A DNA stretch of 64,000 nucleotides from an uncultured Clostridia bacterium (GTDB lineage: Bacteria; Bacillota; Clostridia; Oscillospirales; Acutalibacteraceae). The DNA lies in contig CALWJA010000105.1 in the NCBI GenBank assembly GCA_944380875.1, positions 1 to 64,000 on the forward strand, given 5' to 3'. This document shows positions 1-64,000 of this stretch, in pieces. A program made the translations under genes and the position numbers. The notes under the pieces are model-generated. The model saw only the letters and a list, made by a program, of their open reading frames with translations. It ran no database searches and was not told the origin of the DNA. How positions within the stretch are numbered: position 1 is the stretch's first letter; each line of letters begins with the position of its first letter.

Positions 1-76
1 TGGAGCGAACGACGAGGCTCGAACTCGCTACCTCCACCTTGGCAAGGTGGCGCTCTACCAGATGAGCTACGTTCGC
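1..76 (-). tRNA. tRNA-Gly (GCC)
   Basis: The reverse complement folds as a tRNA: acceptor GCGAACG/CGTTCGC, anticodon loop TTGCCAA with anticodon GCC, T-loop GTTCGAG, and an encoded 3' CCA at the left edge. It is the last of four tRNA genes spaced 3-7 bases apart and read from a promoter near 375-403. Confidence 0.95.
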
Positions 77-79
77 ATA

Positions 80-155
80 TGGTGCCTCCGGGCGGAATCG
101 AACCACCGACACGGGGATTTTCAGTCCCCTGCTCTACCAACTGAGCTACAGAGGC
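80..155 (-). tRNA. tRNA-Phe (GAA)
   Basis: The reverse complement begins GCCTCTGTAGCTCAG. The anticodon loop is CTGAAAA (anticodon GAA), the T-loop GTTCGATTCC is present and the 3' CCA is encoded. Third gene of the four-tRNA transcript. Confidence 0.95.
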
Positions 156-162
156 ATAAATT

Positions 163-239
163 TGGCGACCCGGAACGGGCTCGAACCGTCGACCTCTAGC
201 GTGACAGGCTAGCGTTCTAACCAACTGAACTACCGGGCC
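163..239 (-). tRNA. tRNA-Asp (GTC)
   Basis: The reverse complement begins GGCCCGGTAGTTCAG. The anticodon loop is CTGTCAC (anticodon GTC), with a GTTCGAGCCC T-loop and an encoded CCA. Second gene of the four-tRNA transcript. Confidence 0.95.
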
Positions 240-242
240 AAA

Positions 243-319
243 TGGTGGGAACAATAGGACTCGAACCTATGACCCCCTGCTTGTAAGGCAGGTGCTCTAA
301 CCAGCTGAGCTATGCTCCC
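243..319 (-). tRNA. tRNA-Val (TAC)
   Basis: The reverse complement begins GGGAGCATAGCTCAG. The anticodon loop is CTTACAA (anticodon TAC), with a GTTCGAGTCC T-loop and an encoded CCA. It is the promoter-proximal gene; the Val-Asp-Phe-Gly order is common in clostridia. Confidence 0.95.
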
Positions 320-374
320 AAACTGCACCAACCGATCTTCCCTTTCGCTGTGGTGCTCACCAGCGACGTGTTAT

Positions 375-403
375 ATAATACATCATCTGTTTTGGAAAGT
401 CAA
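375..403 (-). promoter_or_regulatory. Promoter of the tRNA operon
   Basis: On the minus strand, TTGACT (398-403) and TATTAT (375-380) are separated by 17 bases. This is a near-consensus vegetative promoter about 50 bases upstream of tRNA-Val. The rest of 404-511 is AT-rich with no gene seen. Confidence 0.7.
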
Positions 404-511
404 CACCTTTTTTTAATTTTTTTTTATTTTTATATTTATCTATCGCTTACCATAAAAAAAATAAATAAACTGGAAAAATAATCCATAAAACAACCAGAAA
501 AAAGTAGAAAT

Positions 512-556
512 ATATGCAGAGCTCTGCAGGAATCCATCTACAAAAGCTCTGCATAT
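512..556 (-). terminator. Terminator after hslO
   Basis: Perfect 12-bp stem ATATGCAGAGCT / AGCTCTGCATAT just downstream of the hslO stop, followed on the minus strand by a T-rich run. The long loop is unusual but the position fits termination of the yerC-hslO transcript. Confidence 0.7.
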
Positions 557-569
557 CTTTTAAAAATCA

Positions 570-1475
570 TTAAAAAGATTTCCCTGCTTTTTTCTCCGCT
601 GTATCCGCCAAAGCTTTAAGCTCTTCCAACGGCAAAATATACTTCTTCCCACAATATTGACAGCATACTTCTGCAATACCTGTTTTTTCATCAGCTAAAG
701 TCAGAATATCCTTAGGAGGCAGTGTTAGAAGAGCTCTTTGCACCCTTTCTTTGCTACAGGTACAGGCATACCCTACCTTATATTCGTCCAGAATTTCCAT
801 CTGGAAGCCTTGTAAGGCCTTTGAGCACATTTCCTCTATAGTCATCCCCTGGGCAAGCATAGTGGTTACAGAAGGCAATTCTGCTATATTTTTTTCCAAT
901 TTATCCACATCTTCCGGAAGAGCACCGGGAAGCAACTGAATCAGCATTCCTCCCGCCAATACACGGCTACGGTCTGCCTTATCCACTAATACGCCAAGAG
1001 CGCATACGGTGGGTATCTGTTCACTATCTGCATAATAGCCGGTAAGATCCTCCGCTATCTCTCCCGAACGGAGAGGAACCTGCCCCATATGAGGCTCCCC
1101 TTCTCCCAGATCTCGGATAACCCCCAACAGGCCATTTGCGCCTACTAAACCACCTACATCCAGTTTTCCGTTCTGCTTTAAGGGAACATCCGCCTCAGGA
1201 TGTTCCATATAACCGCGGCAATTGCCATTTCCGTCCGCTATGGCTACAAGTGTTCCAGAAGGACCACCGCCGTTTACCTTTATCGTCACAGAAGCATGTG
1301 TTTTTTTCAACATAGAACCCATGAGAGAGGCACCGGTAAGAAGCCTTCCAAGGGCCGCCGTAGCCGTAGGAGACGTATTATGAATCTGCTGAGCTGTAGC
1401 CACAATATAGGTGGAATCTATAGCAGCTGCCATAATAGCGCCTTCTGAAGTAATACATCTGATAATACGATCCAT
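570..1475 (-). CDS. hslO: Hsp33 redox-regulated chaperone
   Basis: Cytoplasmic holdase chaperone that binds unfolding proteins when oxidised and releases its zinc. The ~301-residue protein starting MDRIIRCITSEGAIMA matches the Hsp33 fold over its length. The redox switch is visible near the C-terminus as C-T-C and, about 30 residues later, C-Q-Y-C, the four zinc ligands. The open frame continues 24 codons upstream, but the ATG at 1475 has a GGTG ribosome site five to six bases before it and matches the family start. It follows the methyltransferase gene by 13 bases, so the two and yerC are probably one transcript. The neighbouring Clp/Lon genes form a stress-response context. Confidence 0.93.
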   Translation of the reverse strand: MDRIIRCITSEGAIMAAAIDSTYIVATAQQIHNTSPTATAALGRLLTGASLMGSMLKKTHASVTIKVNGGGPSGTLVAIADGNGNCRGYMEHPEADVPLKQNGKLDVGGLVGANGLLGVIRDLGEGEPHMGQVPLRSGEIAEDLTGYYADSEQIPTVCALGVLVDKADRSRVLAGGMLIQLLPGALPEDVDKLEKNIAELPSVTTMLAQGMTIEEMCSKALQGFQMEILDEYKVGYACTCSKERVQRALLTLPPKDILTLADEKTGIAEVCCQYCGKKYILPLEELKALADTAEKKAGKSF

Positions 1476-1488
1476 TTTTTCACCAATT

Positions 1489-2232
1489 TCATTCAGTTTT
1501 TTTCGCCACAAAAAGAAGCCTTTCGGTTGTGTCATCCGGTTTATCAAAAGTCATCGCTTTATATACAGCTTCCGTTTCAAGACCTGCTTCCCGAAGCCAT
1601 GCCGAAAGATCATTTGCAGCAAACGCCCGTTCCGAAAAAGCTTCGGAACTTCTGCGGTAAACGGAACCATCCTTTTCAAAAAAGTCCAGATTGATAGAAA
1701 CGCGAGCTGTTTTTTCCTCCAGAACATTTTGCCAAACACAATACACCTGCTCTGTATCATACACAAAAGTGTTGTTTCCTAAAACACAGCGATGCTTATA
1801 TACAGAGTTTACATCAAATACAAAATATCCTCCTGGATTGAGAAAAAGGGATACCCTGCGAAAAGTATCCTGTACATCCTTTTCCCGAACAAGATGGTTT
1901 AAACTGTCTAAAGTACAGAACACAGTATCCACTGTTCCAAAAAGATCGATCTTCTGCATTTTCTGGCACAAAAACAAAAGCTGCAGATTTTCATCTGCCG
2001 CCTTTTGCTGTGCTTCTGAAAGCATTTCCATGGAACCATCCACACCGTAGATATCTATCCCTCTTTTTGCCAAAGCGACAGTTAAACTCCCGGTTCCGCA
2101 AGCCAAATCCAAGCATAAACCAGGAACATGTCCATGCCGGCTCAACACCTGCAATAAATAGTCGGCCAATTTTTCATAGGGAACATTCCTGGTAAGCCCA
2201 TCGTAATAAAAAGCAAAGGAGCTGTAGCTCAT
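1489..2232 (-). CDS. Class I SAM-dependent methyltransferase
   Basis: Predicted soluble methyltransferase of 247 residues. The SAM-binding motif I is LDLACGTGS at residues 41-49, followed by the acidic motif II around YGVDGS. The substrate cannot be told from sequence. The start ATG overlaps the stop of the upstream yerC-type gene in an ATGA arrangement, so translation is likely coupled. It resembles the clostridial methyltransferases found beside engB/lon loci, but this is a family-level assignment only. Confidence 0.8.
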   Translation of the reverse strand: MSYSSFAFYYDGLTRNVPYEKLADYLLQVLSRHGHVPGLCLDLACGTGSLTVALAKRGIDIYGVDGSMEMLSEAQQKAADENLQLLFLCQKMQKIDLFGTVDTVFCTLDSLNHLVREKDVQDTFRRVSLFLNPGGYFVFDVNSVYKHRCVLGNNTFVYDTEQVYCVWQNVLEEKTARVSINLDFFEKDGSVYRRSSEAFSERAFAANDLSAWLREAGLETEAVYKAMTFDKPDDTTERLLFVAKKTE

Positions 2233-2534
2233 TTTTCCTCTTTCTCCGCTTTATCCATACGGTTAAAAACAAGCTCATATCCGTCGCAGCCATAATTCAA
2301 GGACCTATTTACACGGCTGATCGTAGCAGTAGAAGCACCTGTTCTTGCCACAATATCGCTATATACGCATTTTGTGCTGAGCATATGAGCTACAACAAGC
2401 CGCTGGGACATTGCCTTGATCTCCGGAACCGTACACAGATCCTCAAAGAAATTGTAACACTCTTCTTCCGTTTTTAGGGAAAGTATTGCTTTAAACAAAA
2501 AATCAACGCTTTCGTCTTTAATCTTAGAATTCAT
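2229..2534 (-). CDS. YerC/YecD-type TrpR-like DNA-binding protein
   Basis: A 101-residue protein with a TrpR/YerC-like helix-turn-helix. The central 'EIKAMSQRLVVAHML' and 'YSDIVARTGASTATISRVNRS' regions match the repressor helices, the latter being the likely recognition helix. In this family such proteins are small DNA-binding regulators; the target here is unknown. It is the first gene after its own promoter (2582-2609) and overlaps the methyltransferase by four bases. Confidence 0.85.
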   Translation of the reverse strand: MNSKIKDESVDFLFKAILSLKTEEECYNFFEDLCTVPEIKAMSQRLVVAHMLSTKCVYSDIVARTGASTATISRVNRSLNYGCDGYELVFNRMDKAEKEEK

Positions 2535-2581
2535 ACAAGACCCTTCCTTTTTCCAGAAATGGTTTATTCCTATAAAAGTTT

Positions 2582-2609
2582 ATCATATAAAAGCCCAAAA
2601 GTAAAGCAA
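2582..2609 (-). promoter_or_regulatory. Promoter of yerC-methyltransferase-hslO
   Basis: Minus-strand TTGCTT (2604-2609) and TATGAT (2582-2587) are spaced by 16 bases, about 50 bases upstream of the yerC-type start and after the engB terminator. This suggests the three downstream genes can be transcribed apart from lon-engB. Confidence 0.5.
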
Positions 2610-2621
2610 TATTGATAAGAG

Positions 2622-2659
2622 AAAGCGGAAGAAACGATAGCCCGCTTCCTCCGCTTTAT
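2622..2659 (-). terminator. Terminator after engB
   Basis: Stem AAAGCGGA...TCCGCTTT immediately after the engB stop, with further pairing inside, followed by TTTCTCTT on the minus strand. It probably ends the tig-clpPX-lon-engB transcript. Confidence 0.6.
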
Positions 2660-2663
2660 GAAC

Positions 2664-3248
2664 TCAATGCAGACAGGCGTCTTCCAGGATTTTCTGCAAA
2701 TTTTCAAGACCTACACCCGTCTCTGCAGAAAAAGGCAATACAGGGACATTTTCCAAAGTGCTGAAAAAGTCTTTTAAAGCCTCTTCCCTATTTTTATATT
2801 CCGTTTTATTCAGTTTATCGCTCTTTGTAGCTACAATCACAAAAGGGAACCCTTCTTCCGCCAGGAAAGAGATCATATGAAGATCATCTTCTGTGGGAGG
2901 ATGCCGCATATCGATAATTTGAACTACACAGGCAATTTTCCTCTCCTGGGCAAAATACCCTTCTACCAAAGAAGCCCATCTTTTTTTCTCTTCTGCCGAA
3001 ACTTTAGCGTATCCGTATCCGGGCAGATCCACAAGACGGCACTGCTGCAAACGGTAAAAATTAATAGTAGCCGTTTTTCCCGGTTTGGCACTGACTCTTG
3101 CCAGTGCCTTGCGGTTAACAAGTTTATTAATTAAAGAGCTTTTCCCTACATTAGACCGGCCGGAGAACACCAGTTCTGGCAATGAGGAAGCAGGGAGCTG
3201 ATCCGCTCTGCCGAAAGCCGCTTCAAATGCGGCGTTTTGAAAATTCAT
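2664..3248 (-). CDS. engB: Ribosome-biogenesis GTPase EngB/YsxC
   Basis: Small (194 aa) TRAFAC GTPase needed for late 50S subunit assembly in Firmicutes. The G motifs are clear: G1 GRSNVGKSS at residues 30-38, G3 DLPGYGYA, G4 TKSDK. The length is typical. It begins nine bases after lon stops, preserving the lon-ysxC pair known from Bacillus subtilis. Confidence 0.97.
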   Translation of the reverse strand: MNFQNAAFEAAFGRADQLPASSLPELVFSGRSNVGKSSLINKLVNRKALARVSAKPGKTATINFYRLQQCRLVDLPGYGYAKVSAEEKKRWASLVEGYFAQERKIACVVQIIDMRHPPTEDDLHMISFLAEEGFPFVIVATKSDKLNKTEYKNREEALKDFFSTLENVPVLPFSAETGVGLENLQKILEDACLH

Positions 3249-3257
3249 AGTGCCTCC

Positions 3258-5672
3258 TTACTGTCTCAGACCGGAAGATGCATTTGAAACTTTTCCAGAT
3301 ACAGGAACCTGTACAGAAGCATCTTTTACAGAAAGAGGCACCGGCTTTCGAACCAACGCTTTTTCCAATACCTGCTCGATTCGTTCAACAGGAACAAATT
3401 CCACATGCTCTTTAACGGTTTTATCCACTTCATAGAGATCAGGCTCATTATCCGCTGGAATTAAAACCGTTTTAATTCCGGCGCGATATGCGGCCATCGT
3501 CTTTTCTTTCAGCCCACCGATAGGCAACACTCTTCCCAATAAAGTGATTTCCCCCGTCATGGCCACATCGTGCCGAATAGGGATTCCCGTAAGGGCAGAA
3601 GTTATAGCTGTTGCCATAGCAGTTCCCGCAGAAGGGCCATCTTTTGGTACAGCTCCTTCCGGTGCATGGATATGGATATCATATTTGGTATAAAAATCAT
3701 GGGAAATTCCCAGAGTATCCGCACGACTGCGAATACAGCTAATTGCCGTTCTGGCAGACTCTTTCATTACATCTCCCAAAGAACCGGTTAACTCTATTTT
3801 TCCGGTTCCATCCATAACGGCTACTTCCAGCGGAAGAATTTCTCCTCCAATGCTTGTCCAGGCAAGGCCGTTAACTAGACCCACCTCATCTGTTTTATGA
3901 AGCTTGTCTTTTTTGAAACGCTTTGGCCCTAAAAGTTCTTCCAGCATTGCAGGGGTTATCCGGATGCGTATAGACGGATCCTCCACGATTTTTTTTGCGC
4001 ACTTACGGCAAAGAGAAGCTATCTGCCGCTCCAAAGTACGAACACCCGCTTCAGCGGTGTAGCCGTCGATAAGCTCATGGAGGGCAGCCGGAGTAATCTG
4101 CATATTCTTCCCGGATATGCCGTTTTTCTTTCTTTCTTTAGGAATCAGATGCCTAGTAGCGATCTGAAATTTTTCCTCGTGGGTGTAGCTGCCAAGAGAA
4201 ATCATGTCCATTCTGTCCAGCAAAGGAGCAGGAATTGTGCTGGCATCGTTTGCTGTGGTAATAAACAAAACATCGCTTAAATCAAAAGGCATATCAATAT
4301 AGTGGTCATAAAATGCAGTATTTTGATCCGGGTCTAAAACTTCCAACAAAGCAGACGCAGGATCCCCTCTGTAGCTGCTGCCTAATTTATCAATCTCATC
4401 CAGAAGCAGAAGAGGATTCTTAGTACCAGCCTGTTTCAATGCGGAAATAATCCGCCCTGGCATAGAACCAATATATGTTTTTCGATGGCCCATAATATCG
4501 GATTCATCCCGAACACCGCCAAGAGAAACACGGACGTATTTCCTGTTCACAGCCTCGGCAATAGAACGAGCGATAGAGGTTTTACCCACACCCGGAGGGC
4601 CCACAAGACAGATAATCTGCCCTTTTACATCCGGAGCAAGCTTTTTCACCGCCAGGATCTCCAAAATCCGTTCTTTTACCTTATCCAATCCATAATGGTC
4701 TCTGTCAAGGATCTTTTTGGCTTTAGCGAGATCAATGTGCTCTTTCGTTTCCTTGCCCCAGGGAAGCTCCAAACAAGTTTCCAAATATGTCAGGATTACA
4801 CTTCCCTCATGGGAACCAACAGGCATTTTTGCCAGACGATCACATTCCTTCAGAAGCTTTTTCTGCTGTTCTTCCGGTATGGAAGCCTGTAAAATCTTCT
4901 CCCGAAGTTCGTCCGCCTCTTCCTGGGGGGAATCATCCTCTCCCAGTTCATAGGCGATAGCTTTCATCTGTTCCCGGAGATAATACTCCCTCTGATTCTG
5001 GTCTATTTGTTCCTTTGCCTTTTCATTGATCTCGTTTTCAATGGAAAGAACCTTTATCTCATTCTCCAGAATAGAATTCAGCTTTTGCAGCCTGCGAACC
5101 GGATGATTCTGTTCCAGAACCTCCTGCTTCTTTGTATAATCCAGCATCGTGTTCATCGCGATGTAATCTGCCAGCTTACCGCAATCCTTCTGGCGCACTA
5201 CCCCCAGAATAATATCCGGAGGAACCTTCGCATAATTGCGTACATACTCTTCAAAAATATTTTGGGTATACCGTAAAAGGGCTTCTGTCTTATGGGTTTC
5301 CTTATAAGAAACCTCTTCCGCCCTCTCTACCTCGGCTTCCAAAAAAGGTTTTTCTTTTGTGAAAGACAATAATCTTGCACGATAAAGACCTTCTGCAAAA
5401 AGGCGCACGCCTTCATCGGAATGGCGAACCACTTGCTTAATTTTCGCCACAACTCCCATAGAATACATTTGCTTAAATCCGGGATCATTGTCTCCCAGAT
5501 CTCTTTGCGCTACCAGAAAGATAGTCTGATCCCGCTCCATAGCATCTGCTAAGGCTAAAATAGATTTCTTTCTTCCAACATCAAATTGAATCATCATCTC
5601 AGGAAATATCACAAGTCCGCGCAGCGCCAAGGCCGGCATCCTACGTGTTTCCTTCAGACCATAGGTCTCCAT
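3258..5672 (-). CDS. lon: ATP-dependent protease Lon
   Basis: Cytoplasmic AAA+ serine protease of about 804 residues, degrading damaged and regulatory proteins. It has an N-terminal substrate-binding domain, a Walker [10 protein letters not shown], a Walker [10 protein letters not shown], and the C-terminal protease domain with the Ser-Lys dyad: serine in PKDGPSAG and lysine in GGLKEK. The frame is open further upstream, but the ATG at 5672 ([11 protein letters not shown]) has AGGAGG six to seven bases before it. It is the LonA type with no membrane segments. It sits between clpX and engB. Confidence 0.96.
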
Positions 5673-5750
5673 AACGATCCTCCTATTCAAAATGGCCGCT
5701 GCAAGGCACGGTCTCCGCGCCCCGGCAGCAGCCACCTGCAAAACATTTTC

Positions 5751-7064
5751 TCACGCGGTGTCTTTTCTTCCGCGTTTTTTTGGAGCGGTAATTTTTATTT
5801 TGACAGGTTTCCTGTCTGCATTATGCACCAGCTCCGGAGCTCCGCCATTTACCGTCTCCGGTGTAATGACGATTTTTTCAATAGTATAATCAGATGGAAC
5901 ACTATACATCAGCGGTGTGAGGAATTCCTCCATAACGCTGCGCAGTCCCCTGGCGCCTGTATGAAGAGCGATTGTCTTTTTAGCAATTTCTCTGAGCGCC
6001 TCCGGTGTAAATTCCAGATTGACTTGATCCAGCCCAAAAAGCTTCTGATACTGGCTCAGCAAGCTGTTTTTCGGCTCTGTAAGGATGCGAACCAGCGCTT
6101 CCTCATCTAAGCCGCTCAAAGAAGCAATAACAGGAAGACGCCCAACCAGTTCCGGTATAAGGCCGAATTTCACCAAATCGTGAGGTGTTACATTCTTCAT
6201 CCAGCTGGTGGTATCCAACTCTGCCTTACTTTTTACCTCTGCGCCAAAGCCCATGGAAGAAGATCCGGTTCTTCTTTCAATAATCTTTTCCAGACCATCA
6301 AAAGCGCCGCCACAAATAAACAGAATATTAGAAGTATCAATCTGTAAAAATTCCTGCTGAGGATGCTTTCTTCCCCCTTGAGGAGGAACATTGGAAACGG
6401 TTCCTTCCAGGATCTTCAAAAGCGCCTGCTGCACACCCTCGCCGCTTACATCTCTTGTGATGGACGGATTCTCAGACTTACGGGCAATTTTATCGATTTC
6501 GTCGATATAGATAATCCCTTTTTCCGCCCGCTCAATATCGAAATTAGCGGCCTGAATCAAGCGAAGAAGAATATTTTCCACATCTTCCCCTACATATCCG
6601 GCTTCCGTTAGAGTCGTAGCATCTGCGATAGCAAAAGGAACATCCAAAATTCTTGCCAATGTTTGGACAACAAATGTTTTTCCAACTCCGGTAGGCCCAA
6701 GGAGCAGAACATTGCTTTTGGTCAGCTCCACATCGTCCTCTTTTCCGAAATAAATCCGCTTATAATGATTATAAACGGCAACAGAAAGAGCAATCTTGGC
6801 TTCTTCCTGGCCAATTACATATTCATCCAAACCCGCCTTGATTTCCTGAGGCTTAGGAAGCACAGTCACCGTTTCCGGAGCATAGCGCGTGGATTTACGG
6901 GTAGCCAAGCTGTTTTCATCTTCCAATATAGACATACAAAGCTCTATACATTCATCACAGATATAAACACCCGGGCCAGCAATCAGCCTTCTCGCGTCTC
7001 CCTGAGGCTTCCCGCAGAAAGAACAGCATACGCCTCTGTCGTTTGTCTCATCATTACCGGACAT
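5751..7064 (-). CDS. clpX: ClpX unfoldase subunit
   Basis: AAA+ ATPase that unfolds substrates and feeds them to ClpP. The 437-residue protein begins with the zinc-binding domain (C14-x2-C17 and C36-x2-C39). It has Walker A GPTGVGKT and Walker [10 protein letters not shown], and the sensor regions are normal. The C-terminal tail is basic (KKRGRKDTA). The gene lies 53 bases after clpP and about 80 before lon. Confidence 0.97.
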
Positions 7065-7117
7065 GGAGCTTCACCAACCTTCTAACTCTCTCAGTGATAC
7101 AAATCAAAATAAAAACC

Positions 7118-7699
7118 TCAATGCCTTTCCAGGACTTTATCGATTAAGCCATATTCCAATGCCTGCTGAGCAGTCATGAAATTGTCTCTCTCTGTATCCC
7201 GTGCGATTTCTTCCAAAGGACGGCCTGTCTTTTCGGCTAAGATCGCGTTAAGCTTGTTTTTCGTCGCTATAATGTGATCCGCGTGGATACGAATATCCGT
7301 TGCCTGCCCTTGCGCGCCTCCGCTGGGCTGATGGATCATAATGTCGCTGTTGGGAAGAGCATAGCGTTTTCCCTTTGCGCCTGCAGCCAAAAGGAAGGCA
7401 CCCATGCTGGCTGCCATTCCCATGCAAATTGTAGAAACATCGCATTTTACATACTGCATAGTATCATAAATAGCCATTCCAGCCGTAACGGATCCGCCGG
7501 GACTATTTATATAAAGACTGATGTCCTTGGTAGGATCCTGCCCCTCCAGATACAGAAGCTGTGCCACAACCAAACTGGAAGTGGTGTCGTTTACCTCTTC
7601 CGTAAGCATAATGATACGGTCGTTTAAAAGGCGGGAAAAAATATCATAAGAACGTTCCCCGCGATTGGTTTGTTCTACAACATAAGGAACCAAACTCAT
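7118..7699 (-). CDS. clpP: ClpP protease subunit
   Basis: Serine peptidase that forms the 14-mer proteolytic chamber used with ClpX and other Clp ATPases. The catalytic triad is visible at Ser98 (MAASMGA), His123 (IMIHQPSGG) and Asp172 (RDNFM). The length of 193 residues is standard. It is located between tig and clpX as in many Firmicutes. A second ClpP-fold protein, TepA, is encoded at 39209-40009. Confidence 0.97.
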
Positions 7700-7736
7700 C
7701 TTAAAACCACCTGTCTCCGCGCCTCATAAAACGGAC

Positions 7737-7759
7737 GCCGGCCTGCGCGGGAGGCCGGC
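7737..7759 (-). terminator. GC-rich hairpin between tig and clpP
   Basis: Perfect 8-bp stem GCCGGCCT / AGGCCGGC with a 7-base loop; extended by weak flanking pairs. On the minus strand only a short T-run (CCGTTTT) follows about ten bases on. It may attenuate tig-to-clpP readthrough or protect the mRNA end. Confidence 0.4.
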
Positions 7760-7791
7760 ATCTTTCTAAGGATTGGATATTTTTGAACTCT

Positions 7792-9093
7792 TTATTCAGC
7801 TTCTTCAGCAGTTTCGGTAATTGCCAGGGCGTCGCGAACCACACCGGCTGCCTTCTCTACGGCAATATCCTGTGCCAAAGCTTCTTCCGTAATCATCTTC
7901 TTTACGTTTTCAACGTCCATATCGTAAGCCTTGGCAATTTTCTCGTATTCGGCGTTGATCTCTTCCTCTGTAGGCTTAATAGCTTCCAGCTCTGCAATCT
8001 TTTCCAAAGCCAAACGAACCTTTACCTGACGCTCTGCCTGAGGACGGAAAGAAGCACGGATGGAATTTGCATCCATTCCGGTATATTTCAGATATGTTTC
8101 AAAGTTCAGGCCCTGAGACTGGAGACGATAGCTGAAATCGCGAATATCATCGTTGATGCGGTTCTCATACATAGCTTCCGGAATTTCAGCCTGTACCAGC
8201 TCAACCAGCTTATCAACCATCTGGTTTTCCACTTCATCGTTGGCGCGTTTTTCAGCAGCTTCCGTCAGATTCTTTTTGATATCCTCACGATATGCTTCTA
8301 CCGTATCGAAGTCGCTGACGTCCTTAACAAACTCGTCGTCAAATTCGGGGAGCTCTTTTGCTTTGATTTCATGGAGCTTTACCTTAAATACGGCTTCTTT
8401 GCCAGCAAGCTCTTCAGCCTGATATTTCTCCGGGAAAGTAACGTTTACATCGAATTCATCACCGGTGTTGTGGCCGATAATCTGATCTTCAAAGCCCGGG
8501 ATGAACTGGCCGGATCCCAGCGTCAAGCTGTAATTTTCGCCCTTTCCGCCTTCAAAAGCGGTGTCGCCCACAAAACCTTCAAAATCAATTACTGTGATGT
8601 CGTCCTTCTGAGCAGCGCGGCCTTCTACCGTTACCATTCTGGAGTTGCGGTCCAAAACCTTCTTTACTTCTGCATCCACATCTTCTTCAGAAATGGAAAC
8701 CGGTTTCTTAGTTACAGCAATTCCTTTATAGTTTTCGATCGTTACTTCCGGCTTAGTGGTTACAGTTGCCTTGAATACAAGGCCGTCCTTACCTGCGGAA
8801 ACCAGCTCAAAATCAATTTTATCTTCTACAAATTCAACGCCAGCCGCCTTGATAGCATCGTCCAGAGCATCAGGATACAATGCGTTTATGGCGTCTTCAT
8901 AGAATACATTCTCACCATAATATTTTTCAACAAAAGCACGGGGAGCCTTGCCCTTCCGGAAACCGGGAATCATAATTTTCTTATTTTCCCTGCGGTATGC
9001 CGCTTCCAGAGCTTTTTCAAACTCCTCACCGCTAATTTCGATTTCCAACTGGCTGCGGTTGGTATCAACCTTTGTGCATGATTTCAGACTCAT
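7792..9093 (-). CDS. tig: Trigger factor chaperone
   Basis: Ribosome-associated folding chaperone with peptidyl-prolyl isomerase activity. The 433-residue protein has the N-terminal ribosome-binding domain with the signature GFRKGKAPR. A central FKBP-type domain (roughly residues 150-240, VIDFEGFVGDTAFEGG and IPGFEDQIIG) and a helical C-terminal arm follow. It is the first gene of the tig-clpP-clpX-lon-engB cluster and has a strong promoter. A 432-residue open frame on the other strand is only its shadow. Confidence 0.97.
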   Translation of the reverse strand: MSLKSCTKVDTNRSQLEIEISGEEFEKALEAAYRRENKKIMIPGFRKGKAPRAFVEKYYGENVFYEDAINALYPDALDDAIKAAGVEFVEDKIDFELVSAGKDGLVFKATVTTKPEVTIENYKGIAVTKKPVSISEEDVDAEVKKVLDRNSRMVTVEGRAAQKDDITVIDFEGFVGDTAFEGGKGENYSLTLGSGQFIPGFEDQIIGHNTGDEFDVNVTFPEKYQAEELAGKEAVFKVKLHEIKAKELPEFDDEFVKDVSDFDTVEAYREDIKKNLTEAAEKRANDEVENQMVDKLVELVQAEIPEAMYENRINDDIRDFSYRLQSQGLNFETYLKYTGMDANSIRASFRPQAERQVKVRLALEKIAELEAIKPTEEEINAEYEKIAKAYDMDVENVKKMITEEALAQDIAVEKAAGVVRDALAITETAEEAE

Positions 9094-9130
9094 TTTACTT
9101 CCTCCTGCGAAATTGCAAATTATCTTATTA

Positions 9131-9159
9131 ATTATAGCACACTCTTTTGAGAAGTGCCA
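9131..9159 (-). promoter_or_regulatory. Extended -10 promoter of tig
   Basis: Minus-strand TATAAT (9131-9136) is preceded by TGC, giving an extended -10 (TGCTATAAT). A weak -35 TGGCAC (9154-9159) lies 17 bases upstream. It drives the tig cluster about 40 bases before the start codon. Confidence 0.65.
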
Positions 9160-9186
9160 GATTTCCTTGAAAAATTTAAAAATTAT

Positions 9187-9876
9187 TCATCTAACAAGGA
9201 CTGGGGTAAAATGCACATAGTCACATGATACTAAATGCATTCGTACACCGCCGTATTCACCCGTTACAGCGCGTTTTGCCGCCTGGGTTCCATGAATATG
9301 GCCAAAATAGCAGTCGCTAATGTTATGGTTTATGAGAACATCCAGGATTTCCCGGCATTCCTGGCCATCAAAAATTGGGGGATAATGCAGGAACACAACC
9401 GGTTTTTTTCCTGTTTTTTCCGCTTCCTGTAAAGATGCAGTCAGCCTTCCTACCTCTCTGTTCACAATTTTCCTGTCTTCATCCGTTTCCGCGTTATACA
9501 GCCACCCTCTGGTTCCGCATATAGCGATATCATCCACCGCCACAGCATTGTTATGAACGATTTCCAAAGAATAGAAGCCCTGCTGTGTAAAAAAGTTTTC
9601 CAGCTTTTTTCTCGTGCTCCACCAGAAATCATGGTTTCCTTTCAAAAGGAGCTTCCGGCCAGGCAGAGAATGAAGGAACGCAAAATCTTTTGCAGAATCT
9701 TCCAGCTTCATAGCCCAGGAAATATCCCCGGGGATCACCACTGTGTCTTCTTCTTTTACCAGCGCCTTCCAGTTTTTCTCCAATCGCGCAACATAATCCT
9801 TCCAACCTGGAAAAACATCCATGGGTTTATCTGCTCCCAGTGAGAGATGGAGATCCGCAATGGTATAAACGGCCAT
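9187..9876 (-). CDS. Metallophosphoesterase
   Basis: Calcineurin-like phosphoesterase of 229 residues. All metal-binding motifs are present: DLH near residue 8, GDISW, GNHDFW, and the C-terminal GHIHG. The substrate is unknown; proteins of this size in Firmicutes are annotated only as phosphohydrolases. It starts one base after the thrC stop, so it is co-transcribed with thrC. No terminator was seen after it, and its end lies beside the tig promoter. Confidence 0.87.
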   Translation of the reverse strand: MAVYTIADLHLSLGADKPMDVFPGWKDYVARLEKNWKALVKEEDTVVIPGDISWAMKLEDSAKDFAFLHSLPGRKLLLKGNHDFWWSTRKKLENFFTQQGFYSLEIVHNNAVAVDDIAICGTRGWLYNAETDEDRKIVNREVGRLTASLQEAEKTGKKPVVFLHYPPIFDGQECREILDVLINHNISDCYFGHIHGTQAAKRAVTGEYGGVRMHLVSCDYVHFTPVLVR

Positions 9877-9877
9877 A

Positions 9878-11383
9878 TTATCGAATCATGGCAAGGACGG
9901 CTTCTGTCATACCGTCGGGCCTGCATGTGTTCTGAAAACGAATCGCTTTTCCCTGAAGTCCTTCGATGGGAGCCGGAATGGGAGTCCCTGTAAGGGAAGC
10001 AAGCTGCGCTATCTGCTGGAACTCATTTCCAGGCTGTTCCCCGCCTGCAACAGCAGAGAGCACATCCTTGGGGAATTTATACGGAGACGCTGTGGAAACC
10101 ACTACAGTCGGTGTGGTGCGATCCTCTGTCTGCTCCACATACTGCTTATATACATTGGCAGCCACCGCCGTATGGGTATCCACAAGATAATTCTCAACAC
10201 TGAATATTTCATGTATGGTATTTTTAGTGGCCTCATCATCACAGAAACCAGCCCAGAATAGATCCTTCAGAACGGATTTCATGTCTTCATCCACTTCATA
10301 GCGGCCTGTTTCCGAAAGTTGCTGCATCCAGCCCGCAACCTTCTGGGTATTTCCTCCTGTTAGATGATACAAAAGCCGTTCCAGATTGCTGGAAACAAGA
10401 ATATCCATAGACGGGGATATAGTGGTATGGAAGGGGCGATTCCGGTCATATACACCGGTACGGAGAAAATCCGTCAGCACATTATTGGCATTGGAAGCGC
10501 AAATCAGCTTATGCACAGGCAATCCCATCTCTTTTGCATAATAAGCCGCCAAAATATTTCCAAAATTACCGGTAGGCACTACGATGTTGATTTCTTCGCC
10601 TTCATAGTCCATCTCACCCGTAGCCATCAAATCACAATAGGCAGAGATATGATACACGATCTGCGGCAAAAGACGTCCCCAGTTGATAGAATTAGCGCTG
10701 CTGAACATCATATTTCTGGCTTCCAGCTGCGCGCGAACTGCTTCGTTGGTGAAAATCCGTTTCACTCCGGTCTGTGCATCGTCAAAATTACCTTCAATGG
10801 CGCAAACGGCTACATTGGAACCTTCCTGGGTGTTCATCTGCAGTTTCTGCATGGGGCTCACGCCATTTTCAGGGTAAAATACCAAAACACGTGTTCCGGC
10901 TACATCCTTAAAGCCTTCCAATGCCGCTTTGCCCGTATCACCGGAAGTAGCAACCAAAATCAAAGCTGTTTTGTCGGAGTGGATTTTCTGCAGAGACTTT
11001 GTCAGCAAATGCGGCAGAATTTGCAGGGCCATATCCTTAAATGCGCAGGTAGGCCCATGCCAAAGCTCCAGCATATACATATTCACATCGCCGTTTTGCT
11101 GCAATGTCAGCGGAGCAGGATGCCCGCCGGAAAATTTATCCCCACCATAAGCGTTTTCTACACACTCGCGAATCTCTTCCTCTGAAAAATCCGTAAGAAA
11201 ATCCTTCAGGATCCGAACAGCCCGCTCTTGATAAGAGCACTTGGAAAGCGCTGTCAGATCTTCATAGGAATATTTTGGAAGCTGGGAAGGCACAAAAAGC
11301 CCGCCTTCTTCGCTGATTCCCTGTGAAATGGCCTGCGCTGCAGAGACAATCCTTCCACTGTCTCTAGTCGATGTATACTTCAA
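9878..11383 (-). CDS. thrC: Threonine synthase
   Basis: PLP enzyme converting O-phosphohomoserine to threonine. The ~501-residue protein has the PLP lysine in TCAFKDMAL and the phosphate-binding ATSGDTGKAAL loop. The first ATG in frame (11437) is not credible. A TTG at 11383 gives the family-typical start KYTSTRDSG and has GAAAGGGG eight bases upstream. A short leader with a strong hairpin precedes it. The length is typical of the ~500-residue bacterial class with an N-terminal extension domain. Confidence 0.94.
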   Translation of the reverse strand: MKYTSTRDSGRIVSAAQAISQGISEEGGLFVPSQLPKYSYEDLTALSKCSYQERAVRILKDFLTDFSEEEIRECVENAYGGDKFSGGHPAPLTLQQNGDVNMYMLELWHGPTCAFKDMALQILPHLLTKSLQKIHSDKTALILVATSGDTGKAALEGFKDVAGTRVLVFYPENGVSPMQKLQMNTQEGSNVAVCAIEGNFDDAQTGVKRIFTNEAVRAQLEARNMMFSSANSINWGRLLPQIVYHISAYCDLMATGEMDYEGEEINIVVPTGNFGNILAAYYAKEMGLPVHKLICASNANNVLTDFLRTGVYDRNRPFHTTISPSMDILVSSNLERLLYHLTGGNTQKVAGWMQQLSETGRYEVDEDMKSVLKDLFWAGFCDDEATKNTIHEIFSVENYLVDTHTAVAANVYKQYVEQTEDRTTPTVVVSTASPYKFPKDVLSAVAGGEQPGNEFQQIAQLASLTGTPIPAPIEGLQGKAIRFQNTCRPDGMTEAVLAMIR

Positions 11384-11413
11384 GGAAACGACCCCTTTCT
11401 TCTGCTTTTTCAA

Positions 11414-11449
11414 GCTGTGCCTTTTTGTATTCTGCAAAAAGGCGGCAGC
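11414..11449 (-). promoter_or_regulatory. Hairpin in the thrC leader
   Basis: A stem of GCTG and GCCTTTTTG pairing with CAAAAAGGC and CAGC, with one small internal loop, fills most of the ~83-base leader between the thrC promoter and start. No T-run follows, so it is not a plain terminator. It could affect mRNA stability or act as part of a control element; no known riboswitch or T-box was recognised. Confidence 0.4.
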
Positions 11450-11472
11450 ATTCGCTACAGCATCCAGACACT

Positions 11473-11501
11473 ATTGTATAATACATAGGCCTGTCTGTCA
11501 A
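11473..11501 (-). promoter_or_regulatory. Promoter of thrC
   Basis: Minus-strand consensus TTGACA (11496-11501) and TACAAT (11473-11478) are separated by 17 bases. The -35 box overlaps the last codon of the upstream dipeptidase gene. Confidence 0.7.
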
Positions 11502-12430
11502 AGAGATTGAAAAAATTTATGGGCATTTTCATAGAATATTTTCGAAACAAGCTTTTCTGAATAGTTATGGCGCAGAAACATCTCTGCAATTTCTTCCATG
11601 GATTCGATTCCTGTAATCCCATCGGGTACCACAGTGCCGTCAAAATCGCTTCCCATGGCCAATACATTTTCTCCGCCTAAAGCAAGAAAATGCTCTGCAT
11701 GCTGCAAGATATCTTCCGGAACCGCCCTATCTCCTTCCTCAGAAAGAAATTCCCTTGTAAAATTGAGACCCACAAGTCCTCCCCGGCGGCAAATTTCTGA
11801 AAATTCTTCATCCGTAAGATTCCTTCTATGAGGGCAAACAGCTCTGGAATCGGAGTGGGTGGCTACAAAGGGCTTTTCCGTGTTTTCGGCAACGGACCAA
11901 AACAAGGGATCGCTGGCATGAGACACGTCAATCACCATGCCCAACCGCTCCATTTCCCTAACAGCTTCTTTTCCAAAGGGTGTAAGGCTCCCCGGCTCAT
12001 CTGCACCCCCGCCGATCTCATTGGCTTTGTTCCAAGTTAACGTCATCATCCGGACGCCTTTTTCGTATAACCAACGGATTCCCGCAAGAGTTCCCCCTGC
12101 GGCGGAACCGCCTTCAACCGCAAAAATGGAAGCGCATTTTCCTTCTGAAGCTGCCACCTCTATATCTGCCCCCGCATATACGGGATGCATACGATCCGCA
12201 TTTTCCAAAAGGAATTTCTCATATATCCGGCTCATTTTCTCGAACACGTCCTGTGCCGCTTTTCCCCGGTTTTCATCCGGCATCCAAGCCGCAAAGCACT
12301 GCATCCAGGGAGAATATCGGTTCCCTCTTTCCAGGTCTATATGCAGCGTATTTTTTCGAATAGAGGGAATCCCCTCTTTATAGCATTGCCATAGCGTATC
12401 GCAATGCAGATCCGCCAGTTTCAACGCCAT
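11498..12430 (-). CDS. M19 membrane-dipeptidase family peptidase
   Basis: Zinc dipeptidase of the renal dipeptidase (M19) family, 310 residues. Metal ligands are seen in LHCDTL (HxD), the EGG motif, DVSHASD, and THSDSRAVCPHRRN; the late GSDFDG is also conserved. It probably cleaves dipeptides, possibly D-amino acid ones, in the cytoplasm, as no signal peptide is present. Its start overlaps the yraN stop by ten bases. Confidence 0.9.
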   Translation of the reverse strand: MALKLADLHCDTLWQCYKEGIPSIRKNTLHIDLERGNRYSPWMQCFAAWMPDENRGKAAQDVFEKMSRIYEKFLLENADRMHPVYAGADIEVAASEGKCASIFAVEGGSAAGGTLAGIRWLYEKGVRMMTLTWNKANEIGGGADEPGSLTPFGKEAVREMERLGMVIDVSHASDPLFWSVAENTEKPFVATHSDSRAVCPHRRNLTDEEFSEICRRGGLVGLNFTREFLSEEGDRAVPEDILQHAEHFLALGGENVLAMGSDFDGTVVPDGITGIESMEEIAEMFLRHNYSEKLVSKIFYENAHKFFQSL

Positions 12431-12789
12431 CCGCCCTTCCCAAATGCATTTTCAATATGGCAAAAGGAATATTGTTCCTTCCCGCTCTCCAAAACGGCTA
12501 CTACATCAAACCGAGGCTGCAGATAGGAGGGAACGTTCTCCTTTATCAGATACTGTTGTGCAGTCAATATCAATTTTTCCTGTTTTTTTACCGTTACCGC
12601 TTCTAAAGGACTCACAAAAGAAGAAGTCTTTCTTTCCTTAACCTCAACAAATATCAAAAAAGAATCTTTTTGGCAGATTAGATCAATTTCTCCATATCGG
12701 CTGTGATAATTCCGGGCAATAACCGAATATCCTTTTTCCTCCAGATAGCGGGCCGCAAGAAATTCCCCTTTTTTCCCTTTCTCATTCAT
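12421..12789 (-). CDS. YraN-family (UPF0102) nuclease-fold protein
   Basis: A 122-residue protein with the PD-(D/E)xK-like core: [19 protein letters not shown], holding the conserved E/D and E-V-K residues. The family is predicted to be a Holliday-junction-resolvase-like endonuclease but its role is not established. Its ATG overlaps the rnhB stop (ATGA), and it is located next to rnhB as in many genomes. Confidence 0.88.
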
Positions 12790-13403
12790 TCCATATTGCT
12801 CTTTTCCTTCAAAATTTTCGTTAGAAAAGAGCGCCGGTGAATGGGGCAGGGACCATACTTCTTCAAAAGCTCCACATGCAGAGCGGTACCGTATCCTTTG
12901 TGTTTTGCGAATGCATATTCAGGATATAAGGCGTCCAGTTCCAGCATAAGCCTATCCCTGCTTACCTTCGCCAAAATAGAAGCTGCCGCAATGCTGGCTG
13001 AAAGGCTGTCTCCCTTTACAACTGTTTCCCCCGGAATGGACAGGGGCGGCATGCGATTTCCATCCACCAAAGCGTAATCCGCAGGAACAGAAAGCCCTTC
13101 ACAGGCTCTGCGCATAGCCAGATATGTGGCCTGCAGGATATTGACAGAATCAATTTCCTGTTCCGTAGCAAAAGCCACCGACCAGGCAATGGCTTTCTCC
13201 TGAATTAGAGGGAAAAGTTCTTCTCTTTTTTTCGCAGACAGCTTTTTGGAATCGTTAAGGCCGGGAATCTCCGTCTCCGGCGGCAAAATAACAGCAGCAG
13301 CAAATACAGGCCCGGCAAGGGGTCCTCTTCCTGCCTCATCTATGCCGCAAACAGAAACTTGTCCGTTTTTCATTGCCTCTTTTTCGTAAAAGAACCAATC
13401 CAT
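12786..13403 (-). CDS. rnhB: Ribonuclease HII
   Basis: Cleaves the RNA strand of RNA-DNA hybrids, including single ribonucleotides in DNA. The 205-residue protein has the active-site D22-E23 in [13 protein letters not shown]. The [21 protein letters not shown] region and the third acidic residue in VDGN are also present. It sits 42 bases after rbgA, within the lepB-rbgA-rnhB-yraN run. Confidence 0.96.
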
Positions 13404-13445
13404 ACCGCAATCCTCACATCAAAAGTTTTGGGATTCCTTGGAAAA

Positions 13446-14345
13446 TCAGCGCATCTCCTCCGGAGATTCCAAGGTGATCTTACCTATCACAGCGCCGCGG
13501 AACTCATCTAACACTGCGATGGAAGCTCTTTCCGTATTAATTTCTCCGCCGGAAACGAGCATTCCCCTCTTCTTCCCGATCATCTCCAGCAGTTCATAGC
13601 CCGGATAGGCAGCTACATCTATCCCATCCAGCTTATATCTGCGTATAATTTCCTGGGGATAGGATTCTGCCAGGAATTCTAAAAGACGAGATGCAAGATG
13701 CTCCGTATCTACCACATCATCTTTGACAGCGCCAGTAAAGGCAAGCTTTTCGCCCACAAGTTTATCTTCAAATTTCGGCCACAGCACACCGGGAGTATCC
13801 AAGAGTTCGAAGCCTTTTCCGATAGTAAACCACCTGTTCTGGCGGGTTACGCCGGGGCGGTCCGCTACATCAGCCTTTCCACCCTTACAAAGCCTGTTTA
13901 TAAGGGATGATTTCCCCACATTGGGAACACCCACAATCATTACACGGATTACACGCCCTACCATGCCTTTGCTTTTCCAGGCCTGTATTTTCTCTTTCAA
14001 AACTTCCTGCACCGCCGGAATAAAACCATTAAGGCCCTTCCCGCTTTTGCAGTCCACGGCTACCGCAGGAATTCCCTTCGTCCGGAACCACTGTATCCAT
14101 CGTGCCGTTTTATTTGGATCCGCCATATCACATTTATTCAGAAGCACTACCCGGGGCTTTCCCTTAATAATCGAATCCAAAACCGGGTTTCGGCTGGACA
14201 TGGGAATCCGCGCGTCAATCACTTCTGCCACTGCATCTACCAAGGAAAGGCTTTTTTCTATCTGGCGGCGGGTTCTGGTCATATGGCCGGGAAACCATTG
14301 GATAGACTGGGCGTTTTCTTCTTTCCTGTAGTTTTGTTTGTTCAT
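13446..14345 (-). CDS. rbgA: Ribosome-biogenesis GTPase RbgA/YlqF
   Basis: Circularly permuted GTPase required for 50S assembly in Firmicutes. The order of motifs is permuted as expected: G4 LNKCD comes before G1 GVPNVGKSS and G3 DTPG. The signature WFPGHM is near the N-terminus. The frame is open 12 codons further up, but the ATG at 14345 (MNKQNYRKEE) has AGGTG five to six bases before it. It follows lepB. Confidence 0.95.
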   Translation of the reverse strand: MNKQNYRKEENAQSIQWFPGHMTRTRRQIEKSLSLVDAVAEVIDARIPMSSRNPVLDSIIKGKPRVVLLNKCDMADPNKTARWIQWFRTKGIPAVAVDCKSGKGLNGFIPAVQEVLKEKIQAWKSKGMVGRVIRVMIVGVPNVGKSSLINRLCKGGKADVADRPGVTRQNRWFTIGKGFELLDTPGVLWPKFEDKLVGEKLAFTGAVKDDVVDTEHLASRLLEFLAESYPQEIIRRYKLDGIDVAAYPGYELLEMIGKKRGMLVSGGEINTERASIAVLDEFRGAVIGKITLESPEEMR

Positions 14346-14383
14346 TTTTTCACCTATTTTACTGTGCTTCCGCACAAACATAT

Positions 14384-14956
14384 TTACTCGATTTTTCCGA
14401 AACGGTCAAACGGAAACACGATCCACTCCGCTTTTCCCAGGATATACCGTTCGTCCACCATGCCTACATCCTTGCTTCGACTATCTTTAGAAACAGGCCG
14501 GTTATCCCCCAGAACGAATACATATCCTTCCGGAACCTCCATGGGAAAAGTGAAATCCGAATACTGGGTGGTAATTCCGTTCTCAATATACGCGCTTTCA
14601 TCCAGAGGTTCTCCGTCCACCAATACGATACCTTTTTCAAAATCAATATCTACCGTTTGGCCTTCCGTTGCGATTATACGTTTGATGATAGGCTTGGAAA
14701 GGCCAACTGTGCGGGAGATAACAACAACATCTCCTTGCTTTGGCGTATAAAACAAACTGGATAAAAGGACTCTGTCGTTATTCTCCAATGTGGGGAGCAT
14801 GGAGCTTCCGCTTACATTTACTACTCGGAAAATAAATGTAAACACGACTACTACCACAACCAAAGAGGTAATGAGCGCTTCCATCCACTCATAGCAGCTG
14901 TTGGTAAATGAATCTATCTTTTTTCTGGGAGCTTCCTGGTATCTGCTTCCTGCCAT
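14384..14956 (-). CDS. lepB: Signal peptidase I
   Basis: Membrane serine-lysine peptidase that cleaves Sec signal peptides. The 190-residue protein has one N-terminal membrane segment (about residues 27-46), the catalytic serine in SSMLPT (Ser52) and the general-base lysine Lys92 in KRIIATEGQ. The later GDNRPVSKDSR motif matches the family. Single-TM form as usual in Firmicutes. It follows rplS after a terminator. Confidence 0.95.
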   Translation of the reverse strand: MAGSRYQEAPRKKIDSFTNSCYEWMEALITSLVVVVVVFTFIFRVVNVSGSSMLPTLENNDRVLLSSLFYTPKQGDVVVISRTVGLSKPIIKRIIATEGQTVDIDFEKGIVLVDGEPLDESAYIENGITTQYSDFTFPMEVPEGYVFVLGDNRPVSKDSRSKDVGMVDERYILGKAEWIVFPFDRFGKIE

Positions 14957-15057
14957 CCGATGTTTCTCCCCTTCCTTTTAGCAGCAATTTTCTTGTATTT
15001 GACGCCATACTGTTTTCACACACCAAAGCCAGTCTGCTCATTTTTAGCAGGCAACGC

Positions 15058-15084
15058 AAAAAGGGACACTCTCGTGTCCCTTTT
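15058..15084 (-). terminator. Terminator after rplS
   Basis: Stem AAAAGGGACAC / GTGTCCCTTTT with a 4-base loop, starting eight bases after the rplS stop and followed by T on the minus strand. Confidence 0.85.
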
Positions 15085-15091
15085 CTGGTTC

Positions 15092-15436
15092 TTATTTGAG
15101 CTGTTCCTTAACTTTAGCAGCCTTGCCGACCCGATCACGCAGGTAATACAGCTTCGCTCTGCGGACACGGCCTTTGCGGACAACTGCAACCGCTTTCACA
15201 TTGGGAGAATGGAGCGGGAAAACTCTTTCTACACCAACGCCATAGGAAACACGGCGAACGGTAAAGGTTTCTCCGATCCCGCTGCCTTTACGGGCAATAA
15301 CGGTTCCTTCAAAAACCTGAATTCTTTCTCTCTCACCTTCGCGGATATTCACATCTACACGAACGGTATCGCCAATTTCAAACTGAGGTACCTCTTTTTT
15401 TGCAGATGCATCTGCAATCAATTTCAAAGCATCCAT
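15092..15436 (-). CDS. rplS: 50S ribosomal protein L19
   Basis: Ribosomal protein at the 30S-50S interface. The 114-residue protein has the L19 core ([13 protein letters not shown] and [16 protein letters not shown]) and the conserved [11 protein letters not shown] motif. A GGAGG site precedes the ATG. It has its own promoter, a structured leader and its own terminator. Confidence 0.98.
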
Positions 15437-15561
15437 TCTAAATAAACCTCCTAATTTTCAGACATTCATGCCGGTTTCCCGCGCAGAGGACTGCCCGCTT
15501 CAATGACTCGGTTTTGCCGGGCATTGAACCCCACCGAAAAGGCACGGCGGTTTCCAAATGC
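15437..15561 (-). ncRNA. Structured rplS leader (possible L19 autoregulatory element)
   Basis: About 125 bases lie between the predicted start point and rplS. On the minus strand AGGCA/TGCCT and TCGGT/ACCGA can form nested stems. TTCAATG pairs with a perfect CATTGAA that lies outside the second stem, and the adjoining TGCCCG pairs with CGGGCA. These pairings cross each other, so they imply a pseudoknot or a switch. L19 leader RNAs are known in Firmicutes; matching to that family is by position and structure only. Confidence 0.5.
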
Positions 15562-15567
15562 CTATAT

Positions 15568-15596
15568 ATCTTACCATACTTTACATATGAATGCAA
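15568..15596 (-). promoter_or_regulatory. Promoter of rplS
   Basis: Minus-strand TTGCAT (15591-15596) and TAAGAT (15568-15573) spaced by 17 bases, upstream of the structured leader. Confidence 0.6.
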
Positions 15597-15609
15597 CCTT
15601 TTTTTACCT

Positions 15610-16269
15610 TTATTCAAAATTCCTCATAGACGCATCATAAAGGCCATGGCGGATATATTCGCAATAAAAATCCTGATCTGTCTCTTTCCGAAATGCCTCT
15701 ACCAAAAGTGAGGGATTCACATTATATTCGCTTCCAGCGGGAAGAATGCAGTCCGAAACGAGCTTCCCGTTTTCTTCCCTGATCTGCATATCCCGGATAT
15801 CCGGCTTTATGTCTATCGTCAGCATACCGCTTTTTGATTTTTTCTCTGTAATAATTTTCTCCTGGCTAAGAAATTGTTCCCATTCCTTCCGAAGCTGGCA
15901 TACGCTTCCCGTTTCAGGCTCCATACACAGCGTATAGGAAGCAAACGCAATTTTTCCCGGCTTTAATTTGGGCTCTGTTACAGCAAAAACCCGCAGATCT
16001 CCAGGAAGGGCTTTATTCAGTCGGAATAGGATTTCCTCATTGGTAATCTTGGTTTCATCGATCTTCATATCCATGCTTTCCCTCTCCCCTGTCATTCCCA
16101 AAGAAAGGGGCAGAGCAAAGGTAATGAACGCGTGGGGATTAAAGCCTTGGGTATACCAAAGGGGAATCTTAGCCATATGCACCGCTCTCGCCATACAGCG
16201 GTTCAAATCCAAATGGGATATAAACCGGGCGGCCCCTGTCTTTTTAAACCAGATTCTTACGGTCTTCAA
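15610..16269 (-). CDS. TIGR03936-family radical-SAM-associated protein (DUF2344)
   Basis: A ~219-residue protein of the DUF2344 family, which is fused to or encoded next to the TIGR03960 radical-SAM enzyme, as here. Its function is not known. The start RIWFKKTGAARFISHLDLNR is the family signature. The first in-frame ATG (16347) lies far inside the previous gene, whereas a TTG at 16269 has GGAGGA seven bases upstream. With that start the two genes overlap by 26 bases, which suggests coupled translation. Confidence 0.88.
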   Translation of the reverse strand: MKTVRIWFKKTGAARFISHLDLNRCMARAVHMAKIPLWYTQGFNPHAFITFALPLSLGMTGERESMDMKIDETKITNEEILFRLNKALPGDLRVFAVTEPKLKPGKIAFASYTLCMEPETGSVCQLRKEWEQFLSQEKIITEKKSKSGMLTIDIKPDIRDMQIREENGKLVSDCILPAGSEYNVNPSLLVEAFRKETDQDFYCEYIRHGLYDASMRNFE

Positions 16270-18097
16270 CGCAAATTCCTCCTTTGAAGCAAGCCGCACC
16301 GCAGGCAGAACAGGATTCAGCGCAGTTCGGGCTTGTCTCATTTGCATATGCCTTTTTACATTCCCGAATGAGGAATTCTTTTGTTACGCCGTAATCCAGA
16401 TGATCCCAGGGAAGTATTTCATCAAAACTCCTCCTCCGGTTTGCATAAAACGCCGGATCTACCCCACAATTTTCAAACGCCTGCATCCATTTGGTATACG
16501 AAAAACAGTCGTTCCATCCGTCAAAACGGCATCCCAGCCGATGTGCTTCCAAAAGGACCTTCCCCAAACGCCGATCCCCTCTGGCAAATACACCTTCCAA
16601 AAAGCTTACCACGGCCTCATGGTAATTGCAGGAAAGCTTCCGGCTCTTTACACAATTTACAAGATGTTTCTGTTTTTCCCGGAACATCTCCACTGTGTCC
16701 TGGGGCTCCCATTGGAAAGGCGTAAAGGGTTTCGGTACAAACCCGGAGGCACTTACCGTAACGGAAACTCCTTTTCCCTTCGGTTTATCTGGATTCGTAT
16801 AAAACGCGTCCACAACCTTCTGGCCAAGCTCTGCAATTCCTTCAATATCTTCCATGGTCTCAGTGGGAAGGCCGATCATAAAATAGAGTTTTACTGAATT
16901 CCAGCCGCCCCGGAAGGCAGTTTCTACCGTTTTCATCAGCTGTTCTTCCGTCACATTTTTATTGATTACATTCCGCAGCCGCTGGGTACCAGCCTCGGGG
17001 GCAAAAGTAAGGCCACTGCGGCGAACCGTTTTGATTTTACTCATCATATCCGTGGAAAAATTATCCACCCGAAGAGAAGGAAGGGAGACACCGATCTTTT
17101 CGTCTTTTGTCCAAGTAAGGAGCTGATCCAAAAGAGGATTCAGGTTTCTATGGTCGCTGGTGCTCAAGGAAGAAAGGGAAATTTCATCGTATCCTGTGTT
17201 TTCGCAAAGATCCCGGCACTGCTTATCAATAGTGGAAACGGATTTTTCCCGGAAAGGACGGTAAATAAATCCCGCCTGGCAGAACCGACATCCCCGGATA
17301 CATCCGCGCAGAACTTCCGCTACCGCACGGTTATGCACAATATCCAAATAAGGAACCACAAACCGATCCGGGAAATAGATGGAATCCAAGTCCATCATTA
17401 CCCGCTTGGTAATTTTCGAAGGAACCCCCTGCTCAGGCTCAATGGCCTGAATGGTTCCATCCTCCTGATACGAAACATGATATAGGGAAGGAACATACAC
17501 GCCAGGGATTTTTGCAGCTTCCCGCAAAAAGTCTTCTTTTCTTCCCTTTTTCTTTTTATATTCCCGATATAGCTCTATTAGTTCGCAGTCAACTTCTTCG
17601 CCTTCTCCTAAAAAGAAAAGATCCACAAAATCCGCCAGCGGTTCCGGATTGCAGGCGCAGGGGCCGCCGGCAACAACCAAATGTTCAAGCCCCTTCCGCT
17701 CGCTGCAAAGAAGAGGAATACCTGCTAATTCCAGCATATTGAGCACATTTGTATAGCTCAATTCATATTGGAGGGTAAAACCAATTATATCAAAAAGCGA
17801 GAGACTGTCTCCGCTTTCAAGGGCATAGAGATCTATCCCCGCCGAACGGAGCTCTTCCTCCATATCAATCCATGGTGCAAACACCCGTTCACACCATACG
17901 CCTTCCATATCGTTCAATACCCCATACAGAATCTTCATTCCCAGATGAGACATTCCCACTTCATACGTATCGGGAAAACAAAAAGCAAAGCGAATATCCA
18001 CTTCTTCTTTGTTTTTGATTACACTATTTAGTTCTCCGCCCGTATATCTGCCGGGCTTTTGAACCTTCATCCATATTTTTTCCAGTTGAGGATTCAT
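16244..18097 (-). CDS. TIGR03960-family B12-binding-like radical SAM protein
   Basis: A 617-residue radical SAM enzyme. The [4Fe-4S]-binding motif is C266-x3-C270-x2-C273 in RGCIRGCRFC. An N-terminal B12-binding-like region precedes it, with VVAGGPCACNPEPLADFVD typical of the group. The C-terminus has an extra Cys cluster (CAESCSACGAAC) that may hold another metal or cluster. The reaction is unknown. The partner gene TIGR03936 follows with overlap. Confidence 0.9.
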   Translation of the reverse strand: MNPQLEKIWMKVQKPGRYTGGELNSVIKNKEEVDIRFAFCFPDTYEVGMSHLGMKILYGVLNDMEGVWCERVFAPWIDMEEELRSAGIDLYALESGDSLSLFDIIGFTLQYELSYTNVLNMLELAGIPLLCSERKGLEHLVVAGGPCACNPEPLADFVDLFFLGEGEEVDCELIELYREYKKKKGRKEDFLREAAKIPGVYVPSLYHVSYQEDGTIQAIEPEQGVPSKITKRVMMDLDSIYFPDRFVVPYLDIVHNRAVAEVLRGCIRGCRFCQAGFIYRPFREKSVSTIDKQCRDLCENTGYDEISLSSLSTSDHRNLNPLLDQLLTWTKDEKIGVSLPSLRVDNFSTDMMSKIKTVRRSGLTFAPEAGTQRLRNVINKNVTEEQLMKTVETAFRGGWNSVKLYFMIGLPTETMEDIEGIAELGQKVVDAFYTNPDKPKGKGVSVTVSASGFVPKPFTPFQWEPQDTVEMFREKQKHLVNCVKSRKLSCNYHEAVVSFLEGVFARGDRRLGKVLLEAHRLGCRFDGWNDCFSYTKWMQAFENCGVDPAFYANRRRSFDEILPWDHLDYGVTKEFLIRECKKAYANETSPNCAESCSACGAACFKGGICVEDRKNLV

Positions 18098-18659
18098 TTT
18101 ACTACTCCGTTCTTTTTATAATCATGCATTTTCAACAGACCTTAATTTTCTACATATTTCTATCTATTATAATAATATTTAACCGGATACTAGATATTAG
18201 CCCTTATATTTATCATAGAATCCATCCAAATCTTTAATGGAATCATGGAAGCTTACAAAATGAAGTGGTCTTTGCAAACGCTTGGAACAAATTCCAATTC
18301 ACCAACCCAAAACGCGAAACCACCGTTTTGATAAGGCTCCGGAAATCTAACTACCAATTGCGTCCTATTCGTCTCCTTCATGCATTGATATTTACACACT
18401 TCCGCCTTATACATTACTTCCTTATACACGGGCTGAAAATCCATGTGCGGTAAACCTAAATGCCCTATTTTGTATCTTACAAAACATCTGCTTTTTGATT
18501 ATACTGTTTTTCCATATTTTAAGCAAGTGTATTATCTGTATATATCTTTTCTGCATCGGAGCACCAATAAACTCCATCTGTTACTTATAAAAAATTCTTT
18601 TCCATTTCTATTATATTTTAAACTACCATGTTCTCTCGTATAATATGCGTCCTACAGGT
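18098..18659 (-). other. AT-rich intergenic region with little recognisable content
   Basis: 562 bases between the radical SAM gene and the M50 protease, clearly richer in A+T than the neighbours. It holds one possible 63-codon frame (18253-18444, listed separately) and a small inverted repeat TTTTGTA/TACAAAA near 18473-18489. TATAAT-like boxes occur near 18160-18175 upstream of the radical SAM gene but without a good -35. Nothing else was recognised. Confidence 0.6.
18253..18444 (-). CDS. Possible small hypothetical protein
   Basis: A 63-codon frame starting MDFQPVYKEV and ending VCKDHFIL, in an otherwise empty AT-rich gap. A weak TTAGG lies about 12 bases before the ATG. I do not recognise the protein. 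Aromatic and charged residues are mixed as in a folded peptide (RFPEPYQNGGFAFWVGELEF), so it could be a real small gene or the remnant of a larger one. It could also be chance. Confidence 0.3.
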   Translation of the reverse strand: MDFQPVYKEVMYKAEVCKYQCMKETNRTQLVVRFPEPYQNGGFAFWVGELEFVPSVCKDHFIL

Positions 18660-19268
18660 TTATGCGTTTTCCGTTTTATCCCTACGTTTTAGAATTAAAT
18701 AGATTACTCCATAAGCACTGAAAAACAGAAGGGAAAAATTATAAACGGATCGAAAAACCAATAGAAACCCACAAATACCAAGAGGAATGAGCGCGAAAAA
18801 AGAAACCCATTCCAATACCCGTAAAGCAGTATTTTCGTTTATACATAAACAAAGTGCTGCATACAGAGCCTGGCCCCCATCCAAAGGTTCTACAGGAGCC
18901 AGGTTAACAAGTGCCAATGCAATATTAGCTGCGGCAAACGGAAAAAGTATATTGCCGGAAAGTATCCAGAACCATACAAACAAAAACAAATTCATAAAAG
19001 GGCCTGCCAAAGAAACAGCTATGTCTTTTTTCAGGCTCTCTGCTCTATACCCCTCTTGGCGGATTTCAGCACCAAAAACAGATAAACGGATACTGGTAAT
19101 ATGTCTTTTGCAAAATAGAATAGCCACTATATGTCCGGTCTCATGGAAGAAAGCAGCACAAATTCCCGCAAAAAACATTCCTTCCGTATCCATTAAAAGC
19201 CATAAACAGACTGCGGCAGCAAACCAAAAACTTATCTCTACCCGGCATCCCATAAAAGAGAACCGCAT
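18660..19268 (-). CDS. M50 (SpoIVFB-like) site-2 intramembrane metalloprotease
   Basis: Polytopic membrane zinc protease of ~202 residues. The HExxH motif is H42-E-T-G-H46 inside a membrane segment. The second motif is NLAPVEPLDGGQ, with the metal-binding aspartate. Size and motif order resemble SpoIVFB, the protease that activates pro-sigma-K in spore formation. The role here is inferred from this and from nearby spore genes. An ATG at 19268 with AGGTGG nine bases before it is preferred over the TTG at 19277, which would sit directly on that site. It follows the 149-residue membrane protein. Confidence 0.83.
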   Translation of the reverse strand: MRFSFMGCRVEISFWFAAAVCLWLLMDTEGMFFAGICAAFFHETGHIVAILFCKRHITSIRLSVFGAEIRQEGYRAESLKKDIAVSLAGPFMNLFLFVWFWILSGNILFPFAAANIALALVNLAPVEPLDGGQALYAALCLCINENTALRVLEWVSFFALIPLGICGFLLVFRSVYNFSLLFFSAYGVIYLILKRRDKTENA

Positions 19269-19273
19269 ATCTA

Positions 19274-19723
19274 TCAACCACCTGAACTACTGCTGGATTC
19301 AGCAGAATGAGATGTTCCTTCAGAAGAGGGGTCACTTGAAGCTTCTTTTGTTTTTTTCTCTTCTTCAGAGGAAGTCTCCTTTGGGGAAGAAATAGATTCT
19401 TCCGATTCGGAACTTTCTGCTGCAGAAGGAAACAATTCCAAAACTTTCTGTTCCATATTTTTTAAATCCGCATCTGTCAATATACTCTGATTAACATGAT
19501 CCATATACCAAACTCGGAACGCGGTATACAAATCTCCCCCAAAAAATTTCAAACATACTATAGCAAGTAAAATGCATGCGCATACCGCAATTTGAATAAC
19601 CATCAGCCAATGCTCCCTGCTCTTAGGCTTTTGAGAAATAGGTTCTGCATTGTCTTCTTGTGAAGCAAAGAAAGGATCATTCCGCCAGTCTTCACTTTCT
19701 TGCATTTTTTCAAACCTCTTCAT
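19274..19723 (-). CDS. Small single-pass membrane protein with Ser/Glu-rich tail
   Basis: A 149-residue protein I cannot assign to a family. It has an acidic cytoplasmic-looking N-terminus, one membrane segment (about 39-61, MVIQIAVCACILLAIVCLKF), a short ordered region with VWYMDHVNQSILTDADLKNM, and a tail of about 55 residues that is almost all S, E, K and T. The start at 19723 has AGGAGG five bases upstream. Its stop lies within the start region of the M50 protease gene, so the products are probably made together. A partner or regulator of the protease, in the position of SpoIVFA, is a reasonable guess. Confidence 0.65.
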   Translation of the reverse strand: MKRFEKMQESEDWRNDPFFASQEDNAEPISQKPKSREHWLMVIQIAVCACILLAIVCLKFFGGDLYTAFRVWYMDHVNQSILTDADLKNMEQKVLELFPSAAESSESEESISSPKETSSEEEKKTKEASSDPSSEGTSHSAESSSSSGG

Positions 19724-19822
19724 ATTTTCCTCCTGCTTATTTCTTCTTTTTAGCTTTCGCATACAGCTTTCCTTACAACTATATGCCTTGCATGAAGAAA
19801 CAAGAACAGGGAAAAACACAAT

Positions 19823-19858
19823 AAAAAAGATGCAGGTATTTACACCTGCATCTTTTTT
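19823..19858 (-). terminator. Terminator after the GH25 gene
   Basis: Stem GATGCAGGT / ACCTGCATC extended by six A-T pairs, starting just after the GH25 stop and ending in TTTTTT on the minus strand. Strong intrinsic terminator. Confidence 0.9.
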
Positions 19859-19860
19859 AT

Positions 19861-21630
19861 TCATCCTTCGTCAACAGAAGACAGATCTGTTTTTGAAGAT
19901 TCAGAAGTATTATTTTTCCATTGCGCATAGAGGGTTAAAGACTTTTTTAAATTTGGAATAGAAACTCCTGGCCGGTAAGCCGTCCCTGTTCCATTGGCTT
20001 TTGTATTCCATCCTGAAAAAGTATATCCATTTCTGAACATTTCTCCTGCTTCAGCCACTATGGCCGTTTGCCCCGCATAATATGTAGTGGAATCCGTAGG
20101 TGGCTTTTCCCCACCATTGGCATCATACTGTATTGTAATGGAATCCAGTTTTTTCCACTGGGCATACAGCACCAGGCTTCCGCTAACACTTGGATAGCTG
20201 GAACCCGCTGCATAAGAAGTCCCACTGCCATCCGGTTTCGTATTCCAACCCGTAAAGGAGTATCCTTCCCGCTTCATATTCTCCTGCCCTTTCAGCGGAA
20301 TAGAGGCCCCTTTCTCATAGGCAGTTGTATCCACCGGCGGGTTTGTCCCACCATTTGCATTATACGAAACAAAATACCGCTTGACTACCGTGCTGGCATA
20401 ATATACATTCAAATCCACATTGCCGGTAATTCCAGGAACCTTACCGTCAGAGGCAAACTGCCACATATCATAATGGCCGTCGTAATTCAATTTCATCTTA
20501 TCCGGTATGTCTTCAACAGGAGTGTAATTTGGATATCTGGCAAACCAAATTTTGTATTTGCTGCTTAACAGATCTGTATCAAAGTTCACCAGGTTTCCGC
20601 TTCCATAGTATACCATGGGAGTATAACCAGCCTGTTTAACCACTTCGCAGAAAGCGACCGCATTCTTTGTGATCTGCGTCTTGTTGCCCCACAGCTTATA
20701 TGTACGAAACTCCGGATCAAAGTTTTCCATATCGTAGGCAACAGGATAATCCAGACTGTATTTGCTGAGATATTTGAGCATGAACGCAGCCTCTTCCCTG
20801 GCTTCTGTTTCATTCAGTGCCTGAGAGAAGAAATAAGCGCCTACCTTCAATCCCGCCGCCTTGGCGCCCTGTATGTTCTTTTCAAATTGATCGTCCAAAA
20901 CCAGTGTTCCGCTCTGCCCATATCCACGGTATCCAACACGAATAATTACAAAATCAATTCCGGAAGCCTTAACCTTATTCCAGTCTGTGATCGTTTGATA
21001 ATACGAAACATCAATTCCACGTATCATAGTTGTTTCTACTGTTTCCTCAGGTGGCAAAGGATCTTGTTCTTCCCCTCCCGCAGAAGATGAAGAAGAGCCG
21101 GAAGAAGACGGCTTGGAAGAAGATGGTTTAGAAGAAGACGGAGTAGAAGACGAGGGCTCAGAGGAAGATGGCGGGATAATAGGATCGTTGACAACACCAC
21201 CTGCCGCTCCGCCGCCTACTTGGTTTTTGTCATACTGAGGATCTTCTTCTTCCGCTATGACACTATCTTTTCCTGCAACAGTTGTTTCAGATTTAATTTC
21301 AATGTTTTCAAAGTCGTTTTCTTCTTCAGAAGATATTTCTGAAGACTCTTCTGAGGAAGCAGAAGAAGTTTCAGAAGAAACAATCTCCGACGATTCAATA
21401 GCAGATGAGATTTCGGAGGAAATTTCACTGGAAGCTTCAGAGGACGGTGCAAATATAACAGACGCGTCAGAAAAACTGGAAGACATAGTTTCCTCAGTAA
21501 AAGAGGACATCCCGCTCATCCCTATTACGGGAACTGCAAGGAGCACACCTGCCAGACATCCTGCAAGGGCTTTCTGCCCGCGTTTCGAACGTTTCAAAAA
21601 ATCAGTAAATGCCTTCCATCTTTTTCCCAT
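19861..21630 (-). CDS. Surface GH25 lysozyme with two Listeria-Bacteroides-type repeats
   Basis: A 589-residue exported protein. It has a basic N-terminus and membrane/signal segment (about 21-38), then a low-complexity stretch to about residue 195 made of S and E and later SSSKPSS-like repeats. The GH25 muramidase domain (about 205-395) starts RGIDVSYYQ, with the acidic catalytic pair in YDMEN. Two repeats of about 70 residues follow (YNANGGTNPP... and YDANGGEKPP..., each with GYxFxGWNTKxxGxGT and LYAQWK), as in InlB-type B repeats. It probably cuts peptidoglycan on the outer surface while the repeats bind the wall. No LPxTG anchor is seen. Confidence 0.9.
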   Translation of the reverse strand: MGKRWKAFTDFLKRSKRGQKALAGCLAGVLLAVPVIGMSGMSSFTEETMSSSFSDASVIFAPSSEASSEISSEISSAIESSEIVSSETSSASSEESSEISSEEENDFENIEIKSETTVAGKDSVIAEEEDPQYDKNQVGGGAAGGVVNDPIIPPSSSEPSSSTPSSSKPSSSKPSSSGSSSSSAGGEEQDPLPPEETVETTMIRGIDVSYYQTITDWNKVKASGIDFVIIRVGYRGYGQSGTLVLDDQFEKNIQGAKAAGLKVGAYFFSQALNETEAREEAAFMLKYLSKYSLDYPVAYDMENFDPEFRTYKLWGNKTQITKNAVAFCEVVKQAGYTPMVYYGSGNLVNFDTDLLSSKYKIWFARYPNYTPVEDIPDKMKLNYDGHYDMWQFASDGKVPGITGNVDLNVYYASTVVKRYFVSYNANGGTNPPVDTTAYEKGASIPLKGQENMKREGYSFTGWNTKPDGSGTSYAAGSSYPSVSGSLVLYAQWKKLDSITIQYDANGGEKPPTDSTTYYAGQTAIVAEAGEMFRNGYTFSGWNTKANGTGTAYRPGVSIPNLKKSLTLYAQWKNNTSESSKTDLSSVDEG

Positions 21631-21819
21631 AAAATCCTCCTATCTTGTATCTTTTGGGTAATTATCATAACAAAATTTGAAAAATAAAAGAAAACAAAAA
21701 GTTTTTCAAACTTTATTTATTGTAACGGACAATCCTTTTTTTGTAAAGCCTAAAAGTACATATATACAGAAGAAATTATTTCCTCTCCCTCATATAGTTT
21801 TATAAAGAAAAGACAAGTA

Positions 21820-21857
21820 AAAGGCGATACAGCATATCTACAAGCTGTATCGCCTTT
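21820..21857 (-). terminator. Terminator after nfnB
   Basis: Perfect 14-bp stem AAAGGCGATACAGC / GCTGTATCGCCTTT with a 10-base loop, 20 bases after the nfnB stop. The minus-strand 3' side is moderately T-rich. Confidence 0.8.
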
Positions 21858-21876
21858 GCTTAATAATGATTTAAAA

Positions 21877-23271
21877 TCAATTATCTTTACTGCGAATATA
21901 TGCATCAATGGATTTGGCAGCCTTCTTACCACCGCCCATAGCAAGTATAACTGTGGCAGCACCACTGACAGCATCTCCCGCTGCAAAAACACCTTCGCGG
22001 GTAGTGGCCATTGTCTCTTCATCCGCGATAATACAGCCTTTTCGATTGGTTTCAAGGCCGGGGGTATTGCTGTGAATCAGGGGATTCGGGCTATTGCCGA
22101 TAGCAATAATCACGCAATCCACATCCAAGGAAAAGTTAGACCCCTTCTTTTCCACAGGACGGCGGCGGCCGGAAGCATCCGGTTCTCCCAATTCCATTTC
22201 CACGCATTCGATAGAAGTCACACGGCCGTTTTCGTCGCCGTGAATGGCTACTGGATTATTCAAAAGTTTGAAAATAATGCCTTCTTCTTTTGCATGATGA
22301 ATTTCTTCATTTCTTGCAGGCATTTCTTCTTCGCTGCGGCGATATACGATATAAACATTTTCGGCGCCCAGACGCTTGGCCGTTCTAGCAGCATCCATAG
22401 CCACATTGCCGCCACCCACTACAGCTACATTCTTAGGACGAATAATGGGCGTATCGTATTCCGGTTTATATGCTTTCATCAGATTAACACGGGTAAGGAA
22501 TTCGTTTGCGGAATAGGTTCCTACCAGCCCTTCACCAGGAATATTCATAAAGTTCGGAAGACCGGCGCCGCTCCCGATAAAGATAGCCTCAAAGCCAGCT
22601 TCGAAAAGCTCGTCCACAGACAGAACCTTTCCCATAACCATATCGGTTAAAATTTCGACCCCTTTTTCCTTCAACCCTTCGATTTCCTTCTGCACAATCT
22701 CTTTGGGAAGGCGGAACTGCGGAATTCCATACATAAGCACACCGCCCGCCGTATGTAACGCCTCATACATGGTAACCTCATATCCCATGTTGGCAAGATC
22801 GCCGGCACAAGTAAGGCCGGCAGGGCCGGCGCCGATCACGGCTACCTTATGCCCGTTGGATACCGGTTTTTCTGCCTTTTTAGCATTGTGCTGCATGTGC
22901 CAATCGGCCACAAACCGCTCCAGACGCCCGATACCCACCGGCTCGCCTTTGATCCCGCGGACACATTTGCTTTCACACTGGCTTTCCTGCGGGCAAACAC
23001 GGCCACAGACAGCCGGAAGAGAAGAAGATTTTGCAATCACCTGATAGGCTTCCTCAAATTCTCCTCTTGCTACATGCGCAATAAATTCCGGAATAGAAAT
23101 CATAACAGGGCATCCGGAAACACAGGGCTTGTTTTTACAGTTCAGGCATCTCTGGGCTTCCCCCACAGCCATAACCTCATCATAGCCCAAGGCCACTTCT
23201 TCAAAATTTTTATTTCGTACATCAGGTGCCTGTTCCGGCATCGGTGTTTTCTTCAAAGACATATTAGGCAT
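21877..23271 (-). CDS. nfnB: NfnB subunit / GltA-type NADPH oxidoreductase
   Basis: FAD- and [4Fe-4S]-containing flavoprotein of about 464 residues, related to the small subunit of glutamate synthase. N-terminal cysteines (CLNCKNKPCVSGCPV and CGRVCPQESQCESKC) bind two clusters. Then come the FAD site GAGPAGLTCAGDLANMGY and the NADP site GGGNVAMDAART. Adjacent nfnA makes NfnB, which bifurcates electrons between ferredoxin, NADH and NADPH, the best call. No large glutamate synthase subunit is nearby. The start at 23271 (MPNMSLKK) has GGAGGG about eight bases upstream and overlaps the nfnA stop by eight bases. Confidence 0.9.
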   Translation of the reverse strand: MPNMSLKKTPMPEQAPDVRNKNFEEVALGYDEVMAVGEAQRCLNCKNKPCVSGCPVMISIPEFIAHVARGEFEEAYQVIAKSSSLPAVCGRVCPQESQCESKCVRGIKGEPVGIGRLERFVADWHMQHNAKKAEKPVSNGHKVAVIGAGPAGLTCAGDLANMGYEVTMYEALHTAGGVLMYGIPQFRLPKEIVQKEIEGLKEKGVEILTDMVMGKVLSVDELFEAGFEAIFIGSGAGLPNFMNIPGEGLVGTYSANEFLTRVNLMKAYKPEYDTPIIRPKNVAVVGGGNVAMDAARTAKRLGAENVYIVYRRSEEEMPARNEEIHHAKEEGIIFKLLNNPVAIHGDENGRVTSIECVEMELGEPDASGRRRPVEKKGSNFSLDVDCVIIAIGNSPNPLIHSNTPGLETNRKGCIIADEETMATTREGVFAAGDAVSGAATVILAMGGGKKAAKSIDAYIRSKDN

Positions 23272-24112
23272 TTTTCGCACCCTCCATTAAATGGCAGTTA
23301 AATTCCCTTGTCGCTTCTCTTTCCATTTCGGAATACGTGCGGGAACGCTTGATAACCTCATCAAAATCCACCTCGTGACCGTCAAAATCCGGTCCATCCA
23401 CACAGGCAAATTTTGTCTTTCCGCCTACGGTCAGGCGGCAGCCGCCGCACATACCTGTTCCGTCAATCATAATGGAATTCATGCTGATAATGGTTTTGAT
23501 GCCATACTCTTTTGTCAGGTTACATACGGCTTTCATCATAGGAAGGGGGCCGATGGCAACAACCAGATCGTAATTCGCTCCGGCTTCAATATTTTTCTTA
23601 AGTGCGTCGGTCACAAAGCCTTTATTGCCATTGGAGCCGTCGTCTGTCATAAGATACAGACAATCGCTGGCCTCACGCATCTCTTCTTCCAAAATAATCA
23701 GATCCGTATTCCGGAAACCTGCAATCATATCTACTTTGGCACCGAGCTGTTTCAATGCCTTTGCCTGGGGATATGCTATGGCGCAACCAGCACCGCCGCC
23801 TATAACCGCAGCACGGGAATATCCTTCCAGCTCAGAGGCTTTTCCCAGAGGTCCAATGAAATCCAGAATACTGTCTCCCTCACGGAGAGTATCCAAAAGC
23901 AGGGTTGTTTTCCCTACCTTCTGGAAAATAATCGTAACAGTCCCTTCCTCACGATCGTAATCCGCTATAGTGAGAGGGATCCTTTCGCCATATTCGTTGA
24001 CGCGAAGGATAATAAACTGCCCGGCTTGAGCCTTTTTGGCAATATACGGCGCCTCTACAACCATCAATGTCATAGAATCGTTTAACGCGCGCTTCTTGAG
24101 AATGGGAAACAT
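23264..24112 (-). CDS. nfnA: NfnA subunit (FAD/NAD-binding, [2Fe-2S])
   Basis: A ~282-residue protein of the dihydroorotate dehydrogenase electron-transfer (PyrK-like) family. It has an FAD-binding N-terminal barrel, an NAD-binding domain (GGGAGCAIAYPQAKAL), and the C-terminal [2Fe-2S] ligands in CGGCRLTVGGKTKFACVDGP. It forms the NAD-side subunit of the NADH-dependent ferredoxin:NADP oxidoreductase with NfnB. The ATG at 24112 has AAGGAAG seven bases upstream; the longer frame is not needed. Confidence 0.9.
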   Translation of the reverse strand: MFPILKKRALNDSMTLMVVEAPYIAKKAQAGQFIILRVNEYGERIPLTIADYDREEGTVTIIFQKVGKTTLLLDTLREGDSILDFIGPLGKASELEGYSRAAVIGGGAGCAIAYPQAKALKQLGAKVDMIAGFRNTDLIILEEEMREASDCLYLMTDDGSNGNKGFVTDALKKNIEAGANYDLVVAIGPLPMMKAVCNLTKEYGIKTIISMNSIMIDGTGMCGGCRLTVGGKTKFACVDGPDFDGHEVDFDEVIKRSRTYSEMEREATREFNCHLMEGAKNA

Positions 24113-24261
24113 CTCTGCACTTCCTTTGTAAAAAAATACCGTCACCGCAGCCGGCAGGCAATACAGTCTTCATACTTGCCCTTCCTGCCTCGATACCGGA
24201 GAAAACCCTGTATATATATTTTCGCCCTTCCCGGCGATACCGATATACTACAGTAAAATCT
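24113..24261 (-). promoter_or_regulatory. Long nfnA leader with an imperfect direct repeat
   Basis: About 145 bases separate the predicted start point from nfnA. On the minus strand CGGTATCG followed by GGAAGGGC occurs twice, at about 24242-24224 and 24199-24178. A GGCAGG/CCTGCC stem can form after it. No known riboswitch was recognised. Confidence 0.35.
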
Positions 24262-24290
24262 ATTATACTTTTTATCCGTTTTTTTTGCAA
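24262..24290 (-). promoter_or_regulatory. Promoter of nfnAB
   Basis: Minus-strand TTGCAA (24285-24290) and perfect TATAAT (24262-24267) with 17-base spacing. Upstream, 24291-24469 is AT-rich with nothing recognised. Confidence 0.65.
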
Positions 24291-24469
24291 GAACAGCTCG
24301 CCATTTTACAGCAAAAAAAATAAACGATGAATATTATAAAAATTCAAAAATTTCCGTTCAAACTGTAAAATCCATTAAATTTTTCAAGAAAATGAAGGAT
24401 ATTCTTATCCACTTGCATTTCAAATGGTATCTTTAACCATATACGATTTTTCCAGTTTTCACCCAAATG

Positions 24470-24500
24470 AAAAAGGGACGGAAATGCACCGTCCCTTTTT
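24470..24500 (-). terminator. Terminator after spoIVA
   Basis: Stem AAAAAGGGACGG / CCGTCCCTTTTT with a 7-base loop, 18 bases after the spoIVA stop. Typical intrinsic terminator. Confidence 0.85.
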
Positions 24501-24517
24501 CAAGCGTTTAGAAAGGA

Positions 24518-25996
24518 TTACAGAATGATACAAATCAAACCGCTGCAGCCATCGTTAATGATCCGTTCAATGGTTTCCCGCATTTTATCTCGGGCGTCAG
24601 CAGGCATACGATACAATTTATTGTGAAGCCCTTCATTCACCAATTCATGCAGACTCTTTCCAAAAATATTGGATTCCCAAATTTTTCCGGGGCTTTCCTC
24701 AAATTCTTTCAAGAGATATGTAACCAATTCTTGAGACTGCTGCTCAGATCCCACAATGGGTGTAACTTCTGTGGTAATATTGGTCTTCATCATATGAATA
24801 GAAGGCGCCGCCGCTTTCAGCCGGATTCCGTACTTTCCTCCCTGCCGTATAATTTCAGGTTCCTCCAGGCTGAGCTCTTCAATATCCGGCATAACAATTC
24901 CGTATCCTGTATTCTGTACCTCATCATACGCATCCCGGATTTTATCATACTGTTTTTTCATGGAGGAGAATTGAAGCAGACAGTTCAGCAGTTCTCCTTC
25001 ATTATGGATTTCAATACCGGTTTTTTCACCCAGCACCTTATAGAAAAGGGATTGGTCCATTTCCACCCGAATACGAGCCTTCCCTTCTCCCAGAGAAATA
25101 TTGTTTACTTGAGCACCGCAGATATACTCGCATTCTTTTATACAATCTACCGCTTTTTGAAGTTCACGTATCCGCGTGATCCCTCCCGCAGCTTTGCGGA
25201 TAGTCGTATATACGGACGAACGGAGCCAGTGCTCTTTTTCCAGTGTGCAGAGCCAGCGGGGTATATCCACCCGGATTTCCTTCACAGGGAACTCAAACAG
25301 AATCTTCGCCAGAATATCCCGGATCTCTTTTTCCTCCATGGTCAGACAGTTTACAGGCATAACCGGAACACCGTATTTATCGGAAAGCTCTTCCGCCATC
25401 CCTTTAACTCGTTCAGACTGGGGATCTGTACTGTTCAACAATACTATAAAGGGTTTATGGATCTCCTGCAGTTCAGAAATTACCCTTTCCTCTGCCTCCT
25501 CATATTCCTCACGAGGAATATCGCTGATGGAGCCATCCGTTGTCACTACAAGGCCGATTGTGGAATGCTCTGTAATCACTTTTTTGGTTCCAATTTCAGC
25601 AGCCATGTTAAAAGGAATAGGCTCTTCATACCAAGGGGTCATAACCATTCTGGGCATATTGTCTTCGATATAGCCTAAAGAACTGGGAACGATATATCCT
25701 ACACAATCAATGAGACGGACAGAAAATTTCGCGCTTTCATCCACCCGAATGGTCACTGCCTGCTCCGGTATGAACTTCGGCTCTGTTGTCATAATCGTGC
25801 GTCCCGCTGCGGACTGGGGCATTTCGTCCACCGCCCGGTCCCTGCGGTACTCTTCTTCAATATTAGGAATGACTATGTTTTCCATAAAACGTTGGATAAA
25901 GGTGGATTTTCCTGTTCGCACAGGACCGATTACCCCCACAAAGATGGAGCCTCCCGTCCGTTTGGAGATATCGGAATAAATTGTTCTTTCCTCCAT
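24518..25996 (-). CDS. spoIVA: Spore coat morphogenetic ATPase SpoIVA
   Basis: A 492-residue cytoskeletal-type ATPase that polymerises on the outer forespore membrane and forms the coat basement layer. The P-loop GPVRTGKS is at residues 24-31. The conserved C-terminal region that anchors the protein ends in SGLICIIL. The length matches B. subtilis SpoIVA. It lies 13 bases after the SPOCS-LysM gene, so both coat genes are likely expressed together in the mother cell. Confidence 0.97.
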   Translation of the reverse strand: MEERTIYSDISKRTGGSIFVGVIGPVRTGKSTFIQRFMENIVIPNIEEEYRRDRAVDEMPQSAAGRTIMTTEPKFIPEQAVTIRVDESAKFSVRLIDCVGYIVPSSLGYIEDNMPRMVMTPWYEEPIPFNMAAEIGTKKVITEHSTIGLVVTTDGSISDIPREEYEEAEERVISELQEIHKPFIVLLNSTDPQSERVKGMAEELSDKYGVPVMPVNCLTMEEKEIRDILAKILFEFPVKEIRVDIPRWLCTLEKEHWLRSSVYTTIRKAAGGITRIRELQKAVDCIKECEYICGAQVNNISLGEGKARIRVEMDQSLFYKVLGEKTGIEIHNEGELLNCLLQFSSMKKQYDKIRDAYDEVQNTGYGIVMPDIEELSLEEPEIIRQGGKYGIRLKAAAPSIHMMKTNITTEVTPIVGSEQQSQELVTYLLKEFEESPGKIWESNIFGKSLHELVNEGLHNKLYRMPADARDKMRETIERIINDGCSGLICIIL

Positions 25997-26009
25997 ATTT
26001 CATCCCTCC

Positions 26010-27548
26010 TTAATCTGTATGAACGGGAATGAGCAGCATTCGGGAATCCGGGATAAAATCTCCGGAAAGATCGTTTTCCCGACAAATCGCATCCACTGAG
26101 GATCGGTACGACCTGGCTATTTCCCAAAGGCGTTCTCCTTTATCCGCATAGTATATACACAGTGCGGCAGGATCATCCTTAAGCGGCTTTGTTTCGTCTG
26201 CTTCCATATGCTCTACTGTACGGATAGGTCTGCGGCAGAATACGGCAGCCGTTAACCGTAATTCTGTTTTCAGTTCTACCTCACCGGAGGAGAGTCTATA
26301 GTTCATATCGGTTACAATACAGTCCGCATCAAAACGTAGCTCCCCTTCTGCCTGGCAGGGCCGGTCAAAGGCATATTCTGCAACGCGTTCAAAGTAGAAA
26401 ATTGTATTTTCTGTATTGACTGCCAGCATGCAGATATTATATTTTCCTTCAAAATGAACGGAATCTTCTTTCCGTGAGGCGGATACATCACACATTTCGC
26501 TCCAAATATGGATAATCTTCTCTACGCCGCCTTCCACCTGGAAGGTATTTTTCTCCAAAAGTGTTTCTTCAAAGAGATCGCAAAGACATTCCGGTTCTGC
26601 TTCGGAATATGCCAAAGAAGCTTCGTATTTTTTCGAATAAGCATCCGAGACAACAGCAGTATTGCCATCGCAATATGCAGAAACAGACGCCAAAAGACGA
26701 ATCTGCGTATCAAAATATATTTTTTCTCCAGCGTAATCGTTTTTTATTTGGATATCGCAAGAGATTACCTGCATCCGCAGATCGGTTCTGCAATCATCTG
26801 TGATGCCCCCGCAATCCAACATCTGTGAAAAAGGAATTTCGTATTCCATACACTCCGGCAAAACTCCCTCTTCCGGGATTGGACAATAGAGCATTTTTAA
26901 TGCTATATCGCCTTTCACCATCAGTTTATTGGGAATCACTTTAAAATCTACATTCTGAATAACTGCCGAAGAATGTAAAATCGTATCTGCACCGGGTTTA
27001 CCCTCCGGAAGCTCCAGAACCTCTTCCACGCTGAAAGGACGTGTCTCAAAAGCTGTTAGGGTGGTAAATTCCACAGGCGTCAGCTCCTGCTCCATATCCT
27101 CCTCTAAAACAGCGCCTGTCACAGAGCAATTTCCGCTGCAAACAACCTTGGCACAAAGGGAAAAAGCACCGTGAATATCCATTCTCCGTGAATTAGCCGC
27201 CCGGCAGTTTATGTATTCCACTCGGGTTCCAGCGGAGATGCATCCATTATCTGCGGGTTTCTTAAGGGGAATTGTCACAGAGAAAGGTTCTGTATTTTCG
27301 CAGCAACGAACTGTGGTTCCCTGTGCATCCAGATAAAATACTTTTACCAGGCAATTTCCATCCAATTCCAGCCGGTCGCCTGTAATCCCCCGGCCGGTAA
27401 TCCTGGGATACATCTGGCATTTCAGTATTTTTTGGATATCCGGACAATAATCAGGAAGATTGACCGTCATATCCACCGGTTGTTCCTGGCTCGAATCGTA
27501 TACGACTTCGCTGGTTCCCAGCAAGGTCTTTTCCAGTTTATACTCCAT
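26010..27548 (-). CDS. SPOCS (DUF3794)-LysM spore coat protein
   Basis: A ~512-residue protein with an N-terminal DUF3794 region (PDYCPDIQKILKCQ is a family signature), further SPOCS-like units, and a C-terminal LysM domain of about 50 residues (YYADKGERLWEIARSYRSS ... LLIPV). It resembles SipL/SafA-like coat factors; in Clostridioides difficile SipL binds SpoIVA through its LysM domain. The spoIVA gene directly downstream supports that role. The ATG at 27548 has GGAGG about ten bases upstream. Confidence 0.88.
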   Translation of the reverse strand: MEYKLEKTLLGTSEVVYDSSQEQPVDMTVNLPDYCPDIQKILKCQMYPRITGRGITGDRLELDGNCLVKVFYLDAQGTTVRCCENTEPFSVTIPLKKPADNGCISAGTRVEYINCRAANSRRMDIHGAFSLCAKVVCSGNCSVTGAVLEEDMEQELTPVEFTTLTAFETRPFSVEEVLELPEGKPGADTILHSSAVIQNVDFKVIPNKLMVKGDIALKMLYCPIPEEGVLPECMEYEIPFSQMLDCGGITDDCRTDLRMQVISCDIQIKNDYAGEKIYFDTQIRLLASVSAYCDGNTAVVSDAYSKKYEASLAYSEAEPECLCDLFEETLLEKNTFQVEGGVEKIIHIWSEMCDVSASRKEDSVHFEGKYNICMLAVNTENTIFYFERVAEYAFDRPCQAEGELRFDADCIVTDMNYRLSSGEVELKTELRLTAAVFCRRPIRTVEHMEADETKPLKDDPAALCIYYADKGERLWEIARSYRSSVDAICRENDLSGDFIPDSRMLLIPVHTD

Positions 27549-27580
27549 AAAGGCAGTTCCTCCCTGTTTCAGTTCTAACA

Positions 27581-27611
27581 CAATGGTATTCGGCTTCTAA
27601 GGAAAATATGA
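27581..27611 (-). promoter_or_regulatory. Possible sigma-E promoter of SPOCS-spoIVA
   Basis: Minus-strand TCATATT (27605-27611) and AATACCATT (27581-27590) with about 14 bases between resemble the sigma-E pattern (ATA ... CATACaT). The position about 35 bases before the start and the function of both genes fit mother-cell control. The match is imperfect. Confidence 0.4.
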
Positions 27612-27822
27612 TTCGTTGGGCAAGTTTCTTTTCCCACTGATTTTAAAAAACTTTCTTCATGTACTGTATATATGCAGACATAGATAAAGCCAGAAGGTAT
27701 TTATCAAAATCTTCATTCTATAATTTCCAGCACCTTAGATTTTCTAACCATCAGTAAATCCCGTATTCACTTATGCCGAATACTTCTTTTCCTTTCAACT
27801 CATCCACATATTCATATAAAAA

Positions 27823-27860
27823 GGCTCTCTATATAGGAAATCAGACCTATACAGAGAGCC
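27823..27860 (-). terminator. Second terminator downstream of cdaR
   Basis: Stem GGCTCTCTATATAGG / CCTATACAGAGAGCC (one mismatch) followed on the minus strand by CCTTTTTAT. It lies 75 bases beyond the first cdaR terminator, so it is either a backup or ends a separate short transcript. Confidence 0.7.
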
Positions 27861-27935
27861 CTTATACCAAAAGAAGTTTTTCTTGCCTTTTGCCTAAAAA
27901 CTTTTTGAATCGCATATGCCATATTAAAAATTCAA

Positions 27936-27969
27936 GAAAAAAGCGCCCATTCCATTTAGAATGGGCGCT
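27936..27969 (-). terminator. Terminator after cdaR
   Basis: Perfect 11-bp stem AGCGCCCATTC / GAATGGGCGCT with a 6-base loop and a TTTTTT run on the minus strand, 17 bases after the cdaR stop. Confidence 0.9.
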
Positions 27970-27985
27970 CTGACGCTTTATCTTC

Positions 27986-29317
27986 TTATTCCGATTTAGG
28001 CTGAACGAGTACATTGACTTTGTGATTCCCAGTAACCCAGCAATAAGAAGTACCCGAAACATTAAAGGAGACGGGCATTTCCGTGTATCCCGAAAAATCT
28101 GTTTTACCGGATAGATCCACTGTGCCAATAATCTTTCCCTCGGTGAGAGCGGATATCTCATCACTCAGCCCCACCACTGTCACATCAACGGAGGAAGTAG
28201 TCACTTCCGCCTCATATCCATCCGGTACATTCGTGAAACGGAAATGATCCGCTGTAAAGGTCCGACTGCTAAAACCAGTAAGATTAAAGTCAATGGTTAC
28301 ATCCTGAATTCCCTGCAGATTTTTCAATCCTCTTGGCAAGGAGACAGGGACTTTAATAGAAGTGTTGCTTAGATTGATCTGTGTAAAATCCACTGGTTCC
28401 AGTTCAATAGACGTGAGGGATTCCAACTCATCCGTTGTTCCTGCTACCTCTATGCTGTTGGGAGAAAGAATAATTCTGCCGGAATCCTTCGGGATGCCCG
28501 AAGGCAAATTTATAAAGCTAGGTGTTATAGACAACGTCTTTCGCAAGAGAATCGGCACAGTCACATCTGCTGTTTCCGTACTCAATGTCAATCGGCTCAT
28601 CTTATCCTGGCTAATCTGGTTACCGTTTGCATCCAAGAACTGAAGATCTGCTGTAAAAAGAGTTGTTTCCGTTGCGGAAGACAAATCCTTTTCCCCAACT
28701 GTTACCGAAGAAATACTGTCTATAATACTCTGAGGGCCGGAAACCTTTACAGTTTCAGGTGAAGCAACCGGTGTGCTGCTGTAGTATCCTTCTACTGAAG
28801 AACCCTTAATGCCGCTTGTATCAATCTGAAACGTTTTTTCTCCGGAGTAATCCAGCATAACCTGAATGAGAGACGGCTCAATGCGATCCACCTCAAAATC
28901 CGTAACATACCCAACCTTTTTAACGGATAAGGTAGCAATATTATTGCTTCCTTCGCTTATATTACTGGAGAAAAGGGTTTCAACCTGCAAATCGTCTTTT
29001 GTAACATTGTGAACCGAAAGACTGTTGCCCTTGATATATACTGTAACAGTCTGTTCCTGGTCAACAAATGCTTTGAGCCCTGCCTCCTGATAAGCCTCCG
29101 GCAGTTTAATGGTAACCGGCACATCGCGAATGGCTACAGGATATTCTTCCGTATTTGTAAACGCCATCAGGAACCAAACGATCAAAGCCAGCAAAACGGA
29201 CAAAACCATTAAAAATTTATTGCTTTGAAAGAAAGAGAATTTATCCTTTTTCCCTTTCTTCTCTACAGCATTCTTTGACACAATGGAAGATTTTTTATTT
29301 TCTGCATTTCTATTCAT
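27986..29317 (-). CDS. cdaR: YbbR-domain protein CdaR
   Basis: A 443-residue membrane-anchored protein with one N-terminal membrane segment (about 32-50, FLMVLSVLLALIVWFLMAF) followed by several extracellular YbbR repeats. CdaR binds and modulates the diadenylate cyclase CdaA, whose gene precedes it and overlaps by eight bases. In other Firmicutes glmM follows; here a terminator does. It is a regulator of cyclic di-AMP synthesis by family and context. Confidence 0.92.
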   Translation of the reverse strand: MNRNAENKKSSIVSKNAVEKKGKKDKFSFFQSNKFLMVLSVLLALIVWFLMAFTNTEEYPVAIRDVPVTIKLPEAYQEAGLKAFVDQEQTVTVYIKGNSLSVHNVTKDDLQVETLFSSNISEGSNNIATLSVKKVGYVTDFEVDRIEPSLIQVMLDYSGEKTFQIDTSGIKGSSVEGYYSSTPVASPETVKVSGPQSIIDSISSVTVGEKDLSSATETTLFTADLQFLDANGNQISQDKMSRLTLSTETADVTVPILLRKTLSITPSFINLPSGIPKDSGRIILSPNSIEVAGTTDELESLTSIELEPVDFTQINLSNTSIKVPVSLPRGLKNLQGIQDVTIDFNLTGFSSRTFTADHFRFTNVPDGYEAEVTTSSVDVTVVGLSDEISALTEGKIIGTVDLSGKTDFSGYTEMPVSFNVSGTSYCWVTGNHKVNVLVQPKSE

Positions 29318-30179
29318 GTTTTTTAATCCTCCGCAAAGAAGGGATACGACGTTCTGTTTTTTCTTCTGTCAGAAGATAACCCTCCAACGCTTCCTGCAGC
29401 GTTTCTTTGGAATAATTTCGAGTGAGCCTGCCATTTACAGCAAGGGAAATCTGGCCGGTTTCTTCTGACACAATCAAAACGATTGCATCTGAATTTTCAC
29501 TCATTCCAATGCCTGCTCTATGTCGGGTACCAAGATCAACACTTACATTATCGCTTTTGGTAAGGGGAAGAATACATCCCGCTGCATATACCATACTATC
29601 CCGTATTACCATCGCTCCGTCATGCAGAGGCGCCTTATTCCAAAAAATATTGCCGATAAGCGGAACAGAAGGAATAGCATTGACAATCGTCCCGGTATCA
29701 ATAATTTCCCCCAATTTGGTTTCTCTTTCAAACACAATCAGAGCACCTGTTTTTGTCCTCTGAAAATTTTCAGCTGCTTCTGTAACTGCGGAAATACATC
29801 TTCGTTTTTCTTTTTCCAAATCTTCTTCCTTCTGAACCAAACCAAAACCTTTTCGCAATCCGCTTCTGCCCATTTGTTCCAGGGCTCTGCGTACTTCAGG
29901 CTGAAATACAATCATAAGAGCTATTACACTGAAATTAAAAACATAACTCAAAATCGTTTTCATCATCTGCAAATCAAACAGATTCGCAGCAGACCACACG
30001 ATCAGAAGTATTAGTATTCCTTTTACCAACTGTTCAGCTCTTGTTTCCCGAATAAGCTTTATAAAATTATATATGATAAAAGATACCAAAAGAACATCTA
30101 TAGCTGAAGTTAAAGTAAAGGAAGATAACAGCCCCAAAAATTGATACCATAAATTTGTGATAACCTCCAAGATGTTCAA
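29310..30179 (-). CDS. cdaA: Diadenylate cyclase CdaA
   Basis: Membrane enzyme making cyclic di-AMP from two ATP, a signal for osmolyte and wall homeostasis. The 289-residue protein has three N-terminal membrane segments (within about 10-85) and the DisA_N catalytic domain with the DGA motif (HDGAMVI) and RHR motif (TRHRAGIGMSE). It is followed by the overlapping cdaR. Confidence 0.95.
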   Translation of the reverse strand: MNILEVITNLWYQFLGLLSSFTLTSAIDVLLVSFIIYNFIKLIRETRAEQLVKGILILLIVWSAANLFDLQMMKTILSYVFNFSVIALMIVFQPEVRRALEQMGRSGLRKGFGLVQKEEDLEKEKRRCISAVTEAAENFQRTKTGALIVFERETKLGEIIDTGTIVNAIPSVPLIGNIFWNKAPLHDGAMVIRDSMVYAAGCILPLTKSDNVSVDLGTRHRAGIGMSENSDAIVLIVSEETGQISLAVNGRLTRNYSKETLQEALEGYLLTEEKTERRIPSLRRIKKHE

Positions 30180-30234
30180 CCTTCCTCCATACTGTCATTC
30201 CGCCAATCCATATGACATCTATTTTTCTTATTAT

Positions 30235-30262
30235 ATTTTAGCACATTTCACCTTATATGCAA
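30235..30262 (-). promoter_or_regulatory. Promoter of cdaA-cdaR
   Basis: Minus-strand TTGCAT (30257-30262) and TAAAAT (30235-30240) with 16 bases between, about 55 bases upstream of cdaA. Confidence 0.5.
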
Positions 30263-30279
30263 AGCTTTTACCTACATTT

Positions 30280-31413
30280 TTAAAGAATTTTGCGTAATGC
30301 AGAAACAAAACCGGCAATCTGATTTTCTGTTGTAAATACCGATGGGCAGCAACGGACAGCACCAGATTCAAGAGTTCCCATTGTCTTGTGCGCGCAAGGG
30401 GCACAATGAAGGCCCGCACGAACAGCAACGCCTTGTTTGGCCAAAAAAGCCCCCACATCTTCGCTATCCATGCCTTCCACATTAAAGGATACAACTGGCC
30501 CCAGAGCATTTCCGTCCGGTTCCGGAGTGTAAAGATGAATTTTAGGACTTTGCCGTATTCTCCGATATAAACGCTGCATAAGAAGGGTTTCATGCTCCAA
30601 AATGCGGGAAATTCCTCTTGTCTTCACAAACCGTATCCCTGCATGAATACCGCAAATTCCAGGCACATTAACTGTGCCGCTCTCAAACCGATCCGGAAGG
30701 GTATCCGGCTGCTGAAGAGAAACAGAATTGGTTCCTGTTCCTCCTTCTATCAAAGTATCCAGATTTTTTTCCATACATGTTACAAGGATGCCCGTTCCCA
30801 TGGGGGCATACAATCCTTTGTGGGAAGCGACACACAAATAGTCGCAGCTTTCTCCCATCTTAATCGGAAATACACCAGCAGACTGCGCAGCATCCAAACA
30901 CAAGGGAATTCCGTATTGGTGGGCAAGAGCCGCAATTCGTTCCACAGGCAGCCGTATTCCCCAAACATTTGAAACATGGGTGCAAACCACCAAAGCTGTA
31001 TTGGGTTTTAATGCCTTCCTGAAAGAATCCACTGTTTTATCATTGTCGCCAGGGGTTACTTCTACGGCTGTATAGGTAATGCCCTTTTCAGCCAATTTTT
31101 CCAAGGGACGCATGACCGCATTATGCTCCAGATTAGATGTGACCACATGATCTCCCGGTTTTAAGATTCCTTTCATAACATAGTTTAAAGATGCCGTACA
31201 GTTAGGTGTAAATACAACGCATTCCGGCCCCGCTGCACCAAAAAAATCCGCAACTTCGCTGCGGGTTCGATAAATCTCTTCCGCCGTGCGCATACTCATG
31301 GAATGCCCTGCCCTACCTGGATTGGCTCCATATAGAAGCAGGGCGTTGTTAACAGCACGATTTACAGCAGAAGGCTTTGGGTACGTTGTCGCCGCATTAT
31401 CAAAATAAATCAT
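30280..31413 (-). CDS. Cysteine desulfurase-family class V aminotransferase
   Basis: PLP enzyme of 377 residues. The PLP lysine is in ASHKGLYAP, and the likely active cysteine is in RAGLHCAPCAHKTMG. It matches the family often labelled TIGR01977 (EF2568-like), which is distinct from IscS/SufS. In many anaerobes such genes occur with DUF3343 and SirA/YedF-like proteins in sulfur or selenium handling. The ATG overlaps the DUF3343 stop in an ATGA arrangement. The sulfur acceptor is unknown. Confidence 0.85.
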   Translation of the reverse strand: MIYFDNAATTYPKPSAVNRAVNNALLLYGANPGRAGHSMSMRTAEEIYRTRSEVADFFGAAGPECVVFTPNCTASLNYVMKGILKPGDHVVTSNLEHNAVMRPLEKLAEKGITYTAVEVTPGDNDKTVDSFRKALKPNTALVVCTHVSNVWGIRLPVERIAALAHQYGIPLCLDAAQSAGVFPIKMGESCDYLCVASHKGLYAPMGTGILVTCMEKNLDTLIEGGTGTNSVSLQQPDTLPDRFESGTVNVPGICGIHAGIRFVKTRGISRILEHETLLMQRLYRRIRQSPKIHLYTPEPDGNALGPVVSFNVEGMDSEDVGAFLAKQGVAVRAGLHCAPCAHKTMGTLESGAVRCCPSVFTTENQIAGFVSALRKIL

Positions 31414-31637
31414 ACGCCGCCTCTTTCCCGAAAGCCTTTAACAGATATACCCGCTTCCTGCAAAAGTTGTGCTGCTTCTTCTGTCCTGTCGGGGACATAT
31501 ATGCCATAACCGCAGCCGGCGTCTTTCGCTCCTCTGGGAGCGCGTTCAACATAAGCGCGGAATCCACGCCTCTGCAGCAAATCACGGCCTTTCATCGCAT
31601 ACGTGATCGAACTCACCATGATGAGTGATTTGTTCAC
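31410..31637 (-). CDS. DUF3343 (Se/S carrier-like) protein
   Basis: A 75-residue protein with the DUF3343 pattern: NKSLIMVSSITYAMKGRDLL, two central Cys/Gly residues (GCGY) and a terminal GISVKG. A GTG at 31637 with GAGGTGAG about seven bases upstream is preferred; the frame is open 17 codons further up. Members are thought to act as small sulfur or selenium carriers next to cysteine desulfurases, which fits the overlapping neighbour. This is inference from context. Confidence 0.75.
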   Translation of the reverse strand: MNKSLIMVSSITYAMKGRDLLQRRGFRAYVERAPRGAKDAGCGYGIYVPDRTEEAAQLLQEAGISVKGFRERGGV

Positions 31638-31717
31638 CGGTCTCACCTCTTTGGTTGGATAAATTGAAGATATTAAAATCTTTCCCATACCAAGATATGC
31701 CGGTGGGAAGTAAGGTG

Positions 31718-32191
31718 CTAATTTTTTTCAATTAAGCAAACCGCATGGGCGGCAAGGCCTTCCCCTTTACCAGTAAATCCAAGACCTTCTTCCGTTGTAG
31801 CTTTTACACTGACTTGCTCCACAGTCACTCCCATTGCTTTTGCCAGGTTATCCCGCATTTGCGGAATATAAGGACGGAGCTTTGGCGCCTGCGCCAAAAT
31901 AGTAGCATCTACATTTTCAATCTTCCAGCCTTTATCCCGAAGCATTTGAGCCGTCTTTTGCAATAACAGAAGGCTGTCGGCGTCTTTATACGCAGGGTCA
32001 CTATCCGGAAAAAAGAGGCCTATATCCCCCATGGCAAGTGCTCCCAACAAGGAATCTGCTATTGCATGGGCCAGAACATCTGCATCAGAATGTCCAAGAA
32101 GCCCCATTTCCCAGGGAATATGTACTCCTCCCAAAATCAATTTCCGCCCAGGAACCAGCCTATGCACATCATATCCATGCCCGATTCTCAT
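31718..32191 (-). CDS. ispF: 2-C-methyl-D-erythritol 2,4-cyclodiphosphate synthase
   Basis: Fifth enzyme of the non-mevalonate isoprenoid pathway. The 157-residue protein has the zinc ligands in GYDVHR and [14 protein letters not shown], and the [15 protein letters not shown] loop. It follows ispD by six bases. Confidence 0.97.
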
Positions 32192-32197
32192 ACTCTT

Positions 32198-32878
32198 CTA
32201 CCTCCGCTTCTTTATAACAGATTCTGCAACGGCAAGATCATCCTCGGTTGTCAGCTTAATATTGGTATATTCTCCCCGGTAAAGATGTATGGGATGTTTT
32301 AAATATTCCCATAACTGGCAATCATCTGTGTATTCTCTTCCTTCTTTTACAGCTTTACAGATTTCTGTTCGATACATTTCTAAAGGAAAAACCTGGGGCG
32401 TTTGCATGCTCCACAGCATAGAGCGATCGGGTGTATAGGAAACCATTCCGTCTTTATCCGCCAATTTAATGGTATCTTTTACTGGAACAGCCAAGGCAGA
32501 CGCTCCCCATTTTTTAGCATCGGAAATTACACCGTCAATTTCATCCGGCGTAATGAGACAGCGTGCGCCGTCGTGTATAGCAATCCAACCGGAATCTTCC
32601 GCCGCTACCGCCCCATTTGCAGCAGACTGCTGACGCGATTCTCCACCCAATACAATTTTATATGGCTTTTGCAGTTTCTTTCCCGAAAGAAAAGAAACCA
32701 TTTCTTGATCTTGAGGCCGAATTACAAGCACAATAGAATCCACTTGCCCGGCACGTTGAAAGGCTTCAAGGGTCCATTCCAATACGGTCTTTCCCCATAA
32801 AGGAAGAAAAATTTTTGGTTTTCCCATACGGCTGGAATTTCCCGCCGCAACAATTACGGCACAGCAGGAATCTTTCAT
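32198..32878 (-). CDS. ispD: MEP cytidylyltransferase IspD
   Basis: Forms CDP-methylerythritol from MEP and CTP. The 226-residue protein has the nucleotide-binding VIVAAGNSSRMGKPK motif, with the following IAIHDGARCLI and MLWSMQTPQVF regions. It is encoded in one transcript with ispF. Confidence 0.96.
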   Translation of the reverse strand: MKDSCCAVIVAAGNSSRMGKPKIFLPLWGKTVLEWTLEAFQRAGQVDSIVLVIRPQDQEMVSFLSGKKLQKPYKIVLGGESRQQSAANGAVAAEDSGWIAIHDGARCLITPDEIDGVISDAKKWGASALAVPVKDTIKLADKDGMVSYTPDRSMLWSMQTPQVFPLEMYRTEICKAVKEGREYTDDCQLWEYLKHPIHLYRGEYTNIKLTTEDDLAVAESVIKKRR

Positions 32879-32902
32879 TTTCTTATCCCTCTCTTTTGTT
32901 AG

Positions 32903-32939
32903 AAATGGCTGTTTTAAGTTTTCCTTAAAACAGCCATTT
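32903..32939 (-). terminator. Terminator after the ADP-ribosylation-related unit
   Basis: Perfect 16-bp stem AAATGGCTGTTTTAAG / CTTAAAACAGCCATTT with a 5-base loop, five bases after the 84-residue protein's stop and just upstream of ispD. It isolates the three-gene unit from ispD. Confidence 0.85.
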
Positions 32940-32943
32940 TCTT

Positions 32944-33198
32944 TTATTCTTCTACCACGATCTCATCTGCCAAAGCCAGAAGCTGCTTCACCCGATTATC
33001 GGGATCTTTCCTTGTATCCTGCAAAAGATCCGAATCATCATGGAAATTCCCCCAAACCGAATATCTTCCATCTTCCTGCACGACAATTTCCAGTTCCTTA
33101 TATTTTCGATACTCTTCTGGAGAAAAGTCTTCTTTATAAGAAAACAAAAGTTCCGCAGCTTTCAATTGATTGACCCCTCGTATCCAAATACGCTCCAT
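32944..33198 (-). CDS. Uncharacterised 84-residue acidic protein
   Basis: A small acidic protein I do not recognise: MERIWIRGVNQLKAAELL, a central region rich in E and Y, and SVWGNFHDDSDLLQD before an acidic end. It has no membrane segment or cysteine motif. The ATG follows the DUF3841-like stop with a one-base gap, and it has only a weak ribosome site, so translation is probably coupled. It could be a partner or antidote of the upstream protein; this is a guess from position. Confidence 0.7.
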   Translation of the reverse strand: MERIWIRGVNQLKAAELLFSYKEDFSPEEYRKYKELEIVVQEDGRYSVWGNFHDDSDLLQDTRKDPDNRVKQLLALADEIVVEE

Positions 33199-33199
33199 A

Positions 33200-33679
33200 T
33201 TACCACTTTTCTTTCTTTGTGAATTCGTATTTTACCAGCCATTCAGGCCGTATCTCCTCAAGAATTACCTGCGGGACTTCGTATCTCCAGGATACTTTCT
33301 GTGTCTTTAAAGCATGGATGGCCGCATCCAGTTGCTTCTGTGTTATTTCTGTTTCAGATGTCATATCCATCTTTGTGTAGTTGTCTTTCCTGGTGTATTT
33401 AAGGTAAAACATGAAATCCGCCCACACTTTATACTCTGTCAGCTTGACAAATTGCTTAGGCACATTCAGAGTCAGAAGCACACTGCTGGAAACGCAGCCG
33501 CCGGAATATTTTTTATGATATTTTAAGCAGCCAAACACAGGACATTCACAGGAGAGGCCGAGAATATCAATAAGAGCCTGATATTCCCTCGCAAAACTGA
33601 TACTTTTATATGCTCGATACACTTTTCCGGATTTAAGGATGTTTAATACCTGGGTAGATTGATATGTTACGACTTTAAT
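33200..33679 (-). CDS. DUF3841-like protein with an apparent ATT start
   Basis: A 159-residue soluble protein beginning IKVVTYQSTQVLNILKSG and continuing KVYRAYKSISF. The N-terminus resembles DUF3841 (pattern 'xVxTxQ..V...L..G..yR') and more loosely the start of ADP-ribosyltransferase folds such as DarT. Middle cysteines (CECPVFGC) and a VWADF patch follow. The codon at the N-terminus is ATT (33679-33677), with GGGAGG seven bases before it. The next in-frame start is a GTG at 33622 with no good site and would lose the conserved region. It lies 15 bases after the ADP-ribosylglycohydrolase gene. Confidence 0.65.
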   Translation of the reverse strand: MKVVTYQSTQVLNILKSGKVYRAYKSISFAREYQALIDILGLSCECPVFGCLKYHKKYSGGCVSSSVLLTLNVPKQFVKLTEYKVWADFMFYLKYTRKDNYTKMDMTSETEITQKQLDAAIHALKTQKVSWRYEVPQVILEEIRPEWLVKYEFTKKEKW

Positions 33680-33694
33680 AGAAATTCCTCCCTT

Positions 33695-34483
33695 TCAATT
33701 CATAGATGCCCAATTGAATAAAAACATATCCGGCCTTCCCTGTATATTCCCTTTTATGAGATATTTACGTAAAATCGCCAAATTGTCAAAACCTGTTTCT
33801 CCATAATACGCTTCTGCAATACCGCCCGCAATACATCCAACCGTATCCGTATCACAGGTAATGCTTAGAACATTGCGCATACAGCTTTCCCAGTTATAGC
33901 TTTCCAAAAAGCAACGCACCGCCAAAGGCACTGTTTTATTGCAGCGAATATCAAATTTAGAAAACGGCCTTCTGGCGTATAACGGCGTTTCCACATTATA
34001 GCCATATCCTCGCTGCATATAAGCAGCTATTTCCCGTTTGCTGCATCCGTTCCGAGCCAAATATATACATACCGCAGTAGCTTCTGCACCCTGAAGCCCA
34101 TCCGGATGATTGTGGGTGCAGGAAGCGCTTTCCCGGGCTTCTTTTTTCACATCCTCCAAATTTTCAAAATGTTCCCCAATAAAACTAACACGCATAGCAG
34201 AACCGTTTCCATAACTGTTATACGGCTTATGAGTCGGGTCATTAAGCCATTTTTTAAACATTGTACCATATCCTGCAGAAGGATACTTTTTACCAAGCTC
34301 CGTATATGCTACCCGATAGGAATATCCGCATAAAATTGCATATTTGGTTGCAATGGACATTACCGTATCATCTGTAAAAAAGCAATCATCAGCAAAAAGC
34401 TCTACTGTTTTAGCGTTAAATCCCTTAGGTTTGCTGAACTCAAAGCGGGAACCGGCTATATCCCCTAATATTGCACCAAACAT
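33695..34483 (-). CDS. ADP-ribosylglycohydrolase family protein
   Basis: A ~262-residue enzyme of the DraG/ARH fold, which removes ADP-ribose from proteins or other targets. The metal-binding motifs are present: GAILGDIAGSRFE, FTDDTVMSIA, GNGSAMRV, and CDTDTVGCIAGGIAEA with the Asp-x-Asp-Thr. The ATG at 34483 has GGAGGG seven bases upstream and matches the family start, though the frame runs further. Own promoter. The following DUF3841-like and small acidic genes make a compact unit. Confidence 0.9.
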   Translation of the reverse strand: MFGAILGDIAGSRFEFSKPKGFNAKTVELFADDCFFTDDTVMSIATKYAILCGYSYRVAYTELGKKYPSAGYGTMFKKWLNDPTHKPYNSYGNGSAMRVSFIGEHFENLEDVKKEARESASCTHNHPDGLQGAEATAVCIYLARNGCSKREIAAYMQRGYGYNVETPLYARRPFSKFDIRCNKTVPLAVRCFLESYNWESCMRNVLSITCDTDTVGCIAGGIAEAYYGETGFDNLAILRKYLIKGNIQGRPDMFLFNWASMN

Positions 34484-34517
34484 CCTATTCCCTCCAAAAA
34501 CCGGTCTGTTATTAAAT

Positions 34518-34546
34518 AGTATACTAATTTCAGAGCCGTTTTCCAA
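34518..34546 (-). promoter_or_regulatory. Promoter of the ADP-ribosylglycohydrolase unit
   Basis: Minus-strand TTGGAA (34541-34546) and TATACT (34518-34523) spaced by 17 bases, about 40 bases before the start. Confidence 0.6.
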
Positions 34547-34581
34547 GCTATTTATGGAAATTTATGTGGAATAAAATGGAA

Positions 34582-35241
34582 TTATAGCTGTGCCTGCCCA
34601 TTAATGTTAAGATGAAAAGAAAGCCCTAAACGTTCCGCTGCTTTCCGGCAAAGAGTCATGCGGTCCAAAAAGATTTCGAAGTAGTCTATTACCGGAGAGA
34701 TTTTTGTATCCAGTTTCAAATTCAGAATCAGAGACGTATGATCTTCTGAAAGCTCCGCATTGCTTTCCTCTACCGCATAGTTCACACGGTCATGGATATC
34801 AAACGTAGAAATATCCTGGTTTCGGACACGGCTGCGCCGCACATCGGTTTTATCCCCTAAAATCAATGCCGCAGCAATTTCTGTAACGGGAAAAGCCGTT
34901 CCTTCATCATGGTTGCCTATAGCGCTGATGATCGCAGAAATTTCATCCGGCTCGGCCCCCAAATGATCCAATACACGAAAAGCCATTTGCGCTCCGCTTT
35001 GAGCATGATTATATCGGTTGATAACATTACCGATATCGTGAAGATATCCCGCGATCCAGGCTAAGTCTGCTGTTTTTTCCGGATAATTTAAGTCCAAAAG
35101 CAATTTCTTCGCAAAATGCGCAACTTTCGTTACATGTGCAAAGCTATGTTCTGTATATCCGAGAGAACCCAGCATTTCGTCTGCCCAGGCTATATACGTA
35201 TGAACCTCCTGGCTTTTTTTAATACTTTCGATAGTTATCAT
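34582..35241 (-). CDS. HD-domain phosphohydrolase
   Basis: A 219-residue protein with an HD metal-dependent phosphohydrolase domain: the first His in EHSFAHV, the His68-Asp69 pair in GYLHDIGN, then a histidine in IGNHDEG and an aspartate in LGDKTDVRRSR. This arrangement is like small nucleotide or 5'-nucleotidase HD enzymes, but the substrate is not evident. It is followed by a C-terminal tail with no clear domain. A possible promoter is TTGATA-18-TATAAA near 35295-35325. Confidence 0.8.
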   Translation of the reverse strand: MITIESIKKSQEVHTYIAWADEMLGSLGYTEHSFAHVTKVAHFAKKLLLDLNYPEKTADLAWIAGYLHDIGNVINRYNHAQSGAQMAFRVLDHLGAEPDEISAIISAIGNHDEGTAFPVTEIAAALILGDKTDVRRSRVRNQDISTFDIHDRVNYAVEESNAELSEDHTSLILNLKLDTKISPVIDYFEIFLDRMTLCRKAAERLGLSFHLNINGQAQL

Positions 35242-35442
35242 TCCTGCAACATCCTTTTCCTATCCAAATCTTGATTTCTAAATAATTGAAAGTATCCCTT
35301 TATAGCATTTAATATAAGCCTATATCAAAAAAGATAAAACAGCCAAAAGAAATGAACACTACTGGCTTTATACACCTTGTTTCTATTATAACATGCAAAG
35401 GAAAATAGACAAGCAGATCTATGTTAAAAGCAAATGAACGAA

Positions 35443-35479
35443 AAAGCAGCTGTTTTCTAAGAAAGGAAACAGCTGCTTT
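35443..35479 (-). terminator. Terminator after ftsK
   Basis: Stem AAAGCAGCTGTTT / AAACAGCTGCTTT with an 11-base loop and a TTTTT on the minus strand, five bases after the ftsK stop. Confidence 0.85.
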
Positions 35480-35483
35480 CTGT

Positions 35484-38102
35484 TTATGAATCACTAGTAT
35501 CTTTGATTTCCGCCTCATCCGCCTGACGCATATTCATTTCCAGCCATTGCTGATAGGTAATCAGAACCTGGCGGGACTTACTTCCTTCATGGGCACCTAC
35601 AATTCCCATCTGCTCCATTTCATCGATCAAGCGCCCTGCCCGTGCATAGCCCAACCGCAGCCGCCTCTGCAGCAGAGAAACGGACGCCTGTCCCGCTTCC
35701 ACCACACATTTTATGGCTTCCGAGATCATAGGATCTCCATTTTCTGTGCTGTCTTCTCCAGAAGATTTTTCTTTTTCTGCGACGGCGTTTTTTTCAATTT
35801 CCTCAATAATATTTTGATCGTACTCATTTTCTTCAGAGGATTTCAGATAATTGGCAATACTTTCAATTTCCCCGTCGCTGACGAAACATCCCTGCACCCG
35901 AATGGGTTTCTGGCAGCCCACCGGAGCAAACAGCATATCTCCTCTTCCCAGAAGCTTTTCTGCACCGCCCATATCCAGAATCGTTCTGGAATCTACTTGA
36001 GAAGAAACAGTAAGAGCAATACGGCTGGGAATGTTGGCCTTGATAAGGCCTGTAATAACGTCTACAGAAGGTCTCTGGGTAGCAATCACCAAATGCATTC
36101 CTGCCGCACGAGCCATCTGCGCCAACCGGCAAATGGAATCTTCTACTTCGTTGGGTGCAGCCATCATAAGATCAGACAGCTCATCTACAATAATGACAAT
36201 TTGAGGCAACTTTGGCATGGGCTGCCCCTGGGCATCCGTATAACCGTTGGAGGCTGCAAGCTGATTATATCCCTGCAGATCACGCACGTTGTTTTCCGCA
36301 AACATCTTATATCGATTCAGCATCTCCCTAACAGCCCAGCCCAAAGCACCAGCTGCTTTTCTGGGATCCGTTACCACTGGCACAAGCAGATGCGGGATTC
36401 CATTATAGATTCCCAGTTCTACAACTTTAGGGTCAATCATCAAAAAGCGGACATCTTCGGGGCTGCTTTTATACACAAGACTGATTATCATGGAGTTTAT
36501 ACATACCGATTTACCGGAACCCGTGGTGCCCGCGATGAGAAGGTGAGGCATTTTGGCAAGATCCGCTACCGTAACCTCACCTGCAATATCCCTGCCTAAA
36601 ACCACCGAAAGCTTACTCCTGGCCGTCAAAAAGCTGTTGCTCTCGATCAATTCCCGCATGCGTACCGTAGTGGTATGCTTGTTGGGCACCTCGATTCCCA
36701 CAGCCGCCTTTCCGGGAATAGGGGCTTCAATACGAACACCGGACGCAGCCAGATTCATAGCAATATCATCCGCCAAATTGGTAATACGACTGATTTTTAC
36801 CCCGGCCGCAGGCTGCAATTCATAACGGGTAACAGTAGGCCCCCGGGAAATATCCACGATTTTTGTCTGCACTCCAAAGCTTTTCAGAGTTTCCACCAGC
36901 ATGTGCCCATTGGTCTGCAGTTCTTCCTTTTGGGTGCTCTCGTCTAAAATCTTTGTTTCAGCCAGCATGGATACAGGCGGCGCATGATAAATAGTTTCTT
37001 CTCCGTTTCCTTCCACCACCGCCGGAAATTCTACCGGTGTTCCTACAGGAGCATCCGCCTTTTTTTCTTCTTTCCGGTTCTGCTTTTTCTGCTCATATGC
37101 GGCAACGGCATCAGCAGTTGAAGATTCCGTTCTATCTCTGACAGCATGCTGCTTTTGCGTTATATTTTCCGGCATCATAACCACAGGAGGCGTCTGAGCG
37201 GCAGCTACCGCCTCAACAGGATCCATCTTCCGGCTTTGTTTTGCAGGAGAAACATCGGAAGGGGGCTCCTTTATAGCTTGTACCTGTTTTCCTGGCTGAT
37301 CCGAAATGGAAAATACTTCTTCCAATTGCTTCAGCTTATCGCTGCGCCCCCGTTTGGAGGTGGTTTTCGATTCCCCTTCTAAAGAAATATCTATATTCAT
37401 TTCTCTTCTTAGCTCTCTATCCTGCACACGACGGTCGCGGGCATTTCCCACCGCTGTAGAAACCGCGGAAGCGGGTTTGGCAACTGCCCGAAAAAGCTGC
37501 GCCATACTTGTGCCGGTCAGAATCATTATCAAAATAAAAAGCAGAAGTATAATAACAATTTTGGAGCCGATCTGCCCGAATGCCGAAGCAAGGGGCAAAC
37601 CAATAAGCCCACCAAAGAAGCCGGCACCTTTCCGCACAATTCCATCGCTGTAAAGTTTTCCAAGGGCCTGCCAAAAATTCATACCGGTAACCGGTTCACT
37701 GAACAGATATACCGCTCCGCAGAAAAGCAGTATAATCCCAACCATAAGAGAGATTTTCCCTGTCATTCTGCTGCTGGTTCGTTCAAACGCCGTAATAACG
37801 GAAACATACAGAAGCAGAATTGGCCACATGATGGCACAGGTCCCAAACAGCCCCATAATCTGGCTATGCAGCCAATACCAAACATGCTCACCGGGAATTA
37901 AAACAAGACTGGCTGTTAATATACAAAGTACAAAAAGAAACATGGCCACCATCTGGTTCCGCTGCCGGATCCTAGCCATCTCTTTCAATTTCCGCTGTTC
38001 ACGTTCTTCTTTTGTCATTCTTCCGGATGTACTTGATCTGGTCCTTTTTGCGCCGGTGTTCGCCGGTTTTGAAGAAGTTTTTCTTTTTTGTGCCACATCC
38101 AT
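35484..38102 (-). CDS. ftsK: DNA translocase FtsK/SpoIIIE
   Basis: An 872-residue membrane-bound motor that pumps chromosomal DNA during division and sporulation. The basic N-terminus precedes four membrane segments (about 50-205), a variable linker with charged and Q/P/K-rich residues, and the motor domain with Walker A GTTGSGKS and Walker [12 protein letters not shown]. The C-terminal winged helix gamma domain ([24 protein letters not shown]) reads polarity sequences. SpoIIIE and FtsK cannot be told apart by sequence alone here. Confidence 0.95.
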
Positions 38103-38124
38103 CCAACCCTTTTTATGTAATATG

Positions 38125-38148
38125 CCGCCCGGCTATAAAACCGGGCGG
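38125..38148 (-). terminator. GC-rich hairpin between uppP and ftsK
   Basis: Stem CCGCCCGG / CCGGGCGG with an 8-base loop in the 72-base gap between the genes. No T-run follows on the minus strand, so it may be an mRNA-processing or attenuation structure rather than a full terminator. Confidence 0.35.
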
Positions 38149-38174
38149 TACTTCACATGCTTTATTTAAACAAC

Positions 38175-39140
38175 TCAGGCAACCGTTGAAGCCGCCTGAA
38201 CGCCAATATACATACCTGTATTCTGTTCAATCAACGCGATTATCAGAACAATCACGCCCAGTACAGCCGTATAGATTACAAAAGGAAGAAGTTTATTGCT
38301 GGAAACCATCCACCTTAAAAGTTTGATTGCACAAAATCCAACAACTGCAGCCGTAATAACTCCTGCAGCTACAGCTACGGCATTTATTTCTTCTCCCGCC
38401 TCTATAGCGTCCTTTGCAGACACTAAGGCGGCAGCCAAAATAGCAGGAATTCCCAAAACAAAGGAGTAATCCAAAGCGGTCTGTCTGTTTATGTTTCGCA
38501 TCAGGCCAACAGAAAGTGTGGAGCCCGAACGGGAAAGCCCCGGAAAAACAGCCGCAACACACTGAGCAAAGCCCACACAAAGTGCATCAATGGGATTGAA
38601 GCGCTTCCTGCCCGCAGGCCGGACAGCATGGGGCTCCCCACTGCTTTTGGCACGCAATTCGGCTCTCTCCAGCATTTTTTTACTTTTACGCATCGCCGCA
38701 AACAGCAAAAGACTGGTTCCGATTAAAGCAAAACCTTCAATCATAATGGAAGAATCTGTTGCCCAAAGATCTGCAAAATCTTTCACTTTCATGCCGGTTC
38801 CCGGGACAGGGAAAAACATGAGGAACAGAGGGATCAGTCCTATAATCAGCATCATCACAAGATTTTCATCCGCATCCATCTGGCTCCAATGGAATTTCCC
38901 GGTAAATATCTTTTTTACCATTCCAAAGAAAGACTTTATCAGCCGGAATAAAAGCTTGTAATAGACAAAACAAACAGCCACAAGAGTACCCATATGCAGA
39001 AGCACATCAAAAAGCATTCCCGGTTCTTCAATTCCCAGAAAATGCTGGGTTAAAGATAAGTGTCCGCTGCTGGATACCGGGAGGAACTCCGTGGCGCCCT
39101 GTATAATTCCCTGAATAATCGCATCAAAAATTTCCTTCAT
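38175..39140 (-). CDS. uppP: Undecaprenyl-diphosphatase UppP (BacA)
   Basis: Polytopic membrane phosphatase recycling undecaprenyl pyrophosphate for wall synthesis. The motifs are GATEFLPVSSSGHL near the N-terminus and PGLSRSGST near the middle. At about 321 residues it is longer than the usual ~270, mainly through a basic loop (AAMRKSKKMLERAELRAK ...) in the middle, which occurs in clostridial members. The ATG at 39140 has GGAGGT ten to eleven bases upstream. Confidence 0.94.
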   Translation of the reverse strand: MKEIFDAIIQGIIQGATEFLPVSSSGHLSLTQHFLGIEEPGMLFDVLLHMGTLVAVCFVYYKLLFRLIKSFFGMVKKIFTGKFHWSQMDADENLVMMLIIGLIPLFLMFFPVPGTGMKVKDFADLWATDSSIMIEGFALIGTSLLLFAAMRKSKKMLERAELRAKSSGEPHAVRPAGRKRFNPIDALCVGFAQCVAAVFPGLSRSGSTLSVGLMRNINRQTALDYSFVLGIPAILAAALVSAKDAIEAGEEINAVAVAAGVITAAVVGFCAIKLLRWMVSSNKLLPFVIYTAVLGVIVLIIALIEQNTGMYIGVQAASTVA

Positions 39141-39167
39141 TGCGGTATGTACCTCCATAATTCAATT

Positions 39168-39189
39168 CGCGCAGAGAAATCTCTGCGCG
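39168..39189 (-). other. Perfect hairpin between tepA and uppP
   Basis: CGCGCAGAGA, two A's, TCTCTGCGCG: a perfect 10-bp inverted repeat in the 68-base gap. The very short loop and lack of T-run argue against a plain terminator. It may be an mRNA stability or protein-binding site. Confidence 0.4.
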
Positions 39190-39208
39190 GCCGGGAAACC
39201 TCAAATAC

Positions 39209-40009
39209 TTACTTTTCGTCTTCCGGCTGTTTTTTCTGTTTTGCTGATTTTACAGCTTTAACGGATTTCTTTTTTTCCGCTGTTCCGGCAGTCTTCTTTT
39301 TACTTCTGTCAATCATTTCGTAAAGACAGGAAATCGCATCAGAAAGGGAACCCAGAGAATCGATCAGCCCCTCTTCCACTGCATCTGCTCCATCCAGAAC
39401 AGTTCCCACATCCATAACCAATTCTTTTGTATTCATTGCCAATTCATAAAAACGATTGGACGAAATAGAAGAATTGGCCGTTACGAAACGGGTGATCCGC
39501 TCCTGCATCCGCTCAAAATAATCCATTGTTTGAGGCACGCCGATTAAAAGGCCGTTCATACGGACAGGATGGATCGTCATTGTTGCGGTAGAAGCAATAA
39601 AACTGTGTTTCGCCGCAACAGCCAAAGGAACACCTATGGAATGCCCGCCCCCTAAAACAAGGCTGACAGTGGGTTTTTTCATTCCTGCCATCAATTCCGC
39701 CAGAGCGAGGCCAGCCTCCACGTCTCCTCCAACTGTATTCAAAATAATAAGGAGACCGTCAATTCGGGGATCCTCTTCTATGGCTACGAGCTGAGGAATA
39801 ACATGCTCATATTTTGTAGTTTTGTTTTGGGAAGGAAGCACATTATGACCCTCAATTTGCCCAATAATGGTCAGGCAGTGTATCACATGGCTGCCGTCGC
39901 CTGTAATAACAGAACCTGTATCGGTAATCTGACGCAGGCGGCCGTCTTCAGTTTCTTCTTTTGTCAATTCCTCCGCTTCGTCAGCAGTATCATTTTTATA
40001 TCTGCTCAT
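39209..40009 (-). CDS. tepA: ClpP-fold translocation-enhancing peptidase TepA
   Basis: A ~266-residue ClpP/crotonase-fold protein related to Bacillus TepA. It has the serine-containing [15 protein letters not shown] and the histidine in [10 protein letters not shown], a less canonical triad than ClpP. The K/A-rich C-terminal tail is low-complexity. The ATG at 40009 has GGAGGTG, a strong site; the open frame extends 37 codons more. It is encoded before uppP and ftsK. Its substrate is unknown; Bacillus work links TepA to secretion. Confidence 0.88.
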
Positions 40010-40102
40010 GAAATCACCTCCGCAACTATTCTGTGCAGATGAGGCAACTTCATACCCGGCATATTCCAAGTGAAAATTGGAAAAACACTCCTGAACAAAT
40101 GT

Positions 40103-40131
40103 ATTATACCATTCTTCCATCTATTCATCAA
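40103..40131 (-). promoter_or_regulatory. Promoter of tepA
   Basis: Minus-strand TTGATG (40126-40131) and TATAAT (40103-40108), spaced by 17 bases. It faces away from the acn promoter 85 bases to the right. Confidence 0.65.
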
Positions 40132-40215
40132 GAATATATGAATTCTCTTCCTCAAAAAAACTATTTACCAATATGAAAAACTGCTTTTTTTATCCGCAAG
40201 CCTCTCGTGAAAAGA

Positions 40216-40244
40216 TTGACAAACCAACGATTTTGGACGATAAT
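40216..40244 (+). promoter_or_regulatory. Promoter of acn-icd
   Basis: TTGACA (40216-40221) and GATAAT (40239-40244) with a 17-base spacer, about 38 bases upstream of acn. No Rex-type palindrome was seen here. Confidence 0.65.
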
Positions 40245-40281
40245 ATAAGAAAGTTATTATCTGTTTTGGGAGGTATGATTC

Positions 40282-42216
40282 GTGGGTCTTACGATTGCGC
40301 AGAAAATTATAAAAGCCCATATGGTTAGCGGTGAAATGACAGTCGGTTCCGATATCGGGCTAAAAATCGATCAGACGCTGACGCAGGATGCTACCGGTAC
40401 AATGGCATATCTGGAATTTGAGGCTATGGGAGTTCCCAGAGTAAAAACGGAAAAAAGTGTGGCATATATCGATCACAATACCCTGCAGACAGGTTTTGAA
40501 AATGCGGACGACCATCGTTTCATTCAAAGCGTTGCTAAAAAACATGGTATATGGTATTCTCGGCCCGGCAACGGCATCTGCCATCAGGTGCATTTGGAGC
40601 GGTTTGGTATTCCCGGCAAGACCCTTATCGGTTCCGACAGCCATACGCCAACCGGCGGCGGTATCGGGATGCTGGCTATGGGCGCCGGCGGCTTGGATGT
40701 AGCAGTCGCAATGGGCGGCGGCCCCTATTATATCTCCATGCCTAAAATGCTGCGCGTCAACCTTACGGGAAAACTCCGCCCTTGGGTTTCGGCTAAGGAT
40801 ATTATCCTAAAAGTTTTGCAGATGCTCTCTGTTAAAGGCGGCGTAGGAAAAATTGTGGAATATGCAGGTGAAGGCGTAAAAACACTCACGGTTCCCGAGC
40901 GTGCAACCATCACCAACATGGGCGCTGAGCTTGGCGCTACTACTTCCATCTTCCCTTCCGATGAAATTACCAAAGCATTTTTGAAAGCGCAAGGCCGTGA
41001 AAAAGATTGGATAGAACTGTCTTCTGACCCTGATGCTGTTTACGATGAAGAAATAACCGTAAACCTCAGCGAATTGGAGCCTCTCGCTGCCTGCCCTCAC
41101 AGCCCGGATAATGTAAAATCTCTCTCCGATGTAGGACCTATCAAAGTAGACCAGGTATGCATCGGTTCCTGCACCAATTCTTCTTATCTGGATCTGATGC
41201 GGGTAGCCGCCATCCTGAAAGGAAAAACCGTCCATCCGGACGTAAGCCTTTCCATTGCTCCCGGCAGCAAGCAGGTTTATAATATGCTGGCTAAAAATGG
41301 GGCTTTGGCCGATATTATCGCGGCCGGCGCCAGAATTTTGGAATGTGCATGCGGCCCCTGTATCGGAATGGGCCAATCCCCCAATTCCGCAGGCGTTTCT
41401 CTGCGTACCTTCAATAGAAACTTTGAGGGCCGTTCCGGTACGGCAGACGGCCAGATTTACCTTGTCAGCCCTGAAACGGCTGCTGTTTCTGCTATTACCG
41501 GCGTACTGACAGATCCCCGTACATTGGGCGAACCTGTTTCCATTCCAATGCCAGAGAGTTTTCTTATCAACGACAATATGGTTTCTGCACCGGAAACTGC
41601 AGAGAAGATGGATACCGTAGAAATTCTGCGGGGACCAAACATCAAAGAATTCCCCTCTTCTTCTCCTCTGCAGGAAACCATAACCGCAAAAGCTCTTCTC
41701 AAAGTCGGCGATAATATTACCACCGACCATATCATGCCCGCAGGCGCTAAGATTCTTCCTTTCCGCTCCAATATTCCCTATCTTTCCAATTTCTGCTTCA
41801 GCGTATGCGATACGGAATTCCCTGCCCGCTGCAAAGAATATGGTCCAAGCATAATCGTAGGCGGCCAGAACTATGGCCAGGGCTCTTCTCGTGAACACGC
41901 TGCTCTTGTTCCCCTGTATCTGGGAGTTAAGGCTGTGCTGGTTAAGAGCTTTGCCCGTATTCACTGCGCAAACCTGGCAAACGCAGGCATCCTTCCTCTG
42001 GTATTTAAAAACGAAGAGGATTACAGCAAAATTGATCAAATGGATGATCTGGAGCTGCCCGGTATCCGTAAGGCTATAGAAGAAGGCGGAGATGTGATTG
42101 TCCGCGATGTAACAAAGGGCATTGATATTCCTGCTGAGGCTATTCTCTCCAAACGGCAGAGAGAAATGGTGCTGGCAGGAGGTCTTCTCAATTACACCCG
42201 GGAACAGAACGGCTAA
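40282..42216 (+). CDS. acn: Aconitate hydratase
   Basis: Interconverts citrate and isocitrate. The 644-residue protein has the [4Fe-4S] ligands in CIGSCTNSSYLD and CACGPCIGMGQ, and a C-terminal swivel domain with GQNYGQGSSREHAAL. The compact size matches the mitochondrial/anaerobe-type enzymes rather than the ~890-residue AcnA. The start codon is GTG with GGGAGG eight bases upstream. It is followed by icd, so the pair makes the 2-oxoglutarate branch for glutamate synthesis. A 707-codon frame on the other strand is a shadow. Confidence 0.95.
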   Translation: MGLTIAQKIIKAHMVSGEMTVGSDIGLKIDQTLTQDATGTMAYLEFEAMGVPRVKTEKSVAYIDHNTLQTGFENADDHRFIQSVAKKHGIWYSRPGNGICHQVHLERFGIPGKTLIGSDSHTPTGGGIGMLAMGAGGLDVAVAMGGGPYYISMPKMLRVNLTGKLRPWVSAKDIILKVLQMLSVKGGVGKIVEYAGEGVKTLTVPERATITNMGAELGATTSIFPSDEITKAFLKAQGREKDWIELSSDPDAVYDEEITVNLSELEPLAACPHSPDNVKSLSDVGPIKVDQVCIGSCTNSSYLDLMRVAAILKGKTVHPDVSLSIAPGSKQVYNMLAKNGALADIIAAGARILECACGPCIGMGQSPNSAGVSLRTFNRNFEGRSGTADGQIYLVSPETAAVSAITGVLTDPRTLGEPVSIPMPESFLINDNMVSAPETAEKMDTVEILRGPNIKEFPSSSPLQETITAKALLKVGDNITTDHIMPAGAKILPFRSNIPYLSNFCFSVCDTEFPARCKEYGPSIIVGGQNYGQGSSREHAALVPLYLGVKAVLVKSFARIHCANLANAGILPLVFKNEEDYSKIDQMDDLELPGIRKAIEEGGDVIVRDVTKGIDIPAEAILSKRQREMVLAGGLLNYTREQNG

Positions 42217-42267
42217 ACGCAGGACACTCTTTTCATGATAGAGTGACAGAACGGAGGCAAACATAGT

Positions 42268-43482
42268 ATGGCAGATAAAATTAAAATGATTACTCCTCTT
42301 GTAGAAATGGACGGAGACGAGATGACCCGGGTCATTTGGCAGATGATCAAAGACATACTTCTCACTCCTTACATTGATTTGAAAACGGAATATTATGACC
42401 TCGGCTTGAAAAATCGAGATCTCACCGGGGATCAGGTTACCTATGACAGCGCTATTGCTACAAAAAAATACGGGGTGGCGGTAAAATGCGCTACTATTAC
42501 CCCTAATGCTGCCCGCGTGGAAGAATATAATTTGCACGAAATGTGGAAATCCCCCAACGGCACTATTCGTGCCGTTCTGGATGGAACCGTGTTCCGTTCC
42601 CCCATCCTGGTAAAAGGAATCGTCCCCTTTATCCCCAACTGGAAAAAGCCTATCGCCATTGCCCGTCATGCTTATGGGGATGTTTATAAGAATGTAGAAA
42701 TGCAGGTTCCTCAAGGTGCAAAAGCGGAATTGGTTGTTACCGATAAAGACGGAAATGTAACCCGGGAACTGATTCATGATTTCAAGGATTCCGCAGGGGT
42801 TATTCAAGGCCAGCACAATCTGGATAAAAGTATTGAGAGTTTTGCCCGGTCCTGCTTTAACTTTGCTCTCGATACAAAACAGGATCTGTGGTTTGCTACA
42901 AAAGATACCATCTCCAAAAAATACGACCACCGTTTCAAAGATATTTTCCAGGAACTGTATGATACAGAATATAAAGAAAAGTTCGAAGCGGCCGGAATTG
43001 AATATTTCTATACTCTGATCGATGATGCTGTAGCAAGAGTTGTTCGCTCAGAAGGCGGATATATTTGGGCCTGCAAAAACTATGACGGAGACGTAATGAG
43101 CGATATGGTGGCAAACGCTTTTGGCAGTTTGGGCCTGATGACCAGTGTCCTCGTTTCCCCCGACGGAAAATATGAATATGAAGCGGCGCATGGAACGGTA
43201 CAGCGCCATTATTACAAGTATCTCAAAGGAGAAAGTACTTCGACCAATTCGATTGCCACAATTTTCGCCTGGACAGGTGCATTGCGCAAACGCGGAGAAC
43301 TGGATGGGCTACCTGCATTATCCTCTTTTGCAGACAAGCTGGAGAAAGCATCCATTCAGACCATTGAAGAAGGAATTATGACGGGAGATTTGGAACGTCT
43401 CTCTACCCTCCCCCAGAAAAAAGCTGTGGATACAGAAACTTTCCTGCATGAGATCGATAAACGACTGAAAGCTCTTTTGTAA
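42268..43482 (+). CDS. icd: NADP-dependent isocitrate dehydrogenase
   Basis: Oxidises isocitrate to 2-oxoglutarate. The 404-residue protein is the eukaryote-like dimeric NADP type: [26 protein letters not shown] and [18 protein letters not shown] are its signatures. It follows acn by about 50 bases with an AGGAGG-like site. Together with acn it supplies 2-oxoglutarate. Confidence 0.96.
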
Positions 43483-43520
43483 GCGCAGGTAACACACTGT
43501 CAATTGGAGGCCAAATTTTC

Positions 43521-44183
43521 ATGCCTAAACGCGATAATATTTCCATGTCTGTTATACGCCGTCTTCCACGGTATTACCGGTTCCTGATCCAACTGCAGGA
43601 AAAAGGCGTTACTAGAATCTCTTCAACAGAACTTTCTGCAAAGTTGGGGCTGACAGCCTCACAGATTCGCCAAGATCTCAACTGCTTTGGTGGATTTGGG
43701 CAACAGGGTTACGGATACATGGTAGACCAGCTTTGCGATGAAATCGGCACAATTTTAGGTCTGCAAAATGGATATAAAGCCATTTTGGTAGGGGCAGGAA
43801 ATCTTGGGCAAGCTATTGCCTCCCATATGGATTTTGCCCGGGATGGATTTCGGCTTATTGGGATTTTTGATAATTCTTCTTTTAAAATAGGAAGTTCCCT
43901 GAACGGAGTGGAAATTCTTGATGTTGCAAAATTGGAAGATTTCTGCCAAAAGAATGATCCGCAGATGGCAGTCCTCTGCATTCCAAGGGAAGCTGCTTCC
44001 GAAATTATTGAGCGGTTATATGCTTTAGGAATCCGTAATTTCTGGAATTTCAGCCATGCAGACATTTCCGTTAAATATCCGGATACCATTGTGGAAAATG
44101 TCCATTTGAATGACAGTCTCATGACCCTTTGTTACCGTGTACATGACAAATTGCAGCCTGCCGAATCCCTGGAAGAAAAATAA
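43521..44183 (+). CDS. rex: Redox-sensing repressor Rex
   Basis: Dimeric repressor that senses the NADH/NAD ratio and controls fermentation and hydrogenase genes. The 220-residue protein has an N-terminal winged helix (ISSTELSAKLGLTASQIRQDL) and a Rossmann domain with GAGNLGQAIASH. It is 38 bases after icd. A matching palindrome is found at the hydrogenase operon (59118-59133). Confidence 0.96.
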   Translation: MPKRDNISMSVIRRLPRYYRFLIQLQEKGVTRISSTELSAKLGLTASQIRQDLNCFGGFGQQGYGYMVDQLCDEIGTILGLQNGYKAILVGAGNLGQAIASHMDFARDGFRLIGIFDNSSFKIGSSLNGVEILDVAKLEDFCQKNDPQMAVLCIPREAASEIIERLYALGIRNFWNFSHADISVKYPDTIVENVHLNDSLMTLCYRVHDKLQPAESLEEK

Positions 44184-44195
44184 TAAATATGAATA

Positions 44196-44236
44196 GAGAA
44201 AAGAGCTCCGTCAGTAAAAGACGGAGCTCTTTTCTC
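44196..44236 (+). terminator. Terminator after rex
   Basis: Perfect 16-bp stem GAGAAAAGAGCTCCGT / ACGGAGCTCTTTTCTC with a 9-base loop, 12 bases after rex. The -35 of padR starts inside its end. Confidence 0.85.
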
Positions 44237-44297
44237 TTGACAGAAATCTTATATTTGCTATTATTATGTTATACGATATATCGAGCAACATAATAAT
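44237..44297 (+). promoter_or_regulatory. padR promoter with an 11-bp inverted repeat operator
   Basis: TTGACA (44237-44242) and an AT-rich -10 (ATTATT at 44260 or TATTAT at 44262). The inverted repeat ATTATTATGTT (44260-44270) and AACATAATAAT (44287-44297) surrounds a 16-base centre that contains CGATATATCG. ATGT/ACAT half-sites are typical for PadR proteins, so self-repression is likely. Confidence 0.65.
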
Positions 44298-44324
44298 ATA
44301 TACGAAAGAGGGTGCAAAAGCGGC

Positions 44325-44636
44325 ATGTCGGGAAGCCAGCCTATGACAGAAGCCATGTTTTATATTCTTCTGGCCCTTTTAAAACCGGGGCATGGATATG
44401 GCATGATGCAGCGCATACTGGAACTTTCGGGAGGACGGATTCATATGGGGCCGGGCACCCTTTATGGAGTATTGACAAGGATGCGAAAAGAGGGTTTGAT
44501 CCTGTTAGATTCTGAAGAAAATCGGAGAAAGAACTACTCCATAACAGAAGAAGGGAAAAAAGCGTTACATGCAGAATATCAGCGCCTTCAGAAAATGGTA
44601 GCTGACGGCCGTATATTGGAGGAGGAGAATACATGA
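44325..44636 (+). CDS. PadR-family transcriptional regulator
   Basis: A 103-residue winged-helix repressor. The N-terminal HTH reads AMFYILLALLKPGHGYGMM, and the wing GPGTLYGVLTRMRKEGLI is the PadR signature. The C-terminal helix for dimerisation is short. Its stop overlaps the start of the DUF2812 gene (ATGA). The inverted repeat in its promoter is the likely operator. Confidence 0.9.
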   Translation: MSGSQPMTEAMFYILLALLKPGHGYGMMQRILELSGGRIHMGPGTLYGVLTRMRKEGLILLDSEENRRKNYSITEEGKKALHAEYQRLQKMVADGRILEEENT

Positions 44637-45787
44637 ATCGACTATATCGGTTCCATCCGGCGGACTATGCCGTTGGGCAAACAGAAGCCTTTTATGGAAA
44701 AATGGCTCGGAAAGGCTTGCTTTTGGAAAAACGGGGCGCTTATCTAAGCCGCTTCCGGAAAGGAAAACCCGAAAACAAAGTGTATCGCGTTGAACTTGCG
44801 TCCCCTTCCCTGTTGGATGACGATTCCAGATTACCGGAAGAACAAATTCAACTTTACGAGGAATGCGGTTGGAAATACACTACATCTCATGGGCTTATCC
44901 ACGTGTTTACCACAGAAGAAAACAGCGGCGCGCCGGAGATTTATTCCGATCCCAGGCAGCAAGCTTCCACTGTAAAAGCCCTCAGGCGAAATTATCTTCT
45001 TTCCTGGCTCCCTCCTCTTTTTCTGCTATTCCTCAATGTTCTCTTATATGCATCTCTTACCGGGAGTCAAAATTTTCTGATCCGGTTAAGGTATTTTTTC
45101 CAAAGAGCGTGGGTGGAAGAAACCGCTGGATTATTAGCTTACATATTCGGAATGGCGTTCCTTTTTTTCGGAATGATTTACGCTGCATACCGCAGCGGTA
45201 TGCTCTACCGTCGTCTCCGCAAAGGAATCCCCATAGACCATACGGGTCGGGAACGGCATATTTTGCATCGGATTCCCCAAGGAGGATTTCTTCTTCTCTT
45301 TTTGATTTTTCTGGCAGGCTCTGTCTTTCAAAGGGTCCAAACCGCTTCCTACCCTATGCCCTTCGAGTCGGATGGCCCTTATCTTACTTTGAACATGTTG
45401 GGAATTAAAGGGGAACGCGGGAAATCTTTGCAGGGAAATCCCAGCTCTGTGGAAAAAGAGCAGTCTCTGGTCGCTAAACAATGGCACACCTTCGAATGCA
45501 TCTCGGAGAGCAATACCGAATATTGGATGTATCAGGATATCTATTCCTTTAAAACCCAACAGCAAGCGGCAGATTTCCTTACTGCCCTGATGTATACTGC
45601 TACTTTTGCAGATTCCCCATCGGATTTTACGAAAACAGAAGCGGAAAATTTGGATGAAGCCTATGCATCCGATTTGGAACTTCTATGCAGGAAAGGAAAT
45701 ACCGTTTATAGTATCACCTACGCCGACATTTCTCCCGATAACAGGTATGTCTCTTTAATTTGGAAAGCGATAGCTGAAAAATACTAG
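44633..45787 (+). CDS. DUF2812 membrane protein
   Basis: A 384-residue protein with an N-terminal DUF2812 domain (about 10-110, starting YRFHPADYAVGQTEAFYGKMARKGLLL). Three membrane segments follow (about 120-140, 165-190, 218-236), then an extracytoplasmic C-terminal part. DUF2812 genes are nearly always next to padR and likely form a regulated envelope or stress-related unit; the function is unknown. Confidence 0.85.
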   Translation: MNRLYRFHPADYAVGQTEAFYGKMARKGLLLEKRGAYLSRFRKGKPENKVYRVELASPSLLDDDSRLPEEQIQLYEECGWKYTTSHGLIHVFTTEENSGAPEIYSDPRQQASTVKALRRNYLLSWLPPLFLLFLNVLLYASLTGSQNFLIRLRYFFQRAWVEETAGLLAYIFGMAFLFFGMIYAAYRSGMLYRRLRKGIPIDHTGRERHILHRIPQGGFLLLFLIFLAGSVFQRVQTASYPMPFESDGPYLTLNMLGIKGERGKSLQGNPSSVEKEQSLVAKQWHTFECISESNTEYWMYQDIYSFKTQQQAADFLTALMYTATFADSPSDFTKTEAENLDEAYASDLELLCRKGNTVYSITYADISPDNRYVSLIWKAIAEKY

Positions 45788-45807
45788 TTTCCCAATTGCA
45801 GATACGG

Positions 45808-45836
45808 TTGATTTGAAAGAAAGCCTGTGGTATGCT
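45808..45836 (+). promoter_or_regulatory. Promoter of lemA-DUF2207
   Basis: TTGATT (45808-45813) and TATGCT (45831-45836) with 17-base spacing, about 55 bases upstream of lemA. Confidence 0.55.
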
Positions 45837-45897
45837 CAAAATAGAATGTCTTTCCCCTTGATACGCAGTGGAAGGACAAGAACAGGAGGTATATAGC

Positions 45898-46461
45898 ATG
45901 ATTATTCTCTGGATCGTTTTAGGCATCCTTCTTATCGCCCTTATAGCCGGAGTAGTGTCTTTGATTCTTATTTATAATAAATTAGTCACCCTCTCTTCCA
46001 GAGTAGATAACAGCTGGGCGCAAGTAAACGTCCAACTGAAAAAGAGGTTTGATCTCATACCGAATCTAGTTGAAACTGTAAAGGGAGTTTCCGGTCACGA
46101 AAGCTCTCTTCTGAAAGAAATTACCGAACTGAGAGGAACAGCGCTGTTATCTCATTCAGCAGAAGAATCCGTACAAAATAATGCCCAGTTGAGCCGGGCA
46201 CTCACGCAATTGATCGGCATAGCAGAAGGGTATCCGGAATTGCGATCCAACGAAAATTTTCTGTATCTTCAGCATGAATTGAGCGATGTGGAAAAGAAAA
46301 TAGCTGTAGCACGGCAATTTTATAATGACACCTGCATGATGTATAACGAATACATGGATCAATTTCCGGGAGTCCTTTTGGCGCAGCTCCTGCACTATGA
46401 ACATCGCCCTTATTTTGAAGCTTACGAAAATGAAAAAGAATCCCCTTCGGTCTCCTTTTAA
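45898..46461 (+). CDS. lemA: LemA-family membrane protein
   Basis: A 187-residue protein with one N-terminal membrane segment (about 3-26) and a helical domain: VDNSWAQVNVQLKKRFDLIPNLVETVKG is the family signature region. AGGAGG precedes the ATG at 45898. The role is unknown; LemA often pairs with DUF2207/TPM-type envelope proteins, as here. Confidence 0.9.
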   Translation: MIILWIVLGILLIALIAGVVSLILIYNKLVTLSSRVDNSWAQVNVQLKKRFDLIPNLVETVKGVSGHESSLLKEITELRGTALLSHSAEESVQNNAQLSRALTQLIGIAEGYPELRSNENFLYLQHELSDVEKKIAVARQFYNDTCMMYNEYMDQFPGVLLAQLLHYEHRPYFEAYENEKESPSVSF

Positions 46462-46497
46462 AAAATATTCCCTTATTCTGCAAAGAAGGAGTATAGT

Positions 46498-48501
46498 ATG
46501 GCAAGTAAAAAGAAAAAAGAGCGACGGTTTAAAAAATGGATGCTTATTCTGGGCATTCTTCTAATAATCCCCATTGTTGTCAGTTTGGTAATAGGTTTTA
46601 CAGGGCTGACCTATGCTTGGGGAGCAAAACAGATTGTAAACGACCAGGAAATACACGCTTCCCTTCTTTCCAACGGGGATCTCCGTATAACAGAGACCTG
46701 GGAAATCCGTATGAAAGATCGGGACAGAGACTACAGTAATTTTTATAAATACTTCGATAAGAAAGGTTTTTCTTCCATCACAGATCTATCTGTATACGAC
46801 GAGGATACAGGCATAGAATATACCTTTCTGGAAGATGTCAACCCCAACTACGATAATCCCGGTGAAAACACCTGCTATATTTATGAAAACGGAAGCAGTT
46901 ATGAAATAGGATGGTACTTCCCCCCTCTCCGTGAAGGTGTAAGAACGATCACTTTTTCGTATACTATGACCGGCATAGGCGCTCAATGGGGTGATACAGC
47001 CGAATTATATGTGGGGTTAGTGGGCAAAAACGGTGGTTTTCCGATACGATATCTTCACGGAGAACTGGAACTGCCCGGAAATGTTAAAAAAGCGGATATA
47101 TTGGCCTGGCTGCATGTAACGTCTCCCAATAGTCTTATCACCATAGAAGACGGTTCTCTTGTTTTTTCCGCAGAACGGATTCCTGCCCAAACTTGGGTAG
47201 AAATACGAACCTGTTTTCCCAAAGATACACTTTCAGGGGCCCAGAAATCCTCTTCCGCCAATATGCTGGAATCTATACGAGCCGAGGAAAAGGCCACCGC
47301 TGACGCCAGTGACATAGCGCAGCGTTTTTCATGGCTTTTTGCTGTACTGCGCCTATATCTTTCCATCGGCGTTGTTGTATTCTGCATTTTCTTTGGAGCC
47401 TGGAGAAAAAAGCTTTGTAAGCCATATAAAGTGGAAGTCCCAAAATATATTCGGGAAATACCGGCAGGAAGTGATCCTGCCATAGTAAATCAGCTTTACT
47501 TTTACTATAAAGGAACCGTTCCCAGCCAACAAAAATCCCTTTTTAGTTCCGTTATGCTCAATCTGGCGCAAAAAGGGTTCCTTTTTATGGGAAAAGCCCA
47601 AGAGGACGAAGTGAATATTTCTGTATCCGATTATGGAAAAGAGCCCCCTACACCCCATGAATCCATTCTGCTGGGGCTGTTCCGGAAAGTGGCAGCGGAA
47701 TACGGCGGATCCTTTACAATGGACCAATATAGAAAATACGGTAAATCGCATTATAAAGAAGTATCAAGAGCTATGGAGCGTTTTCAATCCAGCGTAAAAT
47801 ATTCTTTCCGCAAGACTGGATGGGAGGAAAAACACGGGCTTTGGTCACCTTTAGGCGGCATGGCCATCGGCTGTTTCCTTTTAGCTGTCTTTATATTGCT
47901 GTTTTTCCCGGAAGGTTGGGGAATCTTTATTTTTGCTCTGATCCTCAGTGGAATCATTCTTATCGGGTTCGAAACATCCAAGCATCGTCTTACACGGGAG
48001 GGCGAAACCCATTTGCAGCAATGGCGTTCTCTGGCCCGATATCTGAAAGATTTTTCCAAAATGGAGGAACATGGGGTATTTGCATTACCCCTCTGGGAGG
48101 AATATATGATTTTTGCCTCCGCTATGAATATTGCTGATACCGTTTCTAAACAACTGAACCTGGCGTATACTTCCCTATTTGCTGACAGCGATATTCCCGA
48201 ATCTTCTTCTGCGCCTCAAAGCGCGTCTATTCCAAATTGGGAAACCGACACCTGGCATCCCACTCCTTCGTTTTATCCCAGCAATCCAACGATCTTTCAT
48301 TCCCATTCTTATGGAAAAATAGATTTCGGGGATTTTTCTTCCATTGGCAGGCATCTTTCTAATTCCATGTATGAAGTAAGCAAATCTGCAGACAGACTTG
48401 CCCACCCACCTTCCAGTTCCGGTGGCTCCGGCGGCGGAGGCGGTGGCTTCAGCGGAGGCGGAGGTGGCGGCGGTTCCGGCGGCGGCTCTGGCTGCCGGTA
48501 A
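46498..48501 (+). CDS. DUF2207 membrane protein with Gly-rich C-terminus
   Basis: A 667-residue protein. It has an N-terminal membrane segment (about 17-40), a large extracytoplasmic DUF2207 domain (about 45-250), a further membrane segment near 280-300, a cytoplasmic helical part, two membrane segments near 440-485, and a C-terminal tail of glycine and serine ending SGCR. The Gly-rich tail is typical of the family. It is expressed with LemA. The function is unknown. Confidence 0.87.
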   Translation: MASKKKKERRFKKWMLILGILLIIPIVVSLVIGFTGLTYAWGAKQIVNDQEIHASLLSNGDLRITETWEIRMKDRDRDYSNFYKYFDKKGFSSITDLSVYDEDTGIEYTFLEDVNPNYDNPGENTCYIYENGSSYEIGWYFPPLREGVRTITFSYTMTGIGAQWGDTAELYVGLVGKNGGFPIRYLHGELELPGNVKKADILAWLHVTSPNSLITIEDGSLVFSAERIPAQTWVEIRTCFPKDTLSGAQKSSSANMLESIRAEEKATADASDIAQRFSWLFAVLRLYLSIGVVVFCIFFGAWRKKLCKPYKVEVPKYIREIPAGSDPAIVNQLYFYYKGTVPSQQKSLFSSVMLNLAQKGFLFMGKAQEDEVNISVSDYGKEPPTPHESILLGLFRKVAAEYGGSFTMDQYRKYGKSHYKEVSRAMERFQSSVKYSFRKTGWEEKHGLWSPLGGMAIGCFLLAVFILLFFPEGWGIFIFALILSGIILIGFETSKHRLTREGETHLQQWRSLARYLKDFSKMEEHGVFALPLWEEYMIFASAMNIADTVSKQLNLAYTSLFADSDIPESSSAPQSASIPNWETDTWHPTPSFYPSNPTIFHSHSYGKIDFGDFSSIGRHLSNSMYEVSKSADRLAHPPSSSGGSGGGGGGFSGGGGGGGSGGGSGCR

Positions 48502-48544
48502 GGCGCTTTCTTGTATTATAGAAGAATCTATCCATTACAACACA

Positions 48545-48585
48545 AAAACTGCCGGAGAACGAAATACATGTTCTCCGGCAGTTTT
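48545..48585 (+). terminator. Bidirectional terminator between DUF2207 and trxA
   Basis: Perfect 16-bp stem AAAACTGCCGGAGAAC / GTTCTCCGGCAGTTTT with a 9-base loop. It lies between two converging genes and has A/T runs on both sides, so it can stop both transcripts. Confidence 0.85.
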
Positions 48586-48603
48586 CATTTACGTTTAGCT
48601 CAA

Positions 48604-48924
48604 TTACAGTTTTGCGTCAATCATTTCACAATAATTCTCAAAGGACCGGGCTCCCACATCTTTCAATACAGACTGACCGTCCTGGAAAAGAATAACAGTG
48701 GGGATGCTCATAATCCCAAATTTTGAAGCAAGACCGGGATTTTCATCCACATCCACTTTTGCGATTCTTACTTTTCCTTCATAATGCTGTGCCAGCTGCT
48801 CCATAATGGGCGCCACCATCCGACAAGGGCCACACCAGGTTGCCCAAAAATCCACCAAAACAAGTTTATTGTCTTTTAAGATAGAATCAAATGTGTTTTC
48901 CGAAGCGTGTAAAATTTCCGCCAT
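48604..48924 (-). CDS. trxA: Thioredoxin
   Basis: A ~106-residue cytoplasmic thiol-disulfide reductant with the WCGPC active site and the cis-proline in MSIPTVILF. The ATG at 48924 has AGGAG nine bases upstream; the frame also holds an ATG three codons earlier. It follows the cyclophilin lipoprotein gene by about 35 bases. Confidence 0.95.
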   Translation of the reverse strand: MAEILHASENTFDSILKDNKLVLVDFWATWCGPCRMVAPIMEQLAQHYEGKVRIAKVDVDENPGLASKFGIMSIPTVILFQDGQSVLKDVGARSFENYCEMIDAKL

Positions 48925-48958
48925 CAAAAACATCTCCTTTCCGATTACCCAAACACTA

Positions 48959-49708
48959 TTATTCTGCGTGGTATTCCACTATTTCCGCTTTTTCAATGAC
49001 GACATCTTCCACAGGCTTATCTGTATCCGCATCTGTTTTCACAGCCGCGATAGCATCCACAACGTCCATCCCTTCAAACACTTGACCGAATACCGTGTGA
49101 CCTCTATCGCCGATCGCATACGCACCATCTAGATTGGGATTGCCGCCATTTTCCTCATATAATTTTTTATATGCATCCGTAACTTTTCCCATATCGGGCC
49201 AATTATACCCATACATGGATGTAAACATATCCTCATTCGATTTAAAAGAATCATAAGCAGTTTGATAATAATCCCAGCCAGCGAACTCATCCGGACCAGC
49301 CTGATTGATGAAAAACTGGCTGCTGTTGGTATTAGGGCCTTTATTGGCCATAGCAAGTGAGCCACGGATATTTACCAAATTTTTGCTGAATTCGTCTTCA
49401 AAATCTTCTCCAAAAGCACTTTCTCCTCCCGTTCCTGTTGCAGTAGGATCACCGCCCTGGATCATAAATCCCTCTATAACCCGATGAAAGGTTATGCCGT
49501 TATAGTATCCTTTTTGAATAAGCTCCTTAAAATTCTGGACTGTTTTTGGAGCCTCTTCAGGAAAAAGACGAATCTTTATCGTGCCCATATTTGTCTCAAG
49601 GACTGCAATTTCCTCGCCCTCTTCCGGTTTTTCCAATTGCATTCCCAAATATCCGCTGCTTCCGTTGCTGCAGCCCGGCAGTGCAAACAGCGTAAACAGC
49701 AAAATCAA
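48959..49708 (-). CDS. Cyclophilin-type peptidyl-prolyl isomerase lipoprotein (start region frameshifted)
   Basis: A secreted foldase. The cyclophilin domain (about residues 35-245) contains FHRVIEGFMIQGGDPTATGTG and SSQFFIN. The only start in frame is a TTG at 49708, giving a signal peptide without a positively charged end (ILLFTLFALPGC, with an L-P-G-C lipobox). A good ATG with AGGA eight bases upstream lies at 49737 but is one base out of frame; it reads MKRKIGIFVH and stops at a TGA that overlaps the TTG. One extra A in the A-run at 49725-49729 would give MKRKNWNFCTLILLF, a normal lipoprotein signal. Confidence 0.85.
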   Translation of the reverse strand: MILLFTLFALPGCSNGSSGYLGMQLEKPEEGEEIAVLETNMGTIKIRLFPEEAPKTVQNFKELIQKGYYNGITFHRVIEGFMIQGGDPTATGTGGESAFGEDFEDEFSKNLVNIRGSLAMANKGPNTNSSQFFINQAGPDEFAGWDYYQTAYDSFKSNEDMFTSMYGYNWPDMGKVTDAYKKLYEENGGNPNLDGAYAIGDRGHTVFGQVFEGMDVVDAIAAVKTDADTDKPVEDVVIEKAEIVEYHAE

Positions 49709-49930
49709 TGTACAAAAATTCCAATTTTTCTTTTCATCTGCGTTATCCTTTCTTTTTTATATACGTGTTGCTTTACTGGAATGGTTGATCCGTTTTTCAT
49801 AATACTATATTCACTCTCCGGATGCAAGCCTTCTTAAAAGGAAAGAAATTCGTCATCCAAGCCGGAATTTGAGAATGCATCCCTCTTTTTTTGCATATAG
49901 ATGAACGGAAGAAAAAAGGAGGGCTGTTAA

Positions 49931-50890
49931 ATGAACACATATTGTCCGGAAGGCTGGCGGATTTCCACACCGGAAAACCAGGCATCTCTGCAATCTCCTG
50001 CCAGTCTGCAGGCAGCCTGCGCAGAAGGTAAAATCATAGAAGGAAGAGCTATAGTCTGCGACAGTGCACACAACCTAATAGTAGATCTTGGCTGCATGAA
50101 GGGGATTATTCCACGCGAAGAAGGCGCGCTGGGCATCCGGGAAGGAACCGTAAAAGATATCGCCATTATTTCCCGGGTAAACCGCCCTGTCTGTTTCCGT
50201 ATTACCGGTTTCAGTGAAACAGAATCCGGCGTTCCTATCGCCCAACTCTCCCGACGGGCGGCGCAGGAACAATGTAAAAAAGAGTATATTCAAAACCTTA
50301 TGCCTGGTGATATAATTGACGCACGGATTACACACCTGGAAAGTTTTGGTGCATTCGCGGATATCGGCTGCGGAATAGTAGCCTTGCTTCCCATTGACGC
50401 GATCTCTGTTTCCAGAATCGATCATCCCAGAGAACGATTTACTGTGGGAATGGATATAAAGGTTTTGATACGATCCATAGAAGGGAACCGCATCACACTA
50501 AGCCACAAAGAACTGCTTGGAACCTGGGAAGAAAATGTTGCGAATTTTAAACCGGGAGAAACCGTGGCAGGTATTGTGCGCAGTGTAGAACCCTATGGTA
50601 TTTTCGTGGAGCTAGCACCAAATCTGGCTGGATTAGCTGAACCAAAAGAAGGCGTGCTTCCCGGACAGCAGGCCAGCGTATACATAAAAAGTATTCTTCC
50701 CGGGCGCATGAAAGTTAAGCTGGTAATCATAGATACATTCCAGTATGAATATCGTCCCGCTCTACCGGAATATAAGTTTAGTGGAAACCATATGGATCGT
50801 TTCGTCTATTCCCCTCCGGAATGCGGAAAAGAAATCCTAACGGACTTTACCAAACAAGAAACAGATAAAAATCAGCTGCATAAGGTATAG
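49931..50890 (+). CDS. S1 RNA-binding domain protein
   Basis: A 319-residue protein with three S1-like OB folds: a divergent one at about 33-95, a clear one at about 120-200 (PGDIIDARITHLESFGAFADIG), and a third at about 205-270 (PGETVAGIVRSVEPYGIFVELAPN). It resembles ribosomal S1 and CvfB/YitL-type RNA-binding proteins. No nuclease or other domain was seen. The C-terminal 50 residues are unassigned. The role in translation or RNA metabolism is inferred. Confidence 0.85.
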   Translation: MNTYCPEGWRISTPENQASLQSPASLQAACAEGKIIEGRAIVCDSAHNLIVDLGCMKGIIPREEGALGIREGTVKDIAIISRVNRPVCFRITGFSETESGVPIAQLSRRAAQEQCKKEYIQNLMPGDIIDARITHLESFGAFADIGCGIVALLPIDAISVSRIDHPRERFTVGMDIKVLIRSIEGNRITLSHKELLGTWEENVANFKPGETVAGIVRSVEPYGIFVELAPNLAGLAEPKEGVLPGQQASVYIKSILPGRMKVKLVIIDTFQYEYRPALPEYKFSGNHMDRFVYSPPECGKEILTDFTKQETDKNQLHKV

Positions 50891-50917
50891 CGAAATATAA
50901 ATCTGAAAAATAGTATT

Positions 50918-50960
50918 AAGCACCGTGTAAACAGTTTGTTTCACGGTGCTTCTGTTTTTC
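50918..50960 (+). terminator. Terminator between the S1 gene and mcsB
   Basis: Stem AAGCACCGTG / CACGGTGCTT with partial inner pairing, followed by CTGTTTTTC. It sits between convergent genes and may act both ways. Confidence 0.75.
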
Positions 50961-51025
50961 TTTCAAACCATCTAAAAAATATAAGCAGCCTATTGTGCCG
51001 AATACATATAGAATCTCCTGCTAAC

Positions 51026-52054
51026 TTATACATTTTCCAAATGACTGCGCATGTATGCGGCCCTGCATTGATCCAGCGTTTCTCCTTCTTTGGGTTCAGC
51101 GGTAAGAGAAAGCGTTGCGGGCTGTACTTCTGTAATCCAGGTAGCGATTTCTTCATATCCAGGAGACGAATAAAAGCCTTGTGAAACCCCAAGCCGCAGA
51201 TCGGATAGCAACTCCATACACTCATTCTGGGGCAGCAAACGGGCAGAAGCCAGGATACCTTTGGAACGGAAGGCCTTATCCTCCGCTTCAATCTGGCGGG
51301 AAAGCGTTTTCCTGGCAGCTCTTTCCTGTGTAATCACCTGAAGAGCCATACTTCGAAGATTAAATAAAGCTTCCTGCTCCGATATTCCAAGAGAAACCCG
51401 GTTCGTGAGACGATACACAAAAGCTTTCCCTTCCGGTTCCATACTTTCTCTTAAATCGATTCCCAACCGCGAAAGTCCGGAGGCTACCCTGGGAACAGCC
51501 CCATTTCCCGCCAAAGCGGGCAAATGTAAAAGCAGGGAAGCGTGCATACCTGTTCCCAAATCGGCCGGATTCTGCGTCAGATAGCCGAAAGTATCATGAA
51601 AAGAAAAAGATAGCTCCTTAGATAAAATGCGTTCCAGCTTATCTGCACTGCTATAGGCGCCCTCCAGATCAAGCCCGGGCCTACTTGTATGGATTTGTAA
51701 ATGGTCTTCCCCATTTAATACAATGGACAAGGACTCATCCTGCGTTAGAAGAACGCCTTTTCCATCTCTGCGCACAATATATTCCGGTGTAACAAGACCT
51801 TTTTCCACAAAAGAAATAGCCTGTGCTTTGTCTATTTCTTTAAAGGAGCAAAAAGAAAAAAGTCCTCCTAAGGAAAGATGCCCGTCTTCCACCGTAGAAA
51901 GCACGGCTTCTATGACCTGTTTTTGTTCAGCAGACCGCATCCGACGGACAAACGGAATGCCCTCTATATTTCTAGAAAGATAAATATGAGTGCTTACAAC
52001 TACATCTTGTTCTTCACCGGGATACTCATACCATTTTTTCGCTTCACTCATCAT
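51026..52054 (-). CDS. mcsB: Protein arginine kinase McsB homologue, probably altered active site
   Basis: Member of the ATP:guanido phosphotransferase family that marks proteins with phosphoarginine for ClpCP. Length is about 342 residues. Where active McsB has STRIRLARN this protein has STHIYLSRN; NEEDHIR is NGEDHLQ; GTGLRAS is GTGMHAS. Four arginines expected to bind ATP phosphates are thus H, Y, Q and H, while the second Glu of NEEDH is kept. The C-terminal RDxxRA phosphoarginine pocket reads LDQCRA. The start at 52054 has GGAGG six bases upstream and overlaps mcsA. Activity is doubtful. Confidence 0.87.
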   Translation of the reverse strand: MMSEAKKWYEYPGEEQDVVVSTHIYLSRNIEGIPFVRRMRSAEQKQVIEAVLSTVEDGHLSLGGLFSFCSFKEIDKAQAISFVEKGLVTPEYIVRRDGKGVLLTQDESLSIVLNGEDHLQIHTSRPGLDLEGAYSSADKLERILSKELSFSFHDTFGYLTQNPADLGTGMHASLLLHLPALAGNGAVPRVASGLSRLGIDLRESMEPEGKAFVYRLTNRVSLGISEQEALFNLRSMALQVITQERAARKTLSRQIEAEDKAFRSKGILASARLLPQNECMELLSDLRLGVSQGFYSSPGYEEIATWITEVQPATLSLTAEPKEGETLDQCRAAYMRSHLENV

Positions 52055-52532
52055 GTTTCGCCTCCAGCATACGAATTTCATCCCGCAGTGTTACTGCATC
52101 TTCAAAATTTTCTGCTTCAATGGCTTCTTTAAGCTGCTGTTTTTTTGCTAAGAGCATCCCGGATTTCTTTTCCTGAGAAATTTGAAGAGGATTTCCGTCC
52201 GGAGTTTTTCCTCTATGCCGGCTGCTCCCATGAATTTGCTCCACAACGGGAAGAAGCCTGGTATAGAAGGTTTCATAACATTCCGCGCATCCAACCCGGC
52301 CTGTACGCACAATATCATCCCATGTTGCACCGCATGTGCAGCGTTCTTCCTCCTGCAATTTCTGCGGATCCAATCTCAAAAGATTTAAACCTCGCCCCAG
52401 CTCAGCAAAAAGGTTTCCATATCCCAGTTTTCTGGCACATTCTCCGCAAAGGGAGTATTCAGCCAATTCCCCGTTAACAACAGTTTTTACATGTGTTGTA
52501 GCGTTTCTTTTACCGCAAGCCTGACAAATCAT
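52044..52532 (-). CDS. mcsA: McsA, zinc-binding activator of McsB
   Basis: A 162-residue protein with two zinc-finger-like Cys pairs (CQACG ... CGECA and CTCGATWDDIVRTGRVGCAEC) and a C-terminal UVR domain (KKQQLKEAIEAENFEDAVTLRDEIR). It normally activates McsB and, in Bacillus, belongs to the ctsR-mcsA-mcsB-clpC operon. Neither ctsR nor clpC is adjacent here. The McsB gene overlaps its end. Confidence 0.92.
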   Translation of the reverse strand: MICQACGKRNATTHVKTVVNGELAEYSLCGECARKLGYGNLFAELGRGLNLLRLDPQKLQEEERCTCGATWDDIVRTGRVGCAECYETFYTRLLPVVEQIHGSSRHRGKTPDGNPLQISQEKKSGMLLAKKQQLKEAIEAENFEDAVTLRDEIRMLEAKHDE

Positions 52533-52828
52533 CTATCACGCCTCCTGAATAGTATAAAATACACAAGCTTTTTCTTCTGTTTTATAGTCTCTTACTATCC
52601 TGAATAGAAAAGCAAGAAAAGAAGAAAGTTTCTTACACTGTATTATACCTGTATGTATTTTACAATACCGAAAGGATAACTTCAATCGGAAACAGATTCT
52701 TCTCTTTATAAAGGTTACATTAAAAATGTTAGCAAAATATGAAATCAATTTGTTGTAACACATTTGTATCTCTGACAATAGTATGTAGTGTAAATCCTTT
52801 CAAATCCTTTCAAGGAGGTCAATTAACT

Positions 52829-52969
52829 ATGTGTAACAATCTTTTCGGTGGCTGCGGTTCTTGCTCTTGGATCATCATCCTCATTCTCATCCTGTTCTGC
52901 TGCTGCGGCAACAACGGCTACAATAACAACAATGATGGCTGCGGCAATGGCTGTGGCTGCGGCTGCTAA
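52829..52969 (+). CDS. Very small Cys/Gly-rich membrane peptide
   Basis: A 46-residue peptide, MCNNLFGGCGSCSWIIIL onward: a Cys/Gly N-terminus, a hydrophobic segment (about 14-23), and an N- and C-rich end with GCGNGCGCGC. About a quarter of the residues are cysteine. Such peptides are annotated in clostridia as high-cysteine or YjcZ-like sporulation proteins; a coat or envelope role is inferred. AAGGAGG lies about ten bases before the ATG. A hairpin terminator follows. Confidence 0.75.
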   Translation: MCNNLFGGCGSCSWIIILILILFCCCGNNGYNNNNDGCGNGCGCGC

Positions 52970-53015
52970 GTAAATAGCATTTCCTGCAAACTTTAAATCT
53001 AAATAAACGACCAAA

Positions 53016-53047
53016 GAAGGGCCTACCGGTTTGCCGGCAGGCCCTTC
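53016..53047 (+). terminator. Terminator after the Cys-rich peptide
   Basis: Stem GAAGGGCCTACCGG / CCGGCAGGCCCTTC with one mismatch and a 4-base loop, then CTTGTATATTT. It may also serve the convergent TSCPD gene. Confidence 0.75.
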
Positions 53048-53123
53048 CTTGTATATTTATTAATATTACAGATCAAATATCAATAACGCATTTTAACCCA
53101 TTTCCATATAACAATATTAATTA

Positions 53124-53381
53124 TCACTTTTCCTGCGCTTCTTTTGCTGCCAGCAGCGCTTTCGCCAATTGATCCGGGCAAGAGGTTGGCTTAAATCCGC
53201 AGGTTATACCCTTGCAGCGCTCAATTACATCATCCGCCTTCATGCCTGTCACCAACTTGCAAATGCCTTTAGTATTGCCATTGCAGCCGCCCACAATCTG
53301 GCAGGATTTAATCACATCCCCTTCCAGCTCAATGATTGTTTGCCGTGAGCATGTCCCACGATTTTCGTATACATATTTCAA
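53124..53381 (-). CDS. TSCPD-domain protein (TIGR03905 family)
   Basis: An 85-residue protein with five cysteines and the TSCPDQLAKAL motif that gives the family its name. The domain also occurs at the end of some B12-dependent ribonucleotide reductases. A TTG at 53381 with GGAGGG six bases upstream gives the usual start (KYVYENRGTCSRQ) and is preferred over the ATG at 53402. The function is unknown. Confidence 0.83.
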   Translation of the reverse strand: MKYVYENRGTCSRQTIIELEGDVIKSCQIVGGCNGNTKGICKLVTGMKADDVIERCKGITCGFKPTSCPDQLAKALLAAKEAQEK

Positions 53382-53576
53382 AGGTATCCCTCCAATAGTC
53401 ATTCTTAAAAAATGTATTTCCTGTACTTATAGAACAGTATACTATACCTTTGCGGGAAAAGCAAATCTCTTTGCCTCGAGGAACAATGTTTCTGGACAGC
53501 CCCTGCTTTTTTCTCTATACTGTACAGTGTACGGATAGGATTCTGCGCAGCGGAAAACCAAAAAAGGAGAGATAGT

Positions 53577-54179
53577 ATGCCGAAGCCTTTATCAGAAATG
53601 ACTTTAACCGAATTATGGGAACTTTTTCCTATTCAATTAAGAGAATACAATCCCCGCTACCCTGACTGGTATGAAGAAGAAAAAACAAGAATTCTTTCTC
53701 TTTTCCCCTTAACAGCTGTATACAGAATCCATCATATTGGAAGTACTGCTGTAAATGGACTCACCTCTAAACCCATTATCGATATTCTTTTAGAGATTAA
53801 CACAGAGTGCCAAGAAGAAAAAATCTTAAATCTACTTCAAAAAGACGGATGGATTCAAATGTCTTACCAACATTCTCCCATGAAAATTTCCTTTAACAAA
53901 GGCTATACACCAGAAGGATTCGCCAAAAAAGTATATCACCTTCATGTACGACGCCCTGGCGATTGGGATGAACTTTACTTTAGAGATTATCTGCAGGAAC
54001 ATCCGGATGCCGCCGCAGAATATGCAAAACTCAAACAAAACCTTCTAAATAATTTTGAACACGATAGGGACGGATATACCGCTGCAAAAACGCCTTTTGT
54101 TTGCCTTTATACTGAAAAAGCACGAAAGGCATATAACGGACGGTACGCCCCATCTCTATTGCAATCTTCCATCCTTTGA
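53577..54179 (+). CDS. GrpB (UPF0157) nucleotidyltransferase-fold protein
   Basis: A 200-residue protein with the GrpB signature: VYRIHHIGSTAVNGLTSKPIIDILLEI, where GST and the following D residues form the active site of the nucleotidyltransferase fold. The family is predicted to act on small molecules; no partner is nearby. AAAGGAG precedes the ATG. A palindrome ACTGTACAGT lies about 50 bases upstream (53519-53528). Confidence 0.87.
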   Translation: MPKPLSEMTLTELWELFPIQLREYNPRYPDWYEEEKTRILSLFPLTAVYRIHHIGSTAVNGLTSKPIIDILLEINTECQEEKILNLLQKDGWIQMSYQHSPMKISFNKGYTPEGFAKKVYHLHVRRPGDWDELYFRDYLQEHPDAAAEYAKLKQNLLNNFEHDRDGYTAAKTPFVCLYTEKARKAYNGRYAPSLLQSSIL

Positions 54180-54207
54180 TATCGCTGTTTGCTTTCATCC
54201 CTATGCT

Positions 54208-54243
54208 AAGAGGGGATTCCGTTTTATTACGGAATCCCCTCTT
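54208..54243 (+). terminator. Terminator after the GrpB gene
   Basis: Perfect 15-bp stem AAGAGGGGATTCCGT / ACGGAATCCCCTCTT with a 6-base loop and a T-rich end on the plus strand. It is also just beyond the stop of the convergent hydrogenase gene. Confidence 0.85.
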
Positions 54244-54262
54244 TCTTAATATTCCATAAGTT

Positions 54263-55720
54263 TTACAGTGATTTTCTGTGCGCTGTCATATTAATGCCTG
54301 AGAAATCATGGAGACTATTTACATTCTCTGTAATTCCACGGTTATCGGCTCCTGCAAGAAGCTTTGTACGCATCTTAAGAAGCTTCTGCAGTGTCTCTAC
54401 ACCGCCAGGCCCAGCAACACAACCGCCTTCGCAAGCCATGCCTTCCAAAATGGTCTCCGGAAGTTTGCCTGCATTCATAATCATAAGGAACTTCTTGCAT
54501 TCCTTTGCACCGTTGCACTTCACAGCGCTGAAAGGCTTATCATAGCCTTCTTCCTCCAACACTCTGGAGACAGCTGTCGCAACACCGCCGCTCTGGGCAA
54601 AATTCTTGCCAGGACGGCTGCCATCCTGTTCGTTTTCAGCCGGATCCATTACATTGATTCCCTGGGCATCAAACATAGCTGCCAGCTCTTCAAACGTGAT
54701 AACATAATCGGCCGTGTCTTCAACACGCTTTGCTTCCAGCTTCTTAGCAATACAAGGTCCTATAAAGACAACTTTTGCTCCTTCAAAATTTGTACGGATA
54801 TACCGGCTCACAAGAGTCATAGGAGATCCTGTATGGGAAATATTGGGAATAAGGCGAGGAAAATGCTTTTCAATCATTTCCACAAAAGCCGGGCAGCAAG
54901 AAGTTGTCATTTTCTGATTGTTTTCAATAGCTTCCTTCAATTCCTGCGCTTCATGCCAAGCTGTGGCATCCGCGCCCAAAGAAACTTCAATCACATCGTT
55001 GAATCCCAGTTTCCGAATGGCGTTTTTGAGCATTCCTACATTCGCCATTCCAAAATGGCCTTCAATAGCAGGAGCAAACGTTGCAATTACCTTTTCACCA
55101 TTGCGGATGGCATTAATTACATCCACAATGCTGGAACGATCTGTAATAGCACCGAAGGGACAGCCTGCAACGCAGGCACCGCAGCTGATGCACTTAGAAT
55201 AATCGATTACGGCACGGCTATATTCGTCTTTGCTAATGGCGCCCACAGGGCAGGCACGCATGCAAGGACGCATAGTATCCGAAATAGCATTATATGGACA
55301 AGCAGCTGCACAACGCCCGCATTCCTTACACTTATTGGGATCTATGTATGCTCCGCGGCCCGTTATGGAAATGGCTCCAAAAGGACAAGCTGCCTGGCAT
55401 TTTTTTGCCAAACACTTCTGGCAGTTATCCGTAACCGTAAAACGGCTAATGGGGCATCCTTCGCAGGCTGCCGGCAGAACACCTACAATTCCGCTGTCTT
55501 CCTGACCGGGCAAATTTTTTCCCTGTGCACTGGATATGCGCTCCCGAATGATTTCCCTCTCTCTGTAGATACAGCAGCGATAGCTGGGCTGCGGTCCAGG
55601 GATAATATCATACGGGATTTGTTCCAAATGCTCCTCCAAAGTCCCTTCAAAGGCGTATTTGGACACCAACTTCAGGACTTCGTACTTCATTTGCTTCGCA
55701 TCGTTATCATATTGCATCAT
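54263..55720 (-). CDS. [FeFe]-hydrogenase-like protein with ferredoxin domains
   Basis: A 485-residue protein. Three to four Cys-rich 4Fe-4S sites lie in the first ~200 residues (CQKCLAKKCQAACPFG; CKECGRCAAACPYN; CISCGACVAGCPFG). The H-cluster domain follows with L1 TSCCPAF, L2 GPCIAKK and L3 EGMACEGGC. All H-cluster cysteines are kept, but L1 has F for W and L2 has G for M, as in the non-bifurcating groups B and C. It may be a monomeric hydrogenase of the HydA2 kind or a sensor. It is the last gene of the operon, behind the phosphatase. Confidence 0.88.
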   Translation of the reverse strand: MMQYDNDAKQMKYEVLKLVSKYAFEGTLEEHLEQIPYDIIPGPQPSYRCCIYREREIIRERISSAQGKNLPGQEDSGIVGVLPAACEGCPISRFTVTDNCQKCLAKKCQAACPFGAISITGRGAYIDPNKCKECGRCAAACPYNAISDTMRPCMRACPVGAISKDEYSRAVIDYSKCISCGACVAGCPFGAITDRSSIVDVINAIRNGEKVIATFAPAIEGHFGMANVGMLKNAIRKLGFNDVIEVSLGADATAWHEAQELKEAIENNQKMTTSCCPAFVEMIEKHFPRLIPNISHTGSPMTLVSRYIRTNFEGAKVVFIGPCIAKKLEAKRVEDTADYVITFEELAAMFDAQGINVMDPAENEQDGSRPGKNFAQSGGVATAVSRVLEEEGYDKPFSAVKCNGAKECKKFLMIMNAGKLPETILEGMACEGGCVAGPGGVETLQKLLKMRTKLLAGADNRGITENVNSLHDFSGINMTAHRKSL

Positions 55721-55758
55721 ATTTTTAAAATCCTCTCTCCTTACTTTAGGGGGTCAAA

Positions 55759-56934
55759 TTAATAGAAGGAACATTCCACTTGTTTACCCATACGTTCTAC
55801 CAACTTACATAGGGTATCCAATAACTGCATCTTAATGCTAAGGTCTGCCGGAAGCCCCGGATTCTGATGAGCCGGGTTAATGGCTCTGCCTGCAAATATC
55901 CGGACGCTAGTGCATTCCTCGATCAATATTTTAGCAATCATTGCCGCACCGTTATCTTCATCCAACAGCCGGAAATCGAACGTATCTCCGCTCTCCAAAT
56001 ACTTCTTTAAAATATCTACCGTTCTGGAAAGCGTCAAAACTCCTTCCGTTACCAAATCAATCCCATCGATATGCCCGATGGGCGGCAATGTGGGATCCGT
56101 ATAGTTCAGAGTGGTTGTAATTTTTCTATTCAAAACTCTGGCCACGATATTGGCGCTGGTGCCACCGCAGATCATACGTTTACCAGGCGATACCATGAAA
56201 TCATGCACCATTTTAGGATCGTCTTCCTTATCCACAGGAGGACCAGCCAAAATATTAACCACACTTTTCGGAATAGCCTTCAAAACCAAGCAAGTGGAAT
56301 CATCTCCGGGGCGATCCATATACAATTCCCCTACCGCCTGGCAAAGAGAAGCCGCTAAACGAGGAGCTGACGGCTCCTTCAAAGTCATTTTCGCCAGCCA
56401 TGCGGAAACATTATCCCAATTCCAGCCAAAATTCAGGGCCTGCCCCACTCCGGCATAAATCACGCCGTCGCTGACCAGAGTAATAACATCTCCGGGCATA
56501 ATAGTAAAATGGCTTTCTACAACATTTTTACCGGCACATTCCTTCAATTCGGAATAGGGTTCCAAATCTACCAGTTTTCCATTGCGGACAAACATACAAG
56601 GGGGATTATCAAATTCAACCAAGTCCACCTGTCCATCATCGAAAATCTGTGCCACACTGAAAGTAGAATACGCCAATTTCCGTATATTGCAAACGGGGAG
56701 AGTAGACGCCAGTGTTTCTACTGCCTGGGTTACAGTCGCGCCCTCATTGAGCATGGTAGCTAAAATTGTACTCGTCAGAGTTGAAAGGATATTAGCCTTT
56801 ACACCGCTTCCCAGACCGTCCGCTAAAACAGCTATGGTAGAATCTTCCCGCCGGATAATCTGGACTTTATCGCCGCAGAGTTCCTCTCCATATTTGTTGA
56901 GACTCCGGTAAGCGGCATCAATATGCATTTTCAT
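55759..56934 (-). CDS. SpoIIE/PP2C-family phosphatase
   Basis: A 391-residue protein. The N-terminal ~225 residues form a PP2C-type serine/threonine phosphatase: LADGLGSG, LVSDGV and GDDSTCLVL carry the metal-binding aspartates. The C-terminal ~165 residues (from about VNILAGPP) are a domain I cannot name. It lies between two hydrogenase genes, as in other clostridia with PAS-type sensory hydrogenases, so it may carry the redox or H2 signal to a target protein. No kinase or anti-sigma factor partner is encoded next to it. Confidence 0.85.
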   Translation of the reverse strand: MKMHIDAAYRSLNKYGEELCGDKVQIIRREDSTIAVLADGLGSGVKANILSTLTSTILATMLNEGATVTQAVETLASTLPVCNIRKLAYSTFSVAQIFDDGQVDLVEFDNPPCMFVRNGKLVDLEPYSELKECAGKNVVESHFTIMPGDVITLVSDGVIYAGVGQALNFGWNWDNVSAWLAKMTLKEPSAPRLAASLCQAVGELYMDRPGDDSTCLVLKAIPKSVVNILAGPPVDKEDDPKMVHDFMVSPGKRMICGGTSANIVARVLNRKITTTLNYTDPTLPPIGHIDGIDLVTEGVLTLSRTVDILKKYLESGDTFDFRLLDEDNGAAMIAKILIEECTSVRIFAGRAINPAHQNPGLPADLSIKMQLLDTLCKLVERMGKQVECSFY

Positions 56935-56978
56935 GATCGGTTTCCTCCTGAAATTTCATTCTGTTCACAGCCGGAGTT

Positions 56979-58688
56979 TCAATTCTCATCGGAGTTAAAC
57001 ACAATCATATCTTTAAGCTTTGTCAGCGTTACCTTGGTTTCTGCCGTAGTTTCACCCAAAAGACTGGCGATCTGCTGAGCAGCAATCATTTGCTTGTCTA
57101 TAACCTTCTGTGCCATTTCCATAGTTTCAGCACGAAGAGTATATTTATTTTCCAGCTCCTGCTCTTCCTTCGTTATATCTCTGAAGATACCCATTGCGAT
57201 ATCTTCCTTAGCCACGTACACAATGTTCTGCTCCACAACAAGTCCGTATTCTTTCAAATTGATTTTCTTATCCGCTATAGACTGATGGGTAGAAAGAACA
57301 AATTCAAAATCAGAAGAATCCATAATCTCATACAGACATTTTTCAAGCGCTTCTTTTCTTGTGATCTTGAAAGCTCTTTCAGCAGCTGTATTAAATTCTA
57401 CGATATTCATTTCTTTATCTACCATAATGGTAATATTGGGAGTTTCAGACAGCAGATAATTCGAAAGAGATTCAGCCCGTTCACGCATATACGGCACACA
57501 CATGGTAAGTTCAGCTTTATTCTGGTAAACAGCAATTGCTTTTGCGCGGCAGCTGGGATAGCCGCAGGCGCCGCAATCCAGTTCATCTTCAGGCCCGTAT
57601 TTGCCAATCTTAGCCAAAATCGCCCGGATTGTTTCTTCGTCGGGAATATCTTCTTTCAAAGAACGATCCACAAAGGTTTTATGCATGGGAATCGACTCGG
57701 GCAAGCTGGGATATTCTTCACAGTCTTCCTGAGCGTAATCCATCACTTTTATATTACCCGAAAAACGATCCACAGGATTCTTTCCGGATACAGGGCCGTT
57801 CACACAGCCGTCATGGCACATGTTGATTTCAACAAAGCAGTGTTCAAGAGAACCCTCTTCCAAAGCTTTGCAAAAATCAATACATGTTCCGGAACCGGAG
57901 ACAGTCATAAGTTTCCAGTCACCGGTGTCCCCTCTTTGCTGCAAGGATTTTATAATTCCACTTTCTACGGGATACATACGCAGAATTTTAGAACTGGAGT
58001 TAAGGAATGTGGCAGGTTCCACATTCTCAAAAGAAATACCTGCTTCTCCCATCCAATCCGTCAAATCTTCAAATGTTAGGACAGCATCAATTTCATTATT
58101 ATGGCGAATATCAGCCGCTTCCTCTTTTTTGGCTATACAGGGACCGGCAAATACTACTTTCGCCCCCGGATAGCTTTGTTTCAAAAGACGTCCATGGGCA
58201 ATCATAGGAGAAACCACCGGAGCCATTTGATCCACCAGAGAAGGATAATACAATTCAATCAGCCGATTGACGGAGGGACAGCAAGTAGTGATGATATTCT
58301 TCATCTTGTTTTCCTGAATAAGCTTATGGTATTCAGCAGTAACATAAGCTGCGCCCTCGCTGGTTTCGCTGATGCCAAAGAACCCCAGCGCTTTCATGGC
58401 ACCGGCAAATTTCTTTGCATCATCCGTATCAAAACATCCTTTAAAGGAAGGAGCGATAGAAAGGATCACTTTCTCCCCTGCCTGCATCATCTGCTTTACA
58501 AGAGCAACGTCACTGCTCAGAGTTTTAGCATTCTGAGGACATTTCGCCAAACAGGTGCCGCAAAGAATACAGCTATTATCAATAATTTGAACCTGTTCGT
58601 TTTCTACCTTTATAGATTTTACAGGGCACACTTTGACACATTTATAACAATTTTTGCAATTTGCTTTTTTCAAACCAATAATACTCAT
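56979..58688 (-). CDS. hydS: Sensory-type [FeFe] hydrogenase with PAS domain
   Basis: A 569-residue protein of the group C (HydS/HsfB) type. It has two 4Fe-4S ferredoxin sites at the N-terminus (CKNCYKCVKVCPV and CILCGTCLAKCPQ). The H-cluster domain reads L1 TTCCPSV, L2 GPCIAKK and L3 INMCHDGC. Next come a further 4Fe-4S motif (DCGACGYPSCRAKA), a PAS domain (about 425-515) and a coiled C-terminus. There is no kinase domain. In relatives this protein is thought to sense hydrogen and regulate other hydrogenases; this is inferred from domain order and the adjacent phosphatase. Confidence 0.9.
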   Translation of the reverse strand: MSIIGLKKANCKNCYKCVKVCPVKSIKVENEQVQIIDNSCILCGTCLAKCPQNAKTLSSDVALVKQMMQAGEKVILSIAPSFKGCFDTDDAKKFAGAMKALGFFGISETSEGAAYVTAEYHKLIQENKMKNIITTCCPSVNRLIELYYPSLVDQMAPVVSPMIAHGRLLKQSYPGAKVVFAGPCIAKKEEAADIRHNNEIDAVLTFEDLTDWMGEAGISFENVEPATFLNSSSKILRMYPVESGIIKSLQQRGDTGDWKLMTVSGSGTCIDFCKALEEGSLEHCFVEINMCHDGCVNGPVSGKNPVDRFSGNIKVMDYAQEDCEEYPSLPESIPMHKTFVDRSLKEDIPDEETIRAILAKIGKYGPEDELDCGACGYPSCRAKAIAVYQNKAELTMCVPYMRERAESLSNYLLSETPNITIMVDKEMNIVEFNTAAERAFKITRKEALEKCLYEIMDSSDFEFVLSTHQSIADKKINLKEYGLVVEQNIVYVAKEDIAMGIFRDITKEEQELENKYTLRAETMEMAQKVIDKQMIAAQQIASLLGETTAETKVTLTKLKDMIVFNSDEN

Positions 58689-58787
58689 CCAACAGCTCTC
58701 CTAACCCTATGTATTTCAAATTAAAAAGGTTCAGCTCTTTTTGTATGCCTTCCAAAGAATGAGAATGCAAATATACGTTTTACATTT

Positions 58788-59039
58788 TCACGCCTTGTTT
58801 AATCTTTTCATAATTTCTGTATTGAAAAATTTCTCTGTCTCATAGGGAAGAACATTAAAACGTTCCCCATCAATACAAACACAAACCCCATTATTCATGC
58901 ATTCTCCCATGCAAAAGGAACCCTTCAGTTCAATTTTATCCTCCAAATGATGCAGGGAAACCAATCTCTGCAGGATGCTGATCACATCCCTTGAACCTTT
59001 CAAATGGCAGGAACTTCCAATACAAATCGTAATCTCCAT
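58788..59039 (-). CDS. Thioredoxin-like [2Fe-2S] ferredoxin
   Basis: An 83-residue protein with the C-x4-C (CIGSSC) and C-x3-C (CMGEC) pattern of NuoE/HydC-type [2Fe-2S] domains. It is the first gene of the hydrogenase operon and could pass electrons to or from the hydrogenases. The gene is about 100 bases upstream of hydS. Confidence 0.87.
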   Translation of the reverse strand: MEITICIGSSCHLKGSRDVISILQRLVSLHHLEDKIELKGSFCMGECMNNGVCVCIDGERFNVLPYETEKFFNTEIMKRLNKA

Positions 59040-59117
59040 ACTTTAGGAACCTCTCTTTACCCAAATTCTATTTGTAATTATACTGAACTGAAAGTAAATA
59101 CAACCGTATTAAGCATC

Positions 59118-59133
59118 TGTTAAATATTTAACA
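59118..59133 (-). promoter_or_regulatory. Rex-type operator
   Basis: Perfect palindrome TGTTAAATATTTAACA, matching the clostridial Rex site TTGTTAANNNNTTAACAA except for the outermost base. It lies just downstream of the -10 of the hydrogenase promoter, so a bound repressor would block transcription. Its cognate regulator gene rex is at 43521-44183. Confidence 0.7.
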
Positions 59134-59141
59134 TCCTCTGT

Positions 59142-59170
59142 ATTGTACCATACTTTCCTGCGGATAGCAA
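59142..59170 (-). promoter_or_regulatory. Promoter of the hydrogenase operon
   Basis: Minus-strand TTGCTA (59165-59170) and TACAAT (59142-59147) with 17-base spacing, with the Rex palindrome around the predicted start point. A second TATAAT (59077-59082) with a poorly spaced -35 lies closer to the gene. Confidence 0.5.
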
Positions 59171-59498
59171 CAGAAAAAGGAGAAAAACAGCAGCTTAATT
59201 TTTCTTCTCTTCTATACCTTCTCCGCCTCTTTCAATATTTTAAATATAACAAAATTTTTCTCATATTGCAATAGTAATTCATGGAATCGTCAGGATTTTT
59301 CAGACATTTTGACGTTACTATACATAAAATTAAAATGGGATATAGTTTCTTTAAAGAGAACCCAGTATTCCATACTAAATATCCATTTCAAAACGATATA
59401 TTTTCTATGAAAGCTTTCTTCCTTATCGTCTGCAATCGGCAACTATCCCCCATACTATTTGTCCGTTTTTGTGAATTAGAAACAGGATACTCATTTTA
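59171..59498 (-). other. Intergenic region without a recognised gene
   Basis: About 330 AT-rich bases between the hydrogenase promoter and the rha terminator. One plus-strand frame (from 59281) runs across it and into rhaD, but it has no ribosome site and overlaps the terminator and gene. Nothing else was recognised. Confidence 0.6.
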
Positions 59499-59540
59499 TA
59501 AAATAAAAGCACCGGCACATCTGCCGGTGCTTTTATTTTA
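59499..59540 (-). terminator. Terminator after rhaD
   Basis: Perfect 19-bp stem (TAAAATAAAAGCACCGGCA and its complement) with a 4-base loop, 21 bases after the rhaD stop, closing the rhamnose operon. The AT part gives the T-run on the minus strand. Confidence 0.9.
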
Positions 59541-59561
59541 TGATCCCCAATACACATCCAC

Positions 59562-60377
59562 TCAAACATCCAAATATCCATCTCTGGGAGACACACCGAA
59601 TTCTTTTGCCAAAACAGCAAGCTGCGCATCGGTAATGGACTGCTTGAGCGGAACTCCCATAATTTTAATATAAATTTCCGCAGCTTTTTCTACAGTCTCT
59701 ATCAATCCGAATGTTTCGTCTATATCTTTACCTGTTCCAAAAATACCATGCTGTGCCCAAACGACTACACGGGTATCCTTTATCTTTTCAGCGGTTGCTT
59801 CCCCGATTTCCGTATTTCCGCAAACCATCCAGGGTAAAACAGAAACCCCTTCAGGAAATACGATGATGCATTCCGTGCACATCTGCCACAAGGTTTTTGT
59901 AAAGGCTTTATCGTCCAAATCGTGGACAAACGTCATCGCCAGCACATTAGCAGGATGGCAATGCATCACAACCCGGTTTTCCGGATCTACTTTCATACGG
60001 GCAATATGGTTCATCAGATGCGTGGGAAGCTCGCTGGTAGGACGGCCCCCGTCTTCATATCCCCAAAGGATCTCATAGCTTCTGCCGTCTTCGCCAATCC
60101 GAATAATCCCCATATTGTTTTGAGGACATTTTTCAATATTCTTAAAATACCGGCCAGTTCCCGTAACGATAAAATATTCTCCCCGAATGTAGGAAGCGTC
60201 AAAATCCAACGGCAATGTGCGCTGAACCCGTGCCGTATCCAAATAAGCTTTTACTTCCTCTTCTTTCAGCCGGTAGCTGATATTTCCTCCGTTTCGCTCA
60301 TCCCAGCCCATCCGATACATATTGGCAGTGATATCGCACATTTCCTTTACAAAAGGAGCTTCATAAATATTATACAC
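59562..60377 (-). CDS. rhaD: L-rhamnulose-1-phosphate aldolase
   Basis: Class II (zinc) aldolase that splits rhamnulose-1-phosphate into dihydroxyacetone phosphate and lactaldehyde. The 271-residue protein has the zinc ligands in MHCHPANVLAM and a histidine in AQHGIFGTGKD, and the N-terminal WDERNGGNISYRL motif. It is the last gene of the rhaB-rhaA-rhaD operon. Confidence 0.96.
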   Translation of the reverse strand: MYNIYEAPFVKEMCDITANMYRMGWDERNGGNISYRLKEEEVKAYLDTARVQRTLPLDFDASYIRGEYFIVTGTGRYFKNIEKCPQNNMGIIRIGEDGRSYEILWGYEDGGRPTSELPTHLMNHIARMKVDPENRVVMHCHPANVLAMTFVHDLDDKAFTKTLWQMCTECIIVFPEGVSVLPWMVCGNTEIGEATAEKIKDTRVVVWAQHGIFGTGKDIDETFGLIETVEKAAEIYIKIMGVPLKQSITDAQLAVLAKEFGVSPRDGYLDV

Positions 60378-60415
60378 AATTGATCCCTCCAGATCCCGTG
60401 ATTGTATCCGTTCGA

Positions 60416-61657
60416 TTATCCTCTCTTTGCAAGCACATCCGCCTCATATCTGCGGATTTCTTTCAGCCACTCTAGCCCCACAGGAACAGCATTACGACGG
60501 CAGAACTCATCCCATACATCCTGCCAGGGCATACTCTTCATTTCCTCCAGATATGCCAAACGGCCTGTATAATCTCCCTCCAGTTCCATCTTCTTCATAG
60601 CATCCGTAGGCTCCAGGAAAGCTTTGAGCAAAGCCTTTTCCATATTGCGCATACCGATTACCCAAGCGGCAACGCGATTGATGCTTGCATCGAAAAAGTC
60701 GAGTCCAATATGAGTACGCTTATACAGCTTATTGCGAACCAATTCATTTGCAATTTCCTGCAGCTCATCATCTAAAACAATAACATGGTCGCTATCCCAA
60801 CGAACAGGACGGGAAACATGGAGAAGCATTTCGTCTGTAAACAACAATAGAGAAGAAAGCTTATTGCTGATAACTTCCGTAGGATGAAAATGCCCAGCAT
60901 CCAAACATACAGCAATCTGATTTTTTACGGCATATCCCATATAAAATTCATGGGAACCCACCACATAACTTTCGGAACCGATTCCGAAGAGCTTGCTTTC
61001 AACGGCGTCCAGATTCGCATTTGTATCCAGTTTTTCAGAAAGGACCTCATCCAGTGCTTCTTTTAAGCGCATTCTGGGAGCAAGCCTGTCTACCGGAATA
61101 TCCTTAAAACCGTCCGGGATCCAAATATCCGTAACCGCTTTCTGCCCCAATTCCTTGCCGAAATATTCGCCGATTCTGCGGGAGCGTTTGCAGTGCTCAA
61201 TCCAGAAAGAACGAATGGAAGGATCCGCGCTGGCAAGGGTAAACCCGGATTCGGATTTGGGATGGGAAAAACAGGTGGGGTTGAAATCCAAACCCAGCCC
61301 CTGTTCCTTAGCCCATTGGACCCATGAAGCGTAATGCTTGGGCTCGATCGTATCCAAATCTATTTTTTCATCCGTGTCTGCATAGATTGCATGCAGGTTT
61401 ACCTTGTGCTTTCCCGGGATCATCCGGAAAGCCTCTTCCATATCCGCTCTTAATTCCGCAGGTGTACGGGCTGCACCAGGATAATTGCCGGTCGCCTGAA
61501 TACCTCCTGTTAATTCCTGATCCCGAAACAGAAAACCTTTGATATCATCGCCCTGCCAGCAGTGCATAGATATCTTGATCTCCGAAAGCTGCTTCATAGC
61601 TTCTTCTGTATCGACTCCAAGGACTGCGTATTTTTCTTTTGCATATTCATACTGCAT
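60416..61657 (-). CDS. rhaA: L-rhamnose isomerase
   Basis: Converts L-rhamnose to L-rhamnulose. The 413-residue protein has the family's metal-binding residues in [11 protein letters not shown] and WDSDHV, and the N-terminal HCWQGDD. It is located between the kinase and the aldolase with a gap of about 38 bases to rhaD. Confidence 0.97.
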
Positions 61658-61709
61658 AAAAGTGCCTCCTTTTTATATGTAACCTTACTTGTAATCAATG
61701 GAACTGTTT

Positions 61710-63116
61710 TTACAAATGAGAGACTGAAAAAGAATTTTTCACCACTTGTCTTGCTTCTTCTACGGATGCAAAGATTCCGTCTTTCAGCATCTGAGCCAAA
61801 AGGTTTCCTATAGCCGTAGCTTCTGTAGGACCTATCCAAATTTCTTTTCCTGTTTCCCGGGCGGTACAGCGGTTCAGAAACGCATCCTGGCTGCCGCCTC
61901 CTACAATCTGCAGGCGGGAATATTTTCTGCCCGTAATTTTCTCCAGCTCCCGGATGGATTCGCCGTAGCTCTCCGCAAGGCTCTGATCGATACAGCTTAT
62001 CAGTTCCCCAACGGTCTGCGGTTCCTGCTGCTCTGTTTTCCGGCAGTATTCCTTAACAGCTTCCGTCATACTTTCGGGCGCCAGGAAACCTACATCATTC
62101 ACATTTACCCTGCTGGAAAACGAAGAGGCCTCTTCAGCCATAGAGGAAAGTTCCCCAAAGCCATATGCTCCTCCCAATTCCTTTTTAACAGACTGCACCA
62201 TCCAAAGGCCCATAATATTTTTTAAATACCGATACCGTTTCTCATAGCCGCCCTCGTTGGTAAAATTGGCCATTCTGCTCTCTTCTGAGCATTCGGCCTG
62301 CCGCCGCTCTGCACCCAACAGCGACCACGTTCCCGAACTAAGAAACAGAAAATCTTCATCTTCCGATGGAACCGCCAAAACAGCTGAACCGGTATCATGG
62401 GTAGCAGGTAATACCACTTTACAGGAAAAGCCTACTTCTCTTTCCACTTCCGCAGTAAAAGCCCCCAACTCCGAACCAGGCATTGTTGGGCTGAGGAACA
62501 AACGGGATGGTATGCCCAGCTTTTCCAGCAGCTCTTCATCCCATTCTCCGCTATGTACATTTAAAAGTTCTGTCGTACTGGCGTTTGTATACTCATTTGA
62601 ACGTTTTCCGGTTAAAAGAAAATGAAAATAATCCGGTACCATCAGGAAACAGTCGGCTTTTTGAAACACTTCCGGATCTTCCTGTTTCAATGCCATCAAT
62701 TGATATATTGTATTAAAAGGCTGTTTCTGAATACCGGTCCTTTGATACAGCTCTTCATCGGTAACCAGTTTTGAAACCACTTGCTCCATACCTTCTGTCC
62801 GCTTGTCTCTATAGCAGACACAGTCCGTCAGCCGGTTTCCTTCTTTATCGATCAAAACAAAATCAATGGCCCATGTGTCAATCCCCATGGAAACAGGAAT
62901 TTTATTCAATTCTTTGCACCGTTTCAGCCCATTGAGAATTTCTCCATACAGATAGTCCGTATCCCAACAAAGGTGCCCGTCTTTCAGAACTCCCTGATTG
63001 GAAAACCGGTATACCTCTTCTGTTTTCATTTGCCCGTCTTCCAAATATCCTAGAATATGGCGGCCGCTGGATGCTCCGATATCCACAGCCAAATAGATAT
63101 TGCCTCTATTCTCCAT
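61710..63116 (-). CDS. rhaB: Rhamnulokinase
   Basis: FGGY-family sugar kinase phosphorylating rhamnulose, 468 residues. The N-terminal phosphate-binding motif is DIGASSGRHIL, and GIDTWAIDF and ATHDTGSAVLAV follow. The C-terminal GGGSQDAFLNR and ATAIGN are conserved. AGGAGG is seven bases before the ATG. It is the first gene of the rha operon. Confidence 0.96.
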   Translation of the reverse strand: MENRGNIYLAVDIGASSGRHILGYLEDGQMKTEEVYRFSNQGVLKDGHLCWDTDYLYGEILNGLKRCKELNKIPVSMGIDTWAIDFVLIDKEGNRLTDCVCYRDKRTEGMEQVVSKLVTDEELYQRTGIQKQPFNTIYQLMALKQEDPEVFQKADCFLMVPDYFHFLLTGKRSNEYTNASTTELLNVHSGEWDEELLEKLGIPSRLFLSPTMPGSELGAFTAEVEREVGFSCKVVLPATHDTGSAVLAVPSEDEDFLFLSSGTWSLLGAERRQAECSEESRMANFTNEGGYEKRYRYLKNIMGLWMVQSVKKELGGAYGFGELSSMAEEASSFSSRVNVNDVGFLAPESMTEAVKEYCRKTEQQEPQTVGELISCIDQSLAESYGESIRELEKITGRKYSRLQIVGGGSQDAFLNRCTARETGKEIWIGPTEATAIGNLLAQMLKDGIFASVEEARQVVKNSFSVSHL

Positions 63117-63131
63117 TATAAGACCTCCTCT

Positions 63132-63172
63132 CCTGTTTTTGATTATAAAAGATTTATCATCAAAAAAACAGG
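63132..63172 (-). promoter_or_regulatory. Inverted repeat in the rhaB promoter region
   Basis: CCTGTTTTTGAT and ATCAAAAAAACAGG form an inverted repeat (the A/T runs differ by two) surrounding TTATAAT on the minus strand. It lies between the AraC terminator and the rhaB start, only 16 bases before the ATG. It may be an operator or an RNA hairpin reaching towards the ribosome site. Confidence 0.4.
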
Positions 63173-63198
63173 ACGTAGTTTGAGAAAAACTACGTCCT
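63170..63198 (-). terminator. Terminator after the AraC regulator gene
   Basis: Stem AGGACGTAGTTT / AAACTACGTCCT with a 5-base loop, then TTTTTTT on the minus strand. It separates the regulator from rhaB. Confidence 0.85.
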
Positions 63199-63210
63199 TA
63201 TTTGCAGAAT

Positions 63211-64000
63211 TCAGCAGTTATCTTTCAGACGGTATTCCCGAGGACTCATGTGATATTTTTCCTGAAATCGTCTGTAAAAATAACTTGTATTATCGTACCC
63301 TACCATAGAAATAATGTCCGAAACGGAGAGACTGGAAGTTTTAAGAAGAGAGCAGGCAACCTGGAAACGCTTCATCTGCAAAATCTCCTTAAAGGTGTAG
63401 CCTGTCTCCGCTTTTATATAGCGGCTCATTTGATAAAGGGATTGATGTTCCCTTTCCGCCAGTTCCGTCAAAGTTCCATCCATATAACGTTCTTCAATAT
63501 AACGAAGTGCTCTAACCGCCATAGCTTGGGAAAGCTGTGCAGACGAATCTCCGGATGCGATCCTGTCTGTATGTTCCAATAGCTGCAAAAACAAAAGCCC
63601 CATGGTTACACGGTTGATTTTTGTATCATTTCTATGCTGCCTTTCAATGGACCAAACCATATTTTCTATAAGATTCTGGATGGGAAGCACCTCTGCAACC
63701 TGAAAATGCAGATATTGGCACTGTCTGCCATCTCCTGTAAGGCTGCTTATAATAAAATTACTCAGCACGTTTTCTTCTTCCATCATATCAAATGCCGTGT
63801 GAAAAAACTCTGGAAGGACAATAAAATTCACCCCTATATCGTTTTCCCCGGCAGCTTCGATCTCGTGAAAACAGGTCTGGTGCAAAAAAAGGAGATCCCC
63901 TTTTTCCAAGACTACTTTTTCCGTATCGTTGATAATATGCGTTGTAGCCCCTTCACACATATACATAATTTCTATATAATTATGCCTGTGCTTTGGAAAC
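63211..64000 (-). CDS. AraC-family regulator of rhamnose genes (5' end outside window)
   Basis: At least 263 residues. The reading frame stays open to the right edge (the first residues read FPKHRHNYIEI, then MYMCEG), so the N-terminus is missing and the ATG at 63966 is internal. The N-terminal part is a cupin sugar-binding domain with HRHNYIEI. The C-terminal ~100 residues carry the two AraC helix-turn-helix motifs (LTELAEREHQSLYQMSRYIKAETG and VSDIISMVGYDNTSYFYRRFQEKYHMSPREYR). It probably activates the rha operon next to it, as RhaR/RhaS do; this is from position. Confidence 0.92.
   Translation of the reverse strand, partial: FPKHRHNYIEIMYMCEGATTHIINDTEKVVLEKGDLLFLHQTCFHEIEAAGENDIGVNFIVLPEFFHTAFDMMEEENVLSNFIISSLTGDGRQCQYLHFQVAEVLPIQNLIENMVWSIERQHRNDTKINRVTMGLLFLQLLEHTDRIASGDSSAQLSQAMAVRALRYIEERYMDGTLTELAEREHQSLYQMSRYIKAETGYTFKEILQMKRFQVACSLLKTSSLSVSDIISMVGYDNTSYFYRRFQEKYHMSPREYRLKDNC

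Follow-up and report, generated by a model that had tools for sequence, protein, structure and literature searches.

The gene pseudo-mcsB, in the 64-kb window analysed here (the whole stretch of 64,000 nucleotides), encodes a McsB homologue that, judged by the residues it has lost, is very probably a pseudokinase. Such loss has occurred repeatedly in the family and accompanies loss of ClpC, a pattern not visible from the window alone. The reading we favour, with moderate confidence, is that the McsA-pseudo-McsB pair has been retained in an adaptor or scaffold role independent of phosphorylation after loss of the pathway, perhaps for ClpXP. The locus comprises:

51026 to 52054, minus strand: pseudo-mcsB, a McsB homologue of 342 amino acids without R29, R31, R126, R177, C168, E213 and the arginine of the phosphoarginine (pArg) pocket
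52044 to 52532, minus strand: mcsA, 162 amino acids, two zinc fingers (the second CxC for CxxC) and a UVR motif
49931 to 50890, plus strand: S1-domain protein, convergent with mcsB and marking the place of clpC in relatives

The frame of pseudo-mcsB is intact from 52054 down to 51026; the plus strand over the same positions contains many stops. The original prediction had claimed an intact frame, which is borne out but on the minus strand, and its four motif readings (STHIY, NGEDHLQ, GTGMHAS and LDQCRA) are all correct in the 342-residue translation. Residues R29 to R342 are numbered here as in the solved Geobacillus McsB (6fh1), with which the protein aligns at 172 bits over residues 5-337. 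The replacements seen in this alignment are R29H, R31Y, R126Q, R177H, C168N, H92G and R338L, the last being the change from RDxxRA to LDQCRA in the pArg pocket. The GEGSE sequence of the lid has become shorter and altered, and E213 is absent. Retained are R34, E122, D123, H124, R208 (the fifth phosphate-site arginine), D339 and R342. The claim that most nucleotide-binding arginines are replaced therefore stands; C168N, H92G and the lid without E213 had been overlooked. The arginines are replaced and not shifted, as the alignment is ungapped at the motifs. The same kind of change is carried by two other species of the window's genus (g1), so that it cannot be put down to chance, and a frameshift or sequencing error is excluded by the agreement of these congeners. 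Within the genus the replacements are H/Y/Q in two species and Q/F/L in the third.

Membership of the McsB family and the guanido kinase fold is clear; the match to Pfam PF00217 is 136 bits against a cut-off of 22.4, and homology spans both the kinase and the dimerisation domains. Five NCBIfam McsB models also match, all under their cut-offs (for example 272 against 385 bits, and 231 against 500), and the protein thus lies below the equivalog threshold for a functional McsB. An AlphaFold model made from two sequences, its own and that of a relative with 81% protein identity (L034), has a pLDDT of 33, too low to be used. No second, canonical mcsB was found: pseudo-McsB is the sole guanido-kinase homologue detected by the PF00217 search in its own genome (2.76 Mb, 99.99% complete).

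In B. subtilis McsB, R29K, R31K, R34K, R125K, R176K, R207K and R337K are each reported to abolish the radioactive phosphoprotein signal, and C167S is described as a kinase-inactive allele (PMC7235348). Arg29, Arg31, Arg126, Glu122, Glu213 and Cys168 are given as active-site residues in a review (PMC12387690). Two of the seven arginines essential in B. subtilis are kept in pseudo-McsB (R34 and R207) and five are replaced (by H, Y, Q, H and L); further, the catalytic Cys167/168 has become Asn and the lid Glu212/213 is absent. The pseudokinase that had been proposed is supported by this loss of the catalytic cysteine and of five of seven arginines reported as individually essential (PMC7235348), and a pseudokinase is indicated rather than an artefact because mcsA overlaps mcsB and the decayed mcsB of relatives is under purifying selection. 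The alternative offered at the same time, a changed activity, would mean a guanido kinase or other phosphotransfer enzyme with a different substrate or nucleotide, and this seems highly improbable. In its favour, E122 and R208 are kept, and in two other genera (g40 and g47) the changes are R-to-K ones and C168, E122 and, for the most part, E213 remain, so that the lineages are not all equally dead. However, pseudo-McsB itself has lost phosphate-binding residues, catalytic Cys and lid Glu, and the replacements differ within the genus (H/Y/Q against Q/F/L), unlike those of a conserved new active site. Nor is a changed activity supported by the genome, where the writer site, the YwlE-type eraser motif, the ClpC reader-protease and the CtsR repressor are missing together.

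The motif CxGNTCRSP, which we take to be that of YwlE-type arginine phosphatases, has no exact match in this genome, and the single low-molecular-weight phosphatase (LMW-PTP) match carries NICRS. A family search found no CtsR in the 99.99% complete genome. The Clp_N search returned ClpB alone and no ClpC, and ClpB is also the best match of a ClpC N-domain profile (E 3.9e-7). The gene is thus not part of a ctsR-mcsA-mcsB-clpC stress operon, both ctsR and clpC being absent from the genome, nor, in view of the missing YwlE-type motif, of a recognisable protein-arginine phosphorylation pathway. An assembly gap hiding ClpC is unlikely given the completeness of the genome, the absence of ClpC from two congeners as well, and the position of mcsB in the interior of its contig, where the neighbouring S1 gene is present.

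To place these losses, 300 genomes of the same family were sampled; PF00217 was matched in 249 of the 300, with a long low-scoring tail. McsB was read in 172 genomes: 3 from the window's genus, the 60 with the next-lowest scores, 35 with middle scores, the 30 best and 44 others picked mainly for genus spread. Two rows cut by contig ends, L036 (visibly decayed) and L040, were dropped to leave 170. Eight catalytic positions were scored (R29, R31, E122, R126, C168, R177, R208 and E213), and ClpC was called present where a profile built from 24 sequences matched its N-domain at E 1e-18 or better, and absent where the match was weak (about 1e-13 to 1e-4) or lacking. Low scorers are over-represented because they were fetched on purpose, and the 62 of 170 proteins with six or fewer catalytic residues are to be read in the light of that enrichment; 20 more McsBs with canonical scores, fetched later, all had 8/8.

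Among the 33 ClpC-less genomes, 32 have six or fewer of the eight residues. The single exception (G097, genus g96) has 8/8, is 77% complete and has a contig that ends with mcsB. The 137 ClpC-bearing genomes divide into 105 with 8/8, 2 with 7/8 and 30 with six or fewer. The association of ClpC absence with McsB decay is strong by Fisher's test (p = 3e-16), with the caveat that relatedness makes the genomes non-independent. By genus, 11 ClpC-less genera are all decayed and one (g96, the same genome) is intact; of those with ClpC, 64 are intact and 12 decayed, and 5 genera are mixed. In a McsB tree built with the eight catalytic columns left out, the intact or decayed state requires 14 changes and the ClpC state 6, at least 4 of the latter being forced by starred branches; an independent-pairs test of ClpC against decay found 4 pairs on starred branches, too few for significance. 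The association is phylogenetically clustered. Several decayed proteins form long branches. The window's genus and g78 group as sisters (96*), but where they belong among the ClpC-less genera is unsure; the tree sets them apart from the others, though g78 shares a TPR-like gene, and g1 the S1 neighbour, with some of these, and the number of ClpC losses is uncertain for this reason.

Comparisons within genera fit an order in which ClpC was lost first and decay came after, although this order is not proven. In g132, one genome (G221) has ClpC and 8/8, and two (G133 and G285) have no ClpC and 0/8; in g16, two (G146 and G290) have ClpC and 8/8, G017 has CtsR, no ClpC and 5/8 (C168Y, R177K, E213G), and G228 lacks both ClpC and McsB. 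Decay does not require ClpC loss, since the McsB of 30 of the 137 ClpC-bearing genomes is decayed. In g22, g34, g58, g76, g77, g108 and others, the decayed mcsB still adjoins clpC, and CtsR is often found in the genome; a dead McsB could there exert phosphorylation-free control of ClpC or CtsR. A coherent second type of change (R29K, R31A/S, R126K, R208T/S) was seen in the genera g47 and g40, which are also ClpC-less (loci L083, L069, L076, L089, L092 and L093); C168 and E122, and mostly E213, are kept, and by these residues their McsB could retain some chemistry.

The other parts of the pathway were followed in 80 genomes: 31 ClpC-less with decayed McsB, 26 ClpC-bearing with at least one of the eight residues lost, and 23 intact. 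CtsR is found in 23/23 intact genomes, in 15/26 of the decayed ones with ClpC and in 1/31 of those without. As a search for the LMW-PTP family by itself does not separate tyrosine from arginine types, the YwlE-type motif was searched for; it is present in 22/23, 1/26 and 0/31 genomes respectively. Kinase decay is therefore accompanied by loss of the phosphatase motif also in genomes that still have ClpC. The motif search misses near variants, and the reading of ten extra hits gave CTGNSCRSA in an intact genome (G206) and CTGNTCRGP in one of the second group with 7/8 (G271). Degenerate-looking phosphatase P-loops accompany decayed McsB in two cases, CTENKARSV in L211 (G133) and GTGDTCRSC in L209 (G044), which on these motifs are possible pseudo-YwlE proteins. 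ClpX was found in all 31 ClpC-less genomes.

The order of genes shows what has gone from around mcsA-mcsB. In g51, where ClpC is present and McsB has 8/8, the order in one locus (L114) is ctsR-mcsA-mcsB-clpC, a TPR-like gene, then a convergent S1-domain gene; a second (L113) matches it as far as its sequence reaches, and CtsR matches lie at those places. The TPR-like gene follows mcsB directly in 18 ClpC-less loci (g26, g54, g78, g103, g119, g127), with the S1 gene beyond it in those of g54 and g119. By this comparison clpC and ctsR have vanished from both sides of the retained mcsA-mcsB. Related loci of g51, g54 and g119 thus have a convergent S1-domain gene on the far side of mcsB (and of the TPR-like gene); in the window only the S1 gene follows mcsB, and the TPR-like gene was not seen adjoining mcsB in the window's genus. 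The TPR-like protein, of about 225 amino acids and uncharacterised, follows clpC in g51 and mcsB where clpC is gone; Pfam gave weak TPR matches only. Its genes are:

L113, 314 to 1231, minus strand: TPR-like gene of g51
L114, 7416 to 8093, plus strand: TPR-like gene of g51
L043-L048, L051, L057, L058, L063, L064, L067, L068, L071, L081, L084, L105 and L109: TPR-like gene in other loci

On the other side of mcsB, mcsA (52532-52044) is directly upstream and its 3' end overlaps pseudo-mcsB. The McsA protein scores 123 bits with NCBIfam, under the cut-off of 210, and has a UVR match in Pfam. The McsA-McsB module is thus in place, zinc finger 2, which contacts McsB, being present as the CxC variant. 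In all 34 of 34 ClpC-less loci mcsA with zinc finger 2 adjoins mcsB, the CxC variant occurring in g1 and g78. The first zinc finger is lost in g127 and g132; McsA of L058, L063, L067, L038 and L039 is without it, with the second finger and the UVR motif present. No CtsR operator was found in the window with up to two mismatches to the consensus, and no Rfam match at 45-60 kb. An ORF of 46 amino acids, rich in Cys, Gly and Asn and with a hydrophobic stretch, lies immediately upstream of mcsA on the other strand (52829-52969, plus strand).

In a rival reading the gene is a fading relic, unneeded after ClpC loss and drifting to deletion slowed by chance only. We consider this unlikely. Some observations would agree with it: 24 of the 58 ClpC-less genomes among the 300 have no McsB match at all, a count that includes incomplete genomes; among the ClpC-less genomes of g16, one retains a McsB that is partly decayed and G228 retains none; and the catalytic positions vary freely even within the window's genus. 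Against it, no stop lies within any listed mcsB match of the surveyed genomes, and mcsA and zinc finger 2 are kept throughout the ClpC-less loci. Further, dN/dS of decayed mcsB in close ClpC-less pairs is 0.038 (g78), 0.046 (g54), 0.050 (g127) and 0.093 (g47), and 0.09-0.18 in deeper unsaturated pairs, so that all unsaturated pairs lie at 0.04-0.18 apart from g132 (0.28). Compared with 0.014-0.040 in close intact pairs, selection is somewhat relaxed but clearly purifying. These clean values come from relatives and not from g1, where dS, at 2.4 to infinite, is saturated or nearly so; dN there is low, 0.138 for L001-L002.

The pattern of conservation also argues against a relic. For 67 positions conservation reaches 95% or more in the 105 intact McsBs. 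In 22 ClpC-less proteins from seven genera (g1, g26, g54, g78, g103, g119 and g127), 16 of these positions drop below 50% and 29 remain at no less than 90%; the 29 include no catalytic position of the eight (Fisher p = 0.008). R273 and E288, named as the dimer salt bridge of McsB (PMC12387690), are conserved at 0.91 and 0.91 in the same 22. At the level of conserved residues, then, dimer and fold positions persist and catalytic ones do not.

We infer the loss of kinase activity, the binding of McsA and the adaptor role from these observations. ClpC and CtsR are gone from the lineage, as is the YwlE-type phosphatase to judge by its motif, and arginine-phosphate tagging would be gone with them. 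A catalytically dead McsB would still be made with, and probably still be bound to, its activator McsA, and the pair would serve as a substrate-binding scaffold or adaptor without phosphorylation. A binding protein is the best reading of pseudo-McsB since activator, dimer contacts and reading frame are all kept, and a conserved non-catalytic role of McsA-McsB is somewhat favoured on balance. It is a more tentative suggestion that, on ClpC loss, the kinase pair repeatedly becomes a non-catalytic adaptor or scaffold for another protease or chaperone.

ClpXP would be the likeliest remaining client machine, speculatively, and as the actual partner it is a doubtful proposition. Its genes in the window are:

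5751 to 7064, minus strand: clpX, PF06689 match at 6921-7028; proposed alternative AAA+ partner, unlinked to mcsAB
7118 to 7699, minus strand: ORF adjoining clpX, named from its sequence and presumably clpP-like

About 42 kb from mcsAB, at 3258-9093 (minus strand), is a cluster of ORFs that read as trigger factor, clpP, clpX and lon; its products are candidate partners of McsAB in a ClpC-less genome. No clpX or other protease gene adjoins mcsAB in the 64-kb window. Alternatively, the pair could control ClpE, or some other Clp unfoldase that has escaped recognition, without kinase activity and in place of ClpXP, which we regard as quite improbable. ClpE has no Clp_N domain, and the Clp_N search would miss it. 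Further in favour of this alternative, ClpE is a reported McsB interactor, and its N-terminal domain and the one in ClpX are described as related (PMC7235348). Turning back to ClpXP, the half-life of MgsR in B. subtilis is given as 12.3 min with McsB C167S and 17.7 min in an mcsB deletion, and a ClpX adaptor role of McsB was proposed for MgsR without proof (PMC7235348). McsB is also reported to promote loss of GudB-CR in B. subtilis without ClpC and without ClpP, an effect its authors judged rather indirect (PMC4285742); as this turnover is independent of ClpP as well as ClpC, it does not favour ClpXP.

With the McsB kinases of Bacillus, Geobacillus and Staphylococcus (6fh1, 8wtb, 8gqd) pseudo-McsB shares full-length homology, the kinase and dimerisation domains, a gene directly after mcsA and the dimer salt bridge positions. 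Unlike them it lacks phosphate-binding arginines, the catalytic Cys, the lid Glu and the arginine of the pArg pocket, and its genome lacks ClpC, CtsR and the YwlE-type motif. It resembles C167S and the other kinase-dead mutants of B. subtilis McsB in that, from its residues, no kinase activity is expected, and for C167S adaptor function towards MgsR is reported to remain (PMC7235348); in contrast to those mutants, pseudo-McsB is natural, fixed, recurrent and found in cells without ClpC. Bacterial Ser/Thr pseudokinases are likewise described as keeping the kinase fold past catalysis with a presumed regulatory role, but pseudo-McsB has the guanido-kinase fold, an unrelated family; in the review describing them McsB was found in the reference list only (PMC12599244). 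No report of a natural pseudo-McsB or a ClpC-less McsAB was found in titles and abstracts of the open literature, which is weak evidence as most subscription papers fall outside it.

A dead kinase whose protease, repressor and phosphatase are lost, in a McsA-McsB pair that is nevertheless under selection, amounts to a natural separation-of-function experiment, and the old suspicion of a kinase-independent role of McsB becomes directly testable. The annotation "protein arginine kinase" is often wrong in the sampled family. If the adaptor reading is true, the ancestral McsAB would already have had a function independent of both kinase activity and ClpC.
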